Below, one piece after another: positions 1 to 49,504 of a stretch of DNA of 49,504 bases. The notes under the pieces were generated by a model, which was not told where the DNA came from, made no database searches, and was given only the letters and a program-made list of their open reading frames with translations. Position numbers and translations under genes: made by a program. How positions within the stretch are numbered: position 1 is the first letter of the stretch; every line of letters begins with the position of its first letter. Source of the DNA: Acidobacteriota bacterium (GTDB lineage: Bacteria; Acidobacteriota; Thermoanaerobaculia; Thermoanaerobaculales; Sulfomarinibacteraceae); contig JAJDNM010000147.1 in assembly GCA_022340665.1 (NCBI GenBank), positions 1-49,504 on the forward strand. The letters are read 5' to 3'.

Positions 1-140
1 AAGTGGTAGAAACTGCCGCTCGTGGCGTTCGCGCCCTGGATGATCTGATTGACGCCGGTCTGGGCATAGCCCTGGCGCCGAAAGAGCTCCGCCGCGGCAG
101 AAATCAGGCGTTCGCGAGTTGTGGTCTTGCGTGGTGCCAC
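1..140 (-). CDS. TetR-family transcriptional regulator, N-terminal part (cut by window start)
   Basis: Only the first 46 residues lie in the window. They form the start of a TetR DNA-binding domain: helix 1 with RERLISAAAELFRRQGY, then the helix-turn-helix TGVNQIIQGANATSGSFYHH-like segment, with the typical GSFYH end of the recognition helix. The GTG at 140 is chosen because an in-frame stop lies shortly upstream with no ATG between. The gene reads off the window edge. A promoter (193-221) and a perfect 12-bp palindrome (172-183) sit just upstream, so autorepression is likely. The effector is unknown. Confidence 0.85.
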   Translation of the reverse strand, partial: MAPRKTTTRERLISAAAELFRRQGYAQTGVNQIIQGANATSGSFYH

Positions 141-171
141 GGGTGTCCCAACCGAAGATCACTCAAATAAC

Positions 172-183
172 TAGAACGTTCTA
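172..183. promoter_or_regulatory. Probable TetR operator, perfect 12-bp palindrome
   Basis: TAGAACGTTCTA is a perfect palindrome inside a longer AT-rich stretch flanked by CTAG at 171-174 and 185-188. It lies between the -10 element and the GTG start of the TetR gene, where a self-repressing TetR protein usually binds. That this regulator binds here is inferred from position and symmetry only. Confidence 0.6.
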
Positions 184-192
184 TCTAGTACA

Positions 193-221
193 ACGATAGG
201 TTCTCGAAATCAGGCTGTCAA
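193..221 (-). promoter_or_regulatory. Sigma70-type promoter for the TetR gene at the window start
   Basis: On the minus strand there is a perfect -35 TTGACA (216-221) and a -10 TATCGT (193-198) separated by 17 bases. The predicted start of transcription falls next to or within the palindrome at 172-183. Confidence 0.55.
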
Positions 222-303
222 CCCATCGCCGCTTTACCCGTCAGAACGCCGAGACGCGGAGGTAACGCACTTCACAGCTGGACTCGGAAGAAAGGAGCCA
301 AGG

Positions 304-762
304 ATGAAGAAGTTGTTGATTGCCATGTTCGTTCTGGTCATCGCCAGCCCGGTGCTGGCACAAGATGCCGAGATGGGGCCGCCGCCGGTTGTCGAGGCGT
401 CGCACAACGCGGTGGTCGCCTTCCTCAGTTTGACCCCGGAGCAGGTCGAAACCTGGAATGAGATCTACTGGAGTCACCGTGGTGCCGAAGCGCCGCTCAA
501 GGAGGCCATCCGCGATGTCCAGGAGGATATCGACGCACTCTTCGAGGCAGGAGCCCCAGATCCAGGCGCTGTTGGCGCGCTGTTCATCGAACGGCGGGCA
601 CTCACCGGGGAACTGGTCGAAGTCCACGTGGTGTATCACGAAGACTTCGTTGCGATGCTCGATGACATTCAGCTCCGCAGGCTGCGCCTGGTCGCGCGTG
701 CCGACGACGTGCAGAAGTTCATCCCGGCCTTCAAGCTCTTCGAGCTCATCCCGAGACGCTGA
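304..762 (+). CDS. Small exported protein, Spy/CpxP-like (LTxxQ-type)
   Basis: A 152-residue protein with a clear Sec signal peptide (residues 1-19, ending VLAQ) and a mostly helical mature part. An LTPEQ motif at residues 43-47 followed by charged helices recalls the LTxxQ motif of periplasmic Spy/CpxP chaperones and metal-resistance relatives. The similarity is short, so the family call is tentative. An AAAGGAG-type ribosome site precedes the ATG, and a good hairpin terminator follows at 793-820, so it is probably monocistronic. It is divergent from the TetR gene and could share its control. No catalytic residues are recognisable. Confidence 0.75.
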   Translation: MKKLLIAMFVLVIASPVLAQDAEMGPPPVVEASHNAVVAFLSLTPEQVETWNEIYWSHRGAEAPLKEAIRDVQEDIDALFEAGAPDPGAVGALFIERRALTGELVEVHVVYHEDFVAMLDDIQLRRLRLVARADDVQKFIPAFKLFELIPRR

Positions 763-792
763 GCGCAGAGTCTCTCTCCCTCCTGAGAGCAG

Positions 793-820
793 AAAGGCGG
801 GGCCACGGCGCCGCCTTTTT
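793..820 (+). terminator. Rho-independent terminator after the Spy-like gene
   Basis: An 8-bp stem AAAGGCGG / CCGCCTTT (793-800 with 811-818) is followed by a short T run. It lies 30 bases after the stop codon of the gene ending at 762. Confidence 0.75.
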
Positions 821-907
821 CGTCTGCGGTTCAGTGCCGCAAAAAAAGTGCCTCATCCGAGCGAAAGAATGTCGGGCACGAGGAAGGAGACATGCACGGG
901 CAGGGGT

Positions 908-1657
908 TCAGGCCGAGGCTTTGCCGCGGGCTGTCGACAGGCCGCCATCGATGCCGATCACCTGACCGGTGACCCAGCCGGAAGTGTCCGAAAGCAACCA
1001 GGCGATGACTGTCGCGACCTCTTCCGGTTTGCCAATTCGGCCGAGCGGATGCATCGCGGTCGACGCCTTCAACATCATTTTGTTGCCGGTGATTGCGGCC
1101 GACATCGGCGTGTCAACCAGTCCGGGGGCAACCGCGTTGACCCGGATACCCTTGCCGGCATAGGTGGCGGCGGCCGACCGCGTGAGCCCAACCACACCTG
1201 CTTTGGCGGCGGCAATCGCCTCGTGGCTCGGCAATCCCACCAGGGCAGCAGACGAGGCCATCAGGACAATCGAACCGCCGCTTCGCCCCATCACCTTGGC
1301 GCCGGCACGGACCGTTGCGAAGGCCGTGTCGAGGTTGGCTGCGATCGTCTGCCGCCATTCGTCGTCTTTGGTCTGGTGCGCGGCCTTGAGCAGAATCGAA
1401 CCGACGCAGTTGACGATGCCGTCGACACCATCGTGAGCATCCGAGACCGAGCGCACGAATTGCTCCACCTCGGCAGTCCGTGTGGCATCGAGCACTTCGG
1501 TGGGAGCCCCGCCAAGCTCGTTCGCCATCTGCTCGAGTCGGTCAGAGCGACGAGCGGCCAGAGCCACCGTCGCGCCGTCGGAAGCGAGCTTTCGTGCAAC
1601 CGCGGAACCGATGCCTCCGGTGCCGCCGAGGATCACATACACTGGCTGTCGTTCCAT
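908..1657 (-). CDS. SDR-family oxidoreductase with altered active site
   Basis: A 249-residue classical short-chain dehydrogenase. The nucleotide-binding GGTGGIG is at residues 11-17, an NCVG motif (usually NNAG) at 83-86, the catalytic Ser is near 135, and a PGLVDTPM loop is at 178-185. The usual YxxxK reads IAAAK: Lys152 is kept but the catalytic Tyr is Ile148. The ATG at 1657 is chosen because AAGGAG lies six bases upstream; a longer reading frame to 1684 has no such site. It diverges from the photolyase gene. SDRs are known neighbours of photolyases in light-induced loci of other bacteria, so a photo-oxidative role is plausible. The substrate is unknown, and with no Tyr it may be a weak enzyme or an NAD(P)-binding sensor. 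Confidence 0.85.
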   Translation of the reverse strand: MERQPVYVILGGTGGIGSAVARKLASDGATVALAARRSDRLEQMANELGGAPTEVLDATRTAEVEQFVRSVSDAHDGVDGIVNCVGSILLKAAHQTKDDEWRQTIAANLDTAFATVRAGAKVMGRSGGSIVLMASSAALVGLPSHEAIAAAKAGVVGLTRSAAATYAGKGIRVNAVAPGLVDTPMSAAITGNKMMLKASTAMHPLGRIGKPEEVATVIAWLLSDTSGWVTGQVIGIDGGLSTARGKASA

Positions 1658-1794
1658 TTCGGACTCCTTCATTGCGTCCCGCAAAAGGTTTTCTGGAGGG
1701 GTCGAATGTGTAAGCGCTGCGGCGGAGCTGAGAATTCCAGCGACTGGACACGATCTGAAGGGACTGGCGTGGAGACTGCTGAGCCGAGGAAGTC

Positions 1795-3477
1795 ATGAGC
1801 CATTTCACCGACGAGCTCGATCGCCACCAGCCAGACCCGGGTGGTCGGCGGTGGCTGTTCGTCGCCTATGATCAGCTGACCGACAGTATTGGCCCGTTGT
1901 CTGAAGAAGACCCGCTAGAGCTTGGCATTGTCCTGGTCGAGAACCCGTGGAAGGCTGCCCGCCGGCCTTACCACCGCCAAAAGCTCGCGCTGGTGCTGGC
2001 CAACCTGCGCCACTTCGCCATCGAGCAGGCGGCTCGGGGTGTCGCCGTACGGCACGCAGTGGCGCGCGGCCCGTATCGCTCTGCCCTGGAGCCGCTGATA
2101 GCCGAGCTCGGCCCCCTCCGATTCATGCGGCCGGCCGAATACGAGCTTCGGTTCGACCTCGCACCACTCATCGAGGCGGGCGGACTGATCGAGTTCGCTC
2201 ACGAAGGATGGTTGACAACCAGCGAGGATTTTTCAGCGAGCCAGATAAAGGGGCCGCCGTGGCGTATGGACGCCTTTTATCGTCACGTCCGCAGGCGGAG
2301 CGGAGTGCTGATGGAAGGTGGAAAGCCGACTGGCGGCAAGTTCAGCTTCGATGCCGAAAACCGAAAAGCCTGGCCGGGAGAGCCGCCGCCGCCCAAGCCG
2401 CCTGTTTTCGAGCCCGACGGAATCACCATCGAAGTTGCCGAGCTCATCGAACAGCACTTCGCAGCCCACCCGGGCGAGGTTGATCTCGGTCACTTGCCCG
2501 CCTCGCGGGACGACGCGGAAACGCTTTGGCGTTGGGCACTTCGCGACTGCATTCCGCTGTTCGGACCATACGAGGACGCGATGTCCCGGTCGAGTTCGGG
2601 GCTCTTTCACACCAGGATCTCGGGTCTCCTCAATCTCCAACGTCTGCAGCCATCGCGGGTGGTTGGCGAGGTCGAGACCCTCGACATTCCTCTCGCGAGC
2701 AAAGAGGGTTTCATTCGGCAGGTCCTCGGATGGCGCGAGTTCATGCGTCACGTGCACGAGGCAACGCGAGGGTTTCGCGAGCAGTCGGGGGTCGATCCGA
2801 AGGCTGCCGAAAGACCGGGTGACGCCGGCTGGTCGCGGTGGTCGGGTTCGACCTGGCCGATTAATTCTGACGACTACGGATTCGATGGTGGCGCCTGTCC
2901 GTCCGCGCTCGGCGCTGGCCGACCGCTGCCGGTGTGTTACTGGCCGGGTCAACCCAGCGGTCTCGAATGTCTCGACCGGGTGGTTGAGGACGTGTGGCGC
3001 GAGTCCTGGAGCCATCACATTACCCGACTCATGGTGCTGTCAAACATCGCCAGCCTGCTCGACGTGACGCCGCGAGAACTTGCCGATTGGTTCTGGGTTG
3101 CCTTCCACGATGCCTTCGATTGGGTGGTGGAACCGAATGTACTGGCGATGGGCACCTACGCTGTCGGTCCCCTGATGACGACCAAGCCCTACGTGTCCGG
3201 CGCCGCCTACATTAACCGAATGAGCGACTACTGCTCGGCTTGCGCGTTCAATCCGAAGAAGAACTGTCCTATCACGAATCTTTACTGGGCGTACCTCGAC
3301 CGCCACCGTCGGGCATTTACGGACAACCCGCGCATGCGTCTGGTTCTCAACTCGCTGGCCAGCCGCGACGACTCGCGGCTGCGGAACGACCGCGACGTTT
3401 TCGAATGGGTGAGCTCGGTACTCGGCGAGGGTGGGACGTTACGGCCGGAGCAACGACCGGAGGCTGAGGATGCGTGA
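1795..3477 (+). CDS. phrB: Iron-sulfur cryptochrome/photolyase (bacterial (6-4) photolyase type)
   Basis: A 560-residue flavoprotein of the cryptochrome/photolyase superfamily, deoxyribodipyrimidine photolyase-related (FeS-BCP) branch. The Rossmann domain is N-terminal (RWLFVAYDQL). The helical FAD domain contains W-S-HHITRLMVLSN (about 405-418) and later YVSGAAYI. Four Cys fit the 4Fe-4S cluster of Agrobacterium PhrB: C392, C480, C483 and C491. The 88- and 3-residue spacings match PhrB as I recall it, while the last interval is 8 rather than 13. Members repair UV (6-4) photoproducts with blue light. A GAGGAAG site precedes the ATG. The stop codon overlaps the start of the next gene, so the two are probably translated together. 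Confidence 0.92.
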   Translation: MSHFTDELDRHQPDPGGRRWLFVAYDQLTDSIGPLSEEDPLELGIVLVENPWKAARRPYHRQKLALVLANLRHFAIEQAARGVAVRHAVARGPYRSALEPLIAELGPLRFMRPAEYELRFDLAPLIEAGGLIEFAHEGWLTTSEDFSASQIKGPPWRMDAFYRHVRRRSGVLMEGGKPTGGKFSFDAENRKAWPGEPPPPKPPVFEPDGITIEVAELIEQHFAAHPGEVDLGHLPASRDDAETLWRWALRDCIPLFGPYEDAMSRSSSGLFHTRISGLLNLQRLQPSRVVGEVETLDIPLASKEGFIRQVLGWREFMRHVHEATRGFREQSGVDPKAAERPGDAGWSRWSGSTWPINSDDYGFDGGACPSALGAGRPLPVCYWPGQPSGLECLDRVVEDVWRESWSHHITRLMVLSNIASLLDVTPRELADWFWVAFHDAFDWVVEPNVLAMGTYAVGPLMTTKPYVSGAAYINRMSDYCSACAFNPKKNCPITNLYWAYLDRHRRAFTDNPRMRLVLNSLASRDDSRLRNDRDVFEWVSSVLGEGGTLRPEQRPEAEDA

Positions 3478-3772
3478 TCCGCTCCACACCGAACACATCG
3501 TGGCGCCGCCTGGCGGACTCGACTTCGCGGCCGCCAAGGCGCTGGCCGACGCGGCGGCGGCAAAGAGGCTGAACGGGCCGATCTGTCTTTCGTGGTACGA
3601 CCGGGCCAACGACCGTGAATCGCCGGCCCACGCCAGCGAGTGCCACGGCGATTGCGAGATGCCGGGGTATGTCGAGTACGCCGCCACCCGAGGTGCGGAA
3701 CTCAAAATCTTGATCAATGACGGCGCTTACGTCTTCTGCTACCGGCCGCTCGGTGAATTCGACGACGGCTGA
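3470..3772 (+). CDS. 100-residue protein, probably AF1514/DUF5619-like, coupled to photolyase
   Basis: The start ATG lies inside the last codons of the photolyase gene (8-base overlap), with GGAGG ahead of it; this start is preferred to an earlier in-frame one inside the photolyase. The product has an LDFAAAKALADAAA helix, then CLSWYDRANDRESP, an ECHGDCE segment with two Cys, and a strand pair ending INDGAYVFCY. The WYDR and NDG-YVF pattern recalls the small AF1514 (DUF5619) family, from memory only. There is no signal peptide. The function is unknown, but the overlap suggests co-expression with, or action on, the photolyase. Confidence 0.75.
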   Translation: MRDPLHTEHIVAPPGGLDFAAAKALADAAAAKRLNGPICLSWYDRANDRESPAHASECHGDCEMPGYVEYAATRGAELKILINDGAYVFCYRPLGEFDDG

Positions 3773-3808
3773 CGGAAGAGTTGTGCCAGGAACGAGGTTC
3801 GACGAAGC

Positions 3809-4474
3809 ATGGATAAGATTGTCAAGCTCGAGCACGTGAGCCGCAGCTTCCACCGCGGCGATGAGGTAGTGCTGGCACTGGCCGATCTTTCGCTCTCCCT
3901 GGCAGAGGGTGAGATGGTGGCGCTGGTCGGGCCCTCGGGCTGCGGCAAATCGACCGCGCTCAATATCGTCGCCGCGGTCGATCGGCCTGACGGCGGCACG
4001 GTCCGGGTGTGTGGGATCGATGTGGCCGCCGCTAACGAAGAAGATCTCGTCACCTTGAGGCGCCGCCGCATCGGCATGGTCTTCCAGGCCTTTCACCTCG
4101 TGCCGCACCTGACGGTGGAGGAGAACATCGCCCTGCCGCTCGCCCTCGACCACCGGCGCGATCCGGCGCGGGTCTCCGAGCTGATCGAGCGGGTCGGGCT
4201 CGGTCATCGGCGCCGGCACTATCCCTCGGAGCTGTCGGGCGGCGAGCAGCAGCGCACCGCGGTTTCCCGCGCGCTGGTCCATCGGCCACGGGTGCTGGTC
4301 GCCGACGAGCCGACCGGCAACCTCGACAGCCGGACCGGGTCCGACGTGGTTGCCCTGCTTGATGAGCTGCGTCGCGACGAGCAGGCCGCGCTGCTGCTGG
4401 CGACTCACGACGCCAAGGTCGCGGCAGTCGCCGATACCGTTCTCGAGCTGGCCGACGGCCGGGTCGTCGGCTGA
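3809..4474 (+). CDS. ABC transporter ATP-binding protein (MacB/LolD type; AttE-like)
   Basis: A 221-residue ATPase of the LolD/MacB class. Walker A GPSGCGKS is at 41-48, the Q-loop VFQAFHLVPHLT around 91-102, the signature LSGGEQQR at 142-149, and Walker B with DEPTGNLDS at 162-174. It ends 18 bases before the large FtsX-type permease gene and forms an operon with it and the lipocalin. This is the order of the Agrobacterium attEFGH genes (ATPase, permeases, AttH lipocalin), which suggests export or release of a lipophilic substrate from the inner membrane. The substrate is unknown. Confidence 0.92.
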   Translation: MDKIVKLEHVSRSFHRGDEVVLALADLSLSLAEGEMVALVGPSGCGKSTALNIVAAVDRPDGGTVRVCGIDVAAANEEDLVTLRRRRIGMVFQAFHLVPHLTVEENIALPLALDHRRDPARVSELIERVGLGHRRRHYPSELSGGEQQRTAVSRALVHRPRVLVADEPTGNLDSRTGSDVVALLDELRRDEQAALLLATHDAKVAAVADTVLELADGRVVG

Positions 4475-4492
4475 GGCGGGAGATCGCGGCAG

Positions 4493-7033
4493 ATGATCCT
4501 TCGTGCCCTCTTCTTGCGCCCGATCCTGCGTCGCCCTTGGCGCGTCGTCGTCACCGTGATCGGGGTTGCGGCCGGGGTCGCCGCGGTGGTGTCGACGGTT
4601 GCTGCCAGCCGAGCCGCGATCGCCTCCTTCTCCGAGGGGGTAGAGGAGGTGGCGGGCGCTGCGCGGCTCGAGGTGACGCAGCCCGGCGGGCTGCCCGAGC
4701 AGGTGTTTGGCGCGCTGCGGCCGTTGGCCGGCAACGCGCTCATCGTGCCAGTGGTCGAGGAGAGTGTGCTGCTGGTCGAGTTGGAGGACGGCGTGCGACT
4801 GCTCGGCATCGATGTGCTGATCGACGCCCAGGTCCGCCCTGTGTTCGGCGCTGACGACCGGCCTCCAGATCTCGAAACGACGCTGCTCGGCTCCGGTGCG
4901 CTGATTTCACGACCCCTCGCCGCACGCCTCGGGGTGGCGCAAGGAGATCAATTGACCGTCTCGGCTGACGGCAGACCGCGATCGGTCGAGATCGTGGCGT
5001 TGTTCGAGGCCGAAGATCTGTCGGCGGTGTGGGAACGGGTGGTGGTGATGGACGTCGCCGCGGCCCAGGAGCTGCTCGGTCTCATCGGCCGGCTCGATCG
5101 TATCGAGCTGGTGCCGCGAAAAGGTGTTGACATCGACCGTCTGCGCGAACGTGCGCTGCGGCTCGTGCCCGCCGGCGCCACCGTCGAGGAGCCCTCCCAA
5201 CGTCGTCGTTTCGCCGACCAGATGCTCGCCTCGTTGCGTTTCAATCTGGTCGCACTGTCGGCGATCTCACTTCTGGTCGGCGGCGTTCTGGTCGCGACCA
5301 CCCTTGCCACCTCGGTGGTCCAGCGCCGTTACGTGGTCGCGCTGCTGCGTTCACTTGGAGCGTCGCGTCGCCAGGTCGCGGCGGCGATCCTTGCCGAGGC
5401 GCTGGCGATCGGAGCGCTGGGCGGTGTGCTCGGAGTTGCGGCCGGCTTCGGCGGTGCCCGACTCGCGCTGGCCAGCGTCCGCTTCACCGTCGCTTCGGTG
5501 GTGCGCGGCATCCCCGCCTCCGACATCCGCTTCGATCCACAGCTGGCGCTGCTCGGCATTCTGGTCGCCCTGGTCACCGCGTTGGCCGCAGCCGTGCTGC
5601 CGCTGCTCGAGGTGACAGCGATTCCGCCGCTGCAGGGTCTGCGTCCGGTCGCGCCGCGACGGCTGGCCGCCAGAGCCCGACTCACTGCCGCGGCGATACT
5701 GAGCCTGATCCTGGTCGCGGCCGCGATCCTGACGCGGGCGCCCGCGCTGTGGGATCTGCCGATGGCCGCGCTGCTGGCCGCGCTGCTGGTGATGGTCGCC
5801 GTGCTGGTTGGTTCGGGCGTTCTGCTCGACTCGCTCGCGCGCCTCGGCCATCTGCCATTCGCGCGACTGCGTGCGGTGGCGCTGCAGCTCGCGGCAGCGG
5901 CGCTGTCGGCCGGTCGACGGCGGGCGGCATGGGCGGCCGGCTCGGTCGGGGTGGCGGTGGCGCTGGCGGTCGCGATCGCGACCATGGTGAGCTCGTTCCG
6001 CAGCACGGTCGAGAGCTGGACCGAGTCCGGTCTGCGGGCGGACGTCTGGGTGCGGCCGCTGGCGGCCGCGACCGGCGTCTGGGTGGGTCGTCTCGATCCC
6101 GAGATCGTGACCATTGCCGAGGAGCTCTTCGGCCCGGAAACGGTCGATCCCTTCTACTCGCAGACCATCTCCTATCGCGGCCGGCCTGTGAGCTTTGCCG
6201 GCGCCGCCTTCGACGTTGTCCAGCACTTCGGTAGCGTGCCGTTTCCAGGGCGCGATTCGGGCGCGGTCTTCGCCGAAGCGCTGCGGCGTGGCGGCGCGGT
6301 GATCAACGAGCCCTTCGCCACCCGATTCGGCATTGCCGAGGGTGAACGTTTGCGGCTCGATCTCCCTGGCGGCGTGCTCGAACCGGAGGTGGTCGGCATT
6401 TTTCGCGACTACTCGCGCTCGCACGGCCTGGTGGTGGTGGACCGACAGGACTTCCTGCGCTTCTTTCCTGACCGCGGCCCCGATGACATGGCGTTGTTCC
6501 TGCCGCCGGAGATCGATGCGGCGGTGGCCCGTCAGCGCATGCTCGACGCCGTGCGAGGAAAATTCTTAATCGACGCACTTCTCAACCGCCAGCTCAAGGG
6601 GGCAGTGCTCGACGCCTTCGAACGAACCTTTGCGATCACCACCGCGATGTACCTGGTGGCGGCAGTGGTCGCGGTGGTGTCGGTTGCGGCGGTGCTCTTC
6701 ACCCTGGTCGGCGAACGTCGGCGTGAGCTGGCGACAGTACGAGCGGTCGGTGGATCACGCCTGCAGCTAATGTCGATGGTAGTGGCAGAGGCGGGCCTTC
6801 TCGGGGTGGCGGCGGCCACCGCCGGCACGTTGGCCGGCCTGGTGGTCGGGGTGATTCTGGTCAAGGTGGTCAACTTGCAGTCCTTCGGCTGGTCCCTGGA
6901 GCTGGTCCTGCCGTGGGCCTCGTTGGCCGAACTGGCGCTGTGGGTGGTCTCGGCCTGCTTGATCGCTGGACTGCCGCCGGCTTTCATCGCAGCCAAGCTG
7001 CAGCCGGCGATGGTGCTGCGAGAGGAGGGGTGA
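4493..7033 (+). CDS. ABC transporter permease, double FtsX-type (AttF/AttG-like)
   Basis: An 846-residue membrane protein with two FtsX/MacB-type halves. An N-terminal helix (about 16-36) is followed by a periplasmic domain and then helices around 250-380. The second half starts near 480 with another anchor, another periplasmic domain and three C-terminal helices from about 710. The segment RYVVALLRSLGASRRQVAAAIL and its counterpart RRELATVRAVGGSRLQL are the cytoplasmic coupling motifs of FtsX permeases. The two halves look like a fusion of the usual pair of permeases. The stop directly abuts the lipocalin start, so translation is probably coupled. It works with the ATPase at 3809. Confidence 0.9.
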   Translation: MILRALFLRPILRRPWRVVVTVIGVAAGVAAVVSTVAASRAAIASFSEGVEEVAGAARLEVTQPGGLPEQVFGALRPLAGNALIVPVVEESVLLVELEDGVRLLGIDVLIDAQVRPVFGADDRPPDLETTLLGSGALISRPLAARLGVAQGDQLTVSADGRPRSVEIVALFEAEDLSAVWERVVVMDVAAAQELLGLIGRLDRIELVPRKGVDIDRLRERALRLVPAGATVEEPSQRRRFADQMLASLRFNLVALSAISLLVGGVLVATTLATSVVQRRYVVALLRSLGASRRQVAAAILAEALAIGALGGVLGVAAGFGGARLALASVRFTVASVVRGIPASDIRFDPQLALLGILVALVTALAAAVLPLLEVTAIPPLQGLRPVAPRRLAARARLTAAAILSLILVAAAILTRAPALWDLPMAALLAALLVMVAVLVGSGVLLDSLARLGHLPFARLRAVALQLAAAALSAGRRRAAWAAGSVGVAVALAVAIATMVSSFRSTVESWTESGLRADVWVRPLAAATGVWVGRLDPEIVTIAEELFGPETVDPFYSQTISYRGRPVSFAGAAFDVVQHFGSVPFPGRDSGAVFAEALRRGGAVINEPFATRFGIAEGERLRLDLPGGVLEPEVVGIFRDYSRSHGLVVVDRQDFLRFFPDRGPDDMALFLPPEIDAAVARQRMLDAVRGKFLIDALLNRQLKGAVLDAFERTFAITTAMYLVAAVVAVVSVAAVLFTLVGERRRELATVRAVGGSRLQLMSMVVAEAGLLGVAAATAGTLAGLVVGVILVKVVNLQSFGWSLELVLPWASLAELALWVVSACLIAGLPPAFIAAKLQPAMVLREEG

Positions 7034-8137
7034 ATGGTCCGCGCGGCCAGCAAGCTGCTGCTGGCGGTGACCGCTCTGGCGGTGACCTCGACGGTGATCG
7101 CTGAGGAGCCGCAGTGGCGGCAGGTGAGCGGCCCACCAGAGCTTTCCTTTCCCCGCGATCACGGTGCCCACTTCGAGTACCGCACCGAATGGTGGTACGT
7201 GACCGGGCTGGTGGCCGATGCGCAGCAGCGGCGCTACGGCTTTCAGATCACCTTCTTCCGCCAGGGCATCGAGCCCGGCGACCCGAGGCCCGACGAGTCG
7301 AGCCTGCGGGCGCGCCAGATCGTCGCCGCCCACCTCGCCATCGCCGACATCTCGGCGCAGCAATTCCACCACGCCGAGCGGCTGCGTCGTATCGCCGGCG
7401 GTCTCGCCGGTGCGTCGCAGACCCATCTCGAGGTGTGGCTCGAGGATTGGCGGATGGTGCGTGCAGACGACGGGTTGATCACCATGACGGCGCACGATCC
7501 CGAGCAGGGCATCGGCCTCGATCTCGAGCTGCGCCCGCAGCGCGGGCTGGTGCGCCACGGCGACCGTGGCTACTCGCGCAAGGGTGATGCGACTGGAAAT
7601 GCCTCGATCTATCTGAGCTGGACCAGGCTCCAAGTGGCCGGCGAAATCGAGGTTGAAGGCGCTCTACGGAAAGTGCAAGGCGCGGCATGGTTCGATCACG
7701 AATGGGGCACCTCCCAGCTCGGTGCTGGGGTGGTCGGCTGGGACTGGTTCAGCCTCCGGCTCGATGACGGACGCGATCTGATGCTCTATCGTCTGCGGCG
7801 CTCGGATGGAGGGGTCGACCCGCGCTCGTCGGGCACCGTGGTCGGCGCCGACGGCGTGGTCTCGATCCTCGTACCTAAGGATGTCGACATTGATGTTCTC
7901 AAACGATGGACGAGCCCCGCCACTGGTGCCCGCTATCCGATTCGGTGGCGGCTCCGGATCCCGGCCCACGATGTCGATTTGGACGTGCGTGCCCTGCTGG
8001 CCGACGCTGAGCTCGACGGCTCCGTCACAACCGGCGTCATCTACTGGGAGGGTCCGGTCGAGGCTGCGGGCACGCAGAATGGCGAAGGATACGTCGAGAT
8101 GACGGGATACGCCGGCACGCTCGAGGGTCTGTTTTGA
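7034..8137 (+). CDS. AttH/CrtC-type lipocalin-like protein, exported
   Basis: A 367-residue protein with an N-terminal signal segment (residues 1-23). The mature part has FPRDHGAHFEYRTEWWYVTG, a hallmark of the AttH/CrtC (carotenoid 1,2-hydratase-like) family, and further motifs GAAWFDHEWGTSQL and GWDWFSLRLDDG. The family has two lipocalin-like barrels, and carotenoid hydratases are one branch. Here the gene starts right after the permease stop (TGAATG), so a role as periplasmic partner of the ABC transporter is more likely than carotenoid synthesis; no carotenoid genes are nearby. The ligand is unknown. Confidence 0.88.
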   Translation: MVRAASKLLLAVTALAVTSTVIAEEPQWRQVSGPPELSFPRDHGAHFEYRTEWWYVTGLVADAQQRRYGFQITFFRQGIEPGDPRPDESSLRARQIVAAHLAIADISAQQFHHAERLRRIAGGLAGASQTHLEVWLEDWRMVRADDGLITMTAHDPEQGIGLDLELRPQRGLVRHGDRGYSRKGDATGNASIYLSWTRLQVAGEIEVEGALRKVQGAAWFDHEWGTSQLGAGVVGWDWFSLRLDDGRDLMLYRLRRSDGGVDPRSSGTVVGADGVVSILVPKDVDIDVLKRWTSPATGARYPIRWRLRIPAHDVDLDVRALLADAELDGSVTTGVIYWEGPVEAAGTQNGEGYVEMTGYAGTLEGLF

Positions 8138-8160
8138 GGGCATGATCCCAGGCCAGATGG

Positions 8161-9156
8161 TTAGACGCGATTCCTCAGCATCAGCTCGCGTGGGTGCGGT
8201 TCGAGGTAGAGCTGGCCCTGCATGTACACGATACCGTGTTTGGTGATGTGGTGGCGTAGCAGTGTGATCGGCACGATCAGCGGCACGAGCTCGTTGCGAT
8301 AGTCCTCGATCAGCGCCACCGCCTCCTGCTTTTCGAAGGGGTCGAGGACCTTTTTCAGATAACCCAGCACGTGGTAGAGCACGTTGGTGTGGCGCTTCCG
8401 TGTCGCCCGATTCTTGAGCACCGTGTGGAATTCATCCTCGTAGGCCTGAAAAAGCTCGGCATCCGGAATGGTGCCGGCGGAAGCGACGATCTTCCCCAGC
8501 CGACGATAGCCGGCCTCGTTGTGCGCCCGGAGCAGCAGCTTGTGCGCGGTGTGAAACTCGATCAGGCTGCGACGGCTCAGCCCGCGCCTGACCAGCATTC
8601 GCCAGCGGTGACGGCAGAAGACGTGTTCGATAAATCTCACCCGCAGCATCGCGTCGTTGAGGCGTCCCTCCTCCTCGACCGGCAGGTGGGGCCATTTCTC
8701 CATCAAGATGCGGGCGAAGACCCCGGCACCAGTCTTCAGCGGCATGCCGGCCTCGGTGTAGACCTTGACCCGCTCCATGCCACAGCTCGGGGAGGCGCGC
8801 TTGAGGATGTAGCCGTCGAGGTCCTTGGCCATCAACTCGTCGACCTTTTGATACGAGTAGGTCTCCATCCTTTCGGTCAGGTCTTCACCCGATTTCGGTT
8901 CCACGAGACGTGGGTTGTCGCCCCCCTCGACCAAACGGATGGTTGGCCGCGGCACGCCGAGGCCTATATCGAGCTCGGGACACACCGCCACCCACTGAAA
9001 CCACTCGCCGAGAACGTCGGTGAGGTAGCGATCGCGTTTATGACCGCCATCGAAGCGGACCTTGGCACCGAGGAGGCAAGACGAAATGCCGAGCCGGATC
9101 GGCTCGTCGTCGTGCCAGGGGCGCCACGAGGGTTCGGGTAAGTTGGCTTCATGCAT
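8161..9156 (-). CDS. DUF523-DUF1722 protein, probable tRNA 4-thiouridine desulfidase (RudS/YbgA type)
   Basis: A 331-residue fusion. Residues about 20-165 are a DUF523 domain with LGISSCLLG, CPELDIGLGVPR and ASPSCG, giving three conserved Cys (C27, C59, C125) that in the thiouracil desulfidase TudS hold a 4Fe-4S cluster. Residues about 190-325 are DUF1722 (YbgA-like; HTNVLYHVLGYLKK). From memory, such fusions (RudS) remove sulfur from 4-thiouridine in tRNA, the base that acts as a near-UV sensor; ybgA also neighbours the photolyase gene in E. coli. The position near the photolyase agrees with a UV role. No strong ribosome site is seen at the chosen ATG. Confidence 0.85.
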   Translation of the reverse strand: MHEANLPEPSWRPWHDDEPIRLGISSCLLGAKVRFDGGHKRDRYLTDVLGEWFQWVAVCPELDIGLGVPRPTIRLVEGGDNPRLVEPKSGEDLTERMETYSYQKVDELMAKDLDGYILKRASPSCGMERVKVYTEAGMPLKTGAGVFARILMEKWPHLPVEEEGRLNDAMLRVRFIEHVFCRHRWRMLVRRGLSRRSLIEFHTAHKLLLRAHNEAGYRRLGKIVASAGTIPDAELFQAYEDEFHTVLKNRATRKRHTNVLYHVLGYLKKVLDPFEKQEAVALIEDYRNELVPLIVPITLLRHHITKHGIVYMQGQLYLEPHPRELMLRNRV

Positions 9157-9224
9157 GACGCCATCATCGCATGGTCAGTTCAACAGCGAACGCTCGGGTA
9201 GCATGTGGCACGAGGAGGCACGCC

Positions 9225-10499
9225 ATGGGTGGACAGACGCGCAGGAGCTTTGCGACACGTGCGGCCGCAACCCTCAGCGGTGCTGCATTGCTGACAGCGG
9301 CTGGTCTCGAAACGACTTTGGCCGAGACGAAAGACCTGTTGACCTCGTCTTCAGCGGGGGATATCGGTACCGATTATTGGCGTCTGGTGCGACGTCAGTT
9401 CCGGCTTGATCCGGGGCTCGTCTATCTCAACAACGCCTCCCTTGGGCCGTCGCCGGCGTTGGTCGCGGACGCGACAGAGACCTTTCGTCGTACGCTCGAC
9501 GGTTTTCCGTCACGGTATATGTGGGGAGGCTGGTCAGACGAAAAAGAGACGGTCCGAGAGAAGGCGGCTGGGTTGCTTGGCGCCTCACCCGAGGAGATCG
9601 CCCTCATCCACAACACCACCGAGGGCATGAACCTCGTAGCCTCGAGCCTCGACCTCGAACCCGGAGACGAAATCATTCTCGCCGATCACGAGCACCCTTC
9701 CGGCACCATTCCATGGCAGTACTGGCAGGAACCGCAGGGCGTCAAGCTGGTGCGGCCAACGTTGCCAATTCTCCCCGATGATCCGGAAGAGATCGTTGAG
9801 GTATACCGCCGTTCGATCACGCCGCGCACCCGTGTGATTTCGATGTGCCACGTGGTCAACACCAACGGCATGATCCTACCGGTCAAAAGGGTGTCGGCGA
9901 TGGCGCGGAGGCATGGCATCCTGGTCGCCGTGGACGGAGCCCAGGCACCGGGTATGATTAACGTTGACCTCCACGACCTCGGCTGTGACTTCTATGCCGC
10001 TTCGGCCCACAAGTGGCTCTTTTCGCCGAAGGGGGTTGGTGTGTTCTTCGCGCGTAAGGCGAAGCAGCAGCTGCTCAAGCCGTTGATCGTCGCTCGTGGC
10101 TGGGAGGATGAATCGATCCGCCGCCTCGAGAACTACAACACCCGCAACCTGCCCGAGGTGCTCGGCCTCGGGGTCGCATTCGATTTCCAAAATCTCGTCG
10201 GGCCTGACCGGAGCCAAGCACAGATCCTCGCGCTCAAGAAGTTCTTCCGAAGGGCAATCAGGGATGATCCTGCTTTCAATATCAAGACGCCGTCGCTAGA
10301 CGAGCTCTCGGCCGGTATCACCACCGTCGAGGTCGTCAACCGTGAAGTTGTCGAGGTCGCGAAGCTGCTTGCCGAACGCCACCGCATCGACTGCCGGCCG
10401 ATGATGAGCCATGGACTCAATGGCCTTCGCATTTCTCTGTCGATCTTCAACAGTGAAGACGAGATCGATTTTCTGGTGAAAGCGCTACGCAGGATTTGA
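9225..10499 (+). CDS. Tat-exported class V aminotransferase-like PLP enzyme
   Basis: A 424-residue fold-type I PLP enzyme of the class V (cysteine desulfurase/isopenicillin-N epimerase-like) family. The signal carries twin Arg (TRRSF, R6-R7) and a moderate hydrophobic stretch, so Tat export of the folded holoenzyme is expected. YLNNASLGPSP (67-77) marks the domain start, D237 lies in VAVDGAQ, and the PLP lysine is K263 in SAHKW. The ATG at 9225 follows GAGGAGG by six bases; an earlier in-frame start would place a poor sequence before the Tat motif. The substrate is unknown; isopenicillin-N epimerase-like is a fold-level comparison only. Confidence 0.88.
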   Translation: MGGQTRRSFATRAAATLSGAALLTAAGLETTLAETKDLLTSSSAGDIGTDYWRLVRRQFRLDPGLVYLNNASLGPSPALVADATETFRRTLDGFPSRYMWGGWSDEKETVREKAAGLLGASPEEIALIHNTTEGMNLVASSLDLEPGDEIILADHEHPSGTIPWQYWQEPQGVKLVRPTLPILPDDPEEIVEVYRRSITPRTRVISMCHVVNTNGMILPVKRVSAMARRHGILVAVDGAQAPGMINVDLHDLGCDFYAASAHKWLFSPKGVGVFFARKAKQQLLKPLIVARGWEDESIRRLENYNTRNLPEVLGLGVAFDFQNLVGPDRSQAQILALKKFFRRAIRDDPAFNIKTPSLDELSAGITTVEVVNREVVEVAKLLAERHRIDCRPMMSHGLNGLRISLSIFNSEDEIDFLVKALRRI

Positions 10500-10673
10500 T
10501 TGACGACCTGGCCGGTGTTCGCGAGGGCCACAGCCGATCGATCCGCGGTCTCCTCGGAGTAGTCGATGGCCTCTTGGCAGGCTTCAGAATTTCACGAAGA
10601 TCACATGCTCTGCCTCGGTCCGTGTGTTTCCCGAGCTTCTGACACCTGGCGCGACCGGATGGGATCGAAACGA

Positions 10674-10731
10674 TGAGACGGAACACCCGAGCCACTGTGA
10701 CCGGTCGCGCGACGCGCAGAATTCCGTCTCA
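10674..10731. repeat. 10-bp perfect inverted repeat at the 3' end of the flavoprotein gene
   Basis: TGAGACGGAA (10674-10683) and TTCCGTCTCA (10722-10731) are exact reverse complements separated by 38 bases that are themselves GC-rich. The second arm covers the stop codon of the minus-strand flavoprotein gene. It may fold in the 3' end of that mRNA and act as a terminator or stabiliser; only a weak T run follows. Confidence 0.4.
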
Positions 10732-11784
10732 GTCCGCGCCTTTAAGTTTTCCGCTGAGGCGCTGTCGAGGGCGCAAACCGAACTTTGCGACCAGGCGTGC
10801 CGCCGCGTGCCCGGAAAGAAAAGCCCCTTCGACCCGCGGGCCACCGCACCAATCTCCGCACGCGACGACCCGGAGCTCGGGGTGTGCAAGGCACGCGTGC
10901 GCGAGCGGCTCGGTTGGCAGAGCGAATCTCCAGCGATGAGCAGCCAGATGGACGGGCAAGTCGACCGGCTGTTTGAGAGCGCGGTTGAATGACTCGAGGA
11001 GCAGATCAGCGGCATGTTTTCGCTCAATCTCGAGGTGGCGCTGCGACCACTCCGGTGAGGCGTGCAGGATCCAGCTTTCACCACTGGGCCGGCCCGGCTT
11101 GGATGCGTTGCGGGCGACCCAGCTGAGGGGAGAACCGACGACAAACGCGCCGTCAAATGCGACCTTGAGTGGTCGAGCGAATCCGACCATGGCCGCCCAG
11201 CACGGTGCCATTTCCGCTGCGTTGGCCTGGGTCGCGATCTCGGGAGCACCGTGCTCGAGCAGGCGAGCCGACTGTGGTGCTGGCGCTGAAACCACGACCG
11301 TGTCGAAGAGGCCGATGTCCGCTCCACTGCGGTCAGTAAGACACCAGCCAGCTGCACTCTTTTCGAGGCCTGCGACCTCGGTCCCGTAGGTGATGTCGAG
11401 TCCAGCCGCCAGGTGACGGCAGACCGCATTCATCCCGGGCACGCCGACGTATCTCTCGGTACTGTCGCCTTTGACTTCGATCGAACCGTGGTCGAGCACG
11501 GCGATCCTCGCGGCCCACCTTTCAACCAGACCGAGGTGCCGCCACGAGTCGACCCGCTGTGAAAATTGCGGGTCTCGAGCCGTGAAGTACTGGGCGCCGT
11601 GGTCGAACCGCCACTCGTCAGCGCGACGGGTGGACATGCGGCCTCCAGGTCCGCGGGCCTTCTCGATGACCTGCACATTGATGCCGGCCTCGGCGAGGCG
11701 TCGGGCACAGACGAGCCCCGAGAGACCTGCGCCAATGATCGCGACCCGGTCGGCGGCACTTCGGATATCAGAACCTCCTGGCAT
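10729..11784 (-). CDS. NAD(P)/FAD-dependent oxidoreductase, renalase-like
   Basis: A 351-residue flavoprotein. The FAD Rossmann motif GAGLSG is at 18-23, E41 lies at the end of beta-2, then GPGGRMSTRR (45-54) and FDHGAQYFTARDPQF. This last motif is typical of the bacterial renalase-like amine oxidase family (COG3380 style). A C-terminal ACGDWCGGPRVEGAFLSGHAAA segment closes the FAD site. The ATG at 11784 has GGAG five bases upstream and is preferred to the longer frame reaching 11832. Homologues commonly occur beside photolyase and SDR genes in light-regulated clusters, so it may belong with the upstream photolyase group. The substrate is unknown. Confidence 0.88.
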   Translation of the reverse strand: MPGGSDIRSAADRVAIIGAGLSGLVCARRLAEAGINVQVIEKARGPGGRMSTRRADEWRFDHGAQYFTARDPQFSQRVDSWRHLGLVERWAARIAVLDHGSIEVKGDSTERYVGVPGMNAVCRHLAAGLDITYGTEVAGLEKSAAGWCLTDRSGADIGLFDTVVVSAPAPQSARLLEHGAPEIATQANAAEMAPCWAAMVGFARPLKVAFDGAFVVGSPLSWVARNASKPGRPSGESWILHASPEWSQRHLEIERKHAADLLLESFNRALKQPVDLPVHLAAHRWRFALPTEPLAHACLAHPELRVVACGDWCGGPRVEGAFLSGHAAARLVAKFGLRPRQRLSGKLKGAD

Positions 11785-11861
11785 TCGATCTCCGCCTCGC
11801 GCGATGGTAAATAAAGCTGTGCGTGATGTCACTCACGGACAGCTTTCATATTGGAAAACAA

Positions 11862-11882
11862 AGGCCCGCACGAGGCGGGCCT
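11862..11882 (-). terminator. Rho-independent terminator of the fasciclin gene
   Basis: An 8-bp stem (AGGCCCGC with GCGGGCCT) and a 5-base loop, followed on the minus strand by TTGTTTTCC. It lies 26 bases past the stop of the fasciclin gene and separates it from the flavoprotein gene. Confidence 0.75.
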
Positions 11883-11907
11883 GGGTTCCGAAATTCACTC
11901 TGCGTGG

Positions 11908-12435
11908 TTAGCTGGATGGGATGATTACGGTGTCGATGACGTGGATGACGCCGTTCGAAGCCATGACGTCGGTCTTGATCACGTTCGCATTGTCGACCAT
12001 CACCGAACCGTTGTTCACCGTGATCTCGATATCGGATCCCTGCGCGGAGGTTGCATTGGAAAGCTCGATCACCTCAGAGGCGGTGACCTTGCCTGGGACA
12101 ACGTGGTATAGCAGGATTTCCCTCAGCTTGTTGGGATTGGCGAGGAGATTCTCGATCGTTCCTTCCGGGAGCTTCGCGAAGGCATCATCGGTTGGTGCGA
12201 AGACGGTGAACGGTCCGTCGGATTGCAGCGTGTCGACCAGGCTCGCGGCCTGTACCGCGGCCACCAACGTGCTGAAACTGCCGGCTGAAGAGGCCACCGC
12301 CACGATGTCGGACGATGCCACCTTCGCCGCGTGGCTATGGTCCTCGCCGACCCCGCACGATCCGCAGTGAGCGGCAGCGGGAAGTGCCATCAATGAAACG
12401 GCTACACAGCCGAGAAGAGTTTTTTTGATCATCAT
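11908..12435 (-). CDS. Secreted fasciclin (FAS1) domain protein
   Basis: A 175-residue protein with a signal peptide (1-22, ending PAAA) and a single FAS1 domain (about 42-174). [18 protein letters not shown] is the classical H1 motif, [10 protein letters not shown] follows it, and [13 protein letters not shown] is the H2 end. FAS1 domains mediate adhesion or bind small ligands at the cell surface. The mature N-terminus is unusual: [13 protein letters not shown], with two Cys and three His in 13 residues, a possible metal-binding tail. AAAGGAG lies just upstream of the ATG. The gene diverges from the glutathione peroxidase gene and has its own terminator. Confidence 0.93.
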
Positions 12436-12639
12436 GAACTCCTTTCAGTCGATCAGTTGGTCGGAGAACCTGACGCCAGGGCATGGGTATTCCAATCGCG
12501 CCGTGAAGAGATCGCCTTGCCAGCAGAGGCGAATCCCGAGAATGAGCAACCTCGCGATCTTCATCATAGAGCTTCTGCCAGCGACCTGGAATGAGCGCCC
12601 TGGGTTCCTCGTTGACACGGACGGTGACGGGGAGGAAGA

Positions 12640-13275
12640 ATGAAAAAACAGATTGCGGCATGTTTCATGGCCGGCTGCGTTTTGCTCGCATCGATTGGTT
12701 GTGGCGAGGGGCAGGACCAGCCAAGCGCCGGCCCTGAACCGCGGCAACCCCTGACCCGATCGACCGGGTCCTCGGGTGGGATCATCGATCACACCGTCGA
12801 GTCGTTGACGGGTGAAACGGTCGATCTCGGGTCCTTCCGCGGCCGCCCGATGCTGATCGTCAACACCGCCTCGAAGTGCGGCTACACGCCCCAGTATGCG
12901 GGCCTACAGGAGCTTTGGGAGCGCTACGATGAGGGCAATCTGGTCGTAATTGGATTCCCAAGCAACGATTTTGCCAATCAGGAACCTGGCACGGCTGAGG
13001 AAATCGGCAACTTCTGCCGCCTCAACTACGGCGTGACCTTTCTCATGATGGCAAAGGTGCACACCAAGGGCCCGAACCAGGCGTTGGTGTATAAAACGCT
13101 GACGACCGAAAGTGGAGATGAATTCCAAGGAGAGATTCGCTGGAACTTCACCAAGTTCTTGATCGACCAGGACGGTCGTGTCGTGGCGCGATTCGAGCCC
13201 GATGCGGATCCGCTCGATGAACGGGTGATTTCGGCGATCGATTCATTGTTGGGCGATCGGAACCAGCAGGGCTGA
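12640..13275 (+). CDS. Glutathione peroxidase family protein, probably envelope-anchored
   Basis: A 211-residue thiol peroxidase. The N-terminus is a signal sequence that may be lipidated at C21 (LLASIGC, an imperfect lipobox), followed by a flexible Pro/Ser-rich linker to about residue 46. The Gpx domain has Cys80 in NTASKCGYTPQY as peroxidatic residue and Gln114, Trp168 and Asn169 completing the tetrad; C126 could be the resolving Cys. It reduces hydroperoxides, most likely with thioredoxin as donor, as for Cys-type bacterial enzymes. GGGGAGGAAG precedes the ATG. Export would place it at the envelope for lipid peroxide defence. Confidence 0.93.
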   Translation: MKKQIAACFMAGCVLLASIGCGEGQDQPSAGPEPRQPLTRSTGSSGGIIDHTVESLTGETVDLGSFRGRPMLIVNTASKCGYTPQYAGLQELWERYDEGNLVVIGFPSNDFANQEPGTAEEIGNFCRLNYGVTFLMMAKVHTKGPNQALVYKTLTTESGDEFQGEIRWNFTKFLIDQDGRVVARFEPDADPLDERVISAIDSLLGDRNQQG

Positions 13276-13319
13276 GTCGGAACTCACTCGATTCGCACAA
13301 TTCATGCCTATTTCGTCCC

Positions 13320-13325
13320 TATAAT
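13320..13325 (+). promoter_or_regulatory. -10 element TATAAT of the PNPOx-like gene
   Basis: A perfect TATAAT stands out in GC-rich DNA 25-30 bases before the gene's likely start codons. No good -35 element is present at 17 bases. Transcription from here would begin near 13332, too close to the GTG at 13338 for a ribosome site, and so favours the ATG at 13350 or 13371 as start. Confidence 0.45.
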
Positions 13326-13349
13326 GCTGGGCGAAGGGTGACCAGGAGC

Positions 13350-13799
13350 ATGAGCGAAGATCGGAGTCACATGGAGATCCTGCGCGAGATGCTGGAGAAC
13401 CAGCTGCTCGGGGTCCTCGGCACGCATCATGACGGAGAGCCCTACACCAGCCTGGTCGGATTCGCGGCCACCGGCGACCTCAAACATCTGCTGTTCGCGA
13501 CCGGTCGCGCAACCCGCAAGCACGCGAATCTCGCTGCCGATTCGCGAGCGTCGATATTGATCGACACCCGCACCAACCAACCGGCCGATTTCACCGAGGC
13601 TGCAGCCGCGACCGCAGTCGGCGTTGTCGAAGAGGTCACGGAATCCGAGCTGGTCGAGTTCGATCGCGTATTCCTGGCCAAGCTGCCCCACCTCGAGGGT
13701 TTCGTCGCCTCACCGAGCTGCGTGCGGCTGCGCCTCCGCGTGACAACCTACATGGTGGTGACGCATTTTCAGCACGTGATCGAGCTTCACATCGACTGA
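13350..13799 (+). CDS. Pyridoxamine 5'-phosphate oxidase-like (FMN-binding split barrel) protein
   Basis: About 149 residues with a split-barrel pattern: LLGVLGTHHDGEPYTSLVGFA, then HLLFATGRATRKHANLAADSRASILI, as in PNPOx-like flavin- or F420-binding proteins. The start is uncertain: GTG 13338, ATG 13350 and ATG 13371 (GGAG four bases upstream) are all in frame. The last codon overlaps the ATG of the following phosphotransferase (TGATG), so the two are probably translated together. The role is unknown; it may be a small flavin reductase or a heme- or flavin-binding protein. Confidence 0.8.
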   Translation: MSEDRSHMEILREMLENQLLGVLGTHHDGEPYTSLVGFAATGDLKHLLFATGRATRKHANLAADSRASILIDTRTNQPADFTEAAAATAVGVVEEVTESELVEFDRVFLAKLPHLEGFVASPSCVRLRLRVTTYMVVTHFQHVIELHID

Positions 13800-16012
13800 T
13801 GGATCTGATCGTAGGCCTCGAGAAAATCAACGCCTCTGATGGTGAGCGGGTTGGTGGCAAAGCGGTCGTGCTTGCCGCCCTGCAACGAAGTGGTCATCCG
13901 ATCCCGATAACGTGGTGCCTGACAACCGAAGCGTACGATCTGTTCGTCGAACGGGCGTCTCTGCGGGCGGTCGTCCACCAGGAGCTCGGACGCAAGAGCT
14001 TTTCCGACATGCGATGGGAAGAGATCTGGGACGTCGCGCTGCGCATCCGCAATCGTTTCTCGAGAGCGTCGGTGCCGGACGAAATTCTTGCGGCGGTCAA
14101 CACACGCCTGACCGACAAGCTCCGGGATACCGCCCTCGCAGTGCGATCGTCGGCGCCCGGCGAGGATTCCGCGAACGCTTCGTTTGCCGGTTTGCACGAA
14201 AGCTTTGTCGGGATACGTGGCGTCGACGCGACGGTCGAGGCGATACGAGGAGTGTGGGCTTCCCTGTGGAGCGATCGAGCTCTGCTCTATCGCCGCGAGC
14301 TCGGGATGGATGTCGACACGAGTTCGATGGCGGTGGTCATCCAGGAGCTCGTCGAGGGAACCGTCTCCGGGATTGCGTTCGGCATCCACCCCACTGAACC
14401 GGAGCTGGCGGTGGTGGAATCGGTTTACGGCCTCAACCAGGGCCTGGTGGATGGCTCGATCGAACCGGATCGATGGATCCTCGACCGGGCGTCGGGCAAA
14501 GCGACCTCGCACACAGCGCCGGAATCGCGGCGACGCCTTGTGGCCCGCGGTGCGCAAACCGAGATCGAGCAGGTACCGCCGGAGCTGGCTGCCTCGCCTC
14601 CGCTCGACCCAAAGAACCTGTCGCAGGTGTTCGACGCGACCCTCACCCTGGAATCGCTTTTCGGTGCACCACAGGACGTCGAGTGGACCATAGCTAACGG
14701 GCGGCTGGTCCTGCTGCAATCTCGGCCAGTGACGACGTCGCAAGCCGCTGAGGGGGACAATCGTGCCTGGTACCTCAGCCTGACCCGGAGCCTCGAGAAC
14801 CTCCGCGGGCTCCGCCATCGCGTCGAGTACGAGCTTTTGCCGGCAATGGATAAGGAGGCGGAAGAGCTCGCAATGGGCGATCTCGGCCAGCTCGATGCCG
14901 GCAAACTGGCCGATGAGATCGAAAACCGGAAGGTGATCCACGACCGGTGGGTCGATGTCTACTGGCGGGAGTTCATTCCGCTCGCACACGGTATACGAAT
15001 GTTTGGGCAGTTCTACAACGATGTTGTGCGGCCGAGTGATCCCTACGAGTTCATGGAGCTGCTTGCCGCAACACCGATGCTCAGCATTCGGCGAAACGCC
15101 GAGCTCGCCCGGCTGGCTTCGGCAGTGCGTGACGATGCGCAGATGCGCTCACGGCTCGAACGCGGCGAGCCGGTCAGTGAAGAATTCGAGCGCGATCTCG
15201 AGGAGTTTCAGCGCGAGTACGGTGGCACGGTCTTCGCTGACCGGCCGTGCTTCGGGGATCGCGCGCGTGTTGCGCATCTCATTCTGGCGATGGCGAACAC
15301 TACAGCAGCGGAACCGGCTTCTGTTGTCGATATCGAACACCGTACCGAGGCATTCATCAACCGTGTTAAAGGCGATCAAAAGGAGCTGGCACGCGAGCTG
15401 CTGGATATCGCCCGGGTCAGCTATCAGCTTCGCGATGACGACAACATTCATCTTGCCCGACTTGAAGGCCTGCTTCTGGCTGCGGTCGAAGAAGGCCGCC
15501 GCCGGGTTGGCGACCGACAGGACAAGGTTGCCGAGGCGATTGACGTGGAGGGTGTGGTGCGTGCGCTTCGCCATCCCAATCGTGTCGTCGAGCCGGTATC
15601 TGCGTACAAGGCGCAGACTGTGGAGCCGGGTTTTCGCGCTCGACCCCGCCAATTGGTCGGCCAGCCGGCGGGTCCCGGTGTGGCAACCGCTACCGCACGG
15701 GTCATCGACGATGTCGACGATCTCTTCGAGTTTCAGGCTGGAGAGGTGTTGGTGTGTGATGCGGTCGATCCAAACATGACCTTTGTCGTACCGATGGCAA
15801 GCGCAGTCGTCGAGCGCCGGGGCGGCATGTTGATCCACGGCGCGATCATCGCCCGCGAGTACGGTCTGCCGTGCGTTACCGGAGTCCCCGACATCACCGT
15901 AATGGTCGCCACCGGTGACCGATTGACGGTCGACGGTTACCTGGGCATCGTCACGGTCGCTGCGCCGAATGAGCCGTACCCTACGATTGGATCTTCTCGG
16001 AATAACTCGTGA
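13799..16012 (+). CDS. PEP synthase-like dikinase with rifampin phosphotransferase-type architecture
   Basis: A 737-residue protein. Residues 1 to about 310 are a PPDK_N/PEP synthase ATP-grasp domain (GGKAVVLAAL, LAVRSSAPGEDSANASFAG, then MAVVIQELVEGTVSGIAFG). A central helical region (about 320-610) matches no motif I know. The C-terminus is the swivelling phosphohistidine domain with GGMLIHGAIIARE, catalytic His680. The PEP-binding barrel of true PEP synthase is absent, and the His domain is the last domain. This is the order of rifampin phosphotransferase, in which the middle domain binds the acceptor. The reaction is likely ATP-dependent dikinase transfer to an unknown small molecule. It is coupled to the PNPOx-like gene. 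Confidence 0.85.
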   Translation: MDLIVGLEKINASDGERVGGKAVVLAALQRSGHPIPITWCLTTEAYDLFVERASLRAVVHQELGRKSFSDMRWEEIWDVALRIRNRFSRASVPDEILAAVNTRLTDKLRDTALAVRSSAPGEDSANASFAGLHESFVGIRGVDATVEAIRGVWASLWSDRALLYRRELGMDVDTSSMAVVIQELVEGTVSGIAFGIHPTEPELAVVESVYGLNQGLVDGSIEPDRWILDRASGKATSHTAPESRRRLVARGAQTEIEQVPPELAASPPLDPKNLSQVFDATLTLESLFGAPQDVEWTIANGRLVLLQSRPVTTSQAAEGDNRAWYLSLTRSLENLRGLRHRVEYELLPAMDKEAEELAMGDLGQLDAGKLADEIENRKVIHDRWVDVYWREFIPLAHGIRMFGQFYNDVVRPSDPYEFMELLAATPMLSIRRNAELARLASAVRDDAQMRSRLERGEPVSEEFERDLEEFQREYGGTVFADRPCFGDRARVAHLILAMANTTAAEPASVVDIEHRTEAFINRVKGDQKELARELLDIARVSYQLRDDDNIHLARLEGLLLAAVEEGRRRVGDRQDKVAEAIDVEGVVRALRHPNRVVEPVSAYKAQTVEPGFRARPRQLVGQPAGPGVATATARVIDDVDDLFEFQAGEVLVCDAVDPNMTFVVPMASAVVERRGGMLIHGAIIAREYGLPCVTGVPDITVMVATGDRLTVDGYLGIVTVAAPNEPYPTIGSSRNNS

Positions 16013-16052
16013 TTTCGATCAGTTGTCCGGTCGATCTTCGCAGGGAGGTTGA

Positions 16053-16424
16053 ATGCTGGTTGAGCTCGTCGAGTCGAATTTTGATGCTTGCGTGATGTCC
16101 GAGGGCATCGCGCTCATCGATTGCTGGGCGCCTTGGTGCGCGGCGTGCAAGGATTACGCTCCGACCTTCGAGGCTGCGTCCGAGCGGCACGCATCGCACA
16201 CGTTTGCGAAGTTGAACACGCACGACCAGAGTGATCTCGCGAAGAAATTGAAGGTGAGCCATATACCGACGACAGTTCTTTTTCGAGATGGTTTGCTGCT
16301 GCTGCGGCAGCCGGGCTACTTGAACGCAGACGAGATCGATCAGGCCATCTCGACAGCGGAAGGTCTCGACATGGCGCAAGTCAGGGCCGACATGGAGAAG
16401 CGAACAAAGGGTGAGTCAACCTGA
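16053..16424 (+). CDS. Thioredoxin-family protein with CAAC active site
   Basis: A 123-residue cytoplasmic thioredoxin fold with no signal peptide. The active site is WCAACK (C29, C32) instead of WCGPC, and the cis-Pro loop is SHIPTTVLF. The CxxC with two Ala may alter the redox potential. GGGAGG precedes the ATG. It is followed by a 60-residue gene and a 2-Cys peroxiredoxin, so it may serve as the reductant of that peroxiredoxin. Confidence 0.9.
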   Translation: MLVELVESNFDACVMSEGIALIDCWAPWCAACKDYAPTFEAASERHASHTFAKLNTHDQSDLAKKLKVSHIPTTVLFRDGLLLLRQPGYLNADEIDQAISTAEGLDMAQVRADMEKRTKGEST

Positions 16425-16435
16425 GATGGTTTAGA

Positions 16436-16451
16436 ATATTCGAGGGAATAT
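16436..16451. promoter_or_regulatory. Small AT-rich hairpin/palindrome before the 60-residue gene
   Basis: ATATTC and GAATAT form a 6-bp inverted repeat around GAGG. It lies in the 56-base gap after the thioredoxin gene. It could be an operator or an mRNA hairpin; there is no T run to make it a terminator. Confidence 0.3.
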
Positions 16452-16480
16452 CAACCCAACAAAACAAAGAGGAGGACACC

Positions 16481-16663
16481 ATGACCGAAATCCACGAAGC
16501 AGACGTCGAGTTCAAGAAGAGCCTGGGTGTGAAGTGGGTGCGAGGCGCTTCGGGGCGCACCTATCTGTGCCCCGTGGATGCGTACAACCGGCTCGACAAT
16601 CCGACCGAAGACCAACTCAAGATGATTTGCGTCGACGAGTCGGACAATCCGCAGAATGACTGA
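16481..16663 (+). CDS. 60-residue protein of unknown function
   Basis: A small acidic protein with a strong GAGGAGG ribosome site seven bases before the ATG, which supports it being real. It contains KWVRGASGRTYLCPVDAY and a second Cys near the end (MICVDESDNP). There are no membrane segments and no signal. It lies between the CAAC thioredoxin and the peroxiredoxin, so a redox-related accessory role is possible. I do not recognise the family. Confidence 0.7.
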   Translation: MTEIHEADVEFKKSLGVKWVRGASGRTYLCPVDAYNRLDNPTEDQLKMICVDESDNPQND

Positions 16664-16758
16664 CGGCTGAGGGTTCCCCTCGGGAATCTGACGACGGAGA
16701 ACCGTGTGGTGCCGCCGTGCCGTTGGTGCGGCGGCGTCGCCATTTGGAGGAGATGAGC

Positions 16759-17361
16759 ATGTCGTTCCTGGTCACCAAGCAGGCGCCGGATTTCACCGCG
16801 ACTGCGGTCCTTGCCGACAACAGCTTCGACGAAGATTTCAGGCTGTCATCGCTCCGCGGCACCTATGTGATTCTGTTTTTCTATCCGCTGGATTTCACCT
16901 TCGTGTGTCCGACCGAGATCCTGGCCTTCGACGAGGCACTCGAGGATTTTCACAGCCGCGACGCGGAGGTCGTCGGGGTTTCGGTCGATTCCCACTTCAC
17001 CCATGCGGCGTGGAAGCGCACCTCGGTCGACAACGGTGGCATCGGCCCGATTCGCTTTCCACTGGTGGCGGACCTGAGCAAGGACATTGCCCGCAGCTAT
17101 GGTGTGCTTCTCGACGACGAGGTCGCGCTGCGAGGTCTCTTTCTGATCGATCGAGAGGGAATCGTTCGCCACGCTTTGGTCAACGATCTGCCGCTCGGCA
17201 GAAACGTCGACGAGGCCTTGCGACTGCTCGACGCATTGCGATTCCACGAGCTTCGGGGTGACGTATGCCCCGCCAACTGGAACGATGGCGACGAGGGCAT
17301 CGAGGAGTCGCAAGACGGGATCGTCGACTACCTTTCGAAGTACGCCGCCGAGGGAGAGTGA
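16759..17361 (+). CDS. Typical 2-Cys peroxiredoxin (AhpC/Prx1 family)
   Basis: A 200-residue peroxiredoxin. The peroxidatic Cys50 lies in FTFVCPTEI and the resolving Cys170 in GDVCPANW. The C-terminal tail YLSKYAA is similar to the YF-type arm of sensitive Prx1 enzymes. It reduces hydrogen peroxide and organic peroxides with electrons from thioredoxin or AhpF-like donors; a thioredoxin gene lies 330 bases upstream. GGAGGAG at 16746-16752 is six bases before this ATG and directly against an alternative ATG at 16753, so 16759 is preferred. Confidence 0.95.
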   Translation: MSFLVTKQAPDFTATAVLADNSFDEDFRLSSLRGTYVILFFYPLDFTFVCPTEILAFDEALEDFHSRDAEVVGVSVDSHFTHAAWKRTSVDNGGIGPIRFPLVADLSKDIARSYGVLLDDEVALRGLFLIDREGIVRHALVNDLPLGRNVDEALRLLDALRFHELRGDVCPANWNDGDEGIEESQDGIVDYLSKYAAEGE

Positions 17362-17513
17362 CTCCATACCGGGTGCGCGGTCTCGGAAGCCGTTTTCCCC
17401 GCGCAGACGGTGCGCTCGATCACGGTCAAGCAAGCTTCAATGAGCGGCGCGATAAGTGTTTGATTTCAATCGATTTTTCTGAAGATCTTAGGATGAGCTG
17501 CTACCCTTGAGCG

Positions 17514-17927
17514 GTGAATTCTCCCGAGCGAGGCCATCGTGAGGTCGAGCACACCGCCGACTGGGAGCTTGAGGTGTGGGCTCCGGACATGCCTGCGCTG
17601 ATCGAGGAAGCTGCACGCGGCATGTACGGTTTGATGGGTTTGGTGGTTTCTGAGGACGATCGGTGTCATCGGCAGCTCGAAATCTCATGTGACGACTGGG
17701 AGCAGCTCCTGGTGTCGTTTCTCGAGGAGCTGCTCTTCATCGCCGAGTCTGAAGATCTCGCGTTCGACGGTTTCCTGTTCGCTCTGGTGGAAGAAAACCT
17801 GTTGGCACGGCTCGAGGGCGGGTCTATCGTCTCGCGGGAAAGGGAGATCAAGGCGGTGACGTTCCACAATCTCGAAATCCTGGAAATCGAGCGAAACCTG
17901 AAGACTCGCATTATCTTCGATGTTTAG
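17514..17927 (+). CDS. Archease (RtcB cofactor)
   Basis: A 137-residue protein starting with GTG. It has the archease N-terminal [30 protein letters not shown] and the later [18 protein letters not shown] motif. Archease speeds guanylylation of the RNA ligase RtcB and allows multiple turnover. The rtcB gene follows after 17 bases, so the pair is an operon. Confidence 0.93.
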
Positions 17928-17944
17928 GAAGATGGCCCGAAGGC

Positions 17945-19396
17945 ATGGTCGAGCTGCGTGATCTCAAGCGAACCGGTCCCTACGAGTGGGTGATCCCTGC
18001 GTCGGTACGATCCGATATGCGGGTACCGGTGAGGCTTTTCGCGAGTCGCGAGCTGTGCGAAGCGATCGGAAGCGACGCATCGCTCGAGCAGGCGGTCAAC
18101 GCGACGACCCTGCCCGGAGTGGTTGGTGAGGTCTTGGTGATGCCCGACGTTCACCAGGGTTACGGTTTTCCGATTGGCGGCGTGGCGGCCACGGAGCTGC
18201 CGAACGGGGTCATATCACCGGGCGCGATCGGCTACGACATCAACTGCGGGGTCCGGCTGCTCGCATCACGGGTGGAACGTGCCGAGGCCGAGGACGTGAT
18301 GCATGATCTGGTTGCTGCCCTCGACGCCGCATGTCCGAGCGGGGTCGGTAAAGGCGGGTTGCTGCGGCTCGACGAGCACGAGCTCGAAAGGGCGTGTCGC
18401 GAAGGCGGCGAATGGGCGCGCAGGGAGGGCTTCGGAACAGAAACGGATGTTGCGCGTACCGAGGAAGGTGGACGCCTCGATGGTGCTGATTTCAACAAGC
18501 TGAGTTCGCGCGCACGAGAACGTGGGCGTCCGCAGATGGGCACCCTCGGTGCCGGGAATCATTTCATCGAGGTCGAGGTCGTGGACGAGGTCTTCGACAC
18601 CGAAGCGGCGCGGGTCATGGGCCTGTCGGAAGGCTGTCTGACGGTGATGATCCACTGCGGTTCGCGCGGGCTCGGTCACCAGGTCTGCACTGACTACGTC
18701 AAGCGCTTCCAGAAGGTGGTGCGGCTCTACGACATCCGGTTGCCGGACCGGGAGCTGGTGTGCGCACCTCTCGACTCGCCGGAGGGCAAGGCGTACGAGG
18801 GGGCGATGCGTGCGGCTGCAAATTATGCCTTCGCCAACCGCCAGGTCCTCGCAAACCTGGCCCGCGATGCCTTCGCCGAGGTCCTTCGCAGCCGGGTACG
18901 AAATGTCCACCTTTACCAGGTCTACGACATCGCCCACAACATGGGCAAAACCGAGGAGCACGTGATCGACGGTGTGCGACGCCGGGTTTGTGTCCACCGC
19001 AAGGGAGCGACCCGCGCGTTCGGGCCGGGATTCGAAGGACTTCCGCCGGAGTACCGCCGGATCGGTCAGCCGGTCCTTGTCCCGGGTTCGATGGGTACCG
19101 CTTCGTGGGTGCTGGTCGGCACGGCTCAGAGCATGGAGCGTTCCCTCGGATCCTGCTGTCACGGCGCTGGCCGCACGATGAGCCGGCGCAAGGCCAAACG
19201 ATCGATCAACGGCGGGGAACTCCGGCGCGAGCTCGAGGAACGCGGCATCAGGGTACGGGCCGGTTCGTTGCCCGGACTCGCGGAGGAGGCGCCGCAGGCG
19301 TATAAGGACGTTGACGCGGTGGTCGAAGCAGTTGCCGGCGCAGGTATCGCCAAAAAGGTGGCGCGCCTCCGCCCGGTTGCTGTCGTCAAGGGTTGA
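17945..19396 (+). CDS. rtcB: RNA-splicing ligase RtcB
   Basis: A 483-residue RtcB of usual length. Motifs in order: [54 protein letters not shown], and GSCCHGAGR with His406 as the guanylylated residue. It is a Mn/GTP-dependent ligase joining 2',3'-cyclic phosphate (or 3'-phosphate) and 5'-OH RNA ends, cytoplasmic, in tRNA or rRNA repair. The archease gene is directly upstream. No rtcA, rtcR or toxin gene is next to it. Its 3' end faces the kinase gene on the other strand. Confidence 0.97.
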
Positions 19397-19431
19397 GCCC
19401 AGCCGACACGGCGCGTGATTTCACTGGTGAA

Positions 19432-21114
19432 TCAATGATGCACCAGCGCTGACCTGTTGACCAGGCGCGCGGTGCCAAATGCCAGAACACCCGCTGCCAG
19501 ACCCGCCGCGATGTCGGTCAGCCAGTGGATACCCAAAACCGATGTCGAAAGGATGATGAGTGCGCCGAGCCAGAGAGCAACCCAGCGGAATCTAAGACGG
19601 TAGACAAAGGCCATAATGACTGTCACGGTCGTCAGGGAGACGTGGTAGCTCGGGAAGCAGTTGTCGAGCCCGGAAATGGGACGGAAAAACTCGATCAATC
19701 CCGGCGCCCAGAGATCCGACAAAAGAACGGCGCCGGATTCCGGGTAGGCCCATTTCTCCGGAACCGGAAAGAAGAGGAAGAAGGGCAGACTCACAAGGTA
19801 ATCGGCGGTCACCGCGAGTGCGAAGATTCGGAACGGCTCCCGATCACGGATGCGTGCGAGCGCCCAACCAGTGATGATGATCAGAAAGAACATGACGAAA
19901 AAGTAGGCGATCGAGTACCCGTAAACCACGACCGGCGAAGCGGTATCGTAGGCCTCGGAAGTGCCCGATCCTTCGAACCAGTGAGCGGCTCGCGCGAGCT
20001 GGAATCCGAGCTCGCGGCCGACGCCGTGGCGGTCCCGCAAGGTCGTTTCGACCGACGTCTCGAGGAAGTTCACGAGAAATACCGTGCCAAACAACACAAG
20101 TGGCAGGCGGTGCCCGCGTGCCATCGACCACACGCGGTCAAAGTTGCGAGTCAGTTGCGAGGGCTGCCGAGAGACGGACTTCTCGAGGCTTTCGCCGGAG
20201 CTCACGGGTGAGGAAGGGAGTTCGAGGCGAGCGTTGCGCAGCTGCTCGTTCAGGGTCGAAACCCGCTGTGTCCGGTGGGAGGGGTCCTTTTCGAGGCAGC
20301 CCTCTATTGCGAGTTCGACCGACCGTGGGACCTCGCGGCGTTTTCGAGTGATTGGTTCTGTCGAGGCTCGAATAATGGCAGACATCACCGACGCGGTGGT
20401 CAAGCCCTGGAACGGGCGCTCTCCGGTCAGCATCTCGTACAGGATAATCCCGAGCGAAAAGATGTCGGAACGGTGATCGACACCACGCCCGGTGACGTGC
20501 TCGGGCGACATGTAGGGTACCGTTCCGAGCACTGCGCCTTCCTCGGTCAAGACAGGTGAAGGTTCGCGATCGAAGGTGTCCGAAGGGGTTCTTTCGGATA
20601 TCACCTGATCGGTTTCATCTCTCAGCTTCGCGAGACCGAAATCGAGCACTTTGACGTGACCAGAAGTGGTCACCATCACGTTATCGGGCTTGAGGTCGCG
20701 GTGAGAGATACCGTTCTGATGGGCGACTGCAACCGCTTCGGTCAACTGCTCGGCAATATGGAAAAACTCGGGCAACGGGAGTCCGCCCGCAGAAACCAGC
20801 TTGCTCAGGGTGCGCCCTTCGACCAGTTCCATGACGATGAAATGCGTGCCTCGGTCACTTTCGACCCCGTGGATGGTGACGATATTGGGGTGATTTATCG
20901 CCGCGACCGCTCGCGCCTCTGTTTGGAACCGCAGGAGACGTTCCGGGTCGGCTACCGTGTCGGCAGGCAGGACTTTGAGGGCGACGCGGCGGCCGAGGCG
21001 CGTGTCTTCGGCGCTGTAGATCTCTCCCATGCCGCCACTCGCGAGGCGTTTGATCACTCTGTAATGTGCGAGCATGTCTCCGGCAACGGGGTGTGACCGA
21101 TCTTCGGCCGTCAC
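19432..21114 (-). CDS. Ser/Thr protein kinase fused to a membrane PAP2 phosphatase domain
   Basis: A 560-residue fusion. Residues about 18-295 are a Hanks-type kinase with ASGGMG P-loop (25-30), Lys47, HRDLKPDN (138-145), DFG (158-160), and APE-like SPE in the activation segment. A linker leads to about six membrane helices (about 337-552). The C-terminal part has PAP2 motifs: FFRPISGLDN, FPSYH (487-491) and GIHWLTDI with H530 and D534. This resembles the PAP2_3/Aur1-like phosphotransferase branch. GTG 21114 overlaps the stop of the PhnD-like gene (GTGA); frames starting further upstream lie inside that gene. It probably links an envelope signal to phosphorylation, lipid dephosphorylation or lipid headgroup transfer. 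Confidence 0.9.
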   Translation of the reverse strand: MTAEDRSHPVAGDMLAHYRVIKRLASGGMGEIYSAEDTRLGRRVALKVLPADTVADPERLLRFQTEARAVAAINHPNIVTIHGVESDRGTHFIVMELVEGRTLSKLVSAGGLPLPEFFHIAEQLTEAVAVAHQNGISHRDLKPDNVMVTTSGHVKVLDFGLAKLRDETDQVISERTPSDTFDREPSPVLTEEGAVLGTVPYMSPEHVTGRGVDHRSDIFSLGIILYEMLTGERPFQGLTTASVMSAIIRASTEPITRKRREVPRSVELAIEGCLEKDPSHRTQRVSTLNEQLRNARLELPSSPVSSGESLEKSVSRQPSQLTRNFDRVWSMARGHRLPLVLFGTVFLVNFLETSVETTLRDRHGVGRELGFQLARAAHWFEGSGTSEAYDTASPVVVYGYSIAYFFVMFFLIIITGWALARIRDREPFRIFALAVTADYLVSLPFFLFFPVPEKWAYPESGAVLLSDLWAPGLIEFFRPISGLDNCFPSYHVSLTTVTVIMAFVYRLRFRWVALWLGALIILSTSVLGIHWLTDIAAGLAAGVLAFGTARLVNRSALVHH

Positions 21115-22760
21115 GTGAGGAGAGTCTCCTGATCGGCGAGGTCTTCTGCGGTTGATCGTCGAACCGCCATGACGGCCGCAATGGCAGCCAACGCCAGCAG
21201 CACGATCAGCGCGCCGGTAGCGATTCGAAACCACGTGTTGGGTGGCAAGATTCGGAGCTGGTAGACGCGGTACGAGATGTTCGACATCGGGTCGAGATCG
21301 GCGGGAACGTCTCCGGCGCGTCGAAAATCGTCCGCCTTGAGCTCATGGATGAACGGGTTCGATGTCCTCACCCCGACCTCGAAGATCGGCCCGGCGCGGA
21401 ATCTGTTCCGATCAGGGTCGATCCAGGTGATACGTTGCACCGGCACCTTTTGGCCCGTGGGCATGGTGAGGGTCGTATCTCGTATCACGATCGGCTGGTT
21501 GCCGCTGTAGGGCCACACGTAGCGGATACGGTGGATTCGTCGCTGGACGATATCCACGATTCTCCCTGTCAGGTCGTCAACGTCGCGGAAGCTGATTGGA
21601 AAGACCTGATCTTCAATTCCCGTACCGGGGATCGAGCTCGTCAAACGTGCCGCTCCGTCGTGAATTTCGTCCAAAGTCCATACCGTGTCGATGTGTTCGT
21701 AGAAATCTCCGTCGAAGAGAACGAGCTCCGTTCCCGAGAGTCGCACCGCATGGCGGGCGGCTCTCGCCATAGCCGCGGTTCCGGATGATGACCCGCGCCC
21801 CTGTCGAACATCCACCGTCACCGGCGTTGTCTGCTCGCGAGCCAGCCATCTGAGATGGGCGAGGGCGGCTCGTGCGTCCGATGCATCAGTGATGTCGACC
21901 CAACGCGTGAAGTCGCCGACTGAGATTTCATCGTCGGACATCTCGCGAACCGCAGTGCGGATTTTCTCCTTGAGCTCGGCCGGCGCGGATCGCGAACACA
22001 CCAGCAGGTCGTTTGGTATCGTCGAGGGCAGCTGCACGAACACCACCTCGCGACCGATCGGGTCGTTGTCAGAAAAACGTGCTTTTGTTCCGTCCCACAC
22101 GGCTGCCAGGTCAGCATCGCCGGATGCCACCGCCCGTACGAGATCGCTGCTGCTGTTGCTCTCGGAGGGATCGAGCGCGATGGCCGCCAACGATTCGGTG
22201 GGCTCCGGCATGTGGAAGACCCGGTTGATGCGGAAGTGGAGCGACGGGAGAAAAAAGCTCGATGTCGAGAACAGGCTGTGGAATGTGAAGTGAATGAGAT
22301 CGGGGGATTCGGATACGAAGGAGATCACATCGGCCGGGGTCGGATTGGCGGGGAGGTCGTCCCGTCGGGCGACGAAGTACGAGTGGTAGGTCGTTCGTGC
22401 GGTGGCCTGGCTGACGTAGGTTGCGAGGATCTCGAGCTCGGCGCCGAGCATTTCCGCAACCACCTGCACATACGGCGTGGTGCGCGCTACGACGACGCCG
22501 TCGGCGGTGTCCCAGCTCACGAGTCGCTCGATGACCTGCCGGTATTCCAGCTCCTCGGGCGCGAAGCTCATGGCGGCGCTTCGCTCGAGGTAGTTTCTCA
22601 GCCTGCGATCCGCTTCTCGCGTTTCTTGGTCCAGCGCCACGCCGACGAACGTCGTGCGATCAGCCGCGCAGAGCCGATCGGCACTGGACAGACAGATCAG
22701 TCCCACGATCAACGTCGCACCGACACGTGCCGCGGAACTCCCTCGCCTTATTTTGGTCAC
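21111..22760 (-). CDS. PhnD-like substrate-binding protein with C-terminal membrane helix
   Basis: About 549 residues. A signal peptide (VGATLIVGLICLSSADRLCAA) is followed by a phosphate/phosphonate-binding (PhnD) type domain: RTTFVGVALDQE, ASLVSWDTADGVVVARTTPYV-like features, TTYHSYFVARRDD, and SGDADLAAVWDG in the second lobe. Residues about 300-510 are an unassigned domain, then a single membrane helix and a short cytoplasmic tail. The layout suits a periplasmic sensor anchored in the inner membrane, not a free transporter component; no phn permease genes are here. The GTG at 22760 is the likeliest start but no strong ribosome site is seen. The stop overlaps the kinase start. Confidence 0.78.
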   Translation of the reverse strand: MTKIRRGSSAARVGATLIVGLICLSSADRLCAADRTTFVGVALDQETREADRRLRNYLERSAAMSFAPEELEYRQVIERLVSWDTADGVVVARTTPYVQVVAEMLGAELEILATYVSQATARTTYHSYFVARRDDLPANPTPADVISFVSESPDLIHFTFHSLFSTSSFFLPSLHFRINRVFHMPEPTESLAAIALDPSESNSSSDLVRAVASGDADLAAVWDGTKARFSDNDPIGREVVFVQLPSTIPNDLLVCSRSAPAELKEKIRTAVREMSDDEISVGDFTRWVDITDASDARAALAHLRWLAREQTTPVTVDVRQGRGSSSGTAAMARAARHAVRLSGTELVLFDGDFYEHIDTVWTLDEIHDGAARLTSSIPGTGIEDQVFPISFRDVDDLTGRIVDIVQRRIHRIRYVWPYSGNQPIVIRDTTLTMPTGQKVPVQRITWIDPDRNRFRAGPIFEVGVRTSNPFIHELKADDFRRAGDVPADLDPMSNISYRVYQLRILPPNTWFRIATGALIVLLALAAIAAVMAVRRSTAEDLADQETLLT

Positions 22761-22805
22761 CTGTGTTGAGGATAACACCAGCGCAACCTCGACACTGCAC
22801 ACACC

Positions 22806-24098
22806 CTAAAGCGGCATGAGGAGCTCGAGATGCTCCTCTGGTACCAGCCATTCCGCGGGCACATCGCCGCCCAGCCCTTCGATGGCGTAGTCCAGGGTGT
22901 CGCGGATGTATCGTCCCCAGATCTTGAACGGGATGTGGTCGATCTGAACAGTCGGGGAGGTCGCAAGCCGGAGCATGTACTCGATAATCGACGAGGCGTT
23001 GCGGGCGATGCGACCGAACTCTTCGGCGAGATCTCGTTGCTCGAGAATTCTCTGCTCGTGAATGCTGAGCCCAAACTCGGACTCCACCAGGTCATCGAAA
23101 GTGGTGAGGATAAGCTCGATCCTGAAGGTACGGCGACAACTCTCGATGTATGCGTTGAAGCTGTCTTCCAGGCTCCCGATTTCAAGACCCCTGCCGGAAG
23201 CAAAGGACCAGTCGATGTGGGCCATGCTGGCCCGGATCACGTCGTTGGATGGGAGCTCGAGATCAACCAAGTAGTGAATTCCCTCGTAGCTTCCGTTGTG
23301 CACCTCGCGCTCCGAAGCGAAGGTGTACTCGAGTTTGTCGAGTGCCGCCTCAATCTTTTCGAGTTCTTGCGGGGTGCCGATGATCTTGACGCCGATGACA
23401 TCGTCAACCCGATTTTTCTCCGGGTCGAGCGTGATCCGCCCCGATCGGATACGATCGGCGACCAGGCGTTCGGCCGCGCCACCGACCGCTGTCGGCGTGC
23501 TCGGTGGGGCGATCTCGCGGTCAACTCCGGTGATTTGATGACGGGGCCGGCTTCCGGCCAGGCCTCGAGCGACCGCCGCGATTTCACCGGTGAGCTGATC
23601 GGCAATCCGCCGCGAAACCTTGTCGGCAACTCTACGGATTCGCTTGCGACGAACGATGGCTGTCAGTTTGCCGTTGCGAAGCGTCACCAGGCTCATGCGA
23701 ACCGGAGTTCGAGGAAAGAACTCCTCCGGCAGCTGTCGGTACCAATCGATGAGCTCGGCGACACGGGTGGAGGGGTGCGATGCGGCGGCGACGATGGCTG
23801 CACGGACGTCGTCCTTGTTGCTGATGCGTTCCATGTAGAGATCGCCGCGATGGCAGGTGCGGCATAGATCGGCCACGAAACGACGCACCGTGGGGGCGGT
23901 AATCGAACGCTCGAAGGTAAATATTTCGGTCAGAACGCGGCCATCTGACGGCTCGAGACGGTCAGCAAGCCATCTGGTGGCGACATCGAACAAACGGTCA
24001 CGGTGCGTCAGTCCTGAGAGGTACACGTCAGATTTCGAGCGGCCAGAATTTTGTTCCCTGAACCGCACCCTCCATAGTAGCCGATAGCGCCGCGGCAA
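22806..24098 (-). CDS. Unrecognised cytoplasmic protein with a possible RelA/SpoT-like segment
   Basis: About 430 residues with no signal or membrane helix. The start is uncertain: TTG 24098 is the longest frame, GTG 24068 is an alternative. The N-terminal part has a CRTCHRG motif and a basic helix (VRRKRIRRVADKV). Residues about 225-290 read RVDDVIGVKIIGTPQELEK, then NGSYEGIHYLVDLEL, which looks like the RelA/SpoT synthetase pattern of D-IIG-R-I and NGY-S-H, but the catalytic EVQIRT end is not conserved. A helical C-terminus follows. It lies 45 bases upstream of the PhnD-like gene and is probably in one operon with it and the kinase-PAP2 gene. The function is unknown. Confidence 0.65.
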   Translation of the reverse strand: MPRRYRLLWRVRFREQNSGRSKSDVYLSGLTHRDRLFDVATRWLADRLEPSDGRVLTEIFTFERSITAPTVRRFVADLCRTCHRGDLYMERISNKDDVRAAIVAAASHPSTRVAELIDWYRQLPEEFFPRTPVRMSLVTLRNGKLTAIVRRKRIRRVADKVSRRIADQLTGEIAAVARGLAGSRPRHQITGVDREIAPPSTPTAVGGAAERLVADRIRSGRITLDPEKNRVDDVIGVKIIGTPQELEKIEAALDKLEYTFASEREVHNGSYEGIHYLVDLELPSNDVIRASMAHIDWSFASGRGLEIGSLEDSFNAYIESCRRTFRIELILTTFDDLVESEFGLSIHEQRILEQRDLAEEFGRIARNASSIIEYMLRLATSPTVQIDHIPFKIWGRYIRDTLDYAIEGLGGDVPAEWLVPEEHLELLMPL

Positions 24099-24224
24099 GG
24101 CTCGTGCACAACGGCGATGGGGTCATCATCGTTGAAATCTTTGACGCCAATCCGGCGCACCATTCCGTGTGGGGAGGTGCTAGGCTCGGAAGTGCAGAAA
24201 CAGATGTGCGCAGTGGAGGGGTCG

Positions 24225-25070
24225 ATGCATCATCAACGTTCGGTCCTGACGTTTCTGATACTTCTTCTCTTTTCAATGTCATGGGCTGCGTTTGCGGATG
24301 ACCAGGATCGGGAGCGAGATACCCGCCTTCTCGACGATCGGTTGTCGTTTCGTTTGTTGGCCGGTGTGGTGAATATCAACTCCCAGGTCGCCGCCGGGCG
24401 CAATCTCGGTGCGCTGATCGATCTCGAGGATATCCTTGGTTTCGATGAGCAGATCGCAACCTTCGGTTTCGAGGGCATGTGGAGGTTTTCGAAGAACGGC
24501 AGGCACACTCTACATCTGCAGTATGGAAACTTCGACCGCGACGCCTCGGCACAGGTCGAGGCCTCGGTCCCGATTCTGGACCTCACGTTCGTCGGGGACC
24601 TGCACAGCTCATTCGTCAATCAGGTGGGGTCTGTCGAGTACCAGTACAGTTTCATCAACCATAACAAGACTGAAGCCGGAGTAACCGGAGGGATGGCCAT
24701 CTACAAGTACGATCTGGCAATCGAGGGCCAGGTGACTTTCCAAGACAATCCCGACGAAACCAGGTTTCGGAAGGACAGCGTTGGTGTACTGGCTCCAGTT
24801 CCTGCGATCGGTTTTTTCATCAATCAGGCTTTCAGACCAAACATTGTTTTGGAGATCCGCGCGTCGTTCATCGACCTCGAGATTGGCGAACACAACGGCA
24901 GAATTTTTTGGACCTTTTTTAACCTGACCTGGTACTTCAGCCGTCATTTCGGAGCCGGGGTGGGGTTGTCGGGCGCCGACGTGCTCTATGACAAGAACAC
25001 GAGTGGCGAGAAGCTCAAGGTCGAATTGCGCCAAACCTCGCTCTGCTTCAATTTGACGGCGGTGTTCTGA
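24225..25070 (+). CDS. Probable outer-membrane beta-barrel protein
   Basis: A 281-residue protein with a signal peptide (LTFLILLLFSMSWAAFA). Alternating amphipathic strands follow, such as QIATFGFEGMWRF, HTLHLQYGNFDRD and GRIFWTFFNLTWYFSRHFGAGVGLSG, ending with the aromatic residue Phe typical of barrels. GGAGG lies seven bases before the ATG at 24225; the open frame begins earlier but this start gives a clean signal peptide. It diverges from the three-gene kinase unit and may be linked to it. There is no recognisable family or ligand. Confidence 0.75.
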   Translation: MHHQRSVLTFLILLLFSMSWAAFADDQDRERDTRLLDDRLSFRLLAGVVNINSQVAAGRNLGALIDLEDILGFDEQIATFGFEGMWRFSKNGRHTLHLQYGNFDRDASAQVEASVPILDLTFVGDLHSSFVNQVGSVEYQYSFINHNKTEAGVTGGMAIYKYDLAIEGQVTFQDNPDETRFRKDSVGVLAPVPAIGFFINQAFRPNIVLEIRASFIDLEIGEHNGRIFWTFFNLTWYFSRHFGAGVGLSGADVLYDKNTSGEKLKVELRQTSLCFNLTAVF

Positions 25071-25273
25071 GACAGAACGGCCATGGGGTCCCGGCGTCGC
25101 CGGTCGAATTCGAACCCCCCCTTGTGCGGCCAGCGGTTTCGATCGTCGATGATAGGGTTCAATGTGCGATCATCCTTGACCGAGGTCAACGATTCCAGAG
25201 GCTGGTGAAACCATGCTGGTTGGTAGTAAGCTAATACCGAACCTCGAGAAGGTCGGAAGATAGGAAGGCGAGA

Positions 25274-25975
25274 ATGGTCGATCGGCAGCGCCAGAACGAC
25301 CTCAAGGACAGTCGCCTTTTGCCGGGTTCGGCTTCGCTCGCGGTGCTTCTGATCGTCTTTGTTTCGCTCGCCCTCTTGACCCTCTTTGCCATCATGCGCG
25401 GTGGGACCGGTCACGTCGCCTCGGATGCGGGTGGAACCGAGGCATACTCACCGGCAGATTTTCCTGAGATCGAGTTCGACCGAGAACTCTTGCCCGAGGT
25501 CGTCGAGGGCGGCGCGGCCGACGCCGAGGGCGTCTATCGCGTGCGGCGGCCATTGGCCTACGAGGACTACTTTCCGTGCTCCGACTGCCACGGCGAAATG
25601 GAGGTCAACCGGGAGCGCCGTGAGCTCGAGGAAATGCACGACGACATCCAGCTCGACCACGGACCGGCCGACCGCTGGTGCTTCGACTGTCACAACCCGG
25701 ACGACCGGGACAGTCTGCGCCTTGCCAACGGGACTTTGATCGGATTCGACGAGTCGTATCGACTCTGCGGTCAGTGCCACGGCACGATCTACCGCGACTG
25801 GCGCGAGGGCATTCACGGACGCCGTGAGGGTTACTGGAACGGTGCCAAGTCGTACCTCCTCTGCGCCCACTGCCACAACCCCCATGCGCCTCGATTTCAG
25901 GCGATCGAACCCTTGCCACCACCGGTACGTCCGCAGTATTTACGTGCCGGGGCGGAGGAGGTCCATGATGAGTGA
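25274..25975 (+). CDS. Membrane-anchored tetraheme cytochrome c
   Basis: A 233-residue protein with an N-terminal membrane anchor (about 21-41) and four CxxCH heme sites at residues 102, 136, 165 and 197 (CSDCH, CFDCH, CGQCH, CAHCH), with several free His as distal ligands. It faces the periplasm. It is followed, with overlapping frames, by a ferredoxin subunit and an NrfD-type membrane subunit, so it is the cytochrome arm of a quinone-linked electron-transfer module comparable to NrfBCD or DsrJOP. The last codons overlap the next start. Confidence 0.93.
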   Translation: MVDRQRQNDLKDSRLLPGSASLAVLLIVFVSLALLTLFAIMRGGTGHVASDAGGTEAYSPADFPEIEFDRELLPEVVEGGAADAEGVYRVRRPLAYEDYFPCSDCHGEMEVNRERRELEEMHDDIQLDHGPADRWCFDCHNPDDRDSLRLANGTLIGFDESYRLCGQCHGTIYRDWREGIHGRREGYWNGAKSYLLCAHCHNPHAPRFQAIEPLPPPVRPQYLRAGAEEVHDE

Positions 25976-26906
25976 CGGAGAGCGGGTCCCAAGACATGCG
26001 ACCTCCGGACTCGAGCAGTCCATCGACCGTCGCTCGCTCCTGGTCGGTACCGGTCTGACTGCGATGGCGGCAGTGTCGGCGTCCGTCGCAGGCGCTGCGC
26101 CCGGCTTTGTCGAACGGTTGCTGCGCGAGCGGTTTGCCGAGCTCAGTCCGGAACGCAAGGCCGAGATCCTCGATCGGCTCGAGCAGGAATACAGCGAGCG
26201 TTACGGCCGCGAGGTGTCGGTCGAAGACACTCCCGCGCTGGACGGAGTCGAGTTCGCGTACGGCCTCGACATCGCTCGCTGTGTCGGTTGCCGGCGCTGC
26301 GTCTACGCATGCGTGCACGAGAACAACCAGTCCCGAGATCCCCAGATCCACTGGATCCGGGTGCTGCGCATGGAGAAGGAAAGGGGCATCGACTTCACCG
26401 AGTCGACCGCCTATTACGAACCGCCGGAGGTTCCGGAGCCCGACGCGTTCTACCTGCCGGTCGCCTGTCAACAGTGCCGCAACCCCGCCTGCGTCAAGGT
26501 CTGCCCGGTCAAGGCGACCTGGCAGGATCCCGACGGGATCGTAGTCATAGATTACGATTGGTGTATCGGCTGCCGCTGCTGTATGTCGGCCTGCCCCTAT
26601 GGCGCGCGTCACTTCAACTGGTCGGAGCCAAAAATTCCGTCCCAGGAGATCAATCCGAGGACCCACTATCTCGGCAACCGGCCACGACCCAGGGGAGTTG
26701 TCGAAAAGTGCACGTTCTGCCTCCACCGCACCCGCAAAGGGAGGTACCCGGCCTGCGTCGAGATCTGCCCGGTCGGAGCGCGCAAGTTCGGCAATTTGCT
26801 CGATAAGGAATCAGAGATGTACTACCTGCTGCGGGAAAAGCGGGTCTTCGTGCTCAAGGAAGAGCTGAATACTCAACCGCGGTTTTACTACTTTTACGCG
26901 ACCTAG
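25965..26906 (+). CDS. Four-cluster 4Fe-4S ferredoxin subunit with Tat signal (NrfC/DsrO-like)
   Basis: A 313-residue iron-sulfur protein. The Tat motif is DRRSLLVG (R22, R23), followed by a hydrophobic stretch. Four Cys quartets are complete: C106/109/112/116, C168/171/176/180, C200/203/206/210 and C249/252/264/268, enough for four 4Fe-4S clusters. A strong GGAGGAGG site precedes two adjacent ATG codons (25965 and 25968), and the start overlaps the cytochrome gene. It passes electrons between the cytochrome and the NrfD quinone subunit on the periplasmic side. Confidence 0.95.
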   Translation: MMSDGERVPRHATSGLEQSIDRRSLLVGTGLTAMAAVSASVAGAAPGFVERLLRERFAELSPERKAEILDRLEQEYSERYGREVSVEDTPALDGVEFAYGLDIARCVGCRRCVYACVHENNQSRDPQIHWIRVLRMEKERGIDFTESTAYYEPPEVPEPDAFYLPVACQQCRNPACVKVCPVKATWQDPDGIVVIDYDWCIGCRCCMSACPYGARHFNWSEPKIPSQEINPRTHYLGNRPRPRGVVEKCTFCLHRTRKGRYPACVEICPVGARKFGNLLDKESEMYYLLREKRVFVLKEELNTQPRFYYFYAT

Positions 26907-26908
26907 CC

Positions 26909-28147
26909 ATGCTCAAAGATGTCTTTTCTTTTGTCGTCGGCTCGGCCCGCCTCGCTTTTCGCGGTGGCCGGCTGTACTACGCGTGGTTGGTTGCCCTCGG
27001 GCTGCTCACTGCCTGGGGTGCGACCGCATGGTGGCGGCAGGTCACCGAAGGGCTCATCGCCACGAACATGCGCGACCAGGTGTCATGGGCGTTCTACATC
27101 GGCAACTTCACCTTCCTGGTCGGGGTCGCGGCCGCCGCGGTAATGTTGGTCATTCCCGCCTACATTTACAACTGGAAGCCGATCAAGGAGATCGCCATTT
27201 TCGGCGAATTGCTAGCCATCTCTTCGATCGTCATGTGCATGCTCTTCGTGCTGGTGGATATCGGTCGTCCGGACAGGGCGTGGCACTTGATGCCCTTCGT
27301 TGGCAGCCTCAACCTGCCGTCTTCGATTCTCGGCTGGGACGTGCTCGTCCTCAATCTCTACCTGATTCTCAACCTGGTCATCGTTGGGCATCTGCTCTAC
27401 ACGGCCTTTTTCCGCCGACCCTACAACTCGCGACTGGTGGTGCCGCTGCTCCTCTTTTCGATTCCGGCCGCTGTCGGAATCCACACCGTCACTGCGTTCG
27501 TATACGCGGGAGTGGCCGCGCGGCCGTTCTGGAACTCCGCCATTCTGGCGCCGCGGTTCCTCACCTCGGCGTTCTGCTCGGGACCGGCCATTCTCCTGAT
27601 TCTGTTCCAGGTCCTGCGCAGGACGACCTCGATCGAGATCAAGGACGAGGCGATCTGGAAGATTGCCGAGCTTATGGCCTATGCCATGTTCCTCAACCTC
27701 TTCCTCTTCGGTGCCGAGATCTTCCGCGAGTACTACTCGGCGACCCAACACCTGATCCACAGCCAGTACCTCTTCAGCGGCGTCCAGGGGCATAACGCCC
27801 TGGTGCCCTTTGCCTGGGCCTCCCTGATCGCGAGTGTGGTCGCCTTCCTGCTCTTTCTCTTTCCGGTCACCCGCCACAATCTGGTGACCCTCAACATCGG
27901 CTGTCTCCTGATCTATGCCGGCGTGTACATCGAAAAGGGTATGGCGCTGGTGATCCCGGGTATGACTCCCGACACCCTGGGTGAGTTCTACGAATACGTG
28001 CCGACGCTGGTCGAGGTGCGTGTCGGCGCTGGCATTTTCGCAGCCGGATTCCTGGTCTTCACCCTGCTGTGCAAGGTCGCGATTCCGATTCTCCAGGAGT
28101 CGGAGCGGCCCGAGGACGCGGAGCATTCGGTGGCCGAGGCGGCCTGA
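26909..28147 (+). CDS. NrfD/PsrC-type quinone-interacting membrane subunit
   Basis: A 412-residue polytopic protein with about ten hydrophobic helices (first about 23-42). The LLAISSIVMCMLFVLVDIGRPDRAWHL region is characteristic of the NrfD/PsrC family, whose members bind menaquinone or ubiquinone near the periplasmic side. It starts two bases after the ferredoxin stop, so the three genes form one complex. No catalytic subunit (molybdopterin enzyme or NrfA) is in the window, so the final acceptor or donor is unknown. Confidence 0.95.
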   Translation: MLKDVFSFVVGSARLAFRGGRLYYAWLVALGLLTAWGATAWWRQVTEGLIATNMRDQVSWAFYIGNFTFLVGVAAAAVMLVIPAYIYNWKPIKEIAIFGELLAISSIVMCMLFVLVDIGRPDRAWHLMPFVGSLNLPSSILGWDVLVLNLYLILNLVIVGHLLYTAFFRRPYNSRLVVPLLLFSIPAAVGIHTVTAFVYAGVAARPFWNSAILAPRFLTSAFCSGPAILLILFQVLRRTTSIEIKDEAIWKIAELMAYAMFLNLFLFGAEIFREYYSATQHLIHSQYLFSGVQGHNALVPFAWASLIASVVAFLLFLFPVTRHNLVTLNIGCLLIYAGVYIEKGMALVIPGMTPDTLGEFYEYVPTLVEVRVGAGIFAAGFLVFTLLCKVAIPILQESERPEDAEHSVAEAA

Positions 28148-28148
28148 G

Positions 28149-28721
28149 ATGGCCGCCCGGTTGCTCGGCGGCGTGCTGGTCGGAGGGCGGAGCCGGCGGA
28201 TGGGTCGACCGAAGCAGTGCGTCGAGATCGGCGGAATGACGATGATCGAGCAAGTCGTCCACGCGCTTTCCGGAGAGGTCGACGAGGTCGTCTTGCTTGG
28301 CGCCGGTCCGATTCCAGCGGCTCTCGAGGGCCTGCGAAGAAGAGCCGATGCCGACGGCTGCCGAGGTCCGATGGCGGGGATTCTCGGCGCCATGCGGTTT
28401 GAGCCTCAGGCGGCTTGGCTGGTGGCACCGTGTGACCTGCCGCTACTGCGGCCGGAGGCAATTCGGTGGCTGGTCAGCAGGCGAAAAGTTGGCACATGGG
28501 TGGTGTTCCCGTCATTCGATGGGTTCGTCGAGCCGTTGCTTGCCCTCTACGAGTCGGAGGCTCGAGGCTTGCTCGAGACCGCCGCCGCGGCCGGGGAACA
28601 CGCGCTGCAACGTCTCGCTCGGGACTCCCGGGTTGCGACCTTCGAACCCCCAAGCTCGCTGAGGCGTTGCTGGTTCAACGCCAACACACCCCAGGAAATC
28701 GCAGCCCTCCGGGACGTCTGA
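28149..28721 (+). CDS. mobA: MobA-like nucleotidyltransferase (molybdenum cofactor guanylyltransferase)
   Basis: A 190-residue protein. The N-terminal GGVLVGGRSRRMGRPK is the nucleotide-binding signature of MobA-type transferases, and LVAPCDLPLL holds the metal-binding Asp. It attaches GMP (or CMP in MocA relatives) to molybdopterin. It starts one base after the NrfD stop, in the same operon. That suggests the electron-transfer module serves a molybdoenzyme encoded elsewhere. Confidence 0.85.
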   Translation: MAARLLGGVLVGGRSRRMGRPKQCVEIGGMTMIEQVVHALSGEVDEVVLLGAGPIPAALEGLRRRADADGCRGPMAGILGAMRFEPQAAWLVAPCDLPLLRPEAIRWLVSRRKVGTWVVFPSFDGFVEPLLALYESEARGLLETAAAAGEHALQRLARDSRVATFEPPSSLRRCWFNANTPQEIAALRDV

Positions 28722-28767
28722 GACATTGCGAGCCGGCAGATTGGGGTGAACCCTCACCAGGTGGCGT

Positions 28768-28773
28768 TACAAT
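28768..28773 (+). promoter_or_regulatory. Possible -10 element of the PilZ gene
   Basis: TACAAT about 100 bases before the PilZ-like gene, in a stretch that also has a short inverted repeat (GGTGA/TCACC, about 28746-28759) upstream. No good -35 is present, so an activator-dependent promoter is possible. Confidence 0.3.
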
Positions 28774-28873
28774 CGCACTCACGAGATGTAGTCGAATCGA
28801 TGGATAGCCCGCACATCGTATCGTTCTATTGGACTCCTGACAGTCATTTTCTTGATCCGTAAGGGAGAGAGCC

Positions 28874-29158
28874 ATGAGTGACGAGCGGCGAGATGATGAG
28901 CGTTCTCCTGACTTCCGAAATGTCGAGCTGGTCGCCATCAATAGCGGCGGCAATGAACGGTCCTTCCCGTTGACCCTCCGAGACTCCAGCGATGGTGGCC
29001 TCGGTGGGATGTATGTCGGCAAAGAGACCCTGAGTCCGACCGGCACCTTCGTGCTGCGTGACGCGGAGAAGGAGGATGATTGCAGAGTCCGCATCGTGTG
29101 GACTAAAAAGGTGGCTGACTACGTGCAGATGCTCGGGATCGAAGTCACAGAGAGTTGA
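28874..29158 (+). CDS. Stand-alone PilZ domain protein
   Basis: A 94-residue single-domain protein. An Arg-rich start (RRDDER), LTLRDSSDGGLGGMYV in the middle (the DxSxxG element) and DCRVRIVWTKKVADYVQMLGIEV at the end give the PilZ pattern of c-di-GMP receptors. The N-terminal Arg pair and DSSDGG could form the binding site. GGGAGAG precedes the ATG. It stands alone between the MobA gene and a secreted hydrolase. Confidence 0.72.
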   Translation: MSDERRDDERSPDFRNVELVAINSGGNERSFPLTLRDSSDGGLGGMYVGKETLSPTGTFVLRDAEKEDDCRVRIVWTKKVADYVQMLGIEVTES

Positions 29159-29387
29159 TCCCGTCTACGGCGGCCTGGACCCTCGGAATTGGGCGGCAGG
29201 GGAAATTTGCACGGTGCCACTCCGGTGCCCGCAGTAAATACTTGGTGAGAAAACCGGGTGAGCCATCTTGTTGACGACAGATCGTCAGGGCGATGCGCCG
29301 GCCCGGATGACCGGAGGGGTGCTATGTCACGGGAAGTAACGGTGCTGGTCTCATGAGAGCTGAACACACTGGCGAGGAGTGGACTTC

Positions 29388-30629
29388 ATGAATATCAATC
29401 GTGCGTACCGAATGGTGGTCGGCGCGAGTCTCGTGACAGTGATGGCGTGGATTTCGGCGGCGGAGATACGAGATGCGGACGCCTGTACCTCGGCTGTAGT
29501 GGCACCCGCAGGCTCCGCGACCGGAACGCCGATTCTGTGGAAGAACCGCGACACATCGAACGTGTCCAACAAGGTCATCTACGTCGACGAAGAGCCGTTT
29601 GCCTATCTCTGCCTGGCAAACGCGAGCACCGGTTCGGGCCGTTCGTGTTTCGCCGGACTCAACGAGTCGGGATTCGCGATCATCAACACCGTCGCATACA
29701 ACGTTCCATCGCTTTCCAGTGAAAGCGAAGACCACGAGGGCATCATTCAGGCTGATGCCCTCCGCACCTGCAGGACGGTCGAGGACTTCGAACGCTACAT
29801 CGAAGCGAATCTGGGACCCGAGCTCGGCGCCCGAACCAATATCGGAGTCATGGACGCCGAGGGTGGGGCCGCGATATACGAGGTCCACAACCACGGCTTC
29901 AAGAGGATCGACGCTGCGGACCAGCCAACCGGCTACCTCGTCAACACCAACTTCGCCCGCTCGGGAGAGGAGGGCGAGGGTGAAGGCTATATCCGGTTCA
30001 AGCGCGCTTCCGAGCTTTTCAGAACCTTCGAGGCCGGAGGCGTGGATCCCGAGGTCATCCTGCACCGTTTCAGCCGCGATCTCGGACACCCGCTGGTCAA
30101 CAGTGTCGGGGTGAATGAAGTCGCGGCGCTGCAGTCGCGACCCCCGGTTTGGATCAACACACGTGACCGCATCAACCGACCATCGACCGCCTCTGCCGTG
30201 GTGATTGTGGGTGGGAACGAGCAGCGTCCCGCGACCATGTGGGTCATTCCCGGAGAGCCTGTGACTGCGGCGGCGATACCGCTGTGGGTCGAAGCCGGTC
30301 GCAGCCCGGCGGCGTTCTACGAAGGTGAGGAAGCGCCGTTGTGGAAGGAGTCCCTGCGTATCAAGAGGGCTCTCAGGCCTTTGGAGATCGGACACATCGG
30401 CGATTACCTGGACCTTACCCGTCTGGTCAACGCCGACGGCACCGGCTATCTGCCCGATCTGCTCTCGTTGGAACAGTCGATCTTTGTCGACACCGCGGCG
30501 TTTCTCGCCGGGCGGCCGCAGCCGGACGCGCTCGCTGCATTCCAGGAACAGGTGACTGCTAGGGTGCTGGAGCATCTTCGGTTGATAGTGATTGAAGGCG
30601 AACCTCCGCACGGATACGGCGGGCAGTAG
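29388..30629 (+). CDS. Exported Ntn hydrolase, C45/acyl-transferase or linear-amide hydrolase type
   Basis: A 413-residue protein. The signal peptide ends ADA, and the next residue is Cys33 in CTSAVVAPAG, the expected nucleophile of Ntn hydrolases of the penicillin acylase/C45 kind. Family-like motifs follow: PILWKNRDTS and CFAGLNESGFAIINTVAYN. Signal peptide cleavage would itself expose the catalytic Cys. GAGGAG lies eight bases before the ATG at 29388; a GTG nine bases earlier is in frame but less suitable. It likely hydrolyses an amide such as an acyl-amino acid or peptide outside the cytoplasm. The substrate is unknown. Confidence 0.85.
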   Translation: MNINRAYRMVVGASLVTVMAWISAAEIRDADACTSAVVAPAGSATGTPILWKNRDTSNVSNKVIYVDEEPFAYLCLANASTGSGRSCFAGLNESGFAIINTVAYNVPSLSSESEDHEGIIQADALRTCRTVEDFERYIEANLGPELGARTNIGVMDAEGGAAIYEVHNHGFKRIDAADQPTGYLVNTNFARSGEEGEGEGYIRFKRASELFRTFEAGGVDPEVILHRFSRDLGHPLVNSVGVNEVAALQSRPPVWINTRDRINRPSTASAVVIVGGNEQRPATMWVIPGEPVTAAAIPLWVEAGRSPAAFYEGEEAPLWKESLRIKRALRPLEIGHIGDYLDLTRLVNADGTGYLPDLLSLEQSIFVDTAAFLAGRPQPDALAAFQEQVTARVLEHLRLIVIEGEPPHGYGGQ

Positions 30630-30654
30630 GCCTTTTCGAGAGGGGTTGAAATCG

Positions 30655-30912
30655 ATGTTTCCACGAGAATCCTACGACGCGCCTGTAGCAGAATTTGGCC
30701 CCGGAATTCAGACCCGCGAGGTTCACCTCACTGCTGCGCGGGTCGTCGCAGAGTGGATGAAGGACCTCGACTTCGGCGCCTTGGACGAATGGCGGGATTT
30801 CGGAGGCATTCGCAACGAGGAGGACTTGGTCATCACCTCCGACGGCGCACGCCGCCTGGGTGCAGCCGGGCCTCTCCACATCGACGAGGTGGAGGCGTTG
30901 CGGGCTACATAG
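30655..30912 (+). CDS. Short protein resembling the C-terminal end of an M24 aminopeptidase; possible remnant
   Basis: An 85-residue frame with GAGAGGGG upstream of the ATG. The second half, EWRDFGGIRNEEDLVITSDGARRLG followed by IDEVEAL, looks like the extreme C-terminus of Xaa-Pro aminopeptidases (GGVRIEDDVLVTEDG pattern, including the metal-binding Glu). The rest of the M24 domain is not present in any frame nearby, so it is either a decayed gene or a small protein reusing the segment. It follows the Ntn hydrolase gene by 25 bases and its end overlaps the 3' end of the opposite tryptophanase gene. Confidence 0.45.
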   Translation: MFPRESYDAPVAEFGPGIQTREVHLTAARVVAEWMKDLDFGALDEWRDFGGIRNEEDLVITSDGARRLGAAGPLHIDEVEALRAT

Positions 30913-32275
30913 GCTCGAAATGGCAGGTGAAGTGGCGCAGAATATCCTGCTGGTACGTGATGCGGTGGCCAGGTATCGTCTCTCGCTCTCGCCAGACCTG
31001 GTCGATGACCTCGATGATGTAATCGAAGTGGCTCTGGGTGTAAACCCGGCGCGGGAAGGCGAGGCGCACGAGCTCGAGCGGTGACGGCTGCTCCATACCA
31101 TCTCCGTCGGTGTGGCCGAACATCACGCTGCCGAGCTCGACCGCACGGATTCCTCCGGCCAGATAGAGCGCGTTGACGACGCCGATTCCTGGATACTGGA
31201 GCTGTGGCACCTGGGGGACCATTTTGCGGGCGTCGAGGAAGACGGCGTGTCCCCCGGCCGGGAGCACCATCGGCATGCCGATCGCGCTCAGGCGCTCGAC
31301 CATGTATTCGACGGTCGCGTGGCGGTAGATCTGGTAGTCGTTGTCGAGGGCTTCCATGAGGCCGACAGAGATCGCCTCGAGGTCGCGTCCAGCGAGACCG
31401 CCGTAGGTAGGGAAACCCTCACGCAGGATGAGGAGGTTCCGAAACCGTGTTGCCCACTCGTCGTCGCGGCATACCAGGAAGCCGCCGATGTTGGCCAGGC
31501 CGTCCTTCTTGCAGCTCATGGTTGCGCCGTCGGCCATCGAAAACATCTCCTGCGCGATCTCGAGGAGCGAGTAGTCGGCGTAGCCCTCCTCACGCTGACC
31601 TACGAAATATGAGTTTTCGGCAAAACGGCATGCATCGATGATGAGGGGGATCTCATGCTCGGCGAGGACCTCTTTGACGGCGCGGAGGTTGGCCATCGAC
31701 ACTGGTTGTCCGCCTCCGGTGTTGTTCGTCACCGTCATCATGGCGAACGGTATCTTCTCCCTTCCGTGTTCTTCAATGCATGCGCGGAGTGCGGCCACGT
31801 CCATGTCGCCTTTGAACGGTGCCGCCACCTGCGTGTCGTAGGCCTCCGCGCAGGGTAGATTGAGAGCCACCGCACCGCAGTACTCGATATTGGCGCGGGT
31901 GGTGTCGAAGTGGCTGTTATTGGGGATGACGTCACCGGGCCGCACCACGGTCTCGGCAAGGATGCCTTCTGCGGCGCGCCCTTGGTGGGTCGGCAGCACA
32001 TGGTCCATACCGGTAATCTCGCGTACCGTCGACTCGAAGCGTTTCCACGAGCGACTCCCGGCGTAGCTTTCGTCACCGAGCATCAGCGCTGCCCACTGCT
32101 GCGTCGACATGGCGCCGGTGCCCGAGTCGGTCAATAGGTCGATGCAGCAGTCCTCGGCGTCGAGCAGAAAGACGTTATGGTGAGCCGCCTCCAACGCACG
32201 CTGTCGCTCGTCGCGGGTTGTAATCTTGAGTGGTTCCGTCATTTTGATGCGGAAAGGTTCGATGATCGTGCGCAT
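30905..32275 (-). CDS. tnaA: Tryptophanase (beta-eliminating lyase family)
   Basis: A 456-residue PLP enzyme, the usual length. THQGRAAEG (96-104) binds the phosphate, FETTRANIEY-like substrate loop residues follow, and the PLP lysine is K257 in SCKKDGL. Tyrosine phenol-lyase and tryptophanase differ at one key site: Arg381 in the former, Ile396 in E. coli TnaA. Here the residue is Leu381 in RAVELGS, which supports tryptophanase: L-tryptophan to indole, pyruvate and ammonia. GGAGG lies six bases before the ATG at 32275. No Trp permease or tnaC-like leader is visible in the upstream 200 bases. Confidence 0.9.
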   Translation of the reverse strand: MRTIIEPFRIKMTEPLKITTRDERQRALEAAHHNVFLLDAEDCCIDLLTDSGTGAMSTQQWAALMLGDESYAGSRSWKRFESTVREITGMDHVLPTHQGRAAEGILAETVVRPGDVIPNNSHFDTTRANIEYCGAVALNLPCAEAYDTQVAAPFKGDMDVAALRACIEEHGREKIPFAMMTVTNNTGGGQPVSMANLRAVKEVLAEHEIPLIIDACRFAENSYFVGQREEGYADYSLLEIAQEMFSMADGATMSCKKDGLANIGGFLVCRDDEWATRFRNLLILREGFPTYGGLAGRDLEAISVGLMEALDNDYQIYRHATVEYMVERLSAIGMPMVLPAGGHAVFLDARKMVPQVPQLQYPGIGVVNALYLAGGIRAVELGSVMFGHTDGDGMEQPSPLELVRLAFPRRVYTQSHFDYIIEVIDQVWRERETIPGHRITYQQDILRHFTCHFEPM

Positions 32276-32452
32276 GCTGGTCCTCCAGAATCGGTGCGGG
32301 TCCGACGAGCTCTCGATAATCCTGTACGAAACGATCCGAGCGTAGCAAAACTCGGCCCTCGGCGGAGACCGAGAGATCGTCCGAAAACTCGCTCCTCGGC
32401 ACCTCAAGCGATACCCTTCCCGGACTGCACGCCGCGATCACCACAGCGAACT

Positions 32453-32475
32453 GGAACCCCGGGTTCCATTTTTCT
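32453..32475 (+). terminator. Terminator-like hairpin facing the plus direction
   Basis: GGAACCC and GGGTTCC form a perfect inverted repeat around one C, followed by ATTTTTCT on the plus strand. No plus-strand gene ends here; it lies between two minus-strand genes, the ABC-2 permease and tryptophanase. It could stop antisense transcripts, or act as a hairpin in the minus-strand transcript, where no T run follows. Confidence 0.4.
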
Positions 32476-32484
32476 AAAACGGAA

Positions 32485-33579
32485 CTAATCCAGGTGAACG
32501 CGGTAACGGAGGCGAGCAAATGTGATGATGACCACTGCCAGAACGAGGAGAGCGAGACCGCTCGGCCACAGGACATCGAGACCGGCGCCCTTCAGGAACA
32601 CGCCGCGGAGAATCGTCACGTAGTACCGCAACGGGATGGCATATGTGGCCCATTGGAAGGCCTGCGGCATGTTCTGGATCGGAAACACGAAGCCGGAGAG
32701 GTAGATCTGCGGCATCATGAAGACGAATGCGGAGATCATCATTGCCTGTTGCTGGGTGCGTGAGAGCGTGGAGACCAGGAGGCCCAGGCCGAGGCAGCAG
32801 ACAATGAACGGCGCCGTCAACAGGCAAAGGGTCCAGAACGATCCCCGCAAAGGCACCTCGAACCAGAAGAGCACCACCGCCAGGGCGGAGAGAAACTCGA
32901 CCACGCCGACCAGCGCGTAGGGCACGAGCTTGCCGGTAATGACAGCGCTCGGAGTGAGAGGCGTCACCAGCAGCTGCTCCATGGTTCCAAGCTCGGTTTC
33001 GCGAACGATGGCCATCGACGAGAGCATCATGGTCATGACGACCAGGAGCAGGGCGAGAACGCCCGGAACCATGAAGTAGCGACTGATGAGGTCCGGGTTG
33101 AACAGAACCGTGGGCAGAAGCTCGAGCGGTGTGCCCGCACCTGACGCCTCGGCTGACGTCATCAGGATGCCTTGGGCGTAGGCAAGTCCGAGGGTGCCGA
33201 CCATTGGGTCTGACCCGTCGGCGACCACCTGTACATTGCCGGTGCGACCCGCGATGCGCTCGGCCGAAAATCCGGCCGGAACGGTGATGCCGACCCGCGC
33301 CTTTCCGCTGGCCAAGAGCGGATCCAGCTGATTTTGAGAACTCACCGAGGCGACACGCCTGAAATATGTTGAGGAGTCGAAGTGTCGGAGGAGTTGACGG
33401 CTTGCCGATGATCGGTCTAGGTCGCACACCGCCAGCGCAATCTGTCGAATGTCGGTGGTGGCGGCGTAGGAGAGGAGGGTCAGCTGAACGATCGGCGCGA
33501 TGAACAGCACCGCCAGGGTCTTGGGGTCCCGCCGCAGCTGGATGAGCTCCTTGACCAGCATATTGACGAGCATTCGCAT
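32485..33579 (-). CDS. ABC-2 type permease of drug-efflux pump (YbhR/YbhS-like), second permease
   Basis: A 364-residue membrane protein: an N-terminal helix (about 24-42), a large periplasmic part, then five C-terminal helices. IVRETELGTMEQLLVTPLTPSAVITGKLVPY is the ABC-2 coupling motif, and GFVFPIQNMPQAFQWATYAIPLRYY is typical of this family. The ATG at 33579 overlaps the stop of the preceding permease gene by one base. With its partner it forms the membrane part of the TetR-controlled tripartite pump. Confidence 0.93.
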   Translation of the reverse strand: MRMLVNMLVKELIQLRRDPKTLAVLFIAPIVQLTLLSYAATTDIRQIALAVCDLDRSSASRQLLRHFDSSTYFRRVASVSSQNQLDPLLASGKARVGITVPAGFSAERIAGRTGNVQVVADGSDPMVGTLGLAYAQGILMTSAEASGAGTPLELLPTVLFNPDLISRYFMVPGVLALLLVVMTMMLSSMAIVRETELGTMEQLLVTPLTPSAVITGKLVPYALVGVVEFLSALAVVLFWFEVPLRGSFWTLCLLTAPFIVCCLGLGLLVSTLSRTQQQAMMISAFVFMMPQIYLSGFVFPIQNMPQAFQWATYAIPLRYYVTILRGVFLKGAGLDVLWPSGLALLVLAVVIITFARLRYRVHLD

Positions 33580-34682
33580 CACAGACTCCGGACCATGCGT
33601 ACGGTGGCGAGCAGCAGAACAACGGCGGCGTAGACGGCGAGGGCGACGGCCTGCAGCCACCACATTTCGGGACCTACGCCCTTGAGGACGATCGAGCGAA
33701 GGGCGGTGATGTAGTAACGGGCTGGGACGATGAGGGTCACAAACTGCAGAACCTTGGGCATGGATGAGATGGGAAAGATGAAGCCAGACAGGAGAAGGGT
33801 GGGCAGCATCGAGGAGAGCAAGGCGAGCTGGAAAGCGAGCTGTTGATTGTCGGCAAGAGTCGAGATGAAGGTACCCCAGCCGAGTCCGCCAGCGAGGAAG
33901 AGAAGTGTGACCGCGGCCAACCACACGAGTGATCCGCGGACCGGCACGTCGAAGAGAGACCAGGCCAGGAAGAGCGAGCCGGTGGCCGATACCGAGGCGA
34001 CCAGCAAATAGGGCAGGGTCTTGCCGAGGAGGAGCTCGATGGCGCGAATCGGAGTGGCACGCAGCGATTCCATGGTTCCGCGCTCCTTCTCGCGAACAAC
34101 AGCAAGGGCGGTGGCGATCACCGACGACACCATGAGGATGAAGGCGAGTAGGCCGGGCACCAGGAAGATGGTCGAGTTCAGGTTGGGGTTGTACCAGACC
34201 AGGGGCCTCGTCTCATACGGCACCTGCACCTCAATGCCGTAGACTGCTCCGGTCTGGGAGGCGACGATCTGGCGCGCGTAGCCGAGAACGGTGTTGGCCA
34301 TTTGAGCGTCGGAACCGTCGAGAATGAACTGTATCGCGCTTGGTCTGTGGTCCGCGGTCCGCGATGCGAATTCAGCGGGGATGACCAGCGCGGCTTGTAT
34401 GGCCCCGGAGGTGAAGAGTTCGTCGAGTGGGCGCGTGTCATCGAGGGCCGCACGCTGAACGAAATAGCCGCTCTTGAGGAAGGACTCGACGACCCGGCGG
34501 GAGGCCTGACTTCGCGACTGGTCGACAATGCCGAGCCGGACATCGGTGACGTCGAAGCTGAGGGCGAAGCCGTAAATCAGGAGCAGGATCATCGGCATCG
34601 CGAGCAGCGCTAGCGCCGTGCGCCAGTCGCGCCTGAGCTGAAGAAGCTCCTTGACCGCGGTTGCGAGGACGCGACGTATCAT
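33579..34682 (-). CDS. ABC-2 type permease of drug-efflux pump (YbhR/YbhS-like), first permease
   Basis: A 367-residue homologue of the next permease, with the same topology. VVREKERGTMESLRATPIRAIELLLGKTLPYL is the coupling helix region and GFIFPISSMPKVLQFVTLIVPARYYITALR the C-terminal family motif. The ATG overlaps the ATPase stop by four bases (ATGA). Two different permeases suggest a heterodimer. Confidence 0.93.
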   Translation of the reverse strand: MIRRVLATAVKELLQLRRDWRTALALLAMPMILLLIYGFALSFDVTDVRLGIVDQSRSQASRRVVESFLKSGYFVQRAALDDTRPLDELFTSGAIQAALVIPAEFASRTADHRPSAIQFILDGSDAQMANTVLGYARQIVASQTGAVYGIEVQVPYETRPLVWYNPNLNSTIFLVPGLLAFILMVSSVIATALAVVREKERGTMESLRATPIRAIELLLGKTLPYLLVASVSATGSLFLAWSLFDVPVRGSLVWLAAVTLLFLAGGLGWGTFISTLADNQQLAFQLALLSSMLPTLLLSGFIFPISSMPKVLQFVTLIVPARYYITALRSIVLKGVGPEMWWLQAVALAVYAAVVLLLATVRMVRSL

Positions 34683-35641
34683 GACTCGATTTCGGCTTCT
34701 CGGATCGAACGGATGAAGACATCCTCGAGCGATGGCGACACGGGGCTCAGCTCAACTGGGGCAAAGCCCGCGGCGTCGAGCTGGTCGGCGATTGTCCGTC
34801 CCAATTCTGGCCGGTCGACAACCGCGTGGAGGTGATTCCCAAAGAGGGCCGCGTCGATCACGCCCGGAAGATTCTCGAGGTGCTCGAGGGCGCGGGGCGC
34901 GTCGCGGCACGCGATCTCGAGCACCGACCCGGAGGGGAAGATCTTCTTGAGCTGTGCGATAGTGTCGACCGCGAGCAGCTTCCCGGCGTGCATCAGGGCG
35001 ACGCGGTGACAGCGTTCGGCCTCGTCCATGTAGTGGGTGGTGACGAAGACCGTGACTCGCTCCGCCGAAAGGTCGTCGATCAGGTCCCAGAATCGGCGCC
35101 GCGCCTCCGGATCGACGCCGCCGGTCGGCTCGTCGAGGAATACCACAGGTGGGCGATGAAGAAGGGCGCACGAAAGGGCCAGCCGTTGCCGAAAGCCGCC
35201 GGGCAGATCGGCGACGATCGCATGGCGTCGTGACTCGAGTCCGGTGAGGTCGAGGGCCCATAGCCGTTGTTCGTCGTACTGCTTGCCCCAGAGCCCGTAC
35301 GTCCCGCCCCAGAAGCGGAGGTTCTCGTCCACCGTGAGGTCGCTGTAGAGCGAAAACTTCTGCGACATGTATCCGATGCGCATCTTGATCTCGGGCACCT
35401 GGGTATTGATATCGAATCCGGCCACCGTGCCCCGACCCTCAGTGGGTGCCAGCAGACCGCAAAGCATACGAATGACGGTGGTCTTTCCGGCGCCGTTGGA
35501 GCCGAGGAAGCCGAAGATTTCTCCTGGAGCGACCTCGAGGGAGACGTGGTCGACAGCTACGAAATCCCCGAAGTGGCGGGTCAGCCCATCTGCCGAGACC
35601 ATGATCTCGGGTTGGGCCGTGGCGGCGGAAGCCGTGGTCAC
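34679..35641 (-). CDS. ABC ATP-binding protein of drug-efflux pump (second half of YbhF-like pair)
   Basis: A 320-residue ATPase of the DrrA/YbhF class. Walker A is GSNGAGKTT, the signature reads LPGGFRQRLALS (a variant of LSGGQ), and Walker B/D-loop is PVVFLDEPTGGVDPEARR. A C-terminal domain of about 80 residues follows, as in DrrA proteins. The start is a GTG that overlaps the stop of the TolC-type gene. It pairs with the ATPase at 36960 to give two non-identical ATP sites. Confidence 0.93.
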   Translation of the reverse strand: MTTASAATAQPEIMVSADGLTRHFGDFVAVDHVSLEVAPGEIFGFLGSNGAGKTTVIRMLCGLLAPTEGRGTVAGFDINTQVPEIKMRIGYMSQKFSLYSDLTVDENLRFWGGTYGLWGKQYDEQRLWALDLTGLESRRHAIVADLPGGFRQRLALSCALLHRPPVVFLDEPTGGVDPEARRRFWDLIDDLSAERVTVFVTTHYMDEAERCHRVALMHAGKLLAVDTIAQLKKIFPSGSVLEIACRDAPRALEHLENLPGVIDAALFGNHLHAVVDRPELGRTIADQLDAAGFAPVELSPVSPSLEDVFIRSIREAEIES

Positions 35642-36969
35642 TGACCCACCGCCCGCAGGAGTGCCGCCTCGGCCATCCAGGCGCCAGCACGGGTCTTGAC
35701 CTGCGCAACCTCAGCGGCGCTCAGGTCGGCCTGGGCATCGAGTAGCTCGGACAGCATCGCCAGGCCGGCGGAGTATCGCTCACTCGACGCCTCCTCCCAG
35801 GCCACCGCGGCATCCGCCGCGGCGTCGGCCGATACAACCGCTTCAAGGGCCGACTCGAGTTGCAGGCGCGCGGTCGCAACCTCGAGGAGGATCTGGCGCT
35901 CGAGTTCGCCACGGTCATACTGGAGAGCGCGCTGTTCGGCGTGGACGGTGGCCACCTGTTCTCTGGTCCGACTTCCATCGAAGATCTGCCAACTGGCGCC
36001 GACACCGACTCGCCAGGAGTCGTTGACGACGTCCTCGAGGGGCAGGAAACGATGGTTGGGGCGCGCTACCAGCCATTGGCCAGTTGCGGCCACCGCCGGT
36101 TTTCGGTTCGAATTCACCGCCCGGGCCTGGACGCCGAGACCGTCAATTCGAGCATCGGTGATCCTGAGCTCGGGCCGATTCTCGAGGGCCGCGCGCTCGA
36201 GGTCGGCCAGAGCGCGTGGAGAGGCGGGAACGTGTTCGGTTCTGGCGTCTTTGAGAGTGATGAAAGCAACGGTCGTGTCGATTCCGAGCAGAGACCCGAG
36301 ACGCGCCAAGGCCTGCTTTTTTTCGTTTCGCGTCCGGATGAGATCGACCTCGGCTGCGGAATACCGTGCCTCGGCAGCAAACACATCGGCGTTAACTGCC
36401 ATACCTGCTGCGCGCAGGGCACGGGCGTCGTCGAGGAGACGCTGCGTGCGCGTGATCTGCGCCTCGGCGACGTCGACACCGGCCGCCGCCGCGACCGCGG
36501 CCCAGTAGAGCCTGCGCGCCTGGCTTGACAAATCGAGGGCAGTCAGCTTCTGCGACCACGTGGCTGCCGTCTCGTCGAACCGTGCGCCGTCGCGGCCTGC
36601 AGTAATCGCGCCGCCGGTGTAGATCGGCTGAGAAATCGACAGGTCGGCGCTGTACGTGTTCTCGATGCTTGGAAAGATCACAACCGGTGGCTCGGTAGGG
36701 CCGTTGATGGGTGCGGCAAACTCGGGGACGGAATTCTGCCGCTCGACTACCGCACTGATACTGACGACCGGCAAGCGGGCTGCGTCGGCGGCTTTGACCG
36801 AGGATTGTCGGGCCTCGACTCGCTCTTCAGCGGCGGATGTCAGCCTCGACGCCTCGATGGCCATCCTGGTTGCGGATTCGGCGTCGAGGGTCAGTGTTTC
36901 AACGCCGGCCGCATCCCCGGCGAGTGCGGTGACGGATGCCAGGATGAGGAAAGGGGTTTTCAGCTCCAT
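35638..36969 (-). CDS. TolC-family outer-membrane efflux channel
   Basis: A 443-residue protein with a signal peptide (LILASVTALAGDAAG). Two repeats of long coiled-coil helices carry typical OEP motifs: LDLSSQARRLYWAAVAAAAGVDVAEAQ and, later, GELERQILLEVATARLQLESALEAV. It forms the trimeric channel of the pump. GGAGG lies before the ATG at 36969, which overlaps the end of the ATPase gene by ten bases. A much longer open frame upstream is the ATPase gene read in another frame. Confidence 0.93.
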   Translation of the reverse strand: MELKTPFLILASVTALAGDAAGVETLTLDAESATRMAIEASRLTSAAEERVEARQSSVKAADAARLPVVSISAVVERQNSVPEFAAPINGPTEPPVVIFPSIENTYSADLSISQPIYTGGAITAGRDGARFDETAATWSQKLTALDLSSQARRLYWAAVAAAAGVDVAEAQITRTQRLLDDARALRAAGMAVNADVFAAEARYSAAEVDLIRTRNEKKQALARLGSLLGIDTTVAFITLKDARTEHVPASPRALADLERAALENRPELRITDARIDGLGVQARAVNSNRKPAVAATGQWLVARPNHRFLPLEDVVNDSWRVGVGASWQIFDGSRTREQVATVHAEQRALQYDRGELERQILLEVATARLQLESALEAVVSADAAADAAVAWEEASSERYSAGLAMLSELLDAQADLSAAEVAQVKTRAGAWMAEAALLRAVGQ

Positions 36970-37913
36970 GATGCCTCCGTTGCGTGACTGGCGGTCGCGG
37001 TCCGTGTGAGGTAGAGAAAGGTGTCCTCGAGACCGGCGGGGACCTCGCGGGTCGATTCGACGTCGATCTGCCTTCTGGCGAGCGCCTCGCGAATCGAGCC
37101 CCCGGGGTCGGTTGCTCCGACGAGGTGGGCGTGGAGAGTCGTTCCAAAGACGCTGACGTCGACGACCGAGTCCAGGGTTCTGAGGGCTTCGATTGCCGCT
37201 GCGCGAGGGCTCGCGGTGATCTCGATCACCGTGCCGGGCATCAGGTCGGGAATCTCCTGCGGTCGCGCGTCCGCGAGAATCGTGCCTTCGTGCATCAACA
37301 GCACTCGCGTGCACCGTTCGGCCTCGTCGAGGTACGGCGTGGCGATCAGGAGGGTCAATCCATCGCTCACGAGATCGGCGAGCAGTCGCCAGAACTCGCG
37401 TCGTGTCACCGGGTCAACGCCCGTCGTGGGCTCGTCGAGGAGTAGCGCGCGGGGTGAGTGGATGAGTGTGCAGGCGAGGGCCAGCTTCTGCTTCATGCCT
37501 CCGGAGAGGCGGTCGGCCAGGCGATCATGAAAGGGGGCCAGGCCGACCAGTTCGAGCAACTTTCGCCGGCGTGTCCGCCAATCGGGAACACCGTACATGA
37601 GGGCGAAGAATTGGATGTTCTCGTCTACGGTGAGGTCGCCGTAGAGGGCAAATCGCTGCGCGAGATAGCCGAGTCGAGTGTGGAGACTCCTTCGCTCGCG
37701 CCAGCAGTCTTCGCCAAATGCGGTCGCCGATCCGGAATCTGCTTGCAGCAGTCCTCCGAGGACGCGCAATGTGGAGGTCTTGCCGGCGCCGTCGGGACCG
37801 ATGAGGCCCACGACTTCGCCCGACCTCACCTCGAGGGATACACGGTGCACGGCCTCGTGGTTCCCGTAGCAGACCACCAGATCTCGCACCTCGAGCAGAG
37901 AGGCTGAGGTCAC
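36960..37913 (-). CDS. ABC ATP-binding protein of drug-efflux pump (first half of YbhF-like pair)
   Basis: A 317-residue ATPase starting with GTG. Walker A is GPDGAGKTS, the signature LSGGMKQKLALA, and Walker B LLLDEPTTGVDP, with a C-terminal extension that includes VPAGLEDTFLYLT. In E. coli YbhF the two ATPase halves are one protein; here they are separate genes with the channel gene between them. It starts nine bases before the adaptor gene's end. Confidence 0.93.
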   Translation of the reverse strand: MTSASLLEVRDLVVCYGNHEAVHRVSLEVRSGEVVGLIGPDGAGKTSTLRVLGGLLQADSGSATAFGEDCWRERRSLHTRLGYLAQRFALYGDLTVDENIQFFALMYGVPDWRTRRRKLLELVGLAPFHDRLADRLSGGMKQKLALACTLIHSPRALLLDEPTTGVDPVTRREFWRLLADLVSDGLTLLIATPYLDEAERCTRVLLMHEGTILADARPQEIPDLMPGTVIEITASPRAAAIEALRTLDSVVDVSVFGTTLHAHLVGATDPGGSIREALARRQIDVESTREVPAGLEDTFLYLTRTATASHATEASWS

Positions 37914-37922
37914 GCTGCCCTC

Positions 37923-38888
37923 TCAACCGAAGTAGGCGTCGGCTGGCATCCCGGGCTTGAAGATTCCCTTTGGATTGTCCAGTCGTACCTTGATCCGGAA
38001 GACCAGCTTGGCGCGCTCATCGGGAGTCTGGACGTTCTTGGGTGTGAACTCGGCCACCGACGAGATGAACGAAACGGCGCCTTCAAAGCTCTCGTCAGTT
38101 CCGTCGATGTGAACGGTCACTCTCTGGCCGAGCGTTACCTGTGAAAGGCTCGGCTCGTCGATCCAGACGGTCAGCCATGGCCGTCCGATGTCTGTGAGAA
38201 CCGCGATAGTGGCTCCTGGGGGGAGTACCTCGCCCGGCTCCGCGATCCGCGATGTAATGATGCCGTCCGATGGCGCAACGACGGTTGCATCAGAAATCTG
38301 CTGCTGGACCGCCGCCACCATCGCTTCCGCAGACGCGCGCTGAGCGCGGGCGGCCTCGATCTCCTGCCGGCGAGGTCCGGCTACCAGCTTGTCGAGCTGT
38401 GCCCTGGCCGCGGCGACGGAGCGTTCCGCAACCTCCAGACGAGTGGCGGCATCATCGCGTGACTTTTCGGTCGCCGTGCCTCGCTCGGCGAGGCCAGCGA
38501 GGCGGTCGAGATCACGGCGCGCCGCGTCGAGCTCGGCCTGAGACTGCGCAAGCTGATCCTCGGCCCGGCGGAGATCCTCGGCTCGGGTGCCGGCGAGCAG
38601 AAGGCGGAGCTGGGCATCAGCCGCCTCGGCGTTGGCCCGCGCCCGGGCCAGCTGATGCTCGGCGTCGATGGTCTCGATGCGGGCAACCAGGTCGCCGGTC
38701 GTCACGATGTCGCCCTCCTCGAGAGGAGCCTCGAGAAGCCGGCCGCCGATTTTTGACGCCAGGCGAACCTCGGTCGCCTCGATGTGGCCGGAGGCGTAAA
38801 TCGCCCCGTCGTTGTTGGTGTCTCGACATCCGACGGCAAGCAAAGAAGCTGCGAGCGCCGCAAGGTAGATGGAATTTTTTCGAGTCAT
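37923..38888 (-). CDS. HlyD/YbhG-type membrane-fusion lipoprotein
   Basis: A 321-residue periplasmic adaptor. The signal ends with lipobox LAVGC, so lipidation at C21 is likely. An N-terminal lipoyl half (IYASGHIEATEVRLASKIGGR) is followed by a long coiled coil (about 75-190), the second lipoyl half (DATVVAPSDGIITSRIAEPGEVL) and a beta domain. It connects the ABC-2 permeases to the TolC-type channel. Its start overlaps the TetR gene stop by four bases. Confidence 0.93.
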   Translation of the reverse strand: MTRKNSIYLAALAASLLAVGCRDTNNDGAIYASGHIEATEVRLASKIGGRLLEAPLEEGDIVTTGDLVARIETIDAEHQLARARANAEAADAQLRLLLAGTRAEDLRRAEDQLAQSQAELDAARRDLDRLAGLAERGTATEKSRDDAATRLEVAERSVAAARAQLDKLVAGPRRQEIEAARAQRASAEAMVAAVQQQISDATVVAPSDGIITSRIAEPGEVLPPGATIAVLTDIGRPWLTVWIDEPSLSQVTLGQRVTVHIDGTDESFEGAVSFISSVAEFTPKNVQTPDERAKLVFRIKVRLDNPKGIFKPGMPADAYFG

Positions 38889-39514
38889 GTAGATTCTCCA
38901 ATTCGCTCGATGGCAATGCCGTGGAGGAGGAGATCGGCGACGAACTCGCCCAGATCGGCGCCTTGAGGAAATTCGATTCCCGGATCGATTGTGGAAACCT
39001 GTTTTCGGAGGGGCGCGACGGCGCTGAGAAAAAGAGATGCGCCGACCAGTACGAGGTGTGTCATCACGGTGTCAGTGGCGCGGAATTCTCCGCGGCGAAC
39101 CCCGTCGGTCAACAGGTCTCGCACCGTTCCCAGTAGCCTCGCCATCCGCTCGAAAACCTCGGGCTGAAGGTACATACCGCCGGAGGCGAACTCCCGCAAC
39201 ATGATTCGTGGGTGGTCGGGAAGAGACTCCAGGGTCCGAGCCATGCCTGTGATCAGAGCTTGCAGCTGCTCGCGCGCGGAACCACCCATAACCAGAGTCC
39301 TGTTGAGCTCCTCCTCGATTCGATCGAAGTTGCGGCTCAGAACAGCGGCGTAAAGAGCCTGCTTGTTGCCAATGTGGTAGTAGAGCATGGCCTTGTTGAC
39401 GCCAGCTCGATGCGCAATCACGTCCACCCGTGCACCGGCAAAACCCTCATCGGCGAAGACGCTGGATGCGGCGTCGAGGATCTTTTGACGTGTCTGCGGT
39501 TGTCGTTCATTCAT
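38885..39514 (-). CDS. TetR-family repressor of the efflux operon (CecR/YbiH-like)
   Basis: A 209-residue TetR protein and first gene of the seven-gene operon. The HTH (ARVDVIAHRAGVNKAMLYYHIGNKQALY) is at about 25-52, and the C-terminal ligand domain resembles that of YbiH/CecR, which controls the ybh pump in E. coli. A perfect inverted repeat against its promoter (39528-39554) is its probable operator. Induction by the pump's substrate is inferred. Confidence 0.93.
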   Translation of the reverse strand: MNERQPQTRQKILDAASSVFADEGFAGARVDVIAHRAGVNKAMLYYHIGNKQALYAAVLSRNFDRIEEELNRTLVMGGSAREQLQALITGMARTLESLPDHPRIMLREFASGGMYLQPEVFERMARLLGTVRDLLTDGVRRGEFRATDTVMTHLVLVGASLFLSAVAPLRKQVSTIDPGIEFPQGADLGEFVADLLLHGIAIERIGEST

Positions 39515-39527
39515 CAGCAGTTGCCAC

Positions 39528-39554
39528 TAACCAGTTATTTTAACTAACTGGTTA
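39528..39554. promoter_or_regulatory. Operator of the efflux operon, perfect 10-bp inverted repeat
   Basis: TAACCAGTTA and TAACTGGTTA are perfect reverse complements separated by seven bases (TTTTAAC). It lies between the -10 element and the TetR start codon and would cover the transcription start. The AT-rich repeat is unlike the surrounding GC-rich DNA. Confidence 0.8.
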
Positions 39555-39556
39555 TT

Positions 39557-39585
39557 AAAATACGCTCCGAAGCTAGACCTGTCAA
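39557..39585 (-). promoter_or_regulatory. Sigma70-type promoter of the efflux operon
   Basis: On the minus strand, -35 TTGACA (39580-39585), a 17-base spacer and -10 TATTTT (39557-39562). This near-ideal promoter ends directly against the inverted repeat at 39528-39554, the layout of a strongly expressed but repressed gene. Confidence 0.75.
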
Positions 39586-39664
39586 CCTTTGATTTTCAGT
39601 TCTTCGAGAGTGGGAGCGAGATAGGGATAGGGAGCGCTTGGATGGTCCTGTAAACTCGAGACAA

Positions 39665-40993
39665 ATGAAGAAGAAAGTCCGGCAGGTGGTGACGCTGGCA
39701 CGGCGCTTTTCTTTCGGCGACGGCACGGATCGGAGTCTGCTCGAGCGTTTCCGCGAGAGATATGAAGAGCTCGCGTCGGAACAACGTCTCGAACTTTTCC
39801 ACTGGTTATCCGGGCAGTTCGAGGTTGGACTCGACACGCTCGAGGAACCGATGGCCAACCTTCGTAAGGCAACAGAAAACGATTGTGTCGCTTGGAATGA
39901 AAATGTGCGTGAGCTCAGAAAGGCGATCGCGTCGCCGAGGCAGCGTCTTTTGGAAGCCTTGATCAATACCACCGGCGGGATGGAGTTCGTGCTCGCGCTC
40001 CGCGCGGAGGTCATCGATGCTCAGCGATTGGGCGAAAAGGGGCTGGAGGCTCTCGAAGAAGACGTCGCGCATCTTCTCAACCGCTGGTGCCAGCATGGGC
40101 TCCTGTTCCTCGAGGAGATCGATCTCAGTGCGCCCTTCGAGACCATCCGATTTCTCAAGGAACGGGAGATGGTCCATCCCATGGTTGGTTTGGAGGAAAT
40201 GGGTCAGAGGCTCGGCGAGGACAGATTGTGCTTCGCCCTGTACCACGTCGCGATGCCCAAGGAACCGGTGGTCTTCATCGAGGTTGCCCTGAGCCGCGGA
40301 CTCATGGGTTCGATTCACGATGTCATAGATGACAGCGGTTCGGCGCGGGAACAAGTCAGTTCGCCCGACACGGCGATTTTTTACTCGATCAACAATACGC
40401 AGATCGGGCTTGCCGGCCTCGGCCTCGGCAAAGTGTTGATCATGCGTGTCACAGAGGCTCTCAGGGAGCGCCATCCGTCGCTCAAGACCTACGCCACCCT
40501 CAGCCCTATCCCGGGATTCTGGCCTCGTTACCTCCGTCCGATTCTCCAGGGCCGGGATGAGAAATTCGCCATCAAGCGAGCAGACGCCCTCAAGGTGTTT
40601 TCGGTCAAGTGCCAGGATGCGATCATCGGTCGACACAGCGAACTCGGAGGTGAGCCGGGGGATTTCGCGGAAATCTTGATTTCGGTGCTCGATCGATCAG
40701 ACTGGATCGACGATCCGGTCTTTCCTCAGCACCTGCGAAAGCCTTTGGGCGAGCTTGCCTTCACCTATATCGAACACGAGGAAGACCCGCGTGGCAGGCC
40801 GCTCAACCCCGTCGCCGGCTTTCACCTCGGAAATGGTGCGCGAGTGTCACGCAACAACGTCAATTTCGCCGCCAACACCTCCGAGCGTGGTCTCGGCGAA
40901 TCGTGCGGATTGATGGTCAACTATGTTTACTCGCAGAAGGCGCTGGCATCATTCGGTCGCGCCGTTCGATCACTCTTGCCATGGGGGAGATAA
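39665..40993 (+). CDS. Malonyl-CoA decarboxylase
   Basis: A 442-residue protein colinear with the MCD family. The N-terminal helical domain precedes HPMVGLEEMGQRLGEDRLCF (171-190), FYSINNTQIGLAGLGLG (239-255), TLSPIPGF with Ser280 (278-285), and NPVAGFHLGNGA with His387. The last two hold the Ser/His catalytic pair known from the human enzyme. It converts malonyl-CoA to acetyl-CoA, either to limit fatty-acid synthesis or to use malonate; no malonyl-CoA synthetase or matB-like gene is close. The ATG 39665 has a weak ribosome site; an in-frame TTG at 39638 is an alternative. Confidence 0.93.
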   Translation: MKKKVRQVVTLARRFSFGDGTDRSLLERFRERYEELASEQRLELFHWLSGQFEVGLDTLEEPMANLRKATENDCVAWNENVRELRKAIASPRQRLLEALINTTGGMEFVLALRAEVIDAQRLGEKGLEALEEDVAHLLNRWCQHGLLFLEEIDLSAPFETIRFLKEREMVHPMVGLEEMGQRLGEDRLCFALYHVAMPKEPVVFIEVALSRGLMGSIHDVIDDSGSAREQVSSPDTAIFYSINNTQIGLAGLGLGKVLIMRVTEALRERHPSLKTYATLSPIPGFWPRYLRPILQGRDEKFAIKRADALKVFSVKCQDAIIGRHSELGGEPGDFAEILISVLDRSDWIDDPVFPQHLRKPLGELAFTYIEHEEDPRGRPLNPVAGFHLGNGARVSRNNVNFAANTSERGLGESCGLMVNYVYSQKALASFGRAVRSLLPWGR

Positions 40994-41025
40994 TGCAACG
41001 GCGGCCAATGGGATCCAGAAGGCCC

Positions 41026-41083
41026 TTGACGGATCGGCTCCGCTAATTTACATTATACTGAATAGTTCGACCATCTGGTCTAA
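41026..41083 (+). promoter_or_regulatory. Promoter and imperfect operator of the second TetR operon
   Basis: A -35 TTGACG (41026-41031) with TACATT at 17 bases; a better -10 sequence, TATACT (41054-41059), has a 22-base spacing. Downstream, an 18-bp imperfect palindrome (41066-41083) has a core of GACCA-TC-TGGTC. Its place after the start region suits repression by the TetR protein encoded next. Confidence 0.45.
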
Positions 41084-41137
41084 CCATGAGGTAAAACCTT
41101 TCGGTCGAGGATTCGTATGGGATTTTGAGGACACGAA

Positions 41138-41761
41138 ATGGCACGGCCCCGATTTGCAAATCTTGACGTCGATACCAGGTATCGCATACTCGAAACGGCG
41201 GCGATGGAGTTCGCATCGCGAGGCTACCAGGGTGTTTCGCTCAACCAACTTCTCGATCGCCTCGGGATGAGCAAGGGCTCGTTCTATTACTACTTCGACG
41301 ACAAGGCAGATCTTTTCAGTACCGTGGCCGATCTTGCCTGGGCCATCTTCCTGCCTATCGAGGAATTCGACCTCGAGGAATTCAATGCCGAGAACTTCTG
41401 GCCGAGCCTCGAAGCTCTGATGCGCGAGATGAGATCACGAATCCGTGCAAACCCCTGGCTGGTCGGTTTCACCCGTCTGATGTACAACCCGCCGGACATT
41501 CCCGGAGTGTTGGATGCGCTGTCGGAGAAGTTCGCAGAAGCCAGGCAGTGGCAAGCAGAGCTGATCGAACGTGGTCAGGCCGTCGGGACCGTGCGCGACG
41601 ATCTTCCGGCCGGACTGCTCCAGGCGTTGCTGGTCGGAGCGGATGAGGCCGGAGATCGCTGGGTGGTCGAAAACTGGGAGCGGCTGGGTGAGGTAGAGGT
41701 GGAACGGATCTTCGACCAGGTTTTTGGCATTTTTCGACGCATGCTGGAGTCGCCGCCGTAA
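41138..41761 (+). CDS. TetR-family regulator of the envelope transport operon
   Basis: A 207-residue TetR protein. The HTH at about 28-50 ends with GMSKGSFYYYFDDKADLF. The C-terminal domain is acidic and shows no known ligand motif. It starts 55 bases past the palindrome at 41066-41083 and lies 26 bases before the LolA-like gene, so it probably controls itself and the five genes behind it. Confidence 0.92.
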   Translation: MARPRFANLDVDTRYRILETAAMEFASRGYQGVSLNQLLDRLGMSKGSFYYYFDDKADLFSTVADLAWAIFLPIEEFDLEEFNAENFWPSLEALMREMRSRIRANPWLVGFTRLMYNPPDIPGVLDALSEKFAEARQWQAELIERGQAVGTVRDDLPAGLLQALLVGADEAGDRWVVENWERLGEVEVERIFDQVFGIFRRMLESPP

Positions 41762-41787
41762 TCGGAAGTTGGACAAGTGGAGTGAAT

Positions 41788-42543
41788 ATGATTCGCAAAG
41801 CAGTAGTGTGCGCCGCTCTGTCGATGGCTGGAATCACGGCCTCGATTGCGGGTGCCGAGGATGCGAAGGAGATCGTCCGCGCTGCGATCGACAACTGGCG
41901 CGGCGAATCCTCCTACGGTGAAATGTCCATGACGATTCACCGTCCTTCGTGGGAGCGAACGATGTCGATGCGGGCCTGGACTCTGGGAACCGCGAAAACC
42001 TTGGTGCGGATTACCGCGCCAAAGAAGGACGCTGGAAACGGCACGCTGACGGTCGGCGACAACATGTGGTCGTTCGCGCCAAAGGTCAATCGGGTGATCA
42101 AGATTCCGTCGTCGTTGATGGGCCAGAGCTGGATGGGTTCGGACTTTTCCAACAAAGATGTCTCGCGTGCCGACGACATAGTCGACCAGTACGATCACAC
42201 CTTGGTCGGCACCGAGGAATCAGATGGACACACCGTTCACGTGATCGAGGCAATCCCCCACGAAGAGGCGGCCGTGGTGTGGGGCAGAGAGGTCCTGCGG
42301 ATCCGCGACGACGATGTCCTTTTGTCGCAGGAGTACTACGACCAGGATGGCGTTCTGGTGAAAACTCTCCGTACACTCGAAATCGGAGTCATGGATGGGC
42401 GCACGATCGCTGTCCGCCAGAGGATGGCGAAGGCGGAAACCGAAGACGAGTGGACCGAGTTCCGCATCGACAGTGTGAAGTTCGGCGTCGAGATCGCCGA
42501 CAACGTGTTCACCCGCTCCAACCTTCGAAACCCGCGTGATTGA
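41788..42543 (+). CDS. LolA-like outer-membrane lipoprotein-sorting protein
   Basis: A 251-residue periplasmic protein: signal peptide (1-21, ending SIAGAE), then a LolA/LolB-type half-barrel. Typical features are TLVRITAPKKDAGNGTL, NMWSFAPKVNRVIKIP and SWMGSDFSNKDV, as in the PF17131-type family adjacent to permeases. Members carry lipid or lipoprotein through the periplasm. GGAG five bases before the ATG at 41788 favours this start over a GTG six bases earlier. The following genes encode two FtsX-type permeases, an ATPase and an outer-membrane protein. Confidence 0.9.
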   Translation: MIRKAVVCAALSMAGITASIAGAEDAKEIVRAAIDNWRGESSYGEMSMTIHRPSWERTMSMRAWTLGTAKTLVRITAPKKDAGNGTLTVGDNMWSFAPKVNRVIKIPSSLMGQSWMGSDFSNKDVSRADDIVDQYDHTLVGTEESDGHTVHVIEAIPHEEAAVVWGREVLRIRDDDVLLSQEYYDQDGVLVKTLRTLEIGVMDGRTIAVRQRMAKAETEDEWTEFRIDSVKFGVEIADNVFTRSNLRNPRD

Positions 42544-42546
42544 GCG

Positions 42547-43776
42547 ATGAACATTACGCTCAAGATGGCCTGGAGGAACCTCTGGAGACGCAAGCGCCGG
42601 ACCTGGCTGACGGTTGGTGCGATGGTCTTTTCCAATGTCCTTCTCGTATTCATGATCTCTCTCCAGGTCGGGATGTACGGGATGATGATCGACAACACCC
42701 TCCGGGCCCAGACCGGTCATCTCCAGGTACAGGCGCCCGGTTACATCGACGATCACAGGATGCGGCAGGTGGTACCGGAGGTGAAGAAGCTCGCCAACGA
42801 TCTGCGGCGTGGTCTCGCGAGCGACGGAGTGGCTGCGCGAGCCTCGGCGTTCGCCTTGATATCGAGTACCGACAGAAGCTACGGGCTGCAGATCACGGGT
42901 GTGGAGCCGGACTTCGAGCCCCGGGTCTCGAGCTTGCCCGGACTGGTCAAGGACGGCAGATTCCTCGATGACGACCTCGCCGAGGAAATCGTCATCGGTC
43001 GCGTGCTGGCGCGGAACCTCCAGGTCGGGGTGGGAGACGAACTGACCTTCATAGGCAACGGCCGAGACGGGTCCTTTGCAGCCGCGGTTGTGACCATCGT
43101 CGGTATCTTCGAGAGCGGCATGGAGGATCTTGACCGCAGCTTGGCCGAGGTGCCCCTCGGTTTCTTCGACGACGTCTTCGCGATGGACGGCGCGGGACAT
43201 GCGGTGGTCGTGATGGCCCCTGGTCTGATCCAGGTCGGTCAAACCCGCTCGAGGGTCGAGGCTCTCTTGCCAGAGGACTCGGGGCTCGTCGTTCACGACT
43301 GGGATGAACTTCTGCCGGGTCTCAAGCAGGCCATTCAGGCCGATTTCACGAGCGCTTGGTTCATGTATGGAATCCTGATCGTGCTGGTCGCATTCAGCGT
43401 TCTCAACACCCAGCTGATGTCAGTCCTCGAACGCACGAAGGAGTTTGGCATCATCATGGCCCTTGGTGTGAAGCCGGGCCGGCTCGGCCGATTGGTGCTG
43501 CTGGAATCCGGCCTCATGGGCACCGTCGGTCTGGTTCTGGGGGTAGTTCTGGGCGCTGCCCTGGTGCTCTGGCTCGGATACCACGGGTTCTCGTATCCAG
43601 GGATGGAGGAAATGGCCGGGAAGTTCAACCTCCCGAGCCGCGTCTATCCGCAGGTGTCGTTCGTAGGGCTGCTCTTGGGACCTGTAATCGTTTTCATCGC
43701 GAGCGTTGTTTCCACGCTTTACCCGGCGTTCAAACTTCACTTCGTCGAGCCGGTCAAGGCCATGAGGGCAGTCTGA
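42547..43776 (+). CDS. FtsX/LolC-E-type ABC permease, first of the pair
   Basis: A 409-residue permease. A basic N-terminus (MAWRNLWRRKRRTWLT) precedes helix 1 (about 21-41), a large periplasmic domain (about 45-270), and three C-terminal helices. RTKEFGIIMALGVKPGRLGRLVLLES is the coupling helix. It resembles LolC/LolE, which extract lipoproteins from the inner membrane. It starts three bases after the LolA-like stop and overlaps the next permease by one base. Confidence 0.93.
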   Translation: MNITLKMAWRNLWRRKRRTWLTVGAMVFSNVLLVFMISLQVGMYGMMIDNTLRAQTGHLQVQAPGYIDDHRMRQVVPEVKKLANDLRRGLASDGVAARASAFALISSTDRSYGLQITGVEPDFEPRVSSLPGLVKDGRFLDDDLAEEIVIGRVLARNLQVGVGDELTFIGNGRDGSFAAAVVTIVGIFESGMEDLDRSLAEVPLGFFDDVFAMDGAGHAVVVMAPGLIQVGQTRSRVEALLPEDSGLVVHDWDELLPGLKQAIQADFTSAWFMYGILIVLVAFSVLNTQLMSVLERTKEFGIIMALGVKPGRLGRLVLLESGLMGTVGLVLGVVLGAALVLWLGYHGFSYPGMEEMAGKFNLPSRVYPQVSFVGLLLGPVIVFIASVVSTLYPAFKLHFVEPVKAMRAV

Positions 43777-45005
43777 TGGGCAGGTTCAGAATCGTCTTCC
43801 GTCTCGCCTGGCGAAACCTGTGGCGAAATCACCGTCGCACGCTGATTATGCTGGCTGCGATCGCCGTCGGCGTGTGGGCGATGATATTCATGACGGCGTT
43901 GATGCGCGGCATGGTCGACAACATGGTCGAGGATGGCATCAGCGCAATTCCCGGCCACGTCCAGATCCACGACCCGAAATTCCGTGACGATCCAACGGTT
44001 TCGAATATGATCGCGCCACCGGACGAGAATCTGCTCCAGGTTCTGAACCGCCCGGAGGTCGTCGCATGGGCGACGCGAATACGGGTTCCGGCGGTGATCT
44101 CATCTGAACGTGATACTCGAAGCGTCACGCTGGTCGGTGTCGAACCCGAACGGGAGAGAGACATCAGCTTCGTTGCCGAAGACGTGACGGAGGGACGATT
44201 CCTGGAGTCACGCGACGACCGGGGCCTGGTCGTGGGCCGCAAACTCGTTGAAAAGCTGGAGACCGGCCTCGGCAAACGGGTCGTGATCATGACCCAGGAC
44301 CGGGAGAACGACATCGCCGACCGAGGCTTCCGCATCGTCGGCATTTTCGACTCCAAACTCGTACAGTTCGAAGAGGGGCTCGTGTTCAGCGGCGAGGGAG
44401 CGATACAGGATCTTCTCGGAGTGGGAGATGCGATCTCCGAGGTGGCGGTCCTGGGAACCGACTACCGTGACGTCGAGGGGCTGCGCCGGATGGTGGCCGA
44501 CGCGGCCGGGCCCGGGCTCGAGGTTCTGCCGTGGAACAAGCTCGATCCCTACCTCGGGTCAATGTTGGCCGTGATGGACGGCTTCGTCGTGGTGTGGATC
44601 GTGGTCGTATTTCTGGCGCTCTCGTTTGGCCTCGTCAACACCCTGGTCATGGCTGTCTTCGAGCGTGTGCGCGAGATCGGTCTGATGCTCGCGCTCGGGA
44701 TGACGCCACGCAGCATCCTCACCCAGATCCTGGCGGAGTCTTTCCTCCTGCTGGTCATCGGCCTGGCGGTCGGCAATCTGGCGGCATGGGCCACAATCGA
44801 ACCCCTCCAGGGGGGCATCGACGTCTCCATCGTCGGCGAGGGGATGGAGTACTTCGGCTCCTCGAGCGTCATCTATCCTGCGCTCTACCTGAAAGACGTC
44901 GTTCTCGCCAATGTCATCGTCATCGTGCTCGGATTTCTGGCCAGCCTGGCACCAGCCTGGCGGGCGTCGCAGCTGGACCCGGTGCGGGCCATTACGAGGG
45001 TGTGA
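43776..45005 (+). CDS. FtsX/LolC-E-type ABC permease, second of the pair
   Basis: A 409-residue permease of the same length and topology as its neighbour: RLAWRNLWRNHRRTLIML start, periplasmic domain, and C-terminal helices with VFERVREIGLMLALGMTPRSILTQIL. The ATG overlaps the previous stop (TGATG). The two may pair as a LolC/LolE-like heterodimer. They are only moderately similar in the periplasmic domain, so they may have different roles. Confidence 0.93.
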   Translation: MGRFRIVFRLAWRNLWRNHRRTLIMLAAIAVGVWAMIFMTALMRGMVDNMVEDGISAIPGHVQIHDPKFRDDPTVSNMIAPPDENLLQVLNRPEVVAWATRIRVPAVISSERDTRSVTLVGVEPERERDISFVAEDVTEGRFLESRDDRGLVVGRKLVEKLETGLGKRVVIMTQDRENDIADRGFRIVGIFDSKLVQFEEGLVFSGEGAIQDLLGVGDAISEVAVLGTDYRDVEGLRRMVADAAGPGLEVLPWNKLDPYLGSMLAVMDGFVVVWIVVVFLALSFGLVNTLVMAVFERVREIGLMLALGMTPRSILTQILAESFLLLVIGLAVGNLAAWATIEPLQGGIDVSIVGEGMEYFGSSSVIYPALYLKDVVLANVIVIVLGFLASLAPAWRASQLDPVRAITRV

Positions 45006-45007
45006 TC

Positions 45008-45700
45008 ATGAAAGCAGTACGCTGTGTAGACCTTTGCAAAACCTATCGTCAGGGGCAGGTAGAAGTCACCGGCCTGGACCATGTTCATCTCGAAATAGCC
45101 GACGGCGGATTTGTATGCCTGTCCGCTCCTTCAGGCGGCGGGAAGACAACCCTCCTCAACGCCATCGGAGGCCTCGACACCCCGGACAGCGGTCAGATCT
45201 GGCTCGCAGGCGATCGCATCGACAATCTGGGCAAGGGCGATCTGGCGGAGATGCGCCTCCATCGCATCGGGTTCGTCTTTCAGGCATACAACCTGATTCC
45301 GGTACTGACCGCGAGGGAAAACGTCGAGTTCGTGATGGAGGTCCAGGGCATCCGCGCCGAGGAACGTCGAGAGCGATCTCTGGCGATCCTGGAGGAGGTT
45401 GGCCTTGGCGGCCTCGAGAACCGCCGCCCCGCCGAGATGTCCGGTGGTCAACAGCAGCGGGTGGCGGTCGCCCGCGCTATCGTCTCCCGTCCGGCCCTGG
45501 TGCTCGCCGACGAACCGACTGCCAACCTCGACTCTCAGTCAGCCGACCAGTTGATGGAGCTCTTCGTCGAGCTCAACGAGAACCGCCGCACCACCTTCGT
45601 CATTGCGACCCACGACCGGCGCGTCATGGGGTACGCGCGGCGAGTGATTCGAATGCTCGACGGTCGCATCGTTGGGGACGAAGAACAGGAAGCCGCCTGA
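45008..45700 (+). CDS. LolD-like ABC ATP-binding protein
   Basis: A 230-residue ATPase. The Walker A motif reads APSGGGKT (40-47), with Ala instead of the first Gly. Q-loop VFQAYNLIPVLT, signature MSGGQQQRVAVARAI and Walker B LVLADEPTANLDS are normal. It starts two bases after the second permease and energises the two FtsX-type permeases. Confidence 0.95.
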   Translation: MKAVRCVDLCKTYRQGQVEVTGLDHVHLEIADGGFVCLSAPSGGGKTTLLNAIGGLDTPDSGQIWLAGDRIDNLGKGDLAEMRLHRIGFVFQAYNLIPVLTARENVEFVMEVQGIRAEERRERSLAILEEVGLGGLENRRPAEMSGGQQQRVAVARAIVSRPALVLADEPTANLDSQSADQLMELFVELNENRRTTFVIATHDRRVMGYARRVIRMLDGRIVGDEEQEAA

Positions 45701-45706
45701 AGGCCG

Positions 45707-46984
45707 GTGGTGAAACCTTCGCGACTCGGAATCGCGGTCATGATCGGATGCCTGATCGCATCGGCGGGAGTGGTCCGCGCGGGTGATACGGACTTCGATC
45801 TCAGTGGTCGCCTGAGTCCTCAGATCGCGGTCACGACCTATGCAGACGATAGTGCCTTCAACGACATCTTCGGTTCGAGTTCGGTTGATTCCTCGGTCGA
45901 CGGACGCCTGGTGTTTGACCTCCGGCGCGGTCGCTGGAGCCTCGACATCGACTATCAGCTGATCGGTCTGTACGCGGACCGCCTCGAGTTCACTCGAGGG
46001 CTCCCGGCAAATCTGGGGGCCCTCTTCCCCCATCTGCCGGACGATCGCACCCGACTTTTCGATCTAACTCACGTCTTCACCGACTCCGGGAAGACAGCGG
46101 TCCTTCACCGGCTCGATCGGCTCTCAGTGGGGTATACGTCCGACCGCGTGGTGGTGAAATTCGGCCGGCAGGCGATCACCTGGGGCAACGGTTTGATCTT
46201 CAACGTCATGGACATCTTCAATCCATTCGACCCGGCTGCGGTCGACAAGGAGTACAAGACCGGCGACGATCTGCTCTACGGGCAGTACCTGTTCTCGAAT
46301 GGCGACGACGCCCAGACCGTGATGGTCTTTCGTCGCGACCCTTTCACGGGGGATGTCGAGGCGGACCAGAGCTCGCTCGCCCTCAAGTACCACCACATGG
46401 CCTCGAGCAGCGAGTACGATGCCCTCATTACACAACATTTCGGGGATGCGCTCGCCGGGTTTGGTATGAATCAAAGTATCGGCGGGGCGGTGTGGCGTGG
46501 TGATGTGGTGCTCACCTTTACCGATGACGACACCGTTCTCTCACTGGTGACGAGTCTTTCGTACTCGTGGGTGTGGGGCGGCAGGAATTTCAGCGGCGCG
46601 GCCGAGTACTATGCCAACGGCTTCGGGCGTTCCGACGGTTGCTATTCCCTCATGTGTCTGACCGAGAACCCTGATCTGATCGCGCGCATTTCCCGCGGGG
46701 AGCTGTTCAACCTCGGGCGCCACTACCTGGGGCTCAGTGCCACGGTCGAGGTCACGCCGCTCTTCCAGGTGACTCCGAACGCCTTCGTCAACCTGACGGA
46801 TCCGAGTGCGCTGATCCAGGTGGTTTTCCAGAACGACCTTCGCGAGAACCTCCTGCTGTGGAGCGCGTTCAACCTGCCGGTCGGAGCCAACGGCACCGAG
46901 TTCGGCGGTGGCGCAACCGAGGTGCCCGGCGTGTACCTCTCCTCGGGTCCCGGCATCTCGGCGCAGCTCGTGTGGTACTGGTGA
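45707..46984 (+). CDS. Outer-membrane barrel protein of the envelope transport operon
   Basis: A 425-residue protein with a signal peptide (1-25, ending VVRAG). The body has many alternating strands, WGNGLIFNVMDIFNPFDPAAVDKEY in the middle, and an aromatic C-terminus (AQLVWYW) typical of barrels. The WGNG...NPFDP part resembles DUF1302-like or alginate-export-like barrels, a tentative comparison. Two adjacent GTG codons (45707, 45710) are possible starts. It follows the ATPase gene by six bases. It may be the outer-membrane acceptor or exit of the LolA-like transport system. Confidence 0.82.
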   Translation: MVKPSRLGIAVMIGCLIASAGVVRAGDTDFDLSGRLSPQIAVTTYADDSAFNDIFGSSSVDSSVDGRLVFDLRRGRWSLDIDYQLIGLYADRLEFTRGLPANLGALFPHLPDDRTRLFDLTHVFTDSGKTAVLHRLDRLSVGYTSDRVVVKFGRQAITWGNGLIFNVMDIFNPFDPAAVDKEYKTGDDLLYGQYLFSNGDDAQTVMVFRRDPFTGDVEADQSSLALKYHHMASSSEYDALITQHFGDALAGFGMNQSIGGAVWRGDVVLTFTDDDTVLSLVTSLSYSWVWGGRNFSGAAEYYANGFGRSDGCYSLMCLTENPDLIARISRGELFNLGRHYLGLSATVEVTPLFQVTPNAFVNLTDPSALIQVVFQNDLRENLLLWSAFNLPVGANGTEFGGGATEVPGVYLSSGPGISAQLVWYW

Positions 46985-47005
46985 CGAGAGGCAACCCATC
47001 CGGGT

Positions 47006-48400
47006 TCAGAACGGAAACACGGTCACCAACGCCCCGACAATGGCGAAGAAGATCAGGAAGGGCAGCAGAAAATACCCGACGACGTCGCGTGCCTGGATAC
47101 GAATTCCGGCACCCATCACGGGGAGGATGGTGAGCAGGAAAAAGGGCTGCAGGAGGTTGGTGAGCGACTCGCCGTAGGCCACGGCCATCGCGATTCTGCC
47201 GACCTGAGAGTTGAACTCTGCCGCACTCAGCTGCCCGGCCAAATCACGAGCAGTCTCGATCAACGGCGGCCCGATGACCGCCCATTCACCGCCGGCCGAC
47301 GGAATCGAGAAGTTGACCGCTCCACCGAGGAGAAAAGCGGCCAACGGAAGGGTCTTCAGGGTCACATACGATGTCATCCACTCTGCGATCGCCGTCCCCA
47401 GACCGGTCGCCATCATGATGCCCATGATTCCCGCGTAAAACGGGTACTGAAACACGATCCCCGAGATGTTCGAGCAGGCGCGGGCCATGGCCGTGACATA
47501 TGCGATCGGCGTGCGGTGGAGCAACATGCCGAAGATCAGAAAAATGAAGATCATGAGGTTGAGGTTGAGGTCGAAGCCTCGACGAATGAAGTGCGTGACG
47601 ATGTAAGCAAGGCCCATTGCGACGACGAACATCTGCAGGACGGCGCTGTGGTTCAGCTTGTCGGAGAGAATGGGCTCGGGATCTCTGAGAGCCTCGGCCT
47701 CCTCGGCCACCGTCCATTCCTTTGCGGGTCCCGGGCCGGTTCGCAGATCATCGATTTCGACGGCTGCACCACGCGGTCTCAGGAGCCACATCACGAGCGG
47801 CCCGCCGACCACGTAGAGGGCAATGACTGTCAGGTTGAGCGGGCTGCCGAGGGTCGTACTGACAGGTATCGTGGCGGACAGGAGGCCGCTCTCGATGAGA
47901 AAGTTGTCGGGCGTGTTGAGCATCAGGGGAATCGAGCTCGAAAACCCGGTCACCCACGATCCACTCGATACGAAGACACACGCCATGAGGTATGGGTAGT
48001 GAACGCCACGCACACGAATGGCCAGCTCGCGGCCGAGGACCGCCGCCAGAACGATCCATCCCCAGCTCACGAGGTTGAGCAACTCGCCCGCCACGAGCAC
48101 GGTCAGGTAGACCGAGGCGGGACGGGTGATCTTGAGAGCCAGTCGGTCGATGAGGCGGGCGGCCGGCGCAGACAGGGCGATAGCGTATCCGGTGACGAGG
48201 ATCAGGATGATTTGCATGCCGAACTCGAGCAGCATCCAGAATCCGTCGTACCAGCCTGAGAGAACCTCGAGCGGACCGGCTCCGACCCACAGAACGGCTG
48301 CGATTCCGGTGATGACGGTCAACAACACCGCGAACACGAACGGGTCGGGCAGCGTTCGTCTGATGAACTCTGCACTGTGCTGGGCCAATCTGACGAGCAC
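47006..48400 (-). CDS. atoE: Short-chain fatty acid transporter, AtoE family
   Basis: A 464-residue polytopic protein with about 12 helices. LPDPFVFAVLLTVITGIAA near the start, VSSGSWVTGFSSSIPLMLNTPDN and VNFSIPSAGGEWAVIGPP are typical of the AtoE/TIGR00366 family, which takes up short-chain fatty acids such as butyrate. The GTG at 48400 follows AAGGAG by five bases; the longer open frame to 48418 includes that ribosome site and is less likely. It ends 21 bases from the opposite barrel gene. No ato degradation genes are adjacent. Confidence 0.9.
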   Translation of the reverse strand: MLVRLAQHSAEFIRRTLPDPFVFAVLLTVITGIAAVLWVGAGPLEVLSGWYDGFWMLLEFGMQIILILVTGYAIALSAPAARLIDRLALKITRPASVYLTVLVAGELLNLVSWGWIVLAAVLGRELAIRVRGVHYPYLMACVFVSSGSWVTGFSSSIPLMLNTPDNFLIESGLLSATIPVSTTLGSPLNLTVIALYVVGGPLVMWLLRPRGAAVEIDDLRTGPGPAKEWTVAEEAEALRDPEPILSDKLNHSAVLQMFVVAMGLAYIVTHFIRRGFDLNLNLMIFIFLIFGMLLHRTPIAYVTAMARACSNISGIVFQYPFYAGIMGIMMATGLGTAIAEWMTSYVTLKTLPLAAFLLGGAVNFSIPSAGGEWAVIGPPLIETARDLAGQLSAAEFNSQVGRIAMAVAYGESLTNLLQPFFLLTILPVMGAGIRIQARDVVGYFLLPFLIFFAIVGALVTVFPF

Positions 48401-48505
48401 GAGGTCTCCTTCAATCACTCGATGCGAATGCGGAAATCATAATCTGTAACCCTGTCTCATGCGAGTTCTCCAACTCGTGGGAGAGAGGAAGGGATCTCCT
48501 CGTTC

Positions 48506-49504
48506 CTAATTTCGTATGCGTGTGAGATCGACCTCTGCGTCCCTGGGTGATTTCTTCCATTCAGTGCGCCCGACATCGTAATCCGCCATCGCTTCGGGTG
48601 CCGCCGGCTGTGGAGAGAGCGGCTTTCCGAGCAGCGAAATAGCCTCTGGATCGGGCCGTGCATGGCATCCCGGTTCGAGGTTCTCCTCGAGATACCTGGT
48701 GAGAAGGGTGTAGAGATGCATTGTTGTTCCCTCGCCCTCGGAGATGCCGTGCGACCGATTCGGATACGCCATCATCTCGAATTGCTTGTCGTGCTTCACG
48801 AGCTCGTTGATCAGCCTCTCGGCGCCCTGGTAGTGCACATTGTCGTCCCCTGTGCCGTGAACCAGAAGGAGATTGCCTTCGAGCCGGTGGGCGTGGTTGA
48901 TGGGAGAGCCATCGAAATAGCCCTGTTCGTTGATCTCGGGCAACGCCATGTAGCGCTCCTGATAAACGGTGTCGTAGAGCCTCTGGTCTGGGACCGAGGC
49001 GACCGCCAGGCCGACCGAGTAGATGTCCGGGTAACGGAAGAGCGCGTTCAGCGTCATTGTGCCACCGCCGCTCCATCCCCATACGCCGACACGGTCCGGG
49101 TCGATGAACGGCCATCGGTCGATCATCGCCCGCACTCCAGCCGCCTGGTCGGCTGATGCCAAAATTCCGATCTGTCGGTAAACCGACTTGCGCCACTCAC
49201 GGCCGCGAGGTGCCGGCGTGCCGCGGTTGTCGAGGCTCGCCACCAGGTACCCGCGCTGGGCAAGCATCAGGTGCCACATACCGGTGTTCCGCCCCCATTG
49301 ATTGCCGACCGTCTGGCCCGCGGGTTCGCCATACACATATACCAGGAGGGGATAACTCTTCGCCGGGTCGAATTCAGGTGGTTTGATGAGCCAACCATCG
49401 ACTTCGACTCCGTCGGCAACGCCGACCCTGAAGGACTCGATCGACAATCGAGCGACGCGGTCGAATGCGGCCTGTGCGTCGGCGTTGTCTTCCAGCACCC
49501 GTTT
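48506..49504 (-). CDS. S9-family prolyl oligopeptidase/dipeptidyl peptidase IV-like, C-terminal part (cut by window end)
   Basis: The last 332 residues lie in the window; the frame is open to the edge. The alpha/beta-hydrolase domain has YPLLVYVYGEPAGQTVGN, the nucleophile motif GWSGGG, the acid GTGDDNVH and the His in RSHGISEG, so the catalytic triad is complete. The beta-propeller half lies beyond the window. DPP IV-type peptidases remove N-terminal X-Pro dipeptides; bacterial ones are usually periplasmic. A C-terminal tail of about 55 residues after the His is unusual in its Pro/charged content. Confidence 0.92.
   Translation of the reverse strand, partial: KRVLEDNADAQAAFDRVARLSIESFRVGVADGVEVDGWLIKPPEFDPAKSYPLLVYVYGEPAGQTVGNQWGRNTGMWHLMLAQRGYLVASLDNRGTPAPRGREWRKSVYRQIGILASADQAAGVRAMIDRWPFIDPDRVGVWGWSGGGTMTLNALFRYPDIYSVGLAVASVPDQRLYDTVYQERYMALPEINEQGYFDGSPINHAHRLEGNLLLVHGTGDDNVHYQGAERLINELVKHDKQFEMMAYPNRSHGISEGEGTTMHLYTLLTRYLEENLEPGCHARPDPEAISLLGKPLSPQPAAPEAMADYDVGRTEWKKSPRDAEVDLTRIRN

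Follow-up and report, generated by a model that had tools for sequence, protein, structure and literature searches.

Lipoproteins and LPS aside, it is not settled how hydrophobic molecules get to the outer membrane. Six adjacent genes of an Acidobacteriota bacterium, lying in a window of 49,504 nucleotides (the whole stretch of DNA analyzed here), make up a complete candidate pathway, with a motor, a carrier, an outer-membrane acceptor and, in the lineage of the window, also a switch. Do these genes encode a dedicated route across the envelope, or a variant of a system that is already known? Our analysis suggests that the operon probably encodes a dedicated pathway, induced by a ligand, that moves a lipid-like or otherwise hydrophobic molecule across the envelope.

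Organization of the operon

The six open reading frames are all on the + strand and nearly overlap (41138-46984). They are listed here with the upstream neighbor and the putative regulatory elements.

39638-40993: malonyl-CoA decarboxylase (PF05292), upstream neighbor
41026-41054, +: sigma-70-like promoter TTGACG-17-TACATT (consensus scan, 9/12), just 5' of the operators
41066-41083: putative operator box 1, TTCGACCATCTGGTCTAA, a palindrome with core GACCnnnnGGTC at 41069-41080
41095-41106: putative operator box 2, AACCTTTCGGTC, centered 26 bp from the center of box 1
41138-41761, +: TetR-family regulator (PF00440, TetR_N, 1e-14), probable repressor of the operon
41788-42543, +: LolA-like periplasmic carrier (PF17131, 4.7e-50), with a signal peptide and without a lipobox
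42547-43776, +: permease 1 (P1), with FtsX and MacB_PCD domains, in the P1 clade of the permease tree
43776-45005, +: permease 2 (P2), with FtsX and MacB_PCD domains, in the P2 clade of the permease tree
45008-45700, +: LolD-like ABC ATPase (ABC_tran, 1.9e-30; TIGR02211, 7.4e-63, under the cut-off)
45707-46984, +: outer-membrane beta-barrel of 425 aa, with a signal peptide, a C-terminal YW and about 18 strands (AF2 model)

The TetR and carrier genes are separated by 26 bases, which include an RBS-like GTGGAG, and the carrier and P1 by 3 bases. P1 and P2 overlap by one base (TGATG), the ATPase follows P2 after 2 bases, and the barrel, with a GTG start codon, follows the ATPase after 6 bases. 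The original prediction had described all the parts as encoded in order with one-base overlaps or very short gaps, and this description is accurate.

Conservation and origin of the cassette

The original prediction had placed the barrel in one unit with the transporter and proposed conservation of the order as a check. The carrier-permease-permease-ATPase-barrel order was kept in 51 of the 54 genome_contigs loci with enough flanking sequence, distributed over Proteobacteria, Desulfobacterota, Myxococcota, Bdellovibrionota, and Acidobacteriota, which bears out the inclusion of the barrel. It was also kept in 15 of the 20 barrel-bearing loci fetched from Acidobacteriota. The five-gene set is more than a chance neighborhood. 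Since named isolates carry it (Shewanella schlegeliana, Parahaliea mediterranea, Kineobactrum sediminis, and Desulfobacter vibrioformis), its role is directly testable by gene removal. A Pfam tally of the first and second neighbors on both sides gave no consistent metabolic or cargo clue, with hemerythrin at 7/88 downstream and AI-2E transporters at 5/62 second upstream. The upstream malonyl-CoA decarboxylase, once read as a hint of a lipid cargo, adjoins the cassette in no relative, not even in the related loci L096 and L098, and is a chance neighbor.

Gammaproteobacteria-like donors are the probable source of the cassette in the lineage of the window. No homologs of the barrel were found in PLSDB plasmids. 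Two observations speak against mis-binning of the contig. Its RtcB is 87% identical to the RtcB of a genome of the same genus (G110) and 81% to that of one of the same family (G097), and several independent Thermoanaerobaculia MAGs bear close cassettes. The short-chain fatty acid transporter yielded no comparable check.

Carrier, transporter, and barrel

The carrier matched the PF17131 profile with 170 bits (cut-off, 30), and a Pfam profile search gave no match to PF03548 (LolA proper). Its AF2 model (pLDDT of 87) was compared with solved structures (9tp6, 4z48, 3buu, and 3bk5; Z of 24.6 to 26.3), including Porphyromonas gingivalis LolA3 (Z = 26.3), DESPIG_00262 (Z = 25.7), and NE2245 (Z = 24.6). 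Against true LolA the Z score was about 11 to 13. The predicted fold is of the PF17131 type, far closer to it than to LolA.

The transporter has the features of a Type VII ABC (FtsX/MacB) system, with FtsX C-terminal and MacB_PCD periplasmic domains and a separate ATPase. The permeases matched the NCBIfam lolCE models (5.5e-26 and 1.2e-37; 91 and 130 bits). Both are below the 362-bit equivalog cut-off of TIGR02212 (LolC/LolE), a threshold that is indecisive on its own since the best LolC/E of the same genome also falls short of it (171 bits). In the permease tree, LolC/LolE of Escherichia coli and the LolC/E-like proteins of the same genome form a clade outside which P1 and P2 were placed, with a support of 100/99; "LolCDE-like" is therefore not supported as a family assignment. 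P1 and P2 form paralogous clades, and the heterodimer is thus old. The ATPase is 41% identical to E. coli LolD, scored 212 bits against the NCBIfam LolD model TIGR02211 (cut-off, 308), and carries a Walker A (SGGGKTTLL), a signature (MSGGQQQR), a Walker B (LVLADEP), and an H-loop (ATHD).

The barrel had no Pfam family above cut-off, and no meaningful homologs of solved structure were found by sequence. Its AF2 model (pLDDT of 88) shows an intact channel of about 18 strands that begins around residue 28, without a separate periplasmic domain. The model aligned with a BenF-like porin (VIA Z of 23.3) and with Occ porins and AlgE (Z of 22 to 23, about 290 to 320 residues, 6 to 11% identity). The protein is hence predicted to be an 18-strand barrel of the OprD/Occ or AlgE type, a likeness of fold only. 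The match to DUF1302 (PF06980) was local and subthreshold, short of clear membership: the window barrel scored a weak 15.3 bits and related cassette barrels 19.6 to 23.7 bits (cut-off, 23.2), and hhalign aligned a GRQ..WG stretch of 53 columns with a probability of 46%. The Omp85 family gave no match to the barrel or its 16 relatives with E values up to 1.

A putative dual operator in the lineage of the window

The regulator has a TetR_N domain and a palindromic putative operator near a promoter. The palindrome at 41066-41083, already noticed in the original prediction, is real (one match in the window versus 0.08 expected) and is the first of two boxes. In L096 and L098, both boxes recur with identical 26-bp spacing 5' of the TetR ortholog, and a pattern search in 2.05 Mb of fetched loci found the pair nowhere else than at these three TetR genes. 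The consensus scan returned three sigma-70-like promoters in the region versus 1.3 expected by chance; the genome of L096 has TTGACA-17-TAAGTT in the same place (read by eye). TetR orthologs head the cassette in L096 (326 bits), L098 (306 bits), and L120 (173 bits), and the first upstream neighbor was a TetR gene in 15 of 85 loci. Control by TetR, which had been proposed for the operon, is thus supported in the lineage of the window by the putative dual operator conserved in three species. As a defining part of the system it does not stand, TetR being an occasional partner of the cassette.

A proposed pathway and its alternatives

In the pathway that we propose, the Type VII ABC transporter (P1-P2-ATPase) would draw a lipid or another amphiphile out of the inner membrane. 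The soluble PF17131 carrier would hold this cargo in its hydrophobic half-barrel, ferry it through the periplasm, and deliver it to the 18-strand barrel, which would take the position of LolB in the Lol pathway and would place the cargo in the outer membrane or pass it to the surface. TetR, bound to the two boxes just 3' of the promoter, would keep the operon and the TetR gene itself silent as long as no inducer is bound. What we infer from these data is that the proteins form one pathway, that it leads outward, what kind of cargo it has, and that TetR represses the operon. More broadly, and tentatively, the five-gene cassette may represent an undescribed, widespread class of trans-envelope route for lipids, next to Lol, Lpt, and Mla/Mce, with the barrel as the acceptor that brings a particular amphiphile to the outer membrane or the surface.

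Could the cargo be a lipoprotein? The operon would then be an inducible second sorter: particular triacylated lipoproteins would be extracted by P1-P2-ATPase, travel with the carrier, and be inserted into the outer membrane or displayed on the surface by the barrel. The lolCE and LolD models are indeed the best NCBIfam matches of the transporter, the fold of the carrier is that of the LolA superfamily, and many bacteria lack LolB, so that another acceptor is conceivable. However, the permeases branch outside LolC/E, and the conserved arginine of the LolA b2-b3 loop, which is missing also from P. gingivalis LolA3 (PMC13103446), was not found in that loop of the carrier, where model residues 67 to 69 are Gly-Thr-Ala and only the Gly is invariant. 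The cassette has no LolB-like outer-membrane lipoprotein, its last gene encoding a barrel with a plain signal peptide, and the neighbor tallies revealed no lipoprotein gene traveling with it. A lipoprotein cargo is possible and not favored, and we consider such a sorter rather unlikely.

Autoregulation by TetR at a dual operator is a typical trait of efflux operons, and the cassette is mobile. Both would fit a pump under TetR control, related to MacAB-TolC and bridged by a LolA-like protein, that rids the inner membrane of toxic amphiphiles (bile salts, antimicrobial lipids, or solvents). The Castellaniella set AmeABCD, which combines a DUF1302 barrel with a DUF1329 carrier, works in efflux (PMC6394551). 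Yet TetR adjoins the cassette in only a minority of relatives, and neither an HlyD/MacA-type adaptor nor a TolC-type duct occurs in the window cassette or in the order found in relatives, which makes this explanation unlikely.

The barrel model ties OprD/Occ (substrate-specific uptake porins) and AlgE (an exporter) in Z, which leaves room for inward transport. A nutrient, hydrophobic or amphiphilic, would then enter through the barrel and cross the periplasm on the carrier, and the ABC transporter would load it into the inner membrane or clear it from there; a possibly related DUF1302/DUF1329 set is required for the growth of Pseudomonas putida on Tween 20 (PMC10866462). Against this, Type VII ABC transporters work on the periplasmic side, typically without moving substrates across the membrane (PMC12646458), and the tallies showed no catabolic genes linked across relatives. 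We regard uptake as improbable.

Finally, despite component types that agree with LolA, LolC/E, and LolD, it is barely credible that the cassette is the housekeeping Lol system of the genome, since separate Lol genes exist (a lysS-lolC-lolD-clpC-bamA locus on contig C128, another LolC/E on C12, and a PF03548 LolA on C123) and the cassette carrier had no match in four other, incomplete genomes of the genus. The set is therefore not the only Lol system in the genome, the one finding that the original prediction had named as fatal, and the envelope shuttle would be dedicated, as it had proposed.

Relation to known systems

The literature search, whose full-text coverage does not extend to most subscription journals, returned no paper describing the five-gene cassette, only relatives of it. 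Like LolABCDE of E. coli, the proposed trans-envelope pathway has a Type VII ABC transporter with two FtsX-type permeases, a LolD-like ATPase, and a LolA-superfamily carrier. It differs in permeases that form their own clades, a carrier of PF17131 instead of PF03548, an 18-strand barrel within the cassette that replaces the lipoprotein LolB, and control by TetR. MacAB-TolC shares the FtsX/MacB_PCD-type permeases and has an adaptor and TolC where the cassette has a carrier and a barrel.

An outer-membrane barrel, a LolA-superfamily carrier, and an energized inner-membrane protein are also found together in the DUF1302-DUF1329-YCF48-MMPL/RND sets, such as AmeABCD and P. putida PP_0765/0766 with PP_2018/2019. 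Experiments tied the DUF1302-DUF1329 sets to hydrophobic substrates, and sets of a DUF1302 barrel, a DUF1329 LolA-like protein, and an RND protein are needed for the metabolism of monoterpenes or Tween 20 (PMC6394551, PMC10866462). Their motor is an RND/MMPL pump in contrast to the Type VII ABC of the cassette, and the barrels have only the GRQ..WG stretch in common. The genome of the window also has a DUF1302-DUF1329-MMPL set. These comparisons suggest a modular rule, in which the motor that serves a LolA-superfamily carrier can be either an RND/MMPL pump or a Type VII ABC transporter and an outer-membrane barrel closes the path.

Borrelia BBJ23-BBJ29, a predicted exporter of a non-polar ligand, likewise combines a MacB/LolE-like ABC transporter, a LolA-like carrier, and an outer-membrane barrel in one cluster (PMC13078400). 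It has an Omp85-family barrel, a homodimeric permease, and TPR chaperones, whereas the cassette has two distinct permeases, an OprD/AlgE-type barrel, and no TPR proteins. In Bacteroidetes, TetR and a protein annotated like the carrier of the window (outer membrane lipoprotein-sorting protein) share one operon with an MMPL motor and extra ABC genes, and low iron strongly induced such operons (PG1175-81 and in Prevotella intermedia), by 13- to 136-fold (PMC10434189).

Organization and conservation of the cassette

Six open reading frames are encoded on the plus strand at 41138-46984, with successive gaps of 26, 3, -1, 2, and 6 bases. In gene order, Pfam and NCBIfam identified a TetR regulator, a LolA-like carrier (PF17131 LolA_like), two FtsX/MacB_PCD permeases (P1 and P2), a LolD-like ATPase, and a 425-residue protein without family. 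AlphaFold models the latter as a barrel of about 18 strands (pLDDT 88), with Tyr-Trp as the last two residues. By eye, the carrier and this last protein carry ordinary signal peptides, without lipobox.

The search of 84,980 species genomes with the carrier gave at least 587 pattern matches, at least 576 of them relatives. Among the 80 best, 54 had at least 5.2 kb of downstream sequence, and 51 of these 54 loci showed carrier, permease, permease, ATPase, and barrel genes in that order on a single strand. The barrel, used as a separate query, was present in 61 of 396 genomes of the phylum, and 15 of the 20 regions fetched from this search again contained the full cassette. The five-gene neighborhood exceeds chance, and these counts uphold the original prediction of one ordered unit from carrier to barrel. 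The TetR gene is outside the cassette core: of the 85 genes immediately upstream, 15 encode TetR_N. No gene accompanied the cassette consistently when its neighbors were tallied; this includes malonyl-CoA decarboxylase, whose proximity had been read as a hint of lipid cargo.

Hosts of the cassette include Woeseiaceae, Halieaceae, Shewanella, Hahella, Paracoccaceae, Desulfobacterota, Myxococcota, and Bdellovibrionota. The closest named cassette among the matches listed belongs to a Thermoanaerobaculia MAG (carrier 80% identical), which places the Acidobacteriota MAG that holds the window in or near this class. One gammaproteobacterial cassette (L195, 9863-13592) has three permease genes, not two, and two Desulfoluna loci (L184 and L187) have the carrier and both permeases, with neither ATPase nor barrel detected in the downstream sequence examined.

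Relation to Lol and DUF1302 systems

The possibility that the cassette is the housekeeping Lol system was ruled out by other contigs of the same genome and by the permease tree. A PF03548 LolA is encoded on contig C123, and LolC/E-like proteins on C12 and C128 score higher against Escherichia coli LolC than against either P1 or P2. The C128 gene follows a lysyl-tRNA-synthetase-type gene and precedes lolD-like, ClpC-type, and Omp85/BamA-type genes. E. coli LolC and LolE join the proteins from C12 and C128 (100/99). Every cassette permease falls in another group, where the P1 and P2 of each lineage form separate clades. By this topology, P1-P2 is an old pair with its own line, related to LolC/E but outside it. 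The cassette thus appears to be a dedicated system, as first proposed.

The AlphaFold model of the carrier (pLDDT 87) matched four solved PF17131 structures, including Porphyromonas gingivalis LolA3, with Z of 24.6-26.3, against about 11-14 for true LolA or LolB. LolA3 has neither the arginine of LolA nor the leucine of LolB, shows only weak binding to LolB, and was judged separate in function (PMC13103446); likewise, no arginine is conserved in the corresponding loop of our carrier. Other PF17131 proteins of the same class directly adjoin an MMPL protein (L100-L108), so this carrier family is paired with two kinds of motor.

The barrel model aligned equally with OprD/Occ porins and AlgE (VIA-align, Z 22-23, about 300 residues). 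Cassette and DUF1302 barrels have a GRQ..WG motif in common, the DUF1302 profile gave 15.3 bits for this barrel and up to 23.7 for those of relatives, and hhalign gave 46% across 53 columns, making remote shared ancestry plausible. A complete DUF1302-DUF1329-YCF48-MMPL set, of the type previously linked to monoterpene efflux (PMC6394551) and to growth on Tween 20 (PMC10866462), lies elsewhere in this genome (C8:20000-30207, fetched as L215; 3450-10201, minus strand), so RND- and ABC-powered LolA-like/barrel systems coexist.

Type VII ABC transporters work on the periplasmic side, and their substrates are typically not passed through the membrane (PMC12646458). Since neither a lipoprotein nor LolB accompanies the cassette and the LolA arginine is missing from the carrier, we favor a lipid or other amphiphile over a lipoprotein as cargo; both cargo and transport direction are inferred. 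Our literature search found no paper on this five-gene cassette. The kind of system is already known from Lol, the DUF1302/DUF1329/RND sets, and the proposed Borrelia BBJ23-29 system (PMC13078400).

Predicted TetR operators

The palindrome proposed as operator (41066-41083) proved genuine, occurring once in the window where 0.08 matches were expected, and is paired with a second, downstream box (41095-41106; 26 bp center to center). In two genomes of the same family with the orthologous TetR gene (L096 and L098), both boxes are kept with identical spacing and an identical intervening AACCAT; across the 2.05 Mb of sequence fetched, a relaxed two-box pattern had no match outside these three places. 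A promoter-like TTGACG-17-TACATT stands shortly before the boxes, an arrangement consistent with autorepression by TetR through this predicted operator. A GACCGATTGGTC box also precedes the TetR gene of another locus, L120. In L099 (same family, genome G105; position 8343), GACCGACTGGTC lies just before the TetR gene, though the TetR is hardly similar and the cassette branches elsewhere in the cassette tree, next to a Halieaceae row (support 84). This operator type may be common to TetR genes of different descent.

Origin of the cassette in this lineage

The tree built on the four concatenated core proteins places the window, L116, L096, L117, and L120 within an otherwise proteobacterial clade (starred supports of enclosing branches, 97-100), far from most other Acidobacteriota cassettes. 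Joining both Acidobacteriota groups, defined after the tree was seen, was rejected (p-AU 4.5e-9). Nesting and rejection point to transfer from Gammaproteobacteria-like donors. The carrier was not found at E 1e-15 in the four other genomes of the genus, which are only 65-86% complete. The contig is probably correctly binned, since its RtcB shares 87% identity with the RtcB of another genome of the genus.

Other genes on the contig

A short-chain fatty acid transporter gene (PF02667; 47006-48418, minus strand) is convergent with the barrel gene and had no match in the four other genomes of the genus, all incomplete. A second TetR operon (35638-39514, minus strand) adjoins malonyl-CoA decarboxylase:

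38885-39514, minus strand, TetR
37923-38888, minus strand, HlyD-like protein (by eye)
35638-37314, minus strand, OEP/TolC-type protein

At 4493-7033, an 846-residue protein with two FtsX domains and one MacB_PCD, preceded by a LolD-like ATPase (L016, 760-1425), is predicted to form with it a further Type VII ABC transporter.
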